Assembly (NCBI GenBank): GCA_026702755.1
Contig: JAPPBX010000100.1
Location: 1-35,267 of the forward strand
DNA length: 35,267 bases
Reading direction: 5' to 3'
DNA from: Candidatus Poribacteria bacterium
Lineage (GTDB): Bacteria > Poribacteria > WGA-4E > WGA-3G
Shown here: one piece after another, positions 1 through 35,267 of the stretch
Layout: each line of letters begins with the position of its first letter
How positions within the stretch are numbered: position 1 is the first letter of the stretch
Notes under the pieces: generated by a model
Told to the model about the DNA's origin: nothing
The model's input: the letters and a program-made list of their open reading frames with translations, nothing else
Databases searched by the model: none
Translations under genes and position numbers: made by a program

Positions 1-103
1 ATACCTAAACCTCTCATTGGAACGTTCAGAATTTGTTAGTAGCAACTTGGGTTATTATAGCACATTAAACGAGACACTTCCAAGTAGGTTTACATCTATA
101 GTA

Positions 104-195
104 GGGTCATTCAGTTTTCCAGAAAAAATGCGTCAAGTCCGCCTGATAAGGGAGATTTAAGGTTTTAATGTCAGTCAGAAAATCGAAAACTAAAT
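104..195 (+). repeat. Dispersed intergenic repeat, copy A
   Basis: About 90 bp that align with 29141-29229 over their full length. Shared blocks include CATTCA.TTTTCC, TCAAGTCCG, GATTTA and CGAAAACTAAAT, with scattered substitutions and one- to three-base indels. Both copies lie upstream of genes for exported proteins (lipoprotein at 340, tagged secreted protein at 29406). No open reading frame is conserved between the copies, so this is a non-coding repeat. Confidence 0.7.
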
Positions 196-219
196 AGTAC
201 AGGCTATGAGGCAAGGCTG

Positions 220-248
220 TTCACCCTTTTTGCAGAATGTGGTATAAT
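220..248 (+). promoter_or_regulatory. Sigma70-type promoter, extended -10
   Basis: TTCACC at 220-225 and a perfect TATAAT at 243-248 are 17 bp apart. The bases TGG directly before TATAAT form an extended -10 element. It would serve the lipoprotein gene starting at 340. Confidence 0.55.
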
Positions 249-339
249 ATTGAACAATCGTCTATGGTGATACGCCATTATGGAGGATTTTTAGTCAGTA
301 TTTAAACAAGGGATCTTCTCATTGTGAGTACCCATTCTT

Positions 340-1143
340 ATGACTTATAAAATCTATACTTGCCAACAACTTATAAGGTTTCTATGCCTCAGCATTTTGC
401 TACTTTCCAGTTGTACAGAGCAGTCAGACGACATGCTAATGACTTCTGAGGAAACAAGGTCGAATACTACTACTGTCGGTTCTGAGCCTGTCGCAAACTT
501 GGAGGAAAGAACGTTTTCTAAACTTCGCGCAGCATTCCCAGGACCACTTTTAGGTCAGGACTTTAAAACACTCCGTGCTCTTGCAAACTCAGATACCTAC
601 ATAGAGTTTCTTTCCCGCGTTTTCAAACCGGTGAAACCTTTTCAAAACTTTGATGAGTTCCTTGAAACGGTGCCACCGGATGCTGAAAAGAAAATTCGTC
701 CTATTTTAAAAAAGCACCTGGCACATCTTGCAATTAACGATCAAGATATAGCAGGCTTTTATGAATTTGTTATCACAGAACAAAGCATAGCTATCCTTAT
801 AAATCTTAATTTCCGTTTCCAGCTCATGCCACAACGGATAAAAGAAGCAGAAGAGCGCGCAGTTAAAAATTTACCACTTTTCAGGTGGTTCCCACCAAAA
901 GACTTTGATCCGCATATACGCCAAGCTTTTTGGAAAGACTATAGAAAATTTGTTAAAGATGCCAATGAAACAGCAAGGGAAAAAACACAAAATACCTTGC
1001 ATGAACACGGGCAAGACGAAGGATTGATTTGGCTTGCGATCCAAGAACCCAGAATTCTCGGAATTATCGTTAACACTTTTATCGAGCCTGTAACCCCTGC
1101 TGACTTCCTTCGCTGGATAGCTCCTCAAGGACAAAGAGATTAG
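340..1143 (+). CDS. Putative lipoprotein of unknown function
   Basis: A 267-residue protein with a basic N-terminus, a hydrophobic stretch at about residues 11-24 and a lipobox-like LLSSC, so the mature protein probably begins at Cys25 as a lipid-anchored envelope protein. The rest is soluble, helix-rich and rich in Phe, Lys and Glu. I see no catalytic motif and recognise no family. The start was chosen because it gives a complete signal peptide; the ribosome binding site is weak. A promoter with extended -10 lies about 95 bp upstream. The following gene is 114 bp away on the same strand and need not be cotranscribed. The lipoprotein call is fairly secure; the function is unknown. Confidence 0.75.
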   Translation: MTYKIYTCQQLIRFLCLSILLLSSCTEQSDDMLMTSEETRSNTTTVGSEPVANLEERTFSKLRAAFPGPLLGQDFKTLRALANSDTYIEFLSRVFKPVKPFQNFDEFLETVPPDAEKKIRPILKKHLAHLAINDQDIAGFYEFVITEQSIAILINLNFRFQLMPQRIKEAEERAVKNLPLFRWFPPKDFDPHIRQAFWKDYRKFVKDANETAREKTQNTLHEHGQDEGLIWLAIQEPRILGIIVNTFIEPVTPADFLRWIAPQGQRD

Positions 1144-1257
1144 TCAATAGTAGATACTCCCCGCCAACCCAATATATCTATTCTGAGAAAGCTTCTGTTA
1201 TATTACATCAGTGGTTTTTTACTTGCCTTCACGGCGCTCCTATGCTAAACTAAGCGT

Positions 1258-2169
1258 ATGAAGGTTTTCATTCAGATCGGACACGGCATTGTCGGTGCCG
1301 CTGTTATCTCAGCTCTATGCATCTGGCAGGCAGGGAATTTCGGTGAAGCGAGACACACGCTTAGCATCATCGGTGCGATTGCTATTGTCATTGCCAGCCT
1401 GTATCTCCTCCGAAGTCGTTGGATTCGGTGGGGCAATCGTCAGACGTGGCTAAAATACCATCAACGGCTTGCCTCTTTAGGGTTGTCTTTGGTGCTACTG
1501 CACTCTGCGTTCCAACCCCTTGTGTGGCACTCGTGGCTGACATTTTTGCTCGCCTTATCGAATTTAGGTACGGGTGTCGCTGTGAGTCTGACATCTCGCG
1601 GGGCGCGTCGGATTTTGCTCCGATGCCACCTCATCCTTGCTCCGATCCTGCTCGTCAGCATCGTGTTCCATGGTCAAAAAAAATTGGAGCATGACGAATT
1701 CTTTCCACTCACGGATGTCCACGACGTGCCTTGCGCAAGATGCCATACACCTGAACGTTTACTATTCCATGTTAGGACAACGCTTCCGGAAGAATTGGAC
1801 ACGTCAGACACTATTCCTGAAGACTTGCACTGGTGGTTCTTACAAAATGAACGCAGGGTCCCCCTAACCGCGCCTATTTCTATCAAGGAAAGAGGAAATG
1901 CGTGGACAGTCACCGACACGGAAAATAAACACACCTACCATGTCCGAAAGGTCGCAGATCAAATTGCCATCTATGCCGATTCCGATTACCGGAGCTATAC
2001 CTGTATCAAATGCCATGTACATAACACAGAAGAAATTCAGTTAGTACACGAGCTGCACGGTGTTACCGAAGCCCATAGGTGCTTCGTCTGCCACCAAACC
2101 GAGATTGACGGCACGCGTTATGGACGGCAGCGCTTTGATTGGGAATATGCACCGCACCGCCGCCGGTAG
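1258..2169 (+). CDS. Membrane-anchored multihaem c-type cytochrome-like protein
   Basis: A 303-residue protein. The N-terminal half has about four or five membrane segments (roughly residues 5-25, 34-53, 73-91, 93-112 and 119-138). These contain histidines (His68, His82, His91, His124, His138) that could ligate b-type haem, as in cytochrome b561 or ferric-reductase-like domains. The C-terminal half carries three CxxCH haem c attachment motifs at 159-163, 249-253 and 275-279, so it should face the periplasm. Together this suggests a quinol or electron-transfer module. No oxidoreductase partner or cytochrome-maturation gene is next to it. The haem motifs are plain in the sequence; the b-haem role is inference. 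The ribosome binding site is weak. It is convergent with the LamG gene, with a hairpin between them. Confidence 0.75.
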   Translation: MKVFIQIGHGIVGAAVISALCIWQAGNFGEARHTLSIIGAIAIVIASLYLLRSRWIRWGNRQTWLKYHQRLASLGLSLVLLHSAFQPLVWHSWLTFLLALSNLGTGVAVSLTSRGARRILLRCHLILAPILLVSIVFHGQKKLEHDEFFPLTDVHDVPCARCHTPERLLFHVRTTLPEELDTSDTIPEDLHWWFLQNERRVPLTAPISIKERGNAWTVTDTENKHTYHVRKVADQIAIYADSDYRSYTCIKCHVHNTEEIQLVHELHGVTEAHRCFVCHQTEIDGTRYGRQRFDWEYAPHRRR

Positions 2170-2180
2170 CCCGACCCAAA

Positions 2181-2221
2181 AAACGGCTTGAGCACAGGAA
2201 ATATCTATGCTCAAACCGTTT
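2181..2221. terminator. Bidirectional hairpin terminator
   Basis: AAACGGCTTGAGCA (2181-2194) pairs with TGCTCAAACCGTTT (2208-2221) with one mismatch, leaving a 13-base loop. It sits between two convergent genes and has A/T runs at both outer edges, as expected of a shared terminator. Confidence 0.65.
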
Positions 2222-2302
2222 CGTTGGTTGTTCAACGTGCGATAATGCACTTCGCATTTGGGGGAGTACGCCACAAAATCGCACGACTCTGAACAGATAA
2301 TC

Positions 2303-3121
2303 TTATCGGCGTGCCTTAAGGCTGCCCCACGTTGTGGTGAGTTTATCTGCCGGTTCCACCGACAGAAATTCTCCATCCATTACCTCTTGAATTTCATCTT
2401 CTGACAACGCCCGAGCGAACATATAGAATTCGTCCATCAATCCATCGAACCAACGGGAATTCTTATGATGCCCGATTTCGGCTTGGACTCCCCAATTGTC
2501 CGAGAGTTCACCGTTACCCTTTGCCTCGTGTGTTACCTTTCCATCAATGTAGGTTTTCGTGTCACCGCTCTTACTGTCGTAGGTGCCAGTGAAATGCACC
2601 CATTTTCCACCTTTGATAATGGGACCGGGATTGATGTTGAAAACCTGTCTTTCGGCACCATCTCGATGAAAAAATCTGAATCCGGCGGGTCGGATTTCGA
2701 CGTGGTAGAGACCGCTTCCGTGGTCGGTCCCAATCGAGTCAAAGACACTTTGCGGATCTGGCGGATCATTGTGATTGACCCACACAGCGATTGTGATACC
2801 CTCAAGTGGAACGTTTTTAAACTCAGGTCCGTTCAAATCTATCCACGTTTGCGGCTCTAATACGATGGCTTTGTCAATAACGCCTTTATCTCTTTTGGAT
2901 TTCCCTTCAATTTTTCCATCGTTGCCGTGAATGGAACCGTCTTTGAGGGTGTCGCCATCTTCGTCAAAACTATAGTAGACGGATAACGTCGGGTCGCCGA
3001 GGTCTGCTTCAGTTGAAACCGCAGAAACTATTAACATTGCCACAACTACGAGCGTTGTCTGCAAGAGACGCGGTAAAAGGCTCAGTTTCCCGATACGGAG
3101 ACGTGTTAACTGGTAGAACAT
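2303..3121 (-). CDS. Secreted LamG-domain protein with C-terminal tag
   Basis: A 272-residue protein. A Sec signal peptide covers about residues 1-37 (basic start, long hydrophobic run, cleavage near STEA). It is followed by one concanavalin-A-like LamG domain: YYSFDEDGD at the start, YIDGKV and GLMDEFYMFARALSEDEI near the end. Such jellyroll domains usually bind glycans or form part of surface proteins. The last 16 residues, PADKLTTTWGSLKARR, match the ends of the proteins at 24663-25430 and 29406-30134. The start was set at the ATG at 3121 because a strong GGAGG lies 8 bases upstream. An in-frame ATG 15 bases earlier is part of the ATGGAGG ribosome binding motif itself. A promoter is visible at 3190-3217. 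Confidence 0.85.
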   Translation of the reverse strand: MFYQLTRLRIGKLSLLPRLLQTTLVVVAMLIVSAVSTEADLGDPTLSVYYSFDEDGDTLKDGSIHGNDGKIEGKSKRDKGVIDKAIVLEPQTWIDLNGPEFKNVPLEGITIAVWVNHNDPPDPQSVFDSIGTDHGSGLYHVEIRPAGFRFFHRDGAERQVFNINPGPIIKGGKWVHFTGTYDSKSGDTKTYIDGKVTHEAKGNGELSDNWGVQAEIGHHKNSRWFDGLMDEFYMFARALSEDEIQEVMDGEFLSVEPADKLTTTWGSLKARR

Positions 3122-3189
3122 TTTACTTTCCTCCATTAAGGAATTTCGTGAACCATACCATTAGACATGTAAATATATACTTGTCCATC

Positions 3190-3217
3190 ACTATAGCACA
3201 AAGACATCTAAAATCAA
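3190..3217 (-). promoter_or_regulatory. Promoter for LamG gene
   Basis: On the minus strand, TTGATT (3217-3212) and TATAGT (3195-3190) are 16 bp apart, reading toward the LamG gene. It is divergent from the promoter at 3254-3282. Confidence 0.5.
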
Positions 3218-3243
3218 AGCAGAATTTATGCGTCACTTACCCC

Positions 3244-3282
3244 TATCGGAAAGTTGACAATTTCCGATGTTCCCTGTATAAT
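3244..3282 (+). promoter_or_regulatory. Consensus sigma70 promoter with overlapping palindromic operator
   Basis: A perfect TTGACA (3254-3259) and a perfect TATAAT (3277-3282) are spaced by 17 bp, which is full consensus. The -35 box lies in the centre of an inverted repeat, ATCGGAAA (3245-3252) and TTTCCGAT (3261-3268), an 8+8 bp dyad with an 8-base spacer. A repressor bound there would block the promoter, so the gene at 3303 is probably strongly expressed when derepressed. Confidence 0.75.
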
Positions 3283-3302
3283 GAAAACGGGAAACTCAAA
3301 AG

Positions 3303-5225
3303 ATGTCAAAAAGAAACGTCAGCTTCCGCGCTGTCCTACTTGCACTCCTCATCACTATCCCGAACTCCTACTGGCTCATGATTAATTGGGGTCCCAGCGG
3401 TTATGGCACAGGTCAGAGTTTCCCTACTGTCTCCACCGTCTACTTCAACGTCATTTTCGTTGTACTAATCCTAATGGCAGCAAATCCGTTGCTTCGCACA
3501 ATTCGGAAAAGTGCTCCGCTCACCGATGCCGAATTGATGGTGGTCTACCTACTCGTATCTATTGCTTCCTCTATTGCCGGACATGACACACTTCAGATAT
3601 TATGGCCCCTGCTCACCTACCCGATCTGGTTCGCAAGTCCAGAGAACGAATGGGGCGAACTGTTCCATCGGCACATGCCAGATTGGCTTACTATCAAAGA
3701 ACGAGGCGTATTGGCAAGCTTCTATCAAGGGGACGACTCACTTCACACCGTCCAACACCTACAACTCTGGATGCCACCTGTGCTCTGGTGGTCGGCTCTG
3801 ATTATCGTGCTAACGTGTATGATGCTCTGTATAACGATCCTCATCCGGCACCAGTGGGTAAACCACGAAAAACTGAGTTACCCTGTCATTCAGATTCCAT
3901 TGCACTTGACTGAAAACGGGGGTCGCATCCTCCTGAGAAATCGTTTGTTTTTGTTAGGTGCTGTGTTGGCAGGTGGAATAAACCTCCTTAATGGTCTCCA
4001 CTTTCTATTCCCGGTCGTTCCAGGGTTAGGTGGAAGTCTCTACAATTTGGGACAGTATTTCCAGACAAAACCGCTGAATGCCATTGGCAGACTCCCTATC
4101 GCCGTCTATCCGTTTGCTATCGGGATGAGTTTTTTCATCCCATTAGAACTCTCGTTCTCCATCTGGTTTTTCTACCTGTTCCACAAAATGATGCGTGTAT
4201 GGGGCACGATGGCAGGTATTGGGCATCTACCAGGATTTCCATTTCTCGATGCTCAATCCTTCGGGGCATGGTTTTGCTTAGGGGTCTCTGCGATATGGCT
4301 CACGCGGAAATTCATCGTACGGCAGGTGAAAAACGCCTTTCGAGGAAACAACACTGAATTTTCTACAGATGGCACTCCCTCAACACATATCCGATATGCG
4401 ATAATTGGATTGATACTCGGAAGCATCTTCATTCTCTTCTTCTTCAAAAGCACAGGTACACCGATCTTCAGTATCTTCGGTTACTTCACGCTCTTCTTCG
4501 CATTAGCCATTGCCATTACTCGTATTCGCGCTGAAGTCGGACCACCGGCACATGATGTGCCTTGGAGACCAGATAAAGTCCTCGTTTCCTTCTTAGGCAC
4601 GCGTCGCATAGGAGCAGAGGGATTAACGACGTTCAGTATGTTTCACGGCTTCAACCGCTCCTACCGCTCTCATCCGATGCCAATTATGTTAGAAGGCTTC
4701 AAGGTCGCACAGGTCCGTGGACTGTCGCACAATCGCTTTATCGTTGCTATCATCCTGGTAACTATTGTGGGAACAATTTCATCGGCGTGGGCGTACTATG
4801 CGCAAGGTTATCACTATGGTGGTGCAGTCTACGGCGAACAGGCACAATGCCGCTGGACTTACGAGCAGCTGAAGCAGTGGCTCATTAACCCACAATCCAT
4901 AGATGTTGGTGCCGTCTCAGCCTCCAGTGGTGCAATTGCCTTAACAACACTCCTGATGGTGTTACGCCGCCGCTTTATCTGGTGGCCCTTCCATCCAGCA
5001 GGCTATGCCTTGTCGCTCAGTTTTTGGAATACGAGCTGGTATTGGTTCTCAATTTTCTTGTCGTGGGGGATAAAAGCGATTCTCTTTCAGGCAGGGGGTT
5101 TACGAACATACCGCCGTGCGATGCCGTTCTTTATCGGTTTAGTTATAGGCGAATTTACTCTCGGTGCCATTTGGACACTCATCGGTATCGCTTTAGAACG
5201 TCCGATGTATCGGTTTATGTTTTAA
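3303..5225 (+). CDS. Large polytopic membrane protein (DUF6785/6784-like)
   Basis: A 640-residue integral membrane protein with about 12 or more hydrophobic segments spread over its full length. Examples are residues 11-29, 45-62, 76-95, about 160-180, a run near 215-240 and several in the last 200 residues. It resembles, from memory, the large DUF6785/DUF6784 membrane proteins common in Poribacteria and Planctomycetes, whose function is unknown; their layout is reminiscent of oligopeptide-type transporters. A sugar-isomerase-like gene follows 160 bp downstream, which would fit uptake of a carbohydrate-derived compound, but this is inference. A full-consensus promoter with an operator-like palindrome lies directly upstream and leaves a very short leader with only a weak ribosome binding site. 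Confidence 0.75.
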   Translation: MSKRNVSFRAVLLALLITIPNSYWLMINWGPSGYGTGQSFPTVSTVYFNVIFVVLILMAANPLLRTIRKSAPLTDAELMVVYLLVSIASSIAGHDTLQILWPLLTYPIWFASPENEWGELFHRHMPDWLTIKERGVLASFYQGDDSLHTVQHLQLWMPPVLWWSALIIVLTCMMLCITILIRHQWVNHEKLSYPVIQIPLHLTENGGRILLRNRLFLLGAVLAGGINLLNGLHFLFPVVPGLGGSLYNLGQYFQTKPLNAIGRLPIAVYPFAIGMSFFIPLELSFSIWFFYLFHKMMRVWGTMAGIGHLPGFPFLDAQSFGAWFCLGVSAIWLTRKFIVRQVKNAFRGNNTEFSTDGTPSTHIRYAIIGLILGSIFILFFFKSTGTPIFSIFGYFTLFFALAIAITRIRAEVGPPAHDVPWRPDKVLVSFLGTRRIGAEGLTTFSMFHGFNRSYRSHPMPIMLEGFKVAQVRGLSHNRFIVAIILVTIVGTISSAWAYYAQGYHYGGAVYGEQAQCRWTYEQLKQWLINPQSIDVGAVSASSGAIALTTLLMVLRRRFIWWPFHPAGYALSLSFWNTSWYWFSIFLSWGIKAILFQAGGLRTYRRAMPFFIGLVIGEFTLGAIWTLIGIALERPMYRFMF

Positions 5226-5229
5226 AAGT

Positions 5230-5284
5230 TTTAACCATCAACTCGCCTCCGTTATAAATGTTAAAGCACGAGTTGATGGTTAAA
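5230..5284. repeat. Long inverted repeat after the membrane protein gene
   Basis: A 16-bp perfect inverted repeat (5230-5245 with 5269-5284, core TTAACCATCAACTCG) encloses a 23-base loop. It begins five bases after the stop codon of the membrane protein gene, so it may act as a terminator or mRNA-stabilising stem. There is no long T-run, so it could equally be a copy of a small dispersed palindromic element. Confidence 0.6.
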
Positions 5285-5303
5285 GTTATTAGTTGTTATC
5301 AGC

Positions 5304-5387
5304 GGGTTTCAAACCCCGTCAGCGAAAAACGGAAAATAACAATAATAGGGTTTCAAACCCCATCAGGGAAGAGAGGAAAATAACAAT
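5304..5387 (+). repeat. Duplicated 40-bp leader containing the ribosome binding site
   Basis: Two 40-base units (5304-5343 and 5348-5387) match at 35 positions. Both begin with the odd palindrome GGGTTTCAAACCC and end with GGAAAATAACAAT. In the second unit this tail runs into the ATG of the isomerase gene. In the first unit the sequence reads AATAAT, so no start codon is present. Confidence 0.75.
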
Positions 5388-6207
5388 GAAACTTAGCTGC
5401 CTTCCTGTCTCTCTTTACGACGACATCTTCACAGGAAAAAGCACCGTCGCCGATTGGATTCGGTTCGGTGCTGAATTAGGGTTAGATGCGGTTGATTTTA
5501 GTATCAAATTTTTCCCAAAGCGCGATGCGGAAACGGTAAGAGATACACGCACAGCCCTCGAAAGGTGCAGCATAGAACCGTGCATGATTGCCTGCTATTC
5601 CGACTTCACACATCCCGACGCAGCGCAACGTGCGCAGGAGTTAACCGACCTAAAGGCGGACATCGCATTGGCAAAAGCGTTAGGCGCAAAATTCATTCGC
5701 GTAACAGCGGGACAAAACCATCCGGGTATTGAACGCGAAGTAGGCGTGCAATGGGTGACAGATGGGTTTCGCCGTGCTCTCGACGAAGCGGAAAGACACG
5801 GTATCACCCTTGCGTACGAGAACCACACGAAAGGCGCGCCGTGGGATTACTGGGACTTCTCACAGCCCACAGAAATTTTCTTAGAGATATTAGATGCTCT
5901 CTCCGATACACCCCTCGGTGTCTGCTTCGACACAGCGAATCCACTCGTTCTCGGTGAAGATGTACTCGCACTTCTGGAAAAAGTTGTCCACAAGGTCGTT
6001 GTGCTACATATCTTCGACTTGCGCGAAGTCGGCGTGTTTGAAGCGGTCCGTGTTGGCACCGGTGCCTCACCGATTCCGCAAATCTTTTCGCGGATGAGAC
6101 AGTCAGGCTACGACGGCTGGCTTAGCATTGAAGAAGCCAGTCGTTCAGGAAAAAACGGGTTTGAACAGTCAATCGCCTACGTCCAAAACGCATGGGAACA
6201 TGCATAG
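5386..6207 (+). CDS. Sugar phosphate isomerase/epimerase-like TIM barrel
   Basis: A 273-residue cytosolic protein of the xylose-isomerase-like (AP endonuclease 2 superfamily) TIM-barrel family. Candidate metal ligands in the usual order are Glu145 (YENHT), Asp182 (CFDTAN), His208 (LHIFD) and Glu249 or Glu250 (SIEE), so a divalent-metal-dependent sugar isomerase or epimerase is likely. The substrate cannot be read from sequence. The ATG at 5386 is chosen because AGAGG precedes it by about 10 bases; a TTG 93 bases upstream would add 31 residues of repeat-derived, non-conserved sequence. The gene follows the membrane protein at 3303 and may share its promoter, although the 5230-5284 stem lies between them. 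Confidence 0.85.
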   Translation: MKLSCLPVSLYDDIFTGKSTVADWIRFGAELGLDAVDFSIKFFPKRDAETVRDTRTALERCSIEPCMIACYSDFTHPDAAQRAQELTDLKADIALAKALGAKFIRVTAGQNHPGIEREVGVQWVTDGFRRALDEAERHGITLAYENHTKGAPWDYWDFSQPTEIFLEILDALSDTPLGVCFDTANPLVLGEDVLALLEKVVHKVVVLHIFDLREVGVFEAVRVGTGASPIPQIFSRMRQSGYDGWLSIEEASRSGKNGFEQSIAYVQNAWEHA

Positions 6208-6270
6208 CATTCATCAAAGGAAGCCGATATTCTTTACTGACAACCGAGAACTGATAACCGAAAACTATTC

Positions 6271-7122
6271 TTACCCGCGTGAAGGCTCATTCATCCGTTC
6301 TTGCGCCTGACGCGAGAGTTCGGCGAGATGTTCATCGTTTGCCCGCACCTGTTCAAGATGTATCCACCGTTCCGATGTCGCTGTCCGTATCATCTTCTCG
6401 CCGTACTTCCGATCAATCCAGAAGCGCGCCGATCCTGCGATATAGGCTTGCAGCGCATCTAATTTATCATCAGGATAGCGTTGGCAAAGATTCATCGTAA
6501 ACATGCGCCGACGTGTTCCGCCTCCGAAGGCGGCATGTTTCGTGTTATGGTTAAACAGTACCAGATCACCGGGGGTTGTTTCAAAAATCTTCGCCGGAAC
6601 ATCTTTCCCATGTATTTCCCATAACTCTTGGCTCTTACCAACCTGCTGAGAGAGTGCATCGGCATAGTTATCGCCAAAGAGATGACTGCCCGGAATGACG
6701 CGAAGTGCGCCTGTGTCGCGCGTCAACGGGTCCAGATAGAAAGCAATCTTAATGTGCATCGGGTCTTCTAACTTATGTCCACCATCAGAATGCCATCCGG
6801 TATCACCGACGTAAAAGTTGCCATCGCTTCCCATATAGTTGAAATCATCGCCGAGCAACGTCTTCGCGATCGCCAAAATCCTTGGATCATCCAACAACGA
6901 AGCCAACTCCTCGCTCTGATCGATGAACGGTACGATGCAGGAACGGGCTGTGCCTTCGTGCGGTTTACCGTTATGACCTCCGCCTCTCTCTTCCCAGACC
7001 TCTTCAAAAGCGTCTTGGATCGCCGTAATCCGATCCGCCATGAGTTGCGGAAAACTGAGATAACCGAACGTCTTGAAAAAATTAATCTCCGAATCGGTGA
7101 CGGTAAAATCATGCTGATTCAT
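6271..7122 (-). CDS. Phytanoyl-CoA dioxygenase (PhyH) family protein
   Basis: A 283-residue non-haem iron, 2-oxoglutarate-dependent oxygenase of the PhyH family. The iron-binding triad is visible as His111-x-Asp113 (WHSDGGH) and distal His196 (NHNTKHAAFGG). The 2-oxoglutarate-binding arginine is probably in TRRRMF (204-206). PhyH proteins hydroxylate small molecules; in this bacterial lineage they form large families with unknown substrates, so phytanoyl-CoA itself is unlikely. The ATG at 7122 is preceded by AAGGA at about 12 bases. A second PhyH gene at 25586-26473 has a different sequence and is only a distant paralogue. It stands alone, convergent with the isomerase gene. Confidence 0.9.
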   Translation of the reverse strand: MNQHDFTVTDSEINFFKTFGYLSFPQLMADRITAIQDAFEEVWEERGGGHNGKPHEGTARSCIVPFIDQSEELASLLDDPRILAIAKTLLGDDFNYMGSDGNFYVGDTGWHSDGGHKLEDPMHIKIAFYLDPLTRDTGALRVIPGSHLFGDNYADALSQQVGKSQELWEIHGKDVPAKIFETTPGDLVLFNHNTKHAAFGGGTRRRMFTMNLCQRYPDDKLDALQAYIAGSARFWIDRKYGEKMIRTATSERWIHLEQVRANDEHLAELSRQAQERMNEPSRG

Positions 7123-7444
7123 TTTTTTAATTTTCCTTGCGGTTCGTTAAAGTCGGTTTAGAATTGACCTACTCCTCCGTAGAGCCGCCTTCCATTTCAT
7201 TACAGGCTTGCAATCTTAGGCTAAGAAGAGGGTAGGAAACCTCGGAAACATATATTTGGTTCCCTTAACGCCAGAAAATCTTATCATTAATACCGTATCA
7301 TATCATATCTATCTTTAATTTTGCAATCCGATCAATAAATGAGAAGAGATCATTCAACGCTGCCGCTATAACTGCAAAAAACTTGCGAAACTCACAGATT
7401 AATGTTAATATTATTTAAGACTCTCACCCACTGAAAGGTTATTG
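7123..7444. other. Divergent intergenic region
   Basis: A 322-base A+T-rich spacer between the leftward PhyH gene and the rightward permease gene. Apart from the candidate promoter at 7383-7411 I see no gene, RNA fold or repeat. Confidence 0.4.
7383..7411 (+). promoter_or_regulatory. Candidate promoter for ABC-2 permease gene
   Basis: TTGCGA (7383-7388) and TAATAT (7406-7411) are 17 bp apart, each matching four of six consensus positions, and lie 33 bp before the start codon. Confidence 0.4.
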
Positions 7445-8239
7445 ATGGCTACCAACACAAATACATTTCCTGCCTATTTTGCACTCTTCAAGGCGACCTT
7501 CCGTCAGATGTTCTGGAGCCGACGGACTGTGTTGATTCTGCTTGGATGTCTGTTAGCACTTGTTATCGCGCTCGCATTTCGGTTCATGGCACGAGGCGGT
7601 GGAAGCGTCAACCGATTCATCCCACTCATAACACTCTCACTCTACGGACTCTTGATGAACCTATCGGCGATTTTTTACGGTACTGCGATCATCTCTGATG
7701 AAATTGACGGTAAAGGTTTGATGTATCTTCAGATGCGTCCTCTCCACAAATCGACAATCCTGCTCAGCAAATTCGCTGCATACTTCGTCGGCACTATTGC
7801 GATTATTGCCGCATCCCACCTGATTCTGACCGGTATCATGATAACACATCCGAAACTACAGAATGGCGTGCTTTTTCACTTGGGTATGAGTTTGCACTAC
7901 ACCGGCTCAATGGCATTGGGATTGTTAGTTTACGGGGCACTCGCTGCAGTCTTAGCAGTCAAATTCAAGAATCCGGTATTATGGGGGTTGCTATTTGTGA
8001 TGGGATGGGAGAGGATTACATCAAGTCCGATGATGCCAACAGGCATAAAGCGGATTTCTATATCCCACTATCTTTATGTTCTATTTCCGCGCTACAAACT
8101 GCCCCGAAGCGATTTCAATGAATTCTTAGGAACTTCACCCCCATCAACATGGATAGCACTTCTGGTAGTTTTCATATTGACAGCGGTGCTGCTGTGGCTC
8201 GCCATCCGCATTTTCAAGGAACGAGAATATTTGATGTAA
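7445..8239 (+). CDS. ABC-2 type transporter permease, orphan
   Basis: A 264-residue integral membrane protein with about six hydrophobic segments (roughly 29-49, 61-83, 112-132, 150-170, 177-195 and 232-252). It has the ABC-2 family layout: the early FRQMFWSRRTV entry, a GTAIISDEIDGKGLMYLQMRPL loop after the second segment and a hydrophobic end. Such permeases export lipids, polysaccharides or drugs, or act in membrane maintenance. No ATPase gene is adjacent; the only ABC ATPase in the window, at 20007-20897, has its own permease. It may therefore pair with an ATPase encoded elsewhere. The ATG at 7445 follows GAAAGG at about 7 bases. It is followed by a tandem hairpin repeat. Confidence 0.8.
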   Translation: MATNTNTFPAYFALFKATFRQMFWSRRTVLILLGCLLALVIALAFRFMARGGGSVNRFIPLITLSLYGLLMNLSAIFYGTAIISDEIDGKGLMYLQMRPLHKSTILLSKFAAYFVGTIAIIAASHLILTGIMITHPKLQNGVLFHLGMSLHYTGSMALGLLVYGALAAVLAVKFKNPVLWGLLFVMGWERITSSPMMPTGIKRISISHYLYVLFPRYKLPRSDFNEFLGTSPPSTWIALLVVFILTAVLLWLAIRIFKEREYLM

Positions 8240-8254
8240 AGTAAATTCTATTCT

Positions 8255-8322
8255 CTTTGTAGGAGCGAGTTGTGCTCGCGATTCCTATCTTTGTAGGAGT
8301 GAGCTGTGCTCGCGATTCCTAT
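8255..8322. repeat. Tandem 34-bp hairpin repeat (GCGAG/CTCGC type)
   Basis: Two 34-base units (8255-8288 and 8289-8322) differ at two positions. Each contains a GAG-(T/C)TGTG-CTCGC hairpin flanked by TGTAGGAG and ATTCCTAT. The second unit ends at the stop codon of the leftward acetate-kinase-like gene, so it could serve as a terminator for both convergent genes. A related hairpin, GGCGAGGAT-TGT-ATCCTCGCC, occurs at 34939-34959. Confidence 0.75.
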
Positions 8323-9524
8323 CAACCGGATGCCTTGAGAACCCGTGCTGTTTCACGTGATACGATCAACTCTTCATTCGTAGAAACGATGAGAATCTTA
8401 GTGCGACTCTCATCCGCAGAAAGATCAGTTTCGCCGATCGCCTGCTCATTTTTCACGGCATCCAAGTGAATACCGCACCACTCAAGTCCCTCGCAGACCT
8501 TCGCGCGTGTTGTAGCACTTTTCTCTCCGATACCACCAGCGAAAGCAATGACATCTACCCCACCAAGCGCGGCGATATACGCGCCGATATATTTCTTTAC
8601 ACCGTAAACGTAAGTATCTAACGCCAAACGGGCATTATCGTTACCTGCTGCAATTGCTGCCTCTACATCACGCATATCCCCGCTCGTACCAGAAATCCCC
8701 TTCAGACCGGAGTCCTCAATCAACTGACGGCGGATTTCATCTGTAGAGAATCCCTCTTTGTCAAGCATATACAGCACCGCAAATGCATCCAACTCACCAC
8801 AACGGGTAGACTGAATCATCCCGTATTGGGTAGACGTTCCCATTGACGTATCAATAGATTCTCCATCCTTAATAGCGCAGAGAGATGAACTCCCGCCGAG
8901 GTGACAAGAGATAATACGTAATCCTTCTCCTGTTTCTTGTCCAAGCAGCTGCGGCACACGTTCAGAGATGTATCGGTGGGAAGCACCGTGGTAGCCGTAC
9001 CGACGGATGTCGTGTTGTTCTACCCAGAAACGAGGCACACCGAATTCGGCGGCGTAATCTGGGATTGTCTGATGGAACCATGTCTCAAAAACCGCAACGA
9101 GCGGTGTCGCTGGAAGCAATTCTTGAAAAGCACGGATAGACGCGATATAGGCGGGATTATGCATCGGTGCAAGCGGTGTGGATGTCTCCAATGAGGTTAT
9201 CACGTCTTCTGTAATCCGCGCCGAACGCCAGTAGCCTCTGGCAAGAATCGTTTTAAAACCGACACCGTCCAGTTGTCCCAAATCTTCAAAGCATCCGACT
9301 TCGGGATCGGTAATGAGATCCATGGCGTGCGCAATTGCAGCAATATGTGTTGGCGCATCGATCTCGCCTTCGCGGGCAGGCTTGCCCGGCACAGCATGCG
9401 TGAAGGCAGATGGTGAATTACCGATACGTTCCACGCCTCCCTTGACGAGAGAGGTCGTAGTTTCCATATCAATAATTTGGTATTTGAACGAGGTGCTTCC
9501 TACATTGGCACAGAGTATGTGCAT
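8322..9524 (-). CDS. Acetate/propionate kinase family protein, divergent
   Basis: A 400-residue ASKHA-fold kinase of the acetate kinase family, of normal length. Family landmarks are NVGSTSFKYQ (7-16), PLAPMHNPA (118-125), GYHGASHRY (177-185), DTSMG (225-229), FAGGIGEK (328-335) and NEEL near the end. By hand alignment to Methanosarcina thermophila acetate kinase, several active-site positions differ. Arg91 is Lys91, the catalytic Asp148 is Glu147, and Asn211 of HLGNG is Gly211 (HLGGSSS). His122, His179 and Arg241 are kept. It may act on acetate, propionate or another short acyl phosphate. The ATG at 9524 gives the standard N-terminus; a TTG eight codons upstream lies in the ribosome binding region. 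It follows the UPF0175 gene by 38 bases and may be the last gene of that transcript. No phosphotransacetylase is nearby. Confidence 0.8.
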   Translation of the reverse strand: MHILCANVGSTSFKYQIIDMETTTSLVKGGVERIGNSPSAFTHAVPGKPAREGEIDAPTHIAAIAHAMDLITDPEVGCFEDLGQLDGVGFKTILARGYWRSARITEDVITSLETSTPLAPMHNPAYIASIRAFQELLPATPLVAVFETWFHQTIPDYAAEFGVPRFWVEQHDIRRYGYHGASHRYISERVPQLLGQETGEGLRIISCHLGGSSSLCAIKDGESIDTSMGTSTQYGMIQSTRCGELDAFAVLYMLDKEGFSTDEIRRQLIEDSGLKGISGTSGDMRDVEAAIAAGNDNARLALDTYVYGVKKYIGAYIAALGGVDVIAFAGGIGEKSATTRAKVCEGLEWCGIHLDAVKNEQAIGETDLSADESRTKILIVSTNEELIVSRETARVLKASG

Positions 9525-9562
9525 GATGTTTTTGATCTCTCTTCCCAAACAGAGGTGTATTC

Positions 9563-9868
9563 TTATGATAAGGTGGTCTTGTCCGATTCATTGCTGACTT
9601 TCAGTGCGGTTTCAACTTCAGCGGCTAATTCTTCAGCGGTAACTTCAGCAAAAGGAGAAATTCCAGCCTCAGACATCAAGTCTGAGAGATCCCATCGGGA
9701 AATATCAAGAAGTTTTGCCGCTCTACCTGCACTAATATCCCCGTGCCGAAGTAGTTCAAGCACAAAAGCCTCTTTCGCTTTACGTTCTGCATCAGTTTTG
9801 TGTTGTAAGAAACTCTCGTCAATAGAAAATGTGAATGTGAATTGGACTTCGACATCTGTTTTTGCCAT
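9563..9868 (-). CDS. UPF0175 family small protein (antitoxin-like)
   Basis: A 101-residue protein matching the UPF0175 pattern. After a beta-rich N-terminal part (VEVQFTFTFSID) comes a helical DNA-binding-like core, AFVLELLRHGDISAGRAAKLLDISRWDLSDLMSEAGIS (residues about 34-71). An acidic tail follows. UPF0175 proteins are small helix-turn-helix or ribbon-helix-helix-like factors, often annotated as antitoxins next to a PIN-type toxin; none is adjacent here. Instead it lies 23 bases behind the DpdA-like gene and in the same direction, so it is probably the fourth gene of that operon and might regulate it. A GAGG ribosome binding site stands eight bases before the ATG. Confidence 0.8.
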   Translation of the reverse strand: MAKTDVEVQFTFTFSIDESFLQHKTDAERKAKEAFVLELLRHGDISAGRAAKLLDISRWDLSDLMSEAGISPFAEVTAEELAAEVETALKVSNESDKTTLS

Positions 9869-9891
9869 AGAGATTACCTCACTTACATATC

Positions 9892-11634
9892 TTACGTTTT
9901 TGAAGATTTCTTACGTCTTTTATTTAAAATTTTATGATAAAATACCCAAGTATTGTGAAATCCTCTTCGTCTGTTACGGTTTGCCCCCCTAAAAACTACA
10001 ACCTGAATGCCGAGCTCCTTGCAAATGGTACATCTACATTTCTTCCAAGGTTGACCTTGGATTAGTGCTTTATGCTCGTCAACAAAATGGTTCCCTTCAC
10101 CCTTTCGCTGAAGGAGCGGACCATATTTATCAATGTTAGCAAGAACTTCTTTTTTTGATTTTGGTGTGCCATCAAAATTCTCAAGGCTTGATAAGCACTG
10201 ACTTTCTAATTCTTCCAATCGTTCATTGGATATTGAATGAGTTTGTGCAGCATCGCGCATCGCTTTTGATGTGCTAATAGGAACTCGTATGGTCCCATAC
10301 CAACCTTTTCCATCCGGTGCTAGGTAATTCCGATCCGAACTCATCCATGCTTTTCTCAAATAAGATGCGCTATCGAAACTGGAAACGCCAAGATTCTGAA
10401 AGCTAGACTGAATCTCTGGTCGCAGAATGCCGAAAAGGTGGATCCAAATATTCTCATCTTTGCCGCGGGTACACCTCTGCAATGCCTCTCGAACTGCTGC
10501 TACTATCTCTAGAATCTCTGAATCTTTTCTACGGACCAGTCCACCCAACGCGATATGTTTATATCCCATATCAACGTATTCTTGAACATAATGGGCATAG
10601 TGCTCAGCAGTAATCCCTTGTATACTACCAATCGGCTTGAACAAATAACCATGATAGTTACAAATATCCAAAAATTCGTTGGCGTATGAAGCGGTTAACT
10701 TCATCCGTCTCTCTTTTTCCCCTATAGACATTGAAGGATGCGGAATATGATCTACGGAGGCACCAAGGTTAAAACCAAATTGGTGGTATAGAGATGCTGC
10801 TTCCCTAGGTTTAAAGTGTGGATTATGGTCCGTAACGTATGAAAAGGCACCACAATCCCCAAATAGAGGCATGCCTCTAGGCATTCGCAGCTCGTCTCGA
10901 AGGACAAACGGTTCTTGTTGTTTATGAAGTCGGTTAAGTAGCCCTTTCCCATTTCTCAGTTGTGCAAGACTAAGAAGCATGCCGTCGTAAGGCACTTTCT
11001 CACCGAAAATCTCATGGGCATAACGCTTTTCGACCTCTTTAGACCGCCTGACCTCGGGTGTTTCATCCGCATGAAAGGGATCATAAACGCGATCATCCCA
11101 ATCTGGAAAGAAGTAGAGACAAGAATGCCTATTTGCTCCTTGAACAGGAATTGCAGCAGGATCATTTGGCAAATCATGTAGCCATTTTTTCATCGCCTGT
11201 TGTTTTTTCCCAATTCCACCCTCAGGATCAATAATTTTGTCAGCACCAAATAACGTTGTAATACAGGAAATTGCAGGTCGATAATCTTTGCCCAGATTGA
11301 TGAAAACGGATGCAGGTAACCCAACTTCTTTCAAACTCTGCATAACCTTCGGACGCATTTTTTGCGCACTTTCTTTATCCAAACGCTCATCGTAAGGTTC
11401 AATGAGTGTGGTAGCATCAATGATTTCGTATTTAGCAGAGATAATTTTTATCATGAGGCCGGGAGGCCATCCGTTCTCCCTGAGAAACTTTCGTAGCACT
11501 CGATAGTTGGGTCCGTCGTAGACTTCAAGAGCCGGAGCTTGGCTGAAATTCTCAATTTTCCTATCTGAACACCCTAAGATTAGTAAATGACCTTCAGCAG
11601 ATTCTTGGGAGTTAGGTTGCAAACATTTCAACAT
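9892..11634 (-). CDS. DUF6884-like/TGT fusion resembling DNA transglycosylase DpdA
   Basis: A 580-residue protein. Residues about 16-135 resemble DUF6884: LLILGCSDRKI, PALEVYDGPNYR, IISAKYEIID and EPYDERL. Residues about 210-565 form a tRNA-guanine-transglycosylase-like TIM barrel. Candidate catalytic aspartates are Asp260 (GDCGAF) and Asp421 (SFDSAS), with substrate-pocket-like IGSIQG (335-340), IALGGLV (361-367) and HLFG (399-402). The zinc site Cys533-x-Cys535-x2-Cys538 with His560 is complete. The motif spelling fits DpdA, which inserts preQ0-type 7-deazaguanine into DNA, better than bacterial Tgt, which is about 375 residues and acts on tRNA. The ATG at 11634 is 5 bases after the HerA stop; a GTG at 11652 is the alternative. 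No queuosine-precursor genes are in the window, so the base would have to come from elsewhere. The DNA-modification role is inferred. Confidence 0.75.
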   Translation of the reverse strand: MLKCLQPNSQESAEGHLLILGCSDRKIENFSQAPALEVYDGPNYRVLRKFLRENGWPPGLMIKIISAKYEIIDATTLIEPYDERLDKESAQKMRPKVMQSLKEVGLPASVFINLGKDYRPAISCITTLFGADKIIDPEGGIGKKQQAMKKWLHDLPNDPAAIPVQGANRHSCLYFFPDWDDRVYDPFHADETPEVRRSKEVEKRYAHEIFGEKVPYDGMLLSLAQLRNGKGLLNRLHKQQEPFVLRDELRMPRGMPLFGDCGAFSYVTDHNPHFKPREAASLYHQFGFNLGASVDHIPHPSMSIGEKERRMKLTASYANEFLDICNYHGYLFKPIGSIQGITAEHYAHYVQEYVDMGYKHIALGGLVRRKDSEILEIVAAVREALQRCTRGKDENIWIHLFGILRPEIQSSFQNLGVSSFDSASYLRKAWMSSDRNYLAPDGKGWYGTIRVPISTSKAMRDAAQTHSISNERLEELESQCLSSLENFDGTPKSKKEVLANIDKYGPLLQRKGEGNHFVDEHKALIQGQPWKKCRCTICKELGIQVVVFRGANRNRRRGFHNTWVFYHKILNKRRKKSSKT

Positions 11635-11639
11635 GATTC

Positions 11640-13538
11640 CTATTCCTGCCACTTTTTTTGTATTGGGCGAGGTCTCTTGGCTCCAGGTTCACTATACCTG
11701 TTTCTAATCTTAACTAGCGGAGACATCCTGGTTTTCAGAGCATCACCTGTGGCAATAGCAACCCCTTCTTTAACGGTCTTCAATATTTCCAGATCTTGGT
11801 TGGATAGAGATTCACCAACATCCCGAATATAAGACTGATCATCCGGATTAATAACCCGGTGCAAAATTAACGTATTGGCTTGCGAAGTGGTTAACGAATC
11901 CACTGAAGCAGGCTTTTGAGAGATAACAAGCATACCAAGCCCCATTTTCCTCCCTTCGGTCGCTATTTGCTGAGCAGCAAACCGAGCAGCCCTTGTAGCG
12001 GGATTCATTTCTCCACTACTACTACTTTCCTCCTGGCGGGGGATCAATGTTCTTGCTTCCTCAAGAGCAAATAAAATGGGATGGGCATTTTCCCCCATGA
12101 TAAAATGCTTTGATTTATACCGATCAAAAGCAAATTCCATAACTGCCCACACTAAGGTTCTTCTTACTTGATTGTTTTCTAAATCTGATAGATTAAATAT
12201 TGCTGTTGATACATTAGTCATCTTACCATCCGTAGAGCAGAAAAAATCTACAAAATCACTAATATCCATTGACCCACAATCACGAACTCTTAGATTCTCA
12301 ACAGTCTGTCTTGCTCGTCTCAGTATTCGTTCAATCGGAGGTCTAGACACAGATTCGCCCATATTATTGGCTCTTCGTATGAGGTGATCAAGAAGGCTAA
12401 TATCTTGTAAATTTTTTCGCTGTTCTTCTGTCAAATTTTGGAGCCAAGGAATAACAAAACCTATTTGGGCATCCTTGAAATCTTCCCGCGCCATTGCTTC
12501 GATTAATCTCATTGTGAAGTAAGGTCCCTGATCTGGATACATTTTAATCCTTGGATAAGCATTAAGATTAAGGGTTAACATTCGATCAACCAATTCCTGA
12601 GGTAGCTCATTTTCCCAATCAAGTTGCTTAATTTTATTAATAACACTATCCAACAGTTCTTCAGGAATCGGTGCTGAATCATCCGAATCATCCAAATCAA
12701 CCATTAAATGGCGGTTCTTAATTAAGCAGAAATTAAACAAGCGATAGAAAATATTCTCATCCATCAACTCAGTTTCGATTTGCTTAGAATAAAAAGCATC
12801 GAGGTTTGGCAATTTCTCACGTAAGTATTCCTGATAATCTGATATTGTTTCTCTCAAATCTTCATCATTTTCGATCTTTGACTTGAACTCATCATACAAC
12901 TTACGACGGATTTTGTTGAGATTTACATAGTCCCCGTGTGGATCGAATACAATAGTCTTCGCTCCACGGAACATTAATTCCTCTAATATTACGGCTGTCG
13001 TGGTTGTTTTTCCCATTCCCGTCATACCGAAAATACCAGCATGCATTGTTACGATTGAGTCTGCGTCTAAAGACACTTGTGCTTGTGTTTCTCGACCAGG
13101 AATCTCGACATGTCCGAGAGAGAGATACCACGGTTCACTTTCTGAGAATAATTTTATCAGAATGTCATCCGATAACAGATTTACTGGCACACCGGGCTGT
13201 ATCGCCTGCGTTAAGGGGGCTATTTTGTTCGTTGTGTCATTGTATATCCCCATTACTTCACATTTGGCTTGATACAGTGTGAATCGGTGCGATATTATAT
13301 CGGGAACCGAAAATCCTAATGTTTCGTGCTCCGAATAAAACTTTGCAGTATCTTTTGCCAAAAGTGGGTTCTCTGTATTGACATCAACAACCTTAGCAAC
13401 AACCTTATTGTTACCTTCAGGCAAATCAACTTCAACATAGGAAAATTTCAATTGATTTTGGTGCTCGCCATCTACATCCCCAAACAGAAAAGAAAACTCC
13501 TGTGTTGATGTTTCACCAAAGATTATTCCTAAAGCCAT
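11640..13538 (-). CDS. herA: HerA-type ATPase (DUF87), DNA translocase
   Basis: A 632-residue P-loop ATPase of the HerA/FtsK superfamily. A beta-barrel (HAS-barrel-like) N-terminal region occupies about residues 1-150. Then come Walker A GMTGMGKTT (171-179), the FDPHGDY block (198-204) typical of HerA, Walker B LFALEEA (489-495) and the sensor/arginine region GMLVISQKPASVD and LILHRVINPDDQSYI (about 535-571). HerA assembles as a hexamer that pumps DNA and works with a NurA nuclease. The directly preceding gene encodes a NurA-like protein, 14 bases away, and the following gene the DpdA-like protein, 5 bases away. The ATG at 13538 lies 7 bases after GGAGG in an ATGGAGG motif. The segment is A+T-rich (19 G/C in bases 12601-12660, against 28 in 16681-16740). 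Confidence 0.88.
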   Translation of the reverse strand: MALGIIFGETSTQEFSFLFGDVDGEHQNQLKFSYVEVDLPEGNNKVVAKVVDVNTENPLLAKDTAKFYSEHETLGFSVPDIISHRFTLYQAKCEVMGIYNDTTNKIAPLTQAIQPGVPVNLLSDDILIKLFSESEPWYLSLGHVEIPGRETQAQVSLDADSIVTMHAGIFGMTGMGKTTTTAVILEELMFRGAKTIVFDPHGDYVNLNKIRRKLYDEFKSKIENDEDLRETISDYQEYLREKLPNLDAFYSKQIETELMDENIFYRLFNFCLIKNRHLMVDLDDSDDSAPIPEELLDSVINKIKQLDWENELPQELVDRMLTLNLNAYPRIKMYPDQGPYFTMRLIEAMAREDFKDAQIGFVIPWLQNLTEEQRKNLQDISLLDHLIRRANNMGESVSRPPIERILRRARQTVENLRVRDCGSMDISDFVDFFCSTDGKMTNVSTAIFNLSDLENNQVRRTLVWAVMEFAFDRYKSKHFIMGENAHPILFALEEARTLIPRQEESSSSGEMNPATRAARFAAQQIATEGRKMGLGMLVISQKPASVDSLTTSQANTLILHRVINPDDQSYIRDVGESLSNQDLEILKTVKEGVAIATGDALKTRMSPLVKIRNRYSEPGAKRPRPIQKKWQE

Positions 13539-13552
13539 TGTGTTTCCTCCAT

Positions 13553-15184
13553 TTACCCTCGGTTATGAAAATCTCTTGTTAACTTATTGGTTACCATTAA
13601 GAAAACCTCCCTCAAACTGTTACCATCCAATCCAAGTTGACGAAAAGCTCGATTTGCTTGGTCAAGTAGGTATGATTCAGTGACTGTCGAGGTAATTTTC
13701 TTGGGCATTCTTGCCATTTTATCAGCATAATACAAGAATATAGGTAAACCGTAACTGCTGTAGGGAAGACTGGCAATATAAATAGATGCTAATACATCGT
13801 TCCACGTTTCCGCAGTTCCTTGTTCCAAGAATTCAACTCGGATAGGTGCTTTTAGTTCACTTGTCCGGACAAAACTCATCAACATTCTGTATTTATCAAA
13901 AGGAAGTAACTTATTTATAATATCAGAAATTAAAGGTTCTCGTGCGTCTCCTAAAGCAGATAATGAACCAAGCTGAACTTTAAATATACTATTATTGCTA
14001 CGACTGGTAAAATATCTTCGGATCGGCACAGGGTTAGTAAATTCTGATTCAGTCGAACGTTCGCCGTCAAACCTTAACGAAAAAGATTGAATCATCTCAT
14101 CACCCCATCCTGATTTACGAATGAATTCCTGAAATTGATCCTTGAAATTTTTTCCGTTGGAATCTACATCGTAGGACTCAAACAACTGGCGAAGGATCCT
14201 CTGGTTATCAGAATCTTCTTGTCCGAAATTTTCGATTTGGTACTGGACATACAATCTTGAATATTCTGTTGAATCATCACCTTTTTCGACACAACCGATT
14301 AACGAGAAATTCATCTCATTGGCGAGATCTGACAGTTTCCTAAGAAGTGAAAAATAGATACATATCCCCGGAATTTCCCCTTTATTAACTCTCTGTTCGA
14401 TTTTCTGTTGTCTCTCCGTAGAGGCAGCGAACAAATCAACAAAACGGCTTACACCATCTTTATAATCCGCTTCTTCGACTATCAAATCCAGCAAACCACC
14501 ATTCGCAGTAGTTTTCACTTCATCAGCAACCTCAGAGGGTGGTTCAATATCCGCGGTGAGGACTTCCTTTATATCTTCTTTCCGAAAGAGAAGACTCATA
14601 AACGGGCCGATTTGTCGAATTAGCGGGCCGTGAAAAATAATAGAATATAGTGGTTCGTCGTAACTTTCAAGGATTTTTGCAGTATAAAAGGCAACATATA
14701 AATTAAGAAGGTAAGATAAAAATTGCATTTTACGTTCAAAATCTTCATCTTCTTCAGCTTGAAGACGAAGCATTGACGAAACTGTGAGTATCTTTTCCGT
14801 CTTGGGCGTTTGTGGATCAGGGATCTTATATCCGAACGCGCAACTATGCCTATACGCAATCCCACCTACAAAACTCTCGTTATCAACGATAGATTCATCC
14901 ACCGAAATTATCCACTTCCCTTTCATCTCAGAACAAACTTTCGACAGGAGGTCCTTATCAAATTTCGACCTTCCTATAGTGTATGTGTCGGGTTCTATGT
15001 CCTTTTCATAAGAGACACCAGTAATTTTCCTAATGTAGTCATTTCCTAAAAACTCAACACTTGTGTCAATTTTTGCTCCAAGTTCATTCTCAGATAATGC
15101 TTCAAATTCGGCTAAAAGATTTCTTATCACTCGGTTTCCAGCATCTCTAAATGCGGTATCGGTTAGAAATTGTTTTCCGTTCAT
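13553..15184 (-). CDS. NurA-like nuclease, HerA partner
   Basis: A 543-residue soluble protein that I assign to the NurA group from context plus partial motifs. WIISVDES (91-98) matches the first NurA acidic motif (VDGS-like, Asp96). IIFHGPLI (182-189) matches the DG-L motif but has His185 where NurA usually has Asp. SLIGCVEKGDDSTEYSR (294-310) matches the later basic/serine block, and the C-terminal end is helical. NurA is a 5'-3' exonuclease and single-strand endonuclease that acts inside the HerA channel. The start is the ATG at 15184, which has TAGGAG 8 bases upstream; a TTG 93 bases earlier lacks one. It is the first gene of the operon and has a promoter at 15335-15363. Loss of one expected acidic residue makes activity uncertain, and a non-NurA HerA partner is possible. 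Confidence 0.6.
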   Translation of the reverse strand: MNGKQFLTDTAFRDAGNRVIRNLLAEFEALSENELGAKIDTSVEFLGNDYIRKITGVSYEKDIEPDTYTIGRSKFDKDLLSKVCSEMKGKWIISVDESIVDNESFVGGIAYRHSCAFGYKIPDPQTPKTEKILTVSSMLRLQAEEDEDFERKMQFLSYLLNLYVAFYTAKILESYDEPLYSIIFHGPLIRQIGPFMSLLFRKEDIKEVLTADIEPPSEVADEVKTTANGGLLDLIVEEADYKDGVSRFVDLFAASTERQQKIEQRVNKGEIPGICIYFSLLRKLSDLANEMNFSLIGCVEKGDDSTEYSRLYVQYQIENFGQEDSDNQRILRQLFESYDVDSNGKNFKDQFQEFIRKSGWGDEMIQSFSLRFDGERSTESEFTNPVPIRRYFTSRSNNSIFKVQLGSLSALGDAREPLISDIINKLLPFDKYRMLMSFVRTSELKAPIRVEFLEQGTAETWNDVLASIYIASLPYSSYGLPIFLYYADKMARMPKKITSTVTESYLLDQANRAFRQLGLDGNSLREVFLMVTNKLTRDFHNRG

Positions 15185-15334
15185 AGATTTTACTCCTACA
15201 GAGAAGAATTTTTCTGCAACCTCGCTGATAAAGTGAAAGGTGTAGTATTTATTGGGACAGTTCAACCTCTCTTCCAAAGTTTAAAGGGTCGGTATTCAGT
15301 CAACACGGTTGAATTCCCTAACAAGAATAATAAC

Positions 15335-15363
15335 ACTGTACCACATCTATTGAGAAAGGTCAA
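15335..15363 (-). promoter_or_regulatory. Promoter for the NurA-HerA-DpdA operon
   Basis: On the minus strand TTGACC (15363-15358) and TACAGT (15340-15335) are separated by 17 bp. The start codon is about 150 bases downstream, leaving room for a regulated leader. Confidence 0.55.
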
Positions 15364-15517
15364 TCTTTTTGTTTATTACTAAAGCGGGATTGCCTATCTT
15401 GCCAAGTTAAAATAAGCATCATGAGACTTTATCATTTACATCGTTTCTCCCACTTGTTACACGCATATTGCGGAAACTAACGTCGCAAAACGCCTTTATC
15501 GATTTCAAAACCAATAA

Positions 15518-15546
15518 AGGAATGTGCCTGCAACAAACACATTCCT
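15518..15546 (-). terminator. Terminator of the tricorn protease gene
   Basis: AGGAATGTG (15518-15526) pairs perfectly with CACATTCCT (15538-15546) around an 11-base loop. On the minus strand it is followed by TTTATT and lies 24 bases after the tricorn stop codon. Confidence 0.6.
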
Positions 15547-15569
15547 CTCCAAGAACGACGTTTCATATA

Positions 15570-18500
15570 TCACGCTTTCGGCAACGTGGGCAATGTTAAA
15601 CGCGGACGTTCACCGAAATCGGGGAGTTGCGGTGGGTTCTCCTCCATCTGACGGAGGAGTTCTTCAATCGCGCGGTCGAGCTGCGGATCGTTCTCTGTGG
15701 TATAGTCTTGCGGACGGTAATCCACCTCAATATCTGGATCCGTGCCGTAGTTCTCAACGTTCCAGCCGACATCAACAAACCAGAAGGAATACTCCGGTTG
15801 CGTCGTACCACCTCTATCCACGAACATCTGATGCGGTGAGATACCGATAACACCACCCCACGTCCGCTTCCCGATAAGCAAACCCAACTCCATCAATTTG
15901 AAACAGTGTGAGAAAATATCACCATCGGAGCCAGCATTTTCGTTGGTGACAGCCACCATCGGACCCAAGACCGAAGCATCTGGGTAGGGATGCGGTGTCC
16001 CCCATCGCGGTACGTCATATCCAATGCGACGGCGAGACAACTTCTCTAAAAGCAGTTGCGAAACATGACCACCGCCGTTGTAACGTACGTCAACCAATAG
16101 TCCGGGATAACTCACCTCCGCAAGAAAACCGCGGTGAAATTCTGCATACCCACGCCGTCCCATGTCAGGAATATGAACATACCCGACCTTACCATCCGTT
16201 TTCTCATGGACGTATCGCCGATTTTTGGACACCCACTCGCGATACCGAAGTTCGTTTTCACCGCCCAATATCTTGAGCGTGACGACGCGTTCCTCGTCAT
16301 CGTCCGCACCTCGGAATGTAGCTTGTACCTCTTGATTCGCAAGGCTCACGAGCAGTTCACCCGGCGAAACATTTTCACTGACCCGCTGTCCAGCGATAGC
16401 GAGCAACACATCCCCTTCTCGGATATTAATTCCCGGCGCATTGAGCGGTGAATCCTTCGTCACCTCCCAGCCATCGCCGCGCGGGATGTGCGTGATGCGA
16501 TACCCCTTACGCTCCGCATCGTAGATAAAATCAGCACCGAGAAACCCCTGGGCGTAATTCGGTGAACTCCGATAATCGCCACCCATTTCATACGCATGCG
16601 AGGTGCCGAGTTCTCCCTGCATCTCCCACATCAAGTCCGAAAATTCACCGCGTGTCGCGATCCGTTCAAGGAGCGGCAGATAGCGTTGGTACACATGCTC
16701 CCAATCGACATCCGACATATCCTCTGTCCAGAAATAATCCCGCTGAAGCCGCCACGCTTCTCGATACATCTGATGCCACTCAGCAGTCGGAACGACGGAG
16801 GCTTTGATACGATTCAGGTCAATCCAACCGGTCTGCCGACTCGGACCACCCCTGCTCTCGGATTTGGATTCTCCCTCAGCCTTTTTGCCAGCCTTGAGAA
16901 CGCGCAACCGACTTCCTGTAGAATAAACAAGTGTCTTCGCATCGCGCGAAAGTTGAAAGTCATTAATGCCGGAGACAAGCGTCTCCTTTTTCTGATCCTT
17001 GAAGTCGTAGGCATGGAGTACACCTCTCGGACTACTATCATCATCCGATGGTGTTTCTTGGACCGGAAACGACGTAAAAATCGCTTTGCCTTCAATACCA
17101 GCGATCTGCCCATAACGTCCATGCGGATACGGAAACGCGACGACGCGTTGTGTAATACCTTCCAAATCTATGGTAATCGGTTCACGTTTATCTTTCTTCT
17201 TCTCAGATTTTTCTTCAGATGCCTCCTCTTTTTCGTCCTGCTCCTCATCCTCTTTGTCTTTATCTTCCTTTTCCTCTTCAAGCGGACGAGGCTCCGGCAC
17301 GAACGGATTGCCCAACGTCTTCTGCAAGGTCACCAGCAATGGCCGCATTGCCGTAGGAAACCCAAGATCGAAGTGGAGTGCATCGTAGACCGGATTGAAC
17401 TCACGATAAGACAGAAAATAGAGATACTTCCCCTCTGGATCCCATGCGGGACCGAAATCGTTGAATTCTGGATCCGTGACGAACCATGTCTCGCCTGTTT
17501 CAATCCTGCAGAGTTTGATTGAACGGGTGGTTTCTGTCGCTGCAAAACTATACGCGCACCATTTACCATCCGGCGACCATGCGACATCTTGGATGTTGCG
17601 ATAATGACCTTTGTCGAGTACCCGAATCTCTTGTGTCTCTAAATTGATATGCAAAAGTTCAAGACGGTTATTGATAAGAAGCAACTGATCCTTCTCGTCA
17701 TCTTCAGTTTGGGGAGCAACCGTAAGCCGTCGAACATGTCCGATGTCAAGAGCGTCAAGGCGAACAATGTCAGCACTCCCATCGCGGGTATGGATTTCAA
17801 GTGCTTCTTCACCTTCAGCATCAGAGAGGGTAACGAGACGCTTCCCGTCGTTGAGCCACTGTGTGAAGCGGTAACGGGTTCCACTACGCTCGCCGTGCTG
17901 GAGAACCGCTCCCTCCCAATTTGCCATCGTGAAGGGTTTCCCTCGAACTGTCAGTGCCAAGGCGTGACCGTCTGGGGTCGGAGCATAGTCTTGTAGGTAG
18001 CGCGATGCAGTGACGAATTTCCGCTGTCGCTGGATACGTGGACTGTGGAATTGGATATCAACACGGGTTTCAGTGCCGTTTTCGATTTCATAAACAAACA
18101 GGTCGGCACCGGCATGATAGACAATACGTGTGCCATCTGTTTGTGCAGAACGGCAGTAGTAGGTATCCTGATGCGTGTGGCGTTGAATGTCCTCACCGGT
18201 AGGAAGACAGGAGTAGATATTGCCAACCCCCTCATGGTCCGAAATAAAATAGATACGTTCACCGATCCACATCGGTGTCGTGAAATTACTATCCACAGGC
18301 GTAAGTGGCTGGAACTGTCCGTCCCCTTCAATGTCTACCCAGAGTTGTCCTGCTGTGCCGCCGCGGTAGCGTTTCCAGCGTGCGGGTTCTCGTGTCAATC
18401 TGCCGAGGACAACCCCGCCGGCATCACTGAAATCAATATGATTCGCTGGACCGTAAGACAGACGTTGCGGTTCACCCCCGTCTGCACAGATTTTCCATAT

Positions 18501-18836
18501 CCAAGGATCAAAAGCCAGACCAGCATTGCTTGAATAGAGAATCGTCTTACCATCGGTGTCCCAATCGACAATAGCAGCATTGCCGCCCTGATAAGTGAGT
18601 CGCTTCGCCTCACCACCGAGCGCAGACATCACATAAACTTCTGACGGTCCCTCTTCACGTCCCGTGAACGCAAGTCGTTCACCATCCGGTGATAAGCGTG
18701 GCGAACTTGTCGCGCCGAGATTCGACGTGAGTCGTCTTGCGATCCCACCTTCGACGGGAACCGTCCATAAATCATCTTCACATACAAAAACAATAGTATC
18801 CCGACAAACTGTCGGAAATCTATAATATCCTGACAT
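15570..18836 (-). CDS. Tricorn protease homologue (S41 family)
   Basis: A 1088-residue cytosolic peptidase, close to the 1071 residues of Thermoplasma tricorn. The N-terminal half has WD40/TolB-like propeller repeats (for example RLSPDGERLAFTGREEG and VAWSPDGKWCAYSF). A strongly charged Glu/Lys linker at about residues 520-560 separates these from a PDZ domain (near 770-860) and a C-terminal S41 serine peptidase domain. The nucleophile is probably Ser970 followed by Asp971 (NAGSDGD), with a candidate catalytic His in LGTSHAYE and an acidic residue in the DPDIEVDY region. Tricorn degrades peptides released by larger proteases. The ATG at 18836 lies 5 bases after GGAGG; the in-frame ATG 12 bases earlier is inside the ATGGAGG motif. 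The charged linker is unusual and its role unknown. Confidence 0.92.
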   Translation of the reverse strand: MSGYYRFPTVCRDTIVFVCEDDLWTVPVEGGIARRLTSNLGATSSPRLSPDGERLAFTGREEGPSEVYVMSALGGEAKRLTYQGGNAAIVDWDTDGKTILYSSNAGLAFDPWIWKICADGGEPQRLSYGPANHIDFSDAGGVVLGRLTREPARWKRYRGGTAGQLWVDIEGDGQFQPLTPVDSNFTTPMWIGERIYFISDHEGVGNIYSCLPTGEDIQRHTHQDTYYCRSAQTDGTRIVYHAGADLFVYEIENGTETRVDIQFHSPRIQRQRKFVTASRYLQDYAPTPDGHALALTVRGKPFTMANWEGAVLQHGERSGTRYRFTQWLNDGKRLVTLSDAEGEEALEIHTRDGSADIVRLDALDIGHVRRLTVAPQTEDDEKDQLLLINNRLELLHINLETQEIRVLDKGHYRNIQDVAWSPDGKWCAYSFAATETTRSIKLCRIETGETWFVTDPEFNDFGPAWDPEGKYLYFLSYREFNPVYDALHFDLGFPTAMRPLLVTLQKTLGNPFVPEPRPLEEEKEDKDKEDEEQDEKEEASEEKSEKKKDKREPITIDLEGITQRVVAFPYPHGRYGQIAGIEGKAIFTSFPVQETPSDDDSSPRGVLHAYDFKDQKKETLVSGINDFQLSRDAKTLVYSTGSRLRVLKAGKKAEGESKSESRGGPSRQTGWIDLNRIKASVVPTAEWHQMYREAWRLQRDYFWTEDMSDVDWEHVYQRYLPLLERIATRGEFSDLMWEMQGELGTSHAYEMGGDYRSSPNYAQGFLGADFIYDAERKGYRITHIPRGDGWEVTKDSPLNAPGINIREGDVLLAIAGQRVSENVSPGELLVSLANQEVQATFRGADDDEERVVTLKILGGENELRYREWVSKNRRYVHEKTDGKVGYVHIPDMGRRGYAEFHRGFLAEVSYPGLLVDVRYNGGGHVSQLLLEKLSRRRIGYDVPRWGTPHPYPDASVLGPMVAVTNENAGSDGDIFSHCFKLMELGLLIGKRTWGGVIGISPHQMFVDRGGTTQPEYSFWFVDVGWNVENYGTDPDIEVDYRPQDYTTENDPQLDRAIEELLRQMEENPPQLPDFGERPRLTLPTLPKA

Positions 18837-19176
18837 TGACTCCTCCATTTTAAATAGTTATGGTTACTGGTATTGTTTGAAATTGCACTTATAGGTGTCA
18901 ATTTAGGGATGTTTCGCTGTATTTTATAGGAACGTCCCTACAAATGCCGCCCCTACGGGGCTTGGGTCTGTGAGGTTGCGTTTTTCTATACAGATACCAT
19001 CCCTACGGGATTCAAGAAGGTTTTGAAGTCTTCAAGGTTTCCGCGTAAATCCGGTTCAGTTGCAAACCGAACCTACCGGGCCTGGGCTCGAGACGGTTCA
19101 TTTTTCTAAAATTGACAGTTATGGTATGGTTTGAAATCGCACCCATCAAATTTAAATACAAGATAGGTATAACAGC
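18837..19176. other. Repeat-rich intergenic region
   Basis: A 340-base gap without a gene. It contains a promoter for the tricorn gene, an imperfect direct repeat (AGTTATGGT...GTTTGAAAT(T/C)GCAC at about 18856-18886 and 19118-19141) at its two ends, and three related blocks with a CCTAC(G/C)GGG core. These blocks are near 18952 (CCCCTACGGGG), 18991 and 19070. Confidence 0.5.
18872..18901 (-). promoter_or_regulatory. Candidate promoter for tricorn gene
   Basis: On the minus strand a perfect TTGACA (18901-18896) is followed 18 bp later by AACAAT (18877-18872), a weaker -10 box, about 35 bases before the start codon. Confidence 0.45.
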
Positions 19177-19983
19177 CTATCCACTTCTCTTTAGTCTACC
19201 GACGCGTTTGGCATATTTTTCACCCAAATGGAAAACCCAAAATCCGAGTGGAATGAGTAGAACACCAATGATGAGTAATAGAAATAGGTTTCCCAGTTGA
19301 CTTTCAATCGAAGCATTATCCAGTATCGCTGCACGAATGGATCTAAGCGTATAGGTGGCAGGCGAAATTTTGGAAATCGGTTGGATCCATTCCGGTAATA
19401 CCTCAATTTCATAATAGATACCGGAGACTAAGAGGAGCATTGATTGAATGATACCTGTTGCAGCTTGTCCCTTTTCCGGTGAAAGTAATGGAAAGATCGC
19501 CGCCATCAAACCAATCCCAATGAAAGAGAGACTTGAGATGCCAACAGTGACCACCATCGTTAGCCAATTTGCATTTCCTAAGTCAATATGTTCACCGAAA
19601 AAGAAAGGCATTATCGCCAAAACTAAACCGGTTCGTAAGAGTCCATATAGGATTGCAAAGAAACAAGACCCAACAAGGTGGGTAATACGATAGATGGGTG
19701 CCATAAAGGTATATTCGATCGTGCCTTCCCATCTCTCCCACGTAATAGCGTCGCTGACCTCGCGCATCATAATGGAGAGAAATCCCCAGATTAATGCACC
19801 AATGACGAGGTAAAGCACATCTTTACTGGTGCCACGTCCGACCATAATCAATCCAATCGTCAGCGCATTGACGATGGAGTAACTGAAAAAGAGAATTTCC
19901 CAACTAAGATATCGCTTCAGTAGATTAAAGTTGCGTTCAATAAAGGCGTAAGAGACAACTGTTTCACGTATAAGATTCAACAT
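19177..19983 (-). CDS. ABC-2 type transporter permease
   Basis: A 268-residue membrane protein with about six hydrophobic segments (near residues 26-47, 55-72, 105-127, 139-164, 172-192 and 234-254). It has the ABC-2 signature loops WERWEGTIEYTFMAPI (82-97) and the SGIYYEIEVLPEWIQPISKISPATYTLRSIR region near 190-220. It is the membrane half of an exporter whose ATPase is encoded directly upstream at 20007-20897, 23 bases away. In this family the substrates are lipids, polysaccharides, drugs or ions; none can be chosen here. Between the two genes a small hairpin (19992-20010) begins at the ATPase stop codon and could tune the relative amounts of the two subunits. Confidence 0.85.
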   Translation of the reverse strand: MLNLIRETVVSYAFIERNFNLLKRYLSWEILFFSYSIVNALTIGLIMVGRGTSKDVLYLVIGALIWGFLSIMMREVSDAITWERWEGTIEYTFMAPIYRITHLVGSCFFAILYGLLRTGLVLAIMPFFFGEHIDLGNANWLTMVVTVGISSLSFIGIGLMAAIFPLLSPEKGQAATGIIQSMLLLVSGIYYEIEVLPEWIQPISKISPATYTLRSIRAAILDNASIESQLGNLFLLLIIGVLLIPLGFWVFHLGEKYAKRVGRLKRSG

Positions 19984-19991
19984 TTTTGGGT

Positions 19992-20010
19992 GTAGTTTGT
20001 GAGAAACTAC
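19992..20010 (-). other. Intercistronic hairpin between ABC subunits
   Basis: GTAGTTT (19992-19998) pairs with AAACTAC (20004-20010) with a five-base loop. It overlaps the ATPase stop codon and precedes the permease start by about 8 bases, and no T-run follows. A role in translation coupling or mRNA processing is possible. Confidence 0.45.
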
Positions 20011-20897
20011 TCTTCCTCCTCGATCTGCTTTCCAGTGAGGGCAATAAAAACGTCCTCCAATGTTCCGAGGTCTCCGTTCTCTGATGGTGTGTTGGCAATG
20101 AGTTCTTCGACGGTCCCCTCAGCGATAAATCGTCCTTTGTCAATAATTGCGATCTTATCACACAATCTTTCAGCCTCCGCCATATCGTGTGTCGTTAGGA
20201 CGATGACAGCATTCCGTTCTTGGCGGATCTCCTCAATAAAGGCTTGCACATCGCGCTTGGATTTGGGGTCGAGTCCTGTTGTCGGTTCATCAAGCAGAAG
20301 GAGCATAGGCGTGGTGAGTAGGGCGCGTGCGATTGCGACTTTCTGTTGCATCCCGCGCGACAGGTGCTCCATTTCTTCGTTCATCCGATCTGGGTCAAAG
20401 CCGAGTCTTTCTAAAATTTGCTTTGATTTTCGCTCGGCTTCGACAGCCGGAATACCGTAAAGGCGTGCGGCATAAATCAGATTTTCTGTTGAAGAGAGGC
20501 GTTTGAAGAACGAGGCTTCAACAGACACACGATTCATTATCTGCCTCACCTTCAGGCTCTCTGTTACAACATCGTCGCCAAAGACGTGAATACTGCCTGC
20601 ATCAGGGATCAGCAGCGTTGAAATAAGACGAATCAAGGTTGACTTTCCTGAGCCATTGGCACCGAGAATACCATAGATTTCCCCGATGTTAACCTCTAAG
20701 GAGATGTCGTCAACTGCGCGGATAACCTCTTTCTCTCGCTTGAACATCTGCTGAATCTTTTGATGAAAACGCAGCTTACCATTTGTCCGCTTGGTTCGGT
20801 GAAAATGTTTCGTTACCTTGCGAACAGTTAATCCATAGATAGTCTGCTCCACCTTTTTCCCTTTCACTAAACTTGTAGTCTCCAAAACTCTTGACAT
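20007..20897 (-). CDS. ABC transporter ATP-binding protein
   Basis: A 296-residue cytosolic ABC ATPase. It has Walker A GANGSGKST (79-87), signature LSRGMQQK (179-186), Walker B LLLLDEP (199-205) and the switch histidine in LTTHDMAEAE. About 60 residues precede the core, including a basic stretch (HFHRTKRTNGKLRFHQK) inserted in the first beta strand region. This is seen in some drug- or polysaccharide-exporter ATPases of the DrrA/NatA type. It energises the permease encoded at 19177-19983. The ATG at 20897 is preferred because a TATAAT box lies at 20922-20917; the longer reading frame from a TTG at 20927 would start upstream of that promoter element. Confidence 0.92.
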   Translation of the reverse strand: MSRVLETTSLVKGKKVEQTIYGLTVRKVTKHFHRTKRTNGKLRFHQKIQQMFKREKEVIRAVDDISLEVNIGEIYGILGANGSGKSTLIRLISTLLIPDAGSIHVFGDDVVTESLKVRQIMNRVSVEASFFKRLSSTENLIYAARLYGIPAVEAERKSKQILERLGFDPDRMNEEMEHLSRGMQQKVAIARALLTTPMLLLLDEPTTGLDPKSKRDVQAFIEEIRQERNAVIVLTTHDMAEAERLCDKIAIIDKGRFIAEGTVEELIANTPSENGDLGTLEDVFIALTGKQIEEEE

Positions 20898-20916
20898 TTC
20901 ACAGGCACTCTTATAT

Positions 20917-20944
20917 ATTATACCCAAAGTTCGTGAACATTTGG
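20917..20944 (-). promoter_or_regulatory. Promoter -10 box with adjacent dyad
   Basis: A perfect TATAAT (minus strand, 20922-20917) lies about 20 bases before the ABC ATPase start codon. Directly upstream is an imperfect dyad, CCAAATGTTCAC GAACTTTGG (20944-20924), whose core GTTC-AC-GAAC is symmetrical. A regulator bound there would cover the -35 position, where no good box is visible. Confidence 0.45.
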
Positions 20945-21046
20945 TAATTTATTTTTCGCCGATTTGAAACAGAGTGAAGCACTTAGTAATAACACTCAGA
21001 TCTCTTATATTCTTGGAACTTACAGAAAGAAAAGAGTGGAGGAACA

Positions 21047-22096
21047 ATGCCGAGAATCAAAGGTCCAGCTATCTTCCTCGCCCAATTCATGCGGGACGAG
21101 GCACCATACGATACTATGGAAAATATTGGGAAATGGGTTGCAAGCTTGGGGTACAAAGGTGTCCAAATCCCCAATTGGGACGACCGTGTCATTGACATCG
21201 GGAAAGCTGCCGAGTCGAAAACCTATTGCGATGAATTCAAAGGAACACTCAACGAAATGGGGCTTGAAGCCACGGAAGTAGCAGGTTACCTCGCTGGTCA
21301 GGTACTGGCTGTGCATCCCGCTTATGAAGTCATGTTTGAGGCGTTCCATCCACCCGGCTTGCGCGGTGACGAAAGAACAGCATGGGCAGCAGGCGAATTG
21401 ACGAAATGCGTCCACGCTTCGGTCAATATGGGTCTGGATGTCATTCCTGTGCTTTCAGGCGGTTTTGCGTGGCACACCGTCTATCCGTGGCCCCAACGTC
21501 CCGATGGAATCATTGAAGAGGCGTTCAAAGAACTCGCTGCACGGTGGCGACCACTTCTGGATCTGGCACACGAGAACGGTCAGGTCTTCGCCTACGAACT
21601 CCACCCGGGTTCGGACATTTACGATGGTGCAACGTATGAGATGTTCCTGGATTACACGGACGACCATCCCGCTGCCTGTCTCAACTACGATCCGAGCCAT
21701 TTTCTCCTTCAGCAACTCGACTATATCGACTTCATCCGACTTTACGCGGAACGCATCAAGGGATTTCATGTTAAGGATGCCGAGTTCCGTCCGACAGGTC
21801 GGGTTGGGGTCTATGGCGGTTATCAGTCATGGGCGGGTCGTGCAGCGAGATTCCGTTCGCTCGGTGATGGACAGGTGGATTTCACACAGGTGTTTACGCT
21901 GTTGACCGAGGCAGGCTACGACAGTTGGGCGGTGCTGGAATGGGAATGTTGTGTCAAAAGCCCAGAGCAGGGCGCAGCAGAAGGTGCACCGTTTATCGCT
22001 AAACATATCATCGAAACAACCGATGTCGCCTTCGATGACTTCGCAGGCGGTGAAACGGACGTAGAACGAAATCGAGACATTCTTGGATTGAATTGA
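21047..22096 (+). CDS. Sugar phosphate isomerase/epimerase-like TIM barrel
   Basis: A 349-residue cytosolic protein of the xylose-isomerase-like TIM-barrel superfamily. Candidate metal ligands are Glu184 (YELHPG), Asp215 (NYDPSHF), His241 (FHVKDAE) and Glu300 (LEWE), in the expected order. The enzyme probably isomerises or epimerises a keto- or aldo-sugar or a cyclitol. A strong TGGAGGA ribosome binding site stands a few bases before the ATG. Two Gfo/Idh/MocA-type genes follow on the same strand with gaps of 124 and 118 bases. This combination is typical of sugar, inositol or sugar-acid catabolic clusters, in which the oxidoreductase makes a keto-sugar that the isomerase converts. The actual substrate is unknown. 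Confidence 0.88.
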   Translation: MPRIKGPAIFLAQFMRDEAPYDTMENIGKWVASLGYKGVQIPNWDDRVIDIGKAAESKTYCDEFKGTLNEMGLEATEVAGYLAGQVLAVHPAYEVMFEAFHPPGLRGDERTAWAAGELTKCVHASVNMGLDVIPVLSGGFAWHTVYPWPQRPDGIIEEAFKELAARWRPLLDLAHENGQVFAYELHPGSDIYDGATYEMFLDYTDDHPAACLNYDPSHFLLQQLDYIDFIRLYAERIKGFHVKDAEFRPTGRVGVYGGYQSWAGRAARFRSLGDGQVDFTQVFTLLTEAGYDSWAVLEWECCVKSPEQGAAEGAPFIAKHIIETTDVAFDDFAGGETDVERNRDILGLN

Positions 22097-22220
22097 AGAT
22101 AGTCATTGGTTCTCGGTTTCCAGTTAAAGAGAGGACTAATACGCCTCAGAAGGCATCTTAACTGAATACTCTCACTGCGAGGCAAACTGATAACTGATAA
22201 CTAAATCGGAGTGAATCACT

Positions 22221-23381
22221 ATGGAATCTTGGAAACGTAAATTACGAATGGGTATGGTCGGCGGCGGACAGGGTGCCTTTATTGGTGGCGTTCACCGTAT
22301 CGCTGCCACGCTCGATCAGCAAATCGAAGTCGTCGCCGGATGCTTCTCACGCGATCCGGAAAACACACGAATCACCGGTGAAGAACTGTATCTTGACACA
22401 AACCGTTGTTACGACAGTTACGCGGAGATGGCGGCAGCCGAGGCTGCGCTTCCCGAAAATGAACGTATTGACTTTGTGAGCATTGTCACGCCGAACATCT
22501 CCCACTTTGACATCGCGAAGACCTTTTTGGGGGCGGGTTTCCACGTTGTCTGTGATAAGCCGATGACTTACAGTCTTGACGAAGCCGAGACTCTTGTCCA
22601 ACTTGTCGAAGATTCAGGGCTTGTCTTTGCATTGACACACAACTATACGGGGCATCCACTCGTCCGGCATGCACGTGACCTATTCGCTGAAGGTTCAATG
22701 GGACAAATCCGTAAAGTTATCGTCGAATACCTCCAGGATTTCCTGATGGTGCCGCACGAGAAACTCGGTCAGAAGCAAGCGGAATGGCGTGTGGATCCGT
22801 CACAGTCAGGTATCGGCGGCACAATGGGCGATGTTGGCACGCACTGCGTTAACCTACTCGAATACGTCACTGGCGATCCGATTACTGAACTCTGTGCTGA
22901 CAAAAGCACCTTCCTTCCTGACAGGGTACTGGATGAAGATGTCAACGCTTTGCTCCGTTTCAAGGGGGGTGGAAAGGGCGTTCTAAGCATTAGTCAGATC
23001 GCCACCGGTGAGGAAAATGGCCTCACGCTCCGTGTCTACGCCGAACAGGGCGCGGTGAAATGGGCACAGGAGAATCCGAACTATCTTGAACTTTATCGCT
23101 ACGGTGAACCGAGGCAGACGCTTACCCGCGGTCAGGGCTACCTCTCCGATGCAGCGGCGGCAGGCGCGCGTATCCCGACTGGACATCCCGAAGGATACTT
23201 AGAGGCATTCGCGACAATTTATGTAGGTGTTGTTGAAGCCATTCGGCAGCACATCGACGGCGACCCAATGGAAACCGAGGCGTATGATTTTCCGACAGTC
23301 TATGATGGATTGAGGGGTATGCAGTTCATTTACAAAGCCGTTGAATCTTGTGAGAACGGCTCGACTTGGGTTTCAATGTAA
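22221..23381 (+). CDS. Gfo/Idh/MocA family oxidoreductase
   Basis: A 386-residue NAD(P)-dependent dehydrogenase of the Gfo/Idh/MocA family. A Rossmann-fold start, MGMVGGGQGAF (10-20), is followed by the family's cofactor/catalytic lysine in CDKP (111-114, a variant of EKP) and the substrate-site GDVGTH (203-208) in the C-terminal alpha/beta domain. Such enzymes oxidise a hydroxyl of a sugar, inositol or amino sugar. CGGAGTG precedes the ATG at about 10 bases. It lies between the TIM-barrel gene and a second, cofactor-motif-poor relative, so the three probably work on one pathway. A spacer containing heptanucleotide repeats separates it from the next gene. Confidence 0.92.
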   Translation: MESWKRKLRMGMVGGGQGAFIGGVHRIAATLDQQIEVVAGCFSRDPENTRITGEELYLDTNRCYDSYAEMAAAEAALPENERIDFVSIVTPNISHFDIAKTFLGAGFHVVCDKPMTYSLDEAETLVQLVEDSGLVFALTHNYTGHPLVRHARDLFAEGSMGQIRKVIVEYLQDFLMVPHEKLGQKQAEWRVDPSQSGIGGTMGDVGTHCVNLLEYVTGDPITELCADKSTFLPDRVLDEDVNALLRFKGGGKGVLSISQIATGEENGLTLRVYAEQGAVKWAQENPNYLELYRYGEPRQTLTRGQGYLSDAAAAGARIPTGHPEGYLEAFATIYVGVVEAIRQHIDGDPMETEAYDFPTVYDGLRGMQFIYKAVESCENGSTWVSM

Positions 23382-23383
23382 AT

Positions 23384-23477
23384 AGCCATCAGCCATCAGC
23401 AGTCAGCAGTCAGAAAAGAGGGTTACGACGCGTATCATACACCTCTTACTGAAAGCCGATGGTTTCCGACTGCTGAC
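23384..23477 (+). repeat. Heptanucleotide repeats and long-range stem
   Basis: Directly after the stop codon come four 7-base units (AGCCATC twice, AGCAGTC twice) at 23384-23411. The 10-mer GTCAGCAGTC (23402-23411) pairs perfectly with GACTGCTGAC (23468-23477). This looks like the short tandem heptanucleotide repeats found between genes in several bacterial lineages. Related CTGATAA units occur at about 22187-22202. Confidence 0.65.
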
Positions 23478-23499
23478 GACTATTCAAAAGGAGATAGTT

Positions 23500-24534
23500 A
23501 TGCAAGCACCTAACACAGAACCTTTCCGCGTTGGATTTCTGAACGTTGCATCGTACTCGCACATGCCGCTATGGGCACCACATATCAATCCGCGTGCTGG
23601 AGAGAAAGATACCCCATTCACAGGAATGCGAATCACGCACTGCTGGGATATTGAATACGAGGAGGCACAAGCGATTGCCGAGACTTACGGTTGTACAGCC
23701 GTCAAGAACTTCGATGACATGTTGGGTAAGGTGGACGGCATAATCTCAGGCGGCTACTACAACCACCCGTGGAACCACATCCTCCATGAACCGTATCTGG
23801 AGGCTGGGCTGCCAAACCTGATTAACCGCCCGTTTGCGAACTCCCTCGCTAAAGCGCAGCAAATGATTGAACTCGCGGAAAAGCACGGTGCGACCATCCT
23901 TGCGCCATCAAGCCATGAACACAACGATGCTATCTCACGTGCGAAGGCGTGGGCAACCGATAAACAAATCGTCTGCTATACAGCGACCAACTCGTTTGAT
24001 GACTACCCGACCCACGGTATTCACGGTGTCTACATGGTATGCAAAGCACTCGCAGAAGCGGGAAACCCAGTTGTATCCGTCGGATATCGAGCGGACAGTT
24101 GGCATAGTCCGCCTGGGGTTATCACTTTAGAGCATGTTGACAGCGAGGGACGACAATTCTACGGGACACTCCATCAGGTGAGTGGTTCTTGGGGCACGGT
24201 ACAGATTCATACACAAGAAGCCTATGGCGGTGAGAATTTTAGAATCCACACCGGCACCGGTTATCCGTTTGACAAAACGGAGGTCTGGGTGCCGACGATT
24301 TGGGCGTTTCAGAACATGGCACTCCACAACGAGATGCCACAGACCTTTGAACAGATTTTGCACAAAACGAACGTTTTCCTCGCAGGTTGGAGATCTGTTC
24401 TGGAAAATGATGGTAAGCCCGTGAAATTAACGGATGTTCCCGAAGAATGGGAAGCACCCGCTGAACTTCCGAACCACCCTGACCACAATACGGTATCGCT
24501 GTTTCAGAAGAAGTTCGGGGACGGTTCAATATAG
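23500..24534 (+). CDS. Gfo/Idh/MocA-like protein with altered cofactor motifs
   Basis: A 344-residue protein with the overall layout of the Gfo/Idh/MocA family but with key motifs changed. The N-terminal strand reads VGFLNVASYSHMPLW instead of a GxGxxG loop. At the place of the usual EKP it has NRPF (109-112), which keeps the proline but replaces the catalytic lysine by Arg. The C-terminal half has HGIHGVYMV and HQVSGSWGTVQIH strands. It may be a non-catalytic partner, a binding protein, or an enzyme with another chemistry. It has a good AAGGAGA ribosome binding site and follows the canonical Gfo/Idh/MocA gene by 118 bases. The family placement is fairly sure; the activity is not. Confidence 0.75.
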   Translation: MQAPNTEPFRVGFLNVASYSHMPLWAPHINPRAGEKDTPFTGMRITHCWDIEYEEAQAIAETYGCTAVKNFDDMLGKVDGIISGGYYNHPWNHILHEPYLEAGLPNLINRPFANSLAKAQQMIELAEKHGATILAPSSHEHNDAISRAKAWATDKQIVCYTATNSFDDYPTHGIHGVYMVCKALAEAGNPVVSVGYRADSWHSPPGVITLEHVDSEGRQFYGTLHQVSGSWGTVQIHTQEAYGGENFRIHTGTGYPFDKTEVWVPTIWAFQNMALHNEMPQTFEQILHKTNVFLAGWRSVLENDGKPVKLTDVPEEWEAPAELPNHPDHNTVSLFQKKFGDGSI

Positions 24535-24586
24535 CGAATCTGAAAAAGTAGGTGTGGTTGTAAGTGTCTATATGGAAGGAAGTTAC

Positions 24587-24613
24587 GTAGTGGTGCGTTT
24601 GATGCACCACTAC
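24587..24613. terminator. Hairpin between convergent genes
   Basis: GTAGTGGTGC (24587-24596) and GCACCACTAC (24604-24613) form a perfect 10-bp stem with a 7-base loop. It lies between the convergent Gfo-like and LamG genes. There is no long T-run, so efficiency as a terminator is uncertain. Confidence 0.6.
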
Positions 24614-24662
24614 ATCTTAACACGTGTTGAAATATGACGGATAGATTAACGAAAATTGGGAT

Positions 24663-25430
24663 CTAACGCCACGCTTTGACACTTGCCCAAGTGGTTGCGA
24701 GTTTATCCGCGGGATCTACAGGCAAAGCAGTTAGGTCTTCCATGCTCCGCGCAATATCGTCTTCCGACAAAGCGCGATCCCATACCGTTACCTCATCAAT
24801 GATCCCATTGAACTTTTGTCCGGTCGCGCCCCACGAGCCGATCATCGTATCGCCTGCCGTTCCAAGGTACTCAATCCCAGCTTTGCCTGCGTCCTCTACC
24901 ACAGATTTACCGTCAATGTAAATCTGTCGGGATTTGCCTTTTACATCCAGCCAGAACGTGATATGTGCCCATTTGTCGGCTTTGACTGCAGCAGGTGCGT
25001 CAAGGTCATTGGCATAAAACCCCATGCGAACGGTGCCACTATTGTAGATACGATAGTGCAAGCTTGTATTCTGCGCGTTGACCTGTGTTTGTGTGAAAAC
25101 ACACTGCTGGTCTGCACCACTGAGTGCTGGCTTAACCCACATCGTCACTGTAAAACTCTTTTCGTTGAGTTCAATATATGGAGCTTTGACCTCTCCCGCT
25201 TGACCAAATTCCATGGCTTTTCCGAATTTACCATCAACCCAATCCCCATCACCGACGAGTTCTGCGTCGTTTCCGTGTGGGGAAAGATCTTCCATCGCTT
25301 TTCCCTTGCCTTCGTTAAAAGAAAGGTAGAGCAGCAGCTCCTTATCCTTTAGATCCAACGCTGTCGCATTGAAGGGTATCAGCACCAATCCAGCGAAAAT
25401 CAGAAAGGACAGTCCTATTCGATACATCAT
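24663..25430 (-). CDS. Secreted LamG-domain protein with C-terminal tag
   Basis: A 255-residue protein with a signal peptide of about 24 residues ending near NATA. It has one LamG/concanavalin-A-like jellyroll: LLLYLSFNEGKGKAMEDLSPHGNDAEL at the start, VTMWVKP in the middle, and IYIDGKSV and GIIDEVTVWDRALSEDDI at the end. The C-terminus, PADKLATTWASVKAWR, is nearly the same as in the LamG protein at 2303-3121 and the secreted protein at 29406-30134. The two LamG proteins are related over their whole length but clearly diverged. The start has GAGGAGG eight bases upstream; two ATG codons in a row are possible. A strong promoter is seen at 25494-25522. Probably extracellular or surface-bound, perhaps glycan-binding. 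Confidence 0.85.
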   Translation of the reverse strand: MMYRIGLSFLIFAGLVLIPFNATALDLKDKELLLYLSFNEGKGKAMEDLSPHGNDAELVGDGDWVDGKFGKAMEFGQAGEVKAPYIELNEKSFTVTMWVKPALSGADQQCVFTQTQVNAQNTSLHYRIYNSGTVRMGFYANDLDAPAAVKADKWAHITFWLDVKGKSRQIYIDGKSVVEDAGKAGIEYLGTAGDTMIGSWGATGQKFNGIIDEVTVWDRALSEDDIARSMEDLTALPVDPADKLATTWASVKAWR

Positions 25431-25493
25431 GATAAACTACCTCCTCTAAGGTAGATGTAAGTGATGTTCTTTTAGCTAATTTCATACCTACTT

Positions 25494-25522
25494 AGAATAA
25501 CACAAAAATTCGGGAATGTCAA
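25494..25522 (-). promoter_or_regulatory. Promoter for LamG gene
   Basis: On the minus strand a perfect TTGACA (25522-25517) is followed after 17 bp by TATTCT (25499-25494). The leader to the start codon is about 60 bases. Confidence 0.65.
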
Positions 25523-25585
25523 GATTTTGTGACCATCCAAAGTGTTTCTGCCTAAAAGACTTGTGGATAATGCGTTCATAAATCA

Positions 25586-26473
25586 TCAATTCGACGCGAA
25601 CAGGCGATTCCAGTCGTGATGAGACTTCGCAATGCTCTCAGGGTTTACCCGACTCCGAGCGACAAAACCCGGAACGGAGGCACGACCTGTGGGCAAACCG
25701 ATTTGACTGTAGCGCGTATCAACACTCCAACGGACGGTGTTGGAGCGGTTCGGAAGACCACGATGCACAACCCGTTCACTCGTTAGTAAGACATCCCCTC
25801 CATCCAGTTCAGCGGTGACGATGTCACCGGGCGGTAATTCCACATCGCTAATTCCCCTGCCGCCGGTGTGCCCGGGTGTTGGATCCTGATAGTTGTGGTC
25901 AATCAGATTGAAAAGATGTGAACCTCGGATAACTTGCATGCACCCATTCTCTTCAGTCGCCTGAATGAGCGGGAGCCAGACATTCACCACCAATGTTTCA
26001 CCGGCTTCTTCCGGGATGAGATACGCCAAGTCCTGATGCCACGGGATGACCGTAACATCTTGGTTCGGCAGCTTGGCACGGTAATTAAACTGTGGATGTG
26101 CCAAAATCTCATCACCAATAAGAGATGCGACGACATCAAGGAGCGTAGGTGCCGTTCGGAGCGTGAACATTCCGGCGGTCCGAATCTTCTGGTCGCGGAA
26201 ATAGTTGCTCCAAATCCAGTCCGGATCGGAACAGGCACTTGATACCATCCCCAATCTCTTGTCAAAAGGTTCATCATCATAAGTGTCCGACGGATCAAGG
26301 ATCCCGTGTTTGACTGCTGCCTGCGTTCCATCATCAACCTTTTGCGCCAATTCATCAATCAAAGGTTGAAGTGCCTCGTTTGGCAGTACATTTCGGACAA
26401 ATAGGAAGCCGTCATCATGAAATTGCTGCTTCTGCTGCGCTGTGAGTCCGATCTGATCATGTTGTCCAGACAT
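25586..26473 (-). CDS. Phytanoyl-CoA dioxygenase (PhyH) family protein
   Basis: A 295-residue non-haem iron, 2-oxoglutarate oxygenase. The iron ligands are His146-x-Asp148 (PWHQDLAYL) and His237 (SERVVHRG), with Arg248 (NTVRWSVD) as the probable 2-oxoglutarate contact. ENGCMQVIRGSHLF (175-188) is the typical PhyH strand-turn. It follows the Gfo/Idh/MocA gene at 26494-27555 by 20 bases and is surely cotranscribed with it, so an oxidation and a dehydrogenation step may act in the same pathway. The N-terminal HDDGFLFVRNVLP is also typical of the family. The natural substrate is unknown. The ribosome binding site is ATGGAGAAG, 8 bases before the ATG. Confidence 0.92.
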   Translation of the reverse strand: MSGQHDQIGLTAQQKQQFHDDGFLFVRNVLPNEALQPLIDELAQKVDDGTQAAVKHGILDPSDTYDDEPFDKRLGMVSSACSDPDWIWSNYFRDQKIRTAGMFTLRTAPTLLDVVASLIGDEILAHPQFNYRAKLPNQDVTVIPWHQDLAYLIPEEAGETLVVNVWLPLIQATEENGCMQVIRGSHLFNLIDHNYQDPTPGHTGGRGISDVELPPGDIVTAELDGGDVLLTSERVVHRGLPNRSNTVRWSVDTRYSQIGLPTGRASVPGFVARSRVNPESIAKSHHDWNRLFASN

Positions 26474-26493
26474 TACTACTTCTCCATTTTGAA

Positions 26494-27555
26494 CTATGAA
26501 ATTGGCGGAATCGCAACGGCACTGCCAATTTCGCTGGATTTCATTGATGCATCGAGCATCTGCATCAACATCACCGCCTCTGAACCGGGATTGAGGGGTT
26601 CATCTCCCTCCCGAATCGCTCGGATGAATTCTTGTGCCTGAAGCGTTATATCATCTGCCTTTTGTGGTGCCGGTTTCATAGGTTTGACCTTAACACCGTC
26701 CGGTGTTCCAACCAGTATTTTCCCATTTTCCAGCCCTGCTTTCGTGCCGTAAAGATGGAACTCCTGAACCTCGCTTTTGACCAAATCGCTCCCTTTTGCT
26801 GGAGCATGCCGGTTTGTAGTATTCAGCGAAAATGCAACAGCAAAATGCAGGGTGCATCCATTCTCAAACCGTACAAATCCACACGCGGCATCATCTGCGG
26901 TATAGGTCTGCTCAGGGGGTGCGAGATGGGAGAAGTTGCAATATAACCCAGCCATTGCCTCTGTAGGACGGGGGCACCCCATCATAAACCAGACGTTGTC
27001 AATGGCGTGGATACCGAGATCAAGTAGCACCCCGCCACCCTTTGCTTTATCGTGTCGCCATCCGCGGGCAGAACACCAGCGTGTACGTATCCACCGAGTT
27101 TCAGCATAGTATACGTCGCCGAGTTCTCCTGCTTGTACCAGTCTACGTCCTTCCGTCAACTGTGCTGTGAACCGAGATTGCCGAACAAACATATAGACCA
27201 AGCCTTTGCTTGCGGCAAGTTGCGTGACGGGTATTAACTCCGCTGCATCGTTTGAGGGAGGTTTCTCACAGAGCACATGCATCCCGCGCTCCACCGCTTC
27301 CAGTGAAACGGGAGCGTGCATCCATGTCGGAAGCCCAATGCAGACAGCGTCTAAATCACACGCGTCGAACATCTGCTTGTAATCATCAAAAACGCGGACA
27401 CCTTTAATGTCGCCCAAGACCCTTTTCCGACGGTCGGCATCCGGGTCTGCCAAAGCGACGAGTTGGACATTCGGTTCTCCGTTGAGAATCACAGTTGTGC
27501 TGCTGATCGTTCCGCCGACACCAATGATTCCAACTTTAACTGCATCTTTCTTCAT
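26494..27555 (-). CDS. Gfo/Idh/MocA family oxidoreductase
   Basis: A 353-residue NAD(P)-dependent oxidoreductase. The Rossmann loop is IIGVGGTISS (10-19), although the classical GxGxxG ends in I rather than G or A. The catalytic-lysine motif CEKP is at 96-99 and LLDLGIHAIDNV carries the conserved C-domain Asp and His. Members oxidise sugars, inositols and amino sugars. The gene is first of a two-gene unit with the PhyH gene. It is clearly different from the Gfo-type genes at 22221 and 23500, so it is not a recent duplicate. ATGGAGG precedes the ATG by about seven bases, and here the upstream ATG is out of frame. Confidence 0.92.
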   Translation of the reverse strand: MKKDAVKVGIIGVGGTISSTTVILNGEPNVQLVALADPDADRRKRVLGDIKGVRVFDDYKQMFDACDLDAVCIGLPTWMHAPVSLEAVERGMHVLCEKPPSNDAAELIPVTQLAASKGLVYMFVRQSRFTAQLTEGRRLVQAGELGDVYYAETRWIRTRWCSARGWRHDKAKGGGVLLDLGIHAIDNVWFMMGCPRPTEAMAGLYCNFSHLAPPEQTYTADDAACGFVRFENGCTLHFAVAFSLNTTNRHAPAKGSDLVKSEVQEFHLYGTKAGLENGKILVGTPDGVKVKPMKPAPQKADDITLQAQEFIRAIREGDEPLNPGSEAVMLMQMLDASMKSSEIGSAVAIPPIS

Positions 27556-27901
27556 TCACACCCTCCATTTCCGTAAACCTGCTTTGAACAAACCGTGGGA
27601 GTGACCTCTAAATTGCAACTTACCACTAAATTAGAGTCATTCAGTTAATAGGAACAATCTCTGTGTCTTCAAGAATCTCCTATAGGATCAACTTCCAGAT
27701 CGCGATTTATTCCATAGAATCGTCAGAAACTCAAAACTACACTGCCCGAGATAAATGCCGACAATATAAATTGAACTTGACAAATACAGAAAAGAAAAAG
27801 GCAGGCATTTTCCTGCCTTTTGGCTGTATCAAGCCGACTGATTCTTAGACCTCAAATTATCTAAGGGAAAACCTTTTTGAGCGAGACAGAAAGGTTTAAA
27901 A
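27556..27901. other. Intergenic region with minus-strand terminator
   Basis: A 346-base A+T-rich gap between two leftward genes. It holds the terminator at 27796-27821 and a short match (AGAGTCATTCAGTT at 27633-27646) to the beginning of the dispersed repeat at 104-195. No further gene is recognisable. Confidence 0.45.
27796..27821 (-). terminator. Rho-independent terminator
   Basis: AAAAGGCAGG (27796-27805) pairs perfectly with CCTGCCTTTT (27812-27821) around a six-base loop. On the minus strand the stem is followed by TTTTTCTTTTC, so it terminates the small GIY-YIG-like gene, which ends 80 bases upstream. Confidence 0.85.
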
Positions 27902-28213
27902 TTAAGGAGTCCCACCTCTCTGCTTCTTTTCCCATTCCTTAGCACCTTCTCGCGTGGTACGCCTTCCAACTTGCTGAATATGAACGTCATTTCCGAGGTT
28001 CCGCTGGTGCTCTCTTTCACGCCGATCTATGTCGTTAGTAATCCCGCTACGGATAACTTTGTTACCACGCTTCAGGTGATATTTATACGTATCACGTTTG
28101 GGTTCTATAGGGACTCCTCTAGCCTCAAAAACCTTCTTTACTGCCCGTTCAACCTCAGACTTTGAGAGTTGTCCACGTTTGGGTGGGTATTTGACAATTC
28201 TTTGTTTTGACAT
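27902..28213 (-). CDS. Small GIY-YIG-like domain protein
   Basis: A 103-residue basic protein. The N-terminal 35 residues are Lys-rich (KRGQLSKSEVERAVKKVFEARG). Then YKYHLKRGNKVIRSGITNDIDRREREHQRN (about 43-72) resembles the first half of a GIY-YIG fold, with the SGITNDI strand-loop and the conserved RR-x-EH helix. The domain is short and I cannot see the full catalytic Tyr-Tyr-Arg-Glu set, so a minimal nuclease or a degenerate DNA-binding relative are both possible. The ATG at 28213 is 8 bases after GGAGG; the in-frame ATG at 28228 belongs to the ATGGAGG motif. It lies downstream of the possible conflict-system gene at 28395-29027, in the same direction. Confidence 0.65.
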   Translation of the reverse strand: MSKQRIVKYPPKRGQLSKSEVERAVKKVFEARGVPIEPKRDTYKYHLKRGNKVIRSGITNDIDRREREHQRNLGNDVHIQQVGRRTTREGAKEWEKKQRGGTP

Positions 28214-28244
28214 TCTAATTACCTCCATTGAGTATGTTACAATT

Positions 28245-28394
28245 ACGTGAGTTTGATAATAAAATGTGAGTTCGCTCTAAACATTTTTCATAGGTAAAAA
28301 AAGCGGTATTATTGTAGCATAAACTGTTAGTTTGTGCCGTTTTGCCAAAACTAACAGAGGAGGCTACGGGTGAAAACTTTTTTCAAACTCACGT
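28245..28394. repeat. 150-bp segment with 12-bp terminal inverted repeats
   Basis: ACGTGAGTTTGA (28245-28256) and its exact inverse TCAAACTCACGT (28383-28394) bound a 150-bp non-coding segment between two leftward genes. The right end abuts the stop codon of the 28395-29027 gene. An internal hairpin is at 28324-28357. It could be a small non-autonomous element or a chance pair. Confidence 0.4.
28324..28357 (-). terminator. Hairpin terminator after the 210-residue protein gene
   Basis: CTGTTAGTTT (28324-28333) and AAACTAACAG (28348-28357) make a perfect 10-bp stem with a 14-base loop, about 40 bases after the minus-strand stop codon. Only TTTA follows it on that strand. Confidence 0.5.
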
Positions 28395-29027
28395 TTACAA
28401 TTCGTAGCTTGGATGAAGACTCAGCCATCCAGCAACAACGAGAATATAATTATTGAAATCCTCAAGGTCTTCAACTTCTAGACGAAGTTCTTGAGCGACT
28501 TGAGGTAAATCGTTCAAAAAACTCTGGTAACGTCTCCAAATAATGCTTCCACCTGGAATGGTCCGACGCCCTGATGCGGTACTAAGCCAATCCCGAACAA
28601 TCCTTACAACTTTTTCAGAACTGTCATTATGAGCAGGAACGTCCTGACCAGCAATATCCGAAATAAATTTTTGATGCCGATGTAGTTCTCTATCCATTAC
28701 AAGGCATTTTTTTTTTTTCTGTTTTCTTCCACCGAATCTTTTCGCCCCGAAGAAAATTCCCAACTCTAAGGGCATATTAAACCGAGGAAGACGCAAAGTT
28801 TCGTCTAATTCCGTTCTGGATATGTCATGAATACCATAACGGCAGTCCTCAATGATGTTATAAATCTTATCAATGCGAACTTGACTTGCGTCCCCTTCCT
28901 CAAGTGCACAGCGGGCAACAAAACCACAATCATGCACGGCAAATATTATCGCATCAAGCAAACGCTTGTAAGCTATGTCAAATGGACAATTGACAAAAAC
29001 ATTATCATTATAACGAGTTAATTTCAT
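28395..29027 (-). CDS. Possible TIR/deoxyribosyltransferase-like conflict protein
   Basis: A 210-residue soluble protein that I recognise as a widespread uncharacterised bacterial family. Conserved blocks are VFVNCPFDIAYKRLLDAI (10-27), a GFVARCALEEGD block with VRIDKIYNII, CRYGIHDISRTELDE (63-77), PRFNMPLELGIFFGAKRFG (80-98) and PGGSIIWRRYQSF. The pattern of an N-terminal strand with NCPFD, the central HDIS and a late MPLELG glutamate recalls nucleoside deoxyribosyltransferase and TIR-like nucleotide-hydrolysing effectors. This is a fold-level guess without proof. A poly-Lys stretch (KKKK, encoded by a 9-base run of identical nucleotides) is a likely frameshift-prone spot. The ribosome binding site is TAGGAG, about four bases before the ATG. 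No partner gene is visible except the small GIY-YIG-like gene downstream. Confidence 0.6.
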   Translation of the reverse strand: MKLTRYNDNVFVNCPFDIAYKRLLDAIIFAVHDCGFVARCALEEGDASQVRIDKIYNIIEDCRYGIHDISRTELDETLRLPRFNMPLELGIFFGAKRFGGRKQKKKKCLVMDRELHRHQKFISDIAGQDVPAHNDSSEKVVRIVRDWLSTASGRRTIPGGSIIWRRYQSFLNDLPQVAQELRLEVEDLEDFNNYILVVAGWLSLHPSYEL

Positions 29028-29140
29028 GAACTCCTACTCAATTTCACCCATCTAGAAGTTTTTTCAAAAACAATTTCAGAATGTTCTCCTTAAGTATACC
29101 ATAAATTCTATGAATCATCAATCTTTTCAAAAACCGTCCA

Positions 29141-29229
29141 GGGACATTCAATTTTCCTGAGAAATGCATCAAGTCCGCTGATAAGAGGATTTAGAGGGTT
29201 AATATCAACCAGAAAACCGAAAACTAAAT
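29141..29229 (+). repeat. Dispersed intergenic repeat, copy B
   Basis: Aligns with 104-195 in the same orientation over about 90 bp. Its last 20 bases (AACCAGAAAACCGAAAACTA) also resemble 6244-6262 (AACTGATAACCGAAAACTA), so the tail is found in a third place. Confidence 0.7.
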
Positions 29230-29254
29230 GCCCCTAACCGCCGAATCAAAGTGC

Positions 29255-29281
29255 TTGACTTGTCTTGTGTCTTCCTATAGA
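29255..29281 (+). promoter_or_regulatory. Candidate promoter
   Basis: TTGACT (29255-29260) and TATAGA (29276-29281) are only 15 bp apart, shorter than the usual 16-18, so this assignment is weak. Confidence 0.3.
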
Positions 29282-29405
29282 GTATATCTAAGCCTAATTT
29301 GAAATCCAATCAAATTCCTTGGGAGGATCTGCCACACGCTTAGAGTGTTGCCTGCAGATGCCCCACACTCCTAAACTCTAATCCAAAAGGAGGATAATTA
29401 TTCTC

Positions 29406-30134
29406 ATGTATCGCCACTTTTTCTTAACGATTTTCGCGCTACTTTTCGCTGTAGGTTTTGTTATCGCTGAGGGTGAAAAACTGGTACTCGTTGGCTCCGG
29501 TGAACCCGATCCGAAGGATGCTCCACTGATAGAGCACCTCGAAGAGTGGGGTTACGTCGTTGAACCCCATCAGCACTTGGCGAAACATCCTGTCAATCTC
29601 GCAGATATTGATCTCGTCTTTATTTCAGAATCAACCTCCAGTGGCAACATCTTGGACGCTTACAAAAACTCAACCGTCCCGGTGGTCAATGCCGAGACGT
29701 GGACTTATGATGATATGGGATTTGCTGCGGACGGCACATTCAACTCTGATGCGGGTGATGATCTCACCATCGTTGATACTGAGCATCCGATAACCGAAGG
29801 CTTCAAGGGCGACATCACAGTCAGCAAACCCGCGATAGCACTCATGACGTGCAGCGGTTTTGAAGGTGATATTGATATATTAGCCGTGCGCGCTGACAAC
29901 GACGATCTCGTCGCCATCTCTGTCTATGAAAAAGGTGCGAAAACGATTAAAGGCTCTACGAAAGCGATACATGTTAACATCTGGCCCCACTCCACAGGTT
30001 GGGAGCAGGTAACAGACGATGGTTGGGAACTCATCCACCGTTCAATTCTCTATGCCTTAGGTCAGATTCCGTTTGACGTTGCGCCACAGGACAAACTCGC
30101 TGTTACTTGGGGACAGATTAAAGCCGTTCGTTAA
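29406..30134 (+). CDS. Secreted protein with C-terminal tag (ThuA-like fold possible)
   Basis: A 242-residue protein with a signal peptide of about 21 residues ending near VIAEG. The remainder alternates beta strands and helices: KLVLVGSGEPDP, VDLADIDLVFISEST, VPVVNAETWTYDDMGF, HPITEGFKG and ALGQ near the end. This is reminiscent of ThuA/class-I amidotransferase-like domains, where proteins of this lineage often bind or act on sugars. No catalytic triad is evident, so this is a weak structural guess. The last 16 residues, PQDKLAVTWGQIKAVR, match those of the two LamG proteins in this window, although the rest of the protein is unrelated to them. AGGAGG is 12 bases before the ATG, slightly long. 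Confidence 0.7.
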   Translation: MYRHFFLTIFALLFAVGFVIAEGEKLVLVGSGEPDPKDAPLIEHLEEWGYVVEPHQHLAKHPVNLADIDLVFISESTSSGNILDAYKNSTVPVVNAETWTYDDMGFAADGTFNSDAGDDLTIVDTEHPITEGFKGDITVSKPAIALMTCSGFEGDIDILAVRADNDDLVAISVYEKGAKTIKGSTKAIHVNIWPHSTGWEQVTDDGWELIHRSILYALGQIPFDVAPQDKLAVTWGQIKAVR

Positions 30135-30163
30135 CTCCCAGTGGCAGGACTGTCAACTCTACT

Positions 30164-30895
30164 TCACAACAGAGATGCCGACCCAGTGTCCAGAAACACT
30201 GTACAATCTGCGTGTGTCTGTAAGATAGAGGCTGGGTGCATCGGTGTTATTTCGCCGTGTAAGCAATTCCGAACCGCCTCCGCTTTCCGTTCATCCGGCA
30301 CAGTGCAAATAATCGCCTGCGCCTTCATGATTTGGCGGATGGACATTGAAATCGCTTGGGTCGGCACCGCGTCAAGCCCAGTGAACCAGCCTTCACCTAC
30401 CTGCTGTAGACGGCATGCCTCATCTAATTCAACGAGGATGTAAGGATCCTCTGTTTCAAAATCTGCCGGTGGATCGTTGAAGGCGAGGTGTCCATTCTCG
30501 CCGATGCCTACAAATGCGACATCAATCTGATGTTGCGAGATAATCCGATTGAGTCGATCACATTCGGCTTGCGGTTCGTCCGCTTCACCGTTCAGGAAAT
30601 GTACCGTTCCGGGACGCACAATGTCCACGAGGCGTTCCCGCAGATATTTGCGAAAACTTGCGGGATGCGTCTCAGGGATGCCGATGTATTCATCCAGATG
30701 GAACATCGTCGTGTTGTCCCAGTCAATCGTTTCATCTGCGGTGAGTGCAGCAAGGAAGTCAAATTGTGATGCACCCGTAGCGACAATAAAACTCGCACTT
30801 CCATTTGCATCAAGTGCCTCGCGCAGCTTTGTGCTGGCGACGTGTGCCGCCGCTTCGCTCGTTTCTCGTTTGGTGGTTGCTTTAAAAATATTCAT
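30164..30895 (-). CDS. nagB: Glucosamine-6-phosphate deaminase
   Basis: A 243-residue cytosolic enzyme that converts glucosamine 6-phosphate to fructose 6-phosphate and ammonia, feeding amino sugars into glycolysis. Motifs include VATGASQ (38-44), FHLDEYIG (65-72, catalytic Asp68), [13 protein letters not shown] (130-142), [15 protein letters not shown] and [11 protein letters not shown]. The length is somewhat below the 266 residues of E. coli NagB, which lacks nothing obvious here except the allosteric tail. The ATG at 30895 overlaps the stop codon of the MOSC gene as ATGA, which implies translational coupling. A longer form from a TTG at 30928 would lie inside the MOSC gene. NagB fits with the other sugar-processing genes in this window. 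No NagA gene is present. Confidence 0.92.
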
Positions 30896-31533
30896 CCGTT
30901 TAGTATTTTCGTGAAATCCCGTTTCCAACTCGGTGAGAGGGCGGGTAGTTTTCTGGCTTGCGCGATTTTCTCATGATTGTCCCTATCAAAATAACGGAGA
31001 TTGACGATCTCCGTGACACTCATCGGTTCCGGTGCGGCCTTAATGCGCGCAATCGCATCGCCAGCGGTGATTTCGCCTTCTTCAAGCACCCGAAAATAGA
31101 AGCCTACGCGCCTACTTTCTAAAAACTGTTTGGGGAACTCCGGTAGTCCCATCTTGTATGCAAGCTTAAAGCACGGCACACGCGGTTGCGTAATCTGTAA
31201 CTTCACCGTTGAACCTATTTGAAAAACATCGCCTATATGAACAGACGCTTCCAGTAAACCCTCAACGGTGAGATTTTCGCCGAACTGTCCGTACGTCAAG
31301 TCGTCTCTTTGTAATTCCTGCTGCCAATGGGCGTAATGCTCAATCGGATATCCGTAAATGGCTTTATAGGTACCACCATGCACCCGCAGATCGCCTTGTC
31401 CATCACCGTCAATGTTCTTCTCTCTGAGCATGACAGTGCCTGACACCGGTTCCTTGAAAATACCGGTTTGGATAGTCTTACCGCCATATTGAATAGGCTT
31501 CGGTTTTGAAACATTTATGGATAAGAGTTTCAT
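30892..31533 (-). CDS. MOSC domain protein (YiiM-like)
   Basis: A 213-residue protein of the MOSC (molybdenum cofactor sulfurase C-terminal) family, close to E. coli YiiM in layout. [25 protein letters not shown] opens it. [25 protein letters not shown] (about 43-67), [13 protein letters not shown] (81-93) and IGDVFQIG lead to the predicted Moco-binding cysteine in QPRVPCFKL (about 120-128). A helical C-terminal tail follows, as in YiiM. YiiM reduces N-hydroxylated bases; the present protein could do the same or another molybdenum-dependent reduction. It shares a transcript with nagB through the ATGA overlap, an unexpected partnership without an obvious metabolic link. There is no clear ribosome binding site before the ATG. 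Confidence 0.88.
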
Positions 31534-31563
31534 GATACGCTTTAGTATACTGCTTCTTCCGAG

Positions 31564-31722
31564 TTATGTCAAGCGAAACATTTAGAAGCATCGCGATATA
31601 TTTTTCATATTTTTTTCTCGTCATGCAACCTTTGGCTCTTTAAAACGCGTCATTAATAGTAACAGCAGTGCGGTGGTCGCGCGTTAAAACCGTGCAGCTG
31701 TATCCTACGTAGGAGAAATTTG
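31564..31722 (+). promoter_or_regulatory. Conserved leader of the sigma-propeller gene, copy 1
   Basis: This 159-base upstream region aligns with 35076-35236, upstream of the second copy. Conservation is weak at first and almost complete from 31646 (CGTCATTAATAGTAACAGCAGT) onward, including GTCGCGCGTTAAAA and the ribosome binding site. GTAAC and GCGTT are spaced as in ECF-type promoters, so autoregulation by the sigma factor is possible. TCCTACGTAGGA (31703-31714), a 12-base palindrome, overlaps the AGGAG ribosome binding site. Confidence 0.5.
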
Positions 31723-34680
31723 ATGAAAACCGAAGATGCACAACTCGTACACCGCTTTTTGTCAGGGGACGAGAATGCCTTCACTCTTCTGGTGAAAAAA
31801 CACCAGAAGAGCATTCACGCGCTCGTATGGCGGAAGGTTGACGATTTCCATATTGCCGAGGAACTCACACAGGATACTTTCCTCAAGGCATACCAGAAAC
31901 TTGGAACGTTGAAGAATCCGAACCAGTTCGCTGGATGGCTCTATGTAATTGCCGATCGGCTTTGTATCGCCTGGCACCGAAAGCAGAAGCCACCGATGGA
32001 ATCCTTGGAAACCACGAGTGGAGAGGAGATAGAAGAATCATCTTATCGGCATTATGAAGATGAACAACGCAATGAGGCATCCGCTGAATACCGTCGCGGA
32101 TACATCAGCAGTCTCTTGGAAAAGCTACCGGAGAGCGAACGTACAGTCGTAACACTCCACTACCTTGGAGAAATGACATGCCAAGCGATTAGCGAATTCT
32201 TAGGTGTGTCTCCAAACACGGTTAAGAGCCGTCTCCAACGCGCACGGAATCGTCTAAAGGAGCATGAAAACATGATTCAAGAAACACTCGGAAGCGTACA
32301 TCTACCCACTACTTTTACCGAAAATATTATGCAGCGAATCGCTACCATAAAACCGGTATCCCCTACAAACAGTAAGCCACTTATACCGTGGGCAATCTCA
32401 GCCACAACAGCCATTTTTATCTTTCTCATAATGGGTGTGGGTTCACAACACCTCGCTCGTTTTCAGAAACCCTACAACCTGAACGCACAATCAGAAGCAA
32501 CCGTTGAAATTGTTGATGCGCCCATCGTTCTTGATACACAGGCAAAGCCGGATTTACGGAATCAAGCGGGACGTTTCGATAGCACCGGTAAAAGCAGCAG
32601 TGCCGGTCCCCAAGTTTCCGAACCCGTGCTGCTTGCCGCTGCACAGATAGAAAAGGAGACGCGTCCGTCAACAAAACGACAGTGGGTACAAGCAAGTGGT
32701 CCAAAAGAAAGGATCTCAGTGTCGAGTTTATTGGTAAGTTCATGGGGGGATGTCTATGCGATTTCGCGAATCGGTATCTACAGATTACCACCAGATGCAC
32801 CTGCCTGGACACTCGCGAGTCCACTCCCCTCAGAGGCTTCTGTAGACAACTACGGAATACCAATAGCAGAACGAAACGATACGCTCTATCTCGTCTTTCC
32901 TAACGGCGTGTTTGCGTCAAAAGATAGAGGCGAAACATGGAGAAAACTTGGCGAGCGTCCAACAGGACGCGTTAGGGGACTCGTGATAACGGATGATGCA
33001 TTGTACCTTGCGTTTCGAGATGAAGGCATTTTCCGATCTACAGATGCGGGTAACCAGTGGACACCGCTCAACAATGAAGTGGCAGATAGCGTGGTTTTCT
33101 CAGTCGCTGCTATTGAAAACACTGTGTTTATCGGGACAAACAAGGGACTCTACCGCTTGCATTCAGGGACATGTGAGAAATTGTTGATAGATACCACGAA
33201 AGCCATCCGTTCTTTGTCAGTCTCTGGAAATAATCTCTATGTCGGGACAGGACGCGATCTTTCTCAATTGGGCACCGAGGAAGGGAGGACAGCGCACCTT
33301 GAAAAACTTATGGAGGAATTTAAGAGCAACACCAATGTCAGAAAATGGGAGATTTTCCACTCAACCGATTTGGGCGATTCATGGACCGATATAACACCGA
33401 CAAGCAATTCGTACATGATGAAAGCTTCATCGAATGCTAAAGTCTTGGCAACCGGAAATGCTGTTCTGGCGTTAAGTATGATAAGCTTCCGATCAACCGA
33501 TGGCGGAAAAACGTGGACAGAATTTGGCTTCAATCCGGATCCAATGACCTCGAGTATATTTCCTGCCGTAGCAGTGGATGAGAATATTATCTTCAAAAGC
33601 ACACCCTCTGAACTTACACGCTCAACCGATGGTGGCGAATCGTGGCATCCATTTACGGATGGCATTGTGAGTAGTAACATATTCAACTTAATGAGGTTTA
33701 AGGACGAACTTTATACGAGCACATCCACCGGTGTTTTCAAATCCACCGATAGCAGCGAGTCGTGGAAAAAACTCACTTTGAGTTCTGATGAACTTACACT
33801 AAAACCGATAGAGGAAGACATCCGTACTAACCGATTAATTTCTCCAAAATTAGCAATTGTTGACGACGTACTTTATGGTGCTGCACCTGTTTTAGTCCCC
33901 AAGCATGAATTACGCATCTTCCGCCTCTCAGTGAATGGAAATGTGTTAGTTCCTATCCAAGGGATACCTGCCCTTGAAGGAGCTTCTTCCATCACAGATA
34001 TAAAGGATTGGACAGATATAAAGGATTTGATAGATAAAATGTTCCAATTTGAACGATTTCCCACCGTGTTTGCAGTCAGCGGCGAAACATTCTATGCGGA
34101 CTACATGAAGCAGCTTTTCCGGTGGAAACGCGGTGAATCGGAATGGTTTAACACCGGACTCGTAGATGCAGATAAAAGTGATAATTCTATGAGAGATTTC
34201 AAACTTGCTGTTTCAGAGGAGATGAGAGATTTCAAACTTGCTGTTTCAGAGGAGACCGTCTATGCCGGAAAACGCGATGGAAGTCTTTTTCAATCGTTTG
34301 ACAGTGGTAGCACATGGAACGATTTAACTTCACATCTGCCACTGCGTTTTGAGCATTTCAATGATATAATCTTTGCGGGTTCAATAGTATACGTTGCTAC
34401 GGACGCTGGCGTTTTGACATCAGAAGACGGTGAACATTGGCATGCAATCACCGATAAAGTAGGAAAGCACACTCTCATTGATCAGATAGCTGTGGATACC
34501 GCAACTGTTTACGGTGCTGGTGACGAAGGCATCTATCGATTGAATAATAGCAAAGAATGGAAAAAGATCTCACCAGAAGTGCCAGATAGTGTCAAGTCAC
34601 TGGTTATTAAGGACGATAGACTTTATATCGTCACCAAACATCGCGGGATGTTCTACGTTCCTCTTGAAGAAGAACGGTAG
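31723..34680 (+). CDS. ECF sigma factor fused to membrane-anchored BNR propeller
   Basis: A 985-residue chimera. Residues 13-82 form sigma70 region 2 (VRKVDDFHIAEELTQDTFLKAYQ style) and 125-178 region 4 with its helix-turn-helix (LGVSPNTVKSRLQRARNRL). A single membrane segment (221-240) follows. The rest, residues about 310-985, is a predicted extracytoplasmic propeller of BNR/Asp-box repeats with repeated S-T-D-x-G-x-x-W motifs (RSTDAGNQW, HSTDLGDSW, RSTDGGKTW, RSTDGGESW, KSTDSSESW, QSFDSGSTW). The layout suggests that the outer domain senses a ligand and the sigma factor is held at the membrane until released; that is inference. A perfect 33-base tandem duplication lies at 34189-34254. The ATG at 31723 is 7 bases after AGGAG. 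A second copy begins at 35237. Confidence 0.9.
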   Translation: MKTEDAQLVHRFLSGDENAFTLLVKKHQKSIHALVWRKVDDFHIAEELTQDTFLKAYQKLGTLKNPNQFAGWLYVIADRLCIAWHRKQKPPMESLETTSGEEIEESSYRHYEDEQRNEASAEYRRGYISSLLEKLPESERTVVTLHYLGEMTCQAISEFLGVSPNTVKSRLQRARNRLKEHENMIQETLGSVHLPTTFTENIMQRIATIKPVSPTNSKPLIPWAISATTAIFIFLIMGVGSQHLARFQKPYNLNAQSEATVEIVDAPIVLDTQAKPDLRNQAGRFDSTGKSSSAGPQVSEPVLLAAAQIEKETRPSTKRQWVQASGPKERISVSSLLVSSWGDVYAISRIGIYRLPPDAPAWTLASPLPSEASVDNYGIPIAERNDTLYLVFPNGVFASKDRGETWRKLGERPTGRVRGLVITDDALYLAFRDEGIFRSTDAGNQWTPLNNEVADSVVFSVAAIENTVFIGTNKGLYRLHSGTCEKLLIDTTKAIRSLSVSGNNLYVGTGRDLSQLGTEEGRTAHLEKLMEEFKSNTNVRKWEIFHSTDLGDSWTDITPTSNSYMMKASSNAKVLATGNAVLALSMISFRSTDGGKTWTEFGFNPDPMTSSIFPAVAVDENIIFKSTPSELTRSTDGGESWHPFTDGIVSSNIFNLMRFKDELYTSTSTGVFKSTDSSESWKKLTLSSDELTLKPIEEDIRTNRLISPKLAIVDDVLYGAAPVLVPKHELRIFRLSVNGNVLVPIQGIPALEGASSITDIKDWTDIKDLIDKMFQFERFPTVFAVSGETFYADYMKQLFRWKRGESEWFNTGLVDADKSDNSMRDFKLAVSEEMRDFKLAVSEETVYAGKRDGSLFQSFDSGSTWNDLTSHLPLRFEHFNDIIFAGSIVYVATDAGVLTSEDGEHWHAITDKVGKHTLIDQIAVDTATVYGAGDEGIYRLNNSKEWKKISPEVPDSVKSLVIKDDRLYIVTKHRGMFYVPLEEER
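34189..34254 (+). repeat. Perfect 33-bp in-frame tandem duplication
   Basis: Bases 34189-34221 and 34222-34254 are identical. The repeat encodes MRDFKLAVSEE twice, adding 11 residues to the propeller and preserving the frame. The lack of any base difference indicates a recent event. Confidence 0.95.
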
Positions 34681-34785
34681 GCAAGCGTATCGTGATGGTG
34701 TTAATTTCTGAATTACCAAGTGATTAACTATGCCTAAAAAGTAAATCAAAACGAAAAACAAAAAATTAAGTTTTATTTTGCAGTT

Positions 34786-34833
34786 ACAGCCAAACTATTG
34801 TGGGAATTGAAGGTCCCTTGTATGTTTGGCTGT
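34786..34833 (+). terminator. Candidate terminator of the sigma-propeller gene
   Basis: ACAGCCAAAC (34786-34795) and GTTTGGCTGT (34824-34833) form a perfect 10-bp stem about 105 bases after the stop codon. The loop is long and only TTTC follows, so this is tentative. Confidence 0.4.
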
Positions 34834-34938
34834 TTCGCGTTCTGCTGAAAAATCCGTTTTCTCGTCAACAAGAGTTTTTATAGTAAAGCCCGAAAATATG
34901 TTTACAGGTCGTCAGGGAACAAACACCCTACCGCCGCT

Positions 34939-34959
34939 GGCGAGGATTGTATCCTCGCC
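34939..34959. repeat. GCGAG-type palindromic element
   Basis: GGCGAGGAT-TGT-ATCCTCGCC is a perfect 9-bp stem with a three-base loop. It has the same GCGAG/TGT/CTCGC outline as the tandem repeat at 8255-8322. Confidence 0.6.
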
Positions 34960-35075
34960 CTTGCGTTAGTGTATAGGTAATTATGGGTTTACTATTAATT
35001 CAGCGTTAAAATGCGAGTTCGATGTAAAAAATAGCGTCGTGTTCATCAAAAACAAATGGTAAATTTCCTTTTTCG

Positions 35076-35236
35076 TTATGTCAAGAGACGCGTTTTAGCG
35101 TAGTTGTGATATAATTTCTTCAACTTTTTTGTTCTTATGCACCATTCTGTCTTTTAAATCGCGTCATTAATAGTAACAGCAGTCCGATCGTCGCGCGTTA
35201 AAATCACGCTGTTGTATTCTACGTAGGAGAAATTTG
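35076..35236 (+). promoter_or_regulatory. Conserved leader, copy 2
   Basis: The counterpart of 31564-31722. From 35162 the sequence is nearly identical to copy 1, including CGTCATTAATAGTAACAGCAGT, GTCGCGCGTTAAAA, TACGTAGGAG and the start codon. The palindrome over the ribosome binding site has one change (TTCTACGTAGGA, 35217-35228). Confidence 0.5.
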
Positions 35237-35267
35237 ATGAAAACCGAAGATGCACAACTCGTACACC
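35237..35267 (+). CDS. Start of second sigma-propeller gene copy, cut by window end
   Basis: Only 31 bases are inside the window. They are identical to the first 31 bases of the gene at 31723, encoding MKTEDAQLVH, and are preceded by the same ribosome binding site and leader. This is therefore the beginning of a tandem paralogue of the ECF sigma gene; whether it also carries a membrane segment and propeller lies beyond the window. Confidence 0.75.
   Translation, partial: MKTEDAQLVH

Follow-up and report, generated by a model that had tools for sequence, protein, structure and literature searches.

The Dpd system (dpdA-K, S. Montevideo type) inserts a 7-deazapurine into DNA and joins a modification part to a nuclease part; one survey has linked DUF6884 to its dpdC gene (PMC11888242). 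BRIGADE (PMC12458937) is a Dpd-like hybrid, a 7-deazaguanine cluster with an exchanged nuclease that is sometimes of the PD-(D/E)XK type; it is defined by YprA-family helicases and is confined to haloarchaea. BREX-Related Capture (BRC; PMC12839542, 2026) uses a HerA translocase, contains a TGT in a subset of its loci, and has as its basic components PglZ, a DUF6079 ATPase, a STAND NTPase, and DUF4007. The BRC authors report no DpdC homologue and mention neither NurA nor DUF6884. HerA and NurA also form an archaeal end-resection complex (PDB 9x1l/9x1m), which works in DNA repair and is not known to have a TGT or DUF6884 protein as a partner.

We analyzed a stretch of 35,267 nucleotides (the window) from a sponge-associated Poribacterium, which carries a NurA-HerA-DpdA operon. 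The operon shares with Dpd a DpdA above the curated cut-off, a DUF6884 domain, the use of preQ0 (as proposed here) and a modification part combined with a nuclease part. It differs in that DpdB, SNF2 helicases and the dpdD-K restriction genes (YprA/DpdJ helicase, PLD nuclease DpdK) are absent from it, NurA-HerA is present, and DUF6884 is fused to DpdA. It resembles BRIGADE as a Dpd-like hybrid with an exchanged nuclease, but has neither a YprA-family helicase nor a haloarchaeal host. A HerA translocase and a TGT are common to the operon and BRC, whereas no PglZ, DUF6079, DUF4007 or STAND NTPase is found among the operon genes, which match other families. Motor and nuclease belong to the same families as those of the archaeal HerA-NurA complex. 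TdpABC is a DNA sulfur-marking system that places a phosphorothioate in the backbone rather than altering a base. As a system in which a mark on host DNA checks a HerA-like motor with a NurA-like nuclease, it would presumably be the nearest mechanistic parallel.

Since Dpd, BRIGADE, and BRC already join a TGT with nucleases or with HerA, the operon is a variation on an established type of system. The first-pass annotation had proposed a compact NurA-HerA-DpdA-like operon as a candidate undescribed modification or defense system; the protein identities and the idea of such a compact system are supported by co-occurrence across genomes. The open literature that we searched held no description of the NurA-HerA-DpdA set, though an earlier mention may exist. 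Because the pairing recurs with other versions of the enzyme and with other nucleases, the operon looks, judging from its sequence, like an undescribed compact system for telling self from foreign DNA.

Gene content of the operon

Four leftward open reading frames were found in the window at 15184-9563. Their starts were refined by using relatives and ribosome-binding sites, which gave the following features.

13553-15184, minus strand: nurA, NurA-type nuclease, 543 aa, ATG start at 15184
11640-13538, minus strand: herA, HerA-type hexameric DNA-translocating ATPase, 632 aa
9892-11634, minus strand: DUF6884-DpdA fusion, 580 aa, N-terminal YaaA-like domain followed by DNA-guanine transglycosylase
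9563-9868, minus strand: UPF0175, 101 aa, probable orphan antitoxin at the operon end
15335-15363, minus strand: promoter-like site TTGACC-N17-TACAGT upstream of nurA (consensus scan only)

The first-pass annotation had described four leftward genes with gaps of 14, 5, and 23 bases, lower in G+C than their flanks and behind one promoter. The gaps and gene order agree with the refined coordinates, and the difference in composition was confirmed: the G+C of the four operon genes is 0.385-0.428 vs. 0.505 and 0.517 in the two flanking genes, and their GC3 is 0.33-0.36 vs. 0.47-0.51. The promoter sequence is indeed present at 15363-15335, but such sites are no commoner in the region than expected by chance (22 found vs. 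16.9 expected in the consensus scan). None of the operon genes has an internal stop, and their dN/dS values of 0.15-0.32 indicate purifying selection.

The profile searches suggested in that annotation (NurA, HerA/DUF87, TGT, and DUF6884) matched all of the expected families. The NurA-like nuclease is barely over the cut-off of Pfam PF09376 (21.1 bits, cut-off 21), while its diverged relatives at loci L096, L125, and L144 score 33.7-39.7 bits. A NurA sequence profile run against the PDB matched no NurA, and an earlier model, based on 7 close sequences, was unusable (pLDDT 46). Foldseek comparison of an AlphaFold2 model (pLDDT 65) with the PDB returned NurA structures as all ten best matches (E 6e-6 to 6e-5, probability 1.00), which rules out that the borderline Pfam score was spurious and confirms the predicted fold of the 13553-15184 product as NurA. 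The first non-NurA entry was TdpABC (PDB 8wfd), and that match is not significant (E 0.14). Residues D96, E130, H185-GPL, E300, and D488-K489 are unchanged across 14 relatives, and the invariant D96 sits where the first NurA active-site motif is expected. The second motif, the DG motif of NurA, reads HGPL in all relatives here, and for this reason catalysis by NurA is only assumed.

The identification of the HerA ATPase rests on a DUF87/HerA central domain (Pfam, 83.4 bits), a Walker A motif GMTGMGKT at 171 and an acidic Walker B region LFALEEAR at 489. PADLOC also assigns it to HerA, and its relatives of solved structure include the HerA subunit from the T. kodakarensis HerA-NurA complex (9x1l, E 2e-26).

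The third protein, annotated as DUF6884-like/TGT, exceeds the cut-offs for DUF6884 (35.2 bits, cut-off 30), for the TGT domain (34.4 bits, cut-off 26.3) and for the curated equivalog profile of DpdA, NF041059 (336 bits, cut-off 200). It matches the solved DNA-guanine transglycosylase 7ui4 (E 6e-92). The motifs GDCGAF, SFDSAS, and CRCTIC...H are retained in the window and also appear in the 7ui4 alignment, the TGT active-site acids and the zinc-binding Cys3His are present, and the N-terminal YaaA-like DUF6884 domain carries CxxxK and SAK motifs. The fusion enzyme probably replaces DNA guanines with a modified base, as its sequence suggests.

HerA-effector defense complexes such as Sir2-HerA and DUF4297-HerA are documented (PMC11291478), and most TGT folds act on tRNA. 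The operon could encode a defense complex that does not modify DNA, with DpdA acting on tRNA or sensing nucleic acid and HerA-NurA as the sole effector. We regard this as improbable: the TgtA profile gives the window DpdA 30 bits vs. 336 for the DpdA profile, the archaeal TGT match has an E of 4e-7 vs. 6e-92 for 7UI4, the genome encodes a separate, ordinary tRNA Tgt, and the catalytic motifs are intact in all full copies except for GDPGAF replacing GDCGAF in two.

The UPF0175 protein had been counted as the fourth member of the system. Its family assignment is right (PF03683, 44.9 bits; PADLOC candidate PDC-S70), but a core role is ruled out, because in congeners it is paired with a DUF3368 (PIN-type) gene (L036 and L042) and is still retained where the rest of the operon has been lost. 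It is probably the leftover antitoxin of a UPF0175-DUF3368 pair.

Distribution and exchange of the nuclease module

Co-occurrence of the gene set, a further check put forward with the first annotation, was found across genomes. The complete NurA-HerA-DpdA set is carried by 7 Poribacteria genomes of two families, that of the window and six others, and this recurrence argues against a chance arrangement. A second, deeply diverged version (DUF6884-NurA-HerA-TGT) occurs with constant gene order in Poribacteria and Chloroflexota, and a third form, NurA-HerA-[TGT+DUF5591], was found in another Chloroflexota genome. Among 400 Chloroflexota genomes searched with the NurA profile there were diverged versions instead of the NurA-HerA-DpdA set itself, and among 395 genomes around G085 no DpdA fusion was detected besides that of G085; a wide spread of the set beyond Poribacteria is thus unsupported. 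NurA-HerA loci that lack an adjoining TGT also exist (L097). A related TGT occurs on plasmid6 of the culturable Aulosira laxa NIES-50, where its partners are HerA-like and SbcCD-like.

Close relatives of DpdA carry a UvrD helicase and a PD-(D/E)XK nuclease in place of NurA-HerA, and one of these loci is near queD, queE, and queC. The nearest relative of the window's enzyme in the DpdA tree is of this type (support 100/99), indicating that the nuclease module switches. We concluded that the nuclease part is exchangeable around a constant TGT+DUF6884 core.

These data also bear on whether the operon serves DNA repair with no role in defense, HerA-NurA resecting ends and TGT/DUF6884 handling damaged bases. 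In archaea HerA-NurA acts as a resection nuclease (PMC12977600), and the oxidative-stress protein YaaA is a relative of DUF6884 (PMC11701544). The distribution is patchy, with full NurA in 8 of the 85 Poribacteria genomes; the operon has been lost repeatedly, with DpdA fragments left at one site; and its motor and nuclease are exchanged for an unrelated UvrD-PD-(D/E)XK module. The patchy distribution, the losses, the exchange and the low G+C are all typical of defense rather than of housekeeping genes, and we consider a repair operon quite unlikely.

A phage-borne origin is disfavored as well. No relative was found in IMG/VR, annotated phages gave a single DpdA match (31% identity), and plasmids gave no NurA match. 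Plasmid relatives of DpdA, among the matches listed, cover ∼70% of the query at ∼29-38% identity and are mostly annotated as DpdA.

Proposed mode of action

We consider it reasonably probable that the operon is a compact Dpd-like restriction-modification system, in which DpdA marks DNA and HerA-NurA degrades DNA that is unmarked. Its support consists of the protein families, the intact motifs, purifying selection, recurrent linkage, the exchangeable nuclease, and the presence of QueC and tRNA Tgt in the host. DNA as the target, the identity of the mark, its protective effect and the role in defense are inferred. DpdA would swap guanine in host DNA for 7-cyano-7-deazaguanine (preQ0) drawn from the host queuosine pathway, and the fused DUF6884 may tailor the inserted base or help to recognize it, a role suggested by comparison with DpdC and archaeosine synthase. 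HerA would load onto DNA and feed it into a NurA dimer, which would cut. On host DNA the mark would block loading, translocation or cutting by HerA-NurA, so that unmarked phage or plasmid DNA would be destroyed.

The assembly (96% complete) has no match to DpdB (DndB/DGQHR, PF14072), which is described as the ATPase powering insertion by Dpd systems and as dispensable in some clusters (PMC12839542). The missing DpdB, the HGPL motif of NurA, the L097 locus and the repair function of archaeal HerA-NurA are counterpoints to the restriction-modification reading.

The logic might also be reversed, with TGT and DUF6884 removing, editing or recognizing 7-deazaguanines and HerA-NurA attacking DNA that bears them, in a type IV-like manner. 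Phages do bear 7-deazaguanines produced by a DpdA that they encode themselves (PMC6884629), the exchange reaction of TGT enzymes is in principle reversible, and YfjM, which belongs to DUF6884, was reported to be one of several proteins binding abasic and RNA-base lesions (PMC11701544). Insertion is the better fit to the gene neighborhood of a close relative: a DpdA sharing 56% identity with that of the window has the preQ0 biosynthesis genes queD-queE-queC clustered 2.3 kb away. The genome of the window encodes QueC, as does every one of the 85 Poribacteria genomes searched (a few by weak matches only), and a modification-dependent nuclease would therefore need host DNA free of the base. The reversed logic appears unlikely.

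If the restriction-modification reading is true, deazaguanine marking of bacterial DNA would be a modular scheme of as few as three genes, beyond the 11-gene Dpd island; the reading of a 7-deazaguanine mark by a nuclease would become testable with three proteins; and HerA-NurA would gain a role in restriction, as an engine that the mark keeps in check. More tentatively, and with somewhat less than even likelihood, the operon may belong to a general and so far undescribed class of deazaguanine self/non-self systems with a constant TGT+DUF6884-superfamily core and interchangeable motor-nuclease modules (HerA-NurA, UvrD-PD-(D/E)XK, perhaps HerA-like with SbcCD), in which DUF6884 would be a new nitrile-acting base-tailoring enzyme, maybe making a base not yet seen in DNA.

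The restriction-modification reading, if true, would also suggest a function for the uncharacterized DUF6884 family. In genome G016 the DUF6884 domain is encoded as its own gene, downstream. The CxxxK lysine is lost in two DpdA fusions, and both of these operons are headed by a separate, intact DUF6884 gene; such a gene heads none of the 8 operons in which the CxxxK of the fusion is intact (p 0.02, few cases).

The operon and its distribution in Poribacteria

The operon occupies positions 9563-15363 of contig C100, the window, in an assembly of 5.84 Mb and 126 contigs. Relatives with organism names place the host in the phylum Candidatus Poribacteria. The operon consists of the following genes:

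15184-13553, leftward strand, NurA-like nuclease
13538-11640, leftward strand, HerA ATPase
11634-9892, leftward strand, DUF6884-DpdA fusion protein
9868-9563, leftward strand, UPF0175 protein

The first-pass annotation, made from the sequence alone, had described four leftward genes separated by 14, 5 and 23 bases, and this layout was borne out with the starts set by relatives and ribosome-binding sites. The lower G+C content it had noted was also confirmed (0.404 over the operon genes vs. 0.505 and 0.517 in two flanking genes), and GC3 followed the same trend. It had further placed a single promoter ahead of the operon; a promoter-like site does lie upstream of nurA, but such sites are not above chance frequency here. 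Comparison with relatives indicated purifying selection on all four genes (dN/dS 0.15-0.32), with no internal stops in any of them.

Full-length NurA of the window type was found in 8 of the 85 Poribacteria genomes searched, with HerA directly after it in all eight. NurA-HerA is followed by DpdA in seven of the eight; at the remaining locus (L093 of genome G055) the contig stops within HerA.

Identity of the nuclease, ATPase and transglycosylase

HerA was identified by its central domain (83.4 bits), and its best PDB match by sequence is the HerA of a solved HerA-NurA complex (9x1l). Because the Pfam NurA score of the window protein (21.1) was barely at the cut-off of 21, the protein was modelled with 14 homologues (pLDDT 65, pTM 0.71) and searched by fold. 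The ten best PDB matches of the model were all NurA (E 6e-6 to 6e-5, probability 1.00), which confirms the NurA-like nuclease by fold; the eleventh, TdpAB, was non-significant (E 0.14). Residues D96, E130, HGPL 185-188, E300, D488 and K489 are invariant in the 14 homologues, and the HGPL histidine is also kept by diverged NurA homologues. Asp49 is essential in Thermococcus kodakarensis NurA (PMC12977600); we infer that D96 is its counterpart.

The third protein had been read as a DpdA-like TGT carrying DUF6884, and both parts held up. The DpdA profile NF041059 matched at 336 bits (cut-off 200), and the DNA-guanine transglycosylase 7ui4 at E 6e-92 vs. only 4e-7 for an archaeal tRNA TGT. The motifs GDCGAF (GDPGAF in two), SFDSAS and CxCxxC...H are common to the relatives. 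DUF6884 occupies the first 170 residues (35.2 bits, cut-off 30); Pfam's curators regard this domain as kin of YaaA and list CxxxK and LSAxxG motifs (PMC11701544). In G016, one of the seven genomes with NurA-HerA-DpdA but from another family of Poribacteria, DpdA and DUF6884 are encoded by two adjacent genes (locus L038), so what the window protein fuses also exists as neighbouring separate parts.

The CxxxK lysine is missing from 2 of the 10 fused DUF6884 domains examined (G077 and G057), and a separate DUF6884 gene keeping CxxxK heads exactly those two operons (L033:3788-4249 and L037:5246-5725). The association (one-sided Fisher p 0.022; n=10, a small sample, and a test devised post hoc with the data already seen) is only suggestive of a need for DUF6884.

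Exchange, divergence and loss of the set

In G060 and G057 the genes ahead of the DUF6884-DpdA fusion encode not NurA-HerA but a helicase of UvrD type and a PD-(D/E)XK nuclease; G074 and G077 contain both modules. In the DpdA tree, the G060 protein is the sister of the window DpdA (bootstrap 100, SH-aLRT 99), which indicates that the nuclease module changed between close relatives. A deltaproteobacterial locus (L053) has DpdA-UvrD-PD-(D/E)XK with a DpdA 56% identical to that of the window, and same-strand queD, queE and queC end 2.3 kb upstream. The order in a Chloroflexi MAG (L054) is UvrD-PD-(D/E)XK-[DUF6884-DpdA]. Divergently encoded alongside Chloroflexota DpdA genes (L058:9049-9963, L061, L070 and relatives) is an additional, short TGT-like protein of ~300 aa.

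DUF6884-NurA-HerA-TGT operons with a deeply diverged second TGT occur in Poribacteria (G058, L096; G019, L147; G038, L095, with additional copies) and Chloroflexota (G118, L125; G196, L144; G300, L145). NurA of L096, L125, L144 and L147 scored 30-40 bits (cut-off 21). In G021 (L103) and G028 (L146), the second TGT and HerA are accompanied by a further NurA-like protein below the cut-off (15-16 bits). Each of the eight chromosomal loci inspected has, next to the second TGT, HerA plus a gene for NurA or a NurA-like protein, a count that leaves out fragments (G332, G089) and a distant match (G001). Exceptions to the association also occur: L097 is DUF6884-NurA-HerA with no TGT found adjoining, and on an Aulosira plasmid the second TGT follows genes resembling SbcD and SbcC, together with a protein whose HerA match falls below cut-off (21.0 bits). 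The latter TGT (Aulosira laxa NIES-50 plasmid6, in the stretch L143:3844-11062) is ~58% identical to that of L125, and its neighbours are possibly a further nuclease module. In Chloroflexota G434 (L124), NurA-HerA is followed by a TGT fused to DUF5591. The DUF6884 protein of L144 also matches DUF5591 weakly (17.5 bits), suggesting that both domains belong to one superfamily. At L104:2649-7941, a TGT/DUF6884 neighbourhood, a protein with a PIN_4 domain and an ATPase resembling BrxC/D stand in for HerA-NurA; L105 appears similar.

The window operon lies between genes named, by sequence resemblance, tricorn-like protease and acetate-kinase-like. G050 and G048 carry the NurA-HerA form at the same site; in G078, G055 and G060 (the last with the UvrD form) the system likewise adjoins this protease gene. 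Only C-terminal DpdA fragments were found in the site neighbourhood of G081, G042, G073, G059, G082 and G084, together with UPF0175 in four of these genomes. Defence loci are typically lost and locally replaced again and again, though such a pattern is no proof of a defence role. UPF0175 had been counted as a fourth member; the gene is present, but since its DUF3368 partner, paired with it in L036 and L042, is missing in the window, we treat it as a leftover antitoxin. At the G082 site (L044:6038-7961), the DpdA fragment has as neighbours a DUF5131 gene and one for a wHTH protein resembling GMT.

Known systems and a proposed mechanism

Dpd islands combine synthesis (dpdA-C) and restriction (dpdD-K) genes (PMC11888242), BRIGADE of haloarchaea unites YprA helicases with genes like those of Dpd (PMC12458937), and BREX-Related Capture (BRC) has HerA and PglZ, with TGT in a subset and without DpdC (PMC12839542); NurA-HerA with DpdA and DUF6884 appears in none of the three as described in the accessible passages. 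The scheme of a marking enzyme plus a nuclease is therefore already known, and we class the present set as a variant of it. Within the literature searchable, this set is apparently undescribed.

The host very probably makes preQ0, since its genome encodes QueC (matched in all 85 genomes searched) and a tRNA Tgt of the ordinary kind (545 bits). The assembly has no DpdB. We propose that DpdA would insert preQ0 into host DNA and that DUF6884 might tailor its nitrile, on the model of DpdC and archaeosine synthase. Archaeal HerA-NurA is described as feeding dsDNA to NurA by ATP-driven translocation (PMC12977600). HerA-NurA in the window would degrade DNA lacking the mark; the alternative direction is that marked DNA is attacked. 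In Poribacteria G024, one ORF (L041:1660-3297) joins a C-terminal part of DpdA to a DndB/DpdB domain (PF14072, 89.9 bits), and a radical SAM gene resembling QueE lies close by.

What the first reader, a model, noticed from the sequence alone, without database searches (positions are those of the whole stretch)
31723..35267. One-protein signalling chimera: ECF sigma, membrane helix and outer BNR propeller, in tandem copies
Sigma regions 2 and 4, a single membrane segment and about 660 residues of Asp-box propeller are in one chain. This would merge sensor, anchor and sigma factor, which are normally separate sigma/anti-sigma proteins. A second copy with the same first 10 codons and leader begins at 35237, so the family is expanding.
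Basis: partly seen in the sequence, partly recalled or inferred. Interest (0 to 1): 0.65.

Follow-up and report, generated by a model that had tools for sequence, protein, structure and literature searches.

The report
Membrane-anchored sigma factors with plug-in sensors
A sponge-associated bacterium carries about fifty gene-switch proteins in which the part that turns genes on, a membrane anchor and an outside sensor form one chain, with the same switch part joined to many different sensors, so the bacterium seems to add new sensors by swapping one end of the protein.

Summary
Window 31723-34680 is one uninterrupted 985-aa frame: ECF sigma regions 2 and 4, one membrane helix (221-239), then an Asp-box propeller. 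A second copy's promoter and first 10 codons end the contig. The genome is Candidatus Poribacteria. It holds 50 such modules, sharply separated from 25 ordinary ECF sigmas. Of the 50, 36 keep the anchor at the same place and carry BNR, WD40, Kelch, PD40 or other extracytoplasmic parts; others are fused to redoxin, M61 peptidase, or a whole DnaN clamp. Every genome surveyed in the host's family has the module (58 of 58).

New here: an ECF-type promoter (TGCAAC-17-CGTC) precedes 39 of 50 members, and 61 of 73 relatives in other genomes against 2 of 315 control segments. It also lies before HtrA, MoxR, ABC and STAS genes. No zinc-finger anti-sigma lies beside any member; all seven found sit beside ordinary ECFs. 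The sigma domain is under strong purifying selection.

Single-chain sigma-TM-sensor proteins are known (ECF52, IutY), so this is a new variant. Release by proteolysis is inferred. A possible internal start at codon 184 could also make a sigma-free sensor.

The parts
31621..31633 (+). -35-like box TCATGCAACCTTT of the family promoter
31644..31657 (+). -10-like box AACGCGTCATTAAT (CGTC at 31648, 17 nt after GCAACC)
31711..31715 (+). AGGAG ribosome-binding site before ATG 31723
   Evidence: sequence
31723..34680 (+). single-chain ECF sigma / membrane helix / Asp-box propeller protein, 985 aa
31789..31989 (+). sigma-70 region 2, residues 23-89
   Evidence: PF04542 3e-12
32101..32256 (+). sigma-70 region 4, residues 127-178
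   Evidence: PF08281 4e-16
32266..32382 (+). cytoplasmic linker, residues 182-220, without Cys or zinc-binding anti-sigma motif
32272..32274 (+). possible internal start ATG (codon 184) preceded by AAGGAG
32383..32439 (+). single membrane helix, residues 221-239
   Evidence: predicted helix 224-237 (low confidence)
32446..32592 (+). conserved extracytoplasmic juxtamembrane segment, residues 242-290 (RFQxPYSFxAxSExTVEIxDAPxVLDxxxKPxxRNQxG)
32683..34677 (+). Asp-box propeller region, residues 321-985, resembling the double propeller of GH74 enzymes
35135..35171 (+). promoter of the second tandem copy
35237..35267 (+). first 31 coding bases of the second copy, cut by the contig end

Best explanation
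It is a one-component transmembrane sigma factor. The N-terminal ECF domain is held at the inner face of the membrane by one helix; the Asp-box propeller outside is the sensor. A signal on the propeller (probably a glycan or other envelope or host ligand) is passed through the conserved juxtamembrane segment, most likely by regulated cleavage there and then in the membrane by the site-2 protease. The freed sigma domain binds RNA polymerase and transcribes its own gene and a local envelope regulon from the TGCAAC-17-CGTC promoter. About 50 paralogues share this core and differ in the sensor. SHOWN by sequence: one chain, one hydrophobic segment, conservation, expansion, sensor swapping, the promoter motif, absence of adjacent zinc-finger anti-sigma genes, presence of a site-2 protease. 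INFERRED: N-in topology, ligand, proteolysis, promoter activity and autoregulation.
For: Single frame and domains. 36 of 50 paralogues have one hydrophobic segment at about 220-245; 70 of 73 relatives in other genomes have one too. Sigma domain purifying selection: dN/dS 0.08 and 0.05 against L176 and L178, propeller 0.285 and 0.25. Juxtamembrane segment 242-290 conserved across members with unrelated sensors, and in the own genome its profile (184-290) matches strongly only in family genes, 38 strong matches. Promoter: 39 of 50 members within 400 nt; similarity-aware leave-out test 37 of 39 above the best of 20 shuffles; 61 of 73 relatives against 2 of 315 control segments; genome pattern 59 hits against 5 for the reversed pattern. 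The -10 box diverges with the sigma domain (Mantel r 0.365, 0 of 2000 permutations), the -35 box does not (r -0.03). Motif precedes HtrA, MoxR, ABC, STAS and AhpC genes. Seven zinc-finger anti-sigma frames all lie beside ordinary ECFs, none within 4 kb of a member. Site-2 protease present. Proteolytic activation is reported for IutY (PMC8999054 passages).
Against: No experiment. No cleavage site identified. A site-2 protease is universal (control genomes 14 of 14), so its presence is weak evidence. 11 of 50 members lack the promoter motif within 400 nt. 14 of 50 have no membrane segment (three of these are short or broken), so tethering is not essential to the family. In the closest orthologue pair (L178/L179) the juxtamembrane dN/dS is 0.28, not below the propeller's 0.22, on few changes. 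The sequence downstream of the -10 also correlates with sigma distance when close pairs are included (r 0.192). Positive charges are only modestly higher before than after the helix (221 against 164 K/R).
Confidence: 0.55

Rival explanations
1. The sigma domain acts while still tethered, switched by a conformational change or by dimerisation of the propellers, as in ToxR/CadC-type membrane regulators (recalled), without proteolysis.
For: Helix position and juxtamembrane segment are conserved; members with soluble C-terminal parts (redoxin, DnaN, M61) cannot need membrane release, so the fused domain may act directly on sigma.
Against: Initiating sigma must reach dispersed promoters (general knowledge); the characterised single-chain case IutY is activated by proteolysis.
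Confidence: 0.22
2. The gene makes two products: the full-length sigma-sensor and, from an internal start at codon 184, a sigma-free membrane sensor. The start may be a relic of an ancestral operon of sigma gene plus membrane partner gene that fused.
For: AAGGAG then ATG at codon 184, and ATG or GTG with a similar site in 6 of 6 orthologues; 16 of 48 members have such a site at 178-192 against 135 of 2123 control windows, or 12 of 48 against 26 of 2123 with a stricter match. Locus C102:20339 has lost the sigma part and starts at the matching place behind AAGGAG. Two sigma-free companions follow intact members directly (C31, C94). The ECF-DnaN fusion has GGAG before the native DnaN ATG in the loci printed.
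Against: 32 of 48 members lack such a site; the peptide KKEE before the start produces AAGGAGG-like codons by itself.
Confidence: 0.25
3. The sigma domain is an inactive passenger carried along by promoter duplication; only the propeller matters.
For: Duplicated promoter plus sigma module sits in front of very different C-terminal parts.
Against: Sigma domain dN/dS 0.03-0.10, lower than the propeller in all 7 orthologue comparisons with the window; full-length alignment with RpoE, SigH and SigW.
Confidence: 0.05
4. The fusion is an artefact of assembly or frameshift.
For: The window ends inside a repeat copy and the assembly is in 126 contigs.
Against: Same architecture in orthologues of independent assemblies, and long family frames in single-contig genomes.
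Confidence: 0.01

Closest known systems
ECF52 sigma factors (SCO4117, Streptomyces)
   Same: One chain: ECF domain, membrane region, extracytoplasmic carbohydrate-binding part; autoregulation suggested; proteolytic release proposed (PMC5826349 passages)
   Different: ECF52 holds a zinc-finger domain between sigma and membrane and is reported only in Actinobacteria; here no Cys at 182-220 in 36 of 36, propeller sensors, about 50 copies, Poribacteria
IutY (ECF243, Pseudomonas putida)
   Same: ECF sigma with fused membrane part; activation by proteolysis including RseP (PMC8999054 passages)
   Different: Its fused part is the membrane-bound anti-sigma of a cell-surface signalling system; no anti-sigma domain was found here by Pfam
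ECF57 (WD40-like C-terminal extensions)
   Same: Sigma fused to propeller repeats (PMC8999054 passages)
   Different: Described as a protein-interaction extension with two conserved cysteines linking sigma2 and sigma4; here one cysteine (C81) is conserved at 90% or more, and a membrane helix separates sigma from propeller
Bacteroides hybrid two-component sensors (BT4663, BT4673)
   Same: Extracytoplasmic multi-propeller sensor domain found by fold search
   Different: Output is a hybrid two-component system, not sigma; superposition is local only (TM about 0.2-0.3)
GH74 xyloglucanases
   Same: Best fold matches to the propeller region, E about 1e-22, TM normalised by target about 0.6
   Different: Secreted enzymes; catalytic residues were not checked here

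Membership tests
ECF sigma factor | Sigma regions 2 and 4 only | tested here: met
   alignment to RpoE, SigH, SigW
ECF sigma factor | Transcribes from an ECF promoter, often its own | not testable with these tools
   Only the motif was shown
ECF52 | Zinc-finger anti-sigma domain in the chain | tested here: not met
   no H...C..C motif near the linker and no Cys at 182-220 in 36 of 36 anchored members
ECF52 | Membrane helix followed by extracytoplasmic sensor | tested here: met
ECF52 | Actinobacterial | tested here: not met
   best 80 relatives are all Poribacteria
IutY / ECF243 | Fused FecR-like anti-sigma domain (FecR recalled) | tested here: not met
   no FecR match among families up to E 1
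ECF57 | Two conserved cysteines linking sigma2 and sigma4 | tested here: not met
   only C81 conserved at 90% or more among 50 members
ECF57 | WD40-like C-terminal extension | tested here: inconclusive
   WD40 in 4 of the 30 C-termini scanned; BNR in the window protein
Proteolytically released sigma | Cleavage of the chain at the membrane | not testable with these tools
   site-2 protease gene present

The most novel reading that the evidence does not exclude
Poribacteria run a many-to-one 'plug-in' signalling network: one sigma-anchor-juxtamembrane chassis with its own promoter is copied dozens of times and fitted with interchangeable sensors, all feeding closely related promoters without anti-sigma factors; the chassis has also been joined to cytoplasmic proteins, including a complete DNA sliding clamp, which would give a cellular counterpart of clamp-coupled phage T4 late transcription.
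Probability: 0.35. Interest if true: 0.82.

Novelty: new variant of a known kind. Interest (0 to 1): 0.62.

Why it matters
Sigma factors are usually kept off by separate anti-sigma proteins. Here a whole bacterial family of sponge-associated lineages appears to do without zinc-finger anti-sigmas, and has used one chassis for about 50 sensors in one genome. If the promoter predictions are right, the sensing repertoire and regulon of an uncultured symbiont can be read directly from sequence, and the chassis offers a natural, swappable transmembrane sensor-sigma part for synthetic biology.

Tried and rejected
Assembly or frameshift artefact: rejected, orthologues are in one frame. Sigma as dead passenger: rejected on selection. 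Hidden zinc-finger anti-sigma in the linker: not found. Stand-alone ancestor of the linker/helix/juxtamembrane module: none strong in the own genome; three weak matches without sigma were found, one a relic, two directly downstream of intact members. Structure: the AlphaFold model is good for the propeller only; sigma part and residues 190-317 are of low confidence (mean pLDDT 66, 11 sequences), so no sigma-propeller contact was inferred. Literature: 10 of 10 paper searches used. on Poribacteria listed no paper whose listing describes these fusions; passages of PMC3909097 report abundant WD40 domains in Poribacteria and membrane helices on eukaryote-like repeat proteins, and the paper's text holds no 'sigma' or 'ECF'; PMC8546597 holds no 'sigma'. 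The main ECF classification papers that I tried were not held, so a prior group number for this family cannot be excluded. Counts are limited because only 39 candidates per genome were scored; counts (18 to 83 per genome in 24 genomes of the genus, own included, at E 1e-30) include some ordinary ECFs (58 in the own genome against 50 by the identity gap).

Rows dropped: 73 of the 80 named loci were used (7 had too little sequence upstream); one of the 73, L239, had its start set wrongly by me (length 0) and stayed in the counts. In one search the ECF-DnaN promoter was printed for 9 of 12 loci (my start filter missed 3); 8 of 9 had it. In one search one of 33 sites was not held.
Full report
WHAT IS THERE. 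The window is the whole of contig C100 of a 5.84 Mb, 126-contig genome. At its right end an ATG at 31723, behind AGGAG, opens a 985-codon frame without a stop. Pfam finds sigma-70 region 2 (residues 23-89), region 4 (127-178) and Asp-box/BNR-type propeller matches over the rest. The only hydrophobic segment above threshold is 221-239. A second copy starts at 35237 and is cut after 31 bases by the contig end; its leader and first codons match the first in 137 of 172 alignment columns. Contig C70 begins inside another copy, at residue 173; whether it continues the cut copy is not shown. To the left, on both strands, lie metabolic genes: MOSC, a glucosamine-6-phosphate isomerase-like protein, GFO/IDH/MocA oxidoreductases, PhyH, and a laminin-G-like protein.

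THE FAMILY. Searching the own genome with the first 266 residues gives 50 modules I kept as members (two further partial hits, C70:3 and C99:5113, are pieces cut by a contig end or a frameshift). They are 46-82% identical to the window's, and the next matches, 25 ordinary ECF sigmas, are at 37% or less. 47 of the 50 frames are 400 aa or longer. 36 of 50 have one membrane segment at about 220-245. C-terminal parts, scanned for 30 of them plus the window protein, include BNR, WD40, Kelch, two-component-regulator propeller, PD40 and a GHL15-like part behind the helix; without a helix there are AhpC/TSA redoxin (3), a weak TPR match, BNR, an M61 peptidase and a complete three-domain DnaN clamp; several had no family. 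A tree of the sigma domains puts WD40 carriers in two separate supported groups, redoxin carriers in two, and Kelch carriers beside a regulator-propeller carrier and beside a redoxin carrier. So the C-terminal parts have been exchanged several times while the sigma module stayed.

WHO HAS IT. The best 80 relatives in the named genome collection are all Candidatus Poribacteria, some on chromosome-level records. In the phylum survey (84 genomes, E 1e-50) all 58 genomes of the host's family have at least one module, and 68 of 84 overall; two genera of that family are strongly expanded while a third (g11) has 1-2 copies. In sister families members are fewer but many are also long frames.

SELECTION. 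Against orthologues the sigma domain has dN/dS 0.03-0.10 and the propeller 0.19-0.33 (7 comparisons with the window). Synonymous distances are near saturation, so these are rough; in the close pair L178/L179 (dS about 0.15-0.24 in these two parts) the ratio is 0.046 for sigma and 0.215 for the propeller, but 0.28 for the juxtamembrane segment, on few changes. Residues 242-290, just outside the helix, carry a conserved motif even where the sensors are unrelated.

THE PROMOTER. A motif TTATGCAaccTTT, then CGTC 17 (15-17) nt after GCAACC, was found by iteration on the own genome: 39 of 50 members have it within 400 nt upstream (the 37 of 2000 control segments in that call come from the same loci and include real sites). 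Leaving out each member together with its close relatives, 37 of 39 still beat the best of 20 shuffles. In other genomes, not used for training, 61 of 73 relatives score 15 or more, against 2 of 315 control segments. This is the ECF type of promoter (general knowledge: an AAC-containing -35 and CGTC at -10). The -10 box changes with the sigma domain (r 0.365, 0 of 2000 permutations), the -35 box does not (r -0.03); in pairs below 65% sigma identity the correlation remains for the -10 box (0.249) and nearly vanishes for the spacer (0.019) and downstream sequence (0.044) (no permutation test was made for the restricted pairs). That fits each sigma reading its own promoter.

THE PREDICTED REGULON. 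A fixed pattern with up to 2 mismatches hits 59 places in the genome against 5 for the reversed pattern. By my count of that list 27 lie before family members (the cut copy included) and 32 elsewhere. Of 33 sites outside members listed (30 of those 32, and 3 from the scan), 32 were held; only one overlaps a frame of 150 aa or more. Of 20 downstream proteins scanned, 15 matched a Pfam family: HtrA-like protease, MoxR, two ABC ATPases, an ABC-2 permease, MacB, STAS, AhpC/TSA, WD40, PD40, an ordinary ECF sigma, adenosine deaminase, C-type lectin, 3-keto-disaccharide hydrolase, Big_5. This looks like an envelope and transport regulon. It is a prediction.

NO ANTI-SIGMA. The genome has seven frames with a zinc-finger anti-sigma domain (one below cut-off); each lies within 1 kb of an ordinary ECF and none within 4 kb of a family member. 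The linker of the anchored members has no cysteine (0 of 36). The sigma domain therefore appears to be controlled by its own chain; anti-sigmas of other kinds were not searched for. A site-2 protease is present, as in all 14 control genomes.

THE SENSOR. The model of the window protein is confident over the propeller and poor over sigma and residues 190-317. Foldseek's best matches are GH74 xyloglucanases (E about 1e-22, target TM about 0.6) and, with only local superposition, the sensor domains of Bacteroides hybrid two-component systems. A glycan ligand is a reasonable guess, not a result.

INTERNAL START. Codon 184, three residues after the sigma domain, is ATG behind AAGGAG, and a similar site is present in 6 of 6 orthologues. 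In the family 16 of 48 have such a site at 178-192, against 135 of 2123 control windows. Locus C102:20339 keeps the promoter and remains of region 4, has lost the sigma frame, and starts at the matching place. Either a second, sigma-free product is made, or this is a relic of an older operon of sigma gene plus membrane gene.

COMPARISON AND VERDICT. ECF52 and IutY show that one chain can hold sigma, membrane part and regulatory part; membership in ECF52, ECF243 or ECF57 fails on a tested feature. It works like them. New, as far as the searches could show, are the missing zinc-finger, the swapped sensors, the scale, and the shared promoter. The classification papers themselves were not held.

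Noticed in passing
L093:3571-5286 (G000:C24:5570-7285): The family's sigma module is fused in frame to a complete DnaN sliding clamp. Full-length matches occur in 26 of 37 genomes of the genus at 65-100% identity, in 6 more at 41-44%, and in 3 of 24 other genomes; separate dnaN genes exist. GGAG before the native DnaN ATG in the 14 loci printed suggests an internal start too. In phage T4 the clamp activates late transcription with the sigma factor gp55 (PMC9690074 passages).
   Followed up: partly
L167 around G000:C102:20339-20703: A decayed member: promoter and remains of sigma region 4, then a new start leaving linker, helix and C-terminal part without sigma.
   Followed up: partly
G000:C31:30381-32513 (L067) and G000:C94:21160 region (L088): Sigma-free propeller proteins with a similar linker and helix lie directly downstream of intact members; possible partners or decoys.
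   Followed up: partly
L173:6408-7793, L068:12152-14164, L069:4066-5109: Unfused AhpC/TSA, WD40 and PD40 proteins carry the same promoter as family members whose fused parts are of the same kinds, suggesting fusion by recombination at shared promoters or later loss of sigma.
   Followed up: no
L085:4154-7120 (G000:C102:12153): Sigma module fused to an M61 peptidase-like protein without a membrane helix.
   Followed up: no
L173:5752-6090 and L171:63-401: Two similar STAS proteins under the same promoter type, a possible partner-switch input (the second was not scanned).
   Followed up: no
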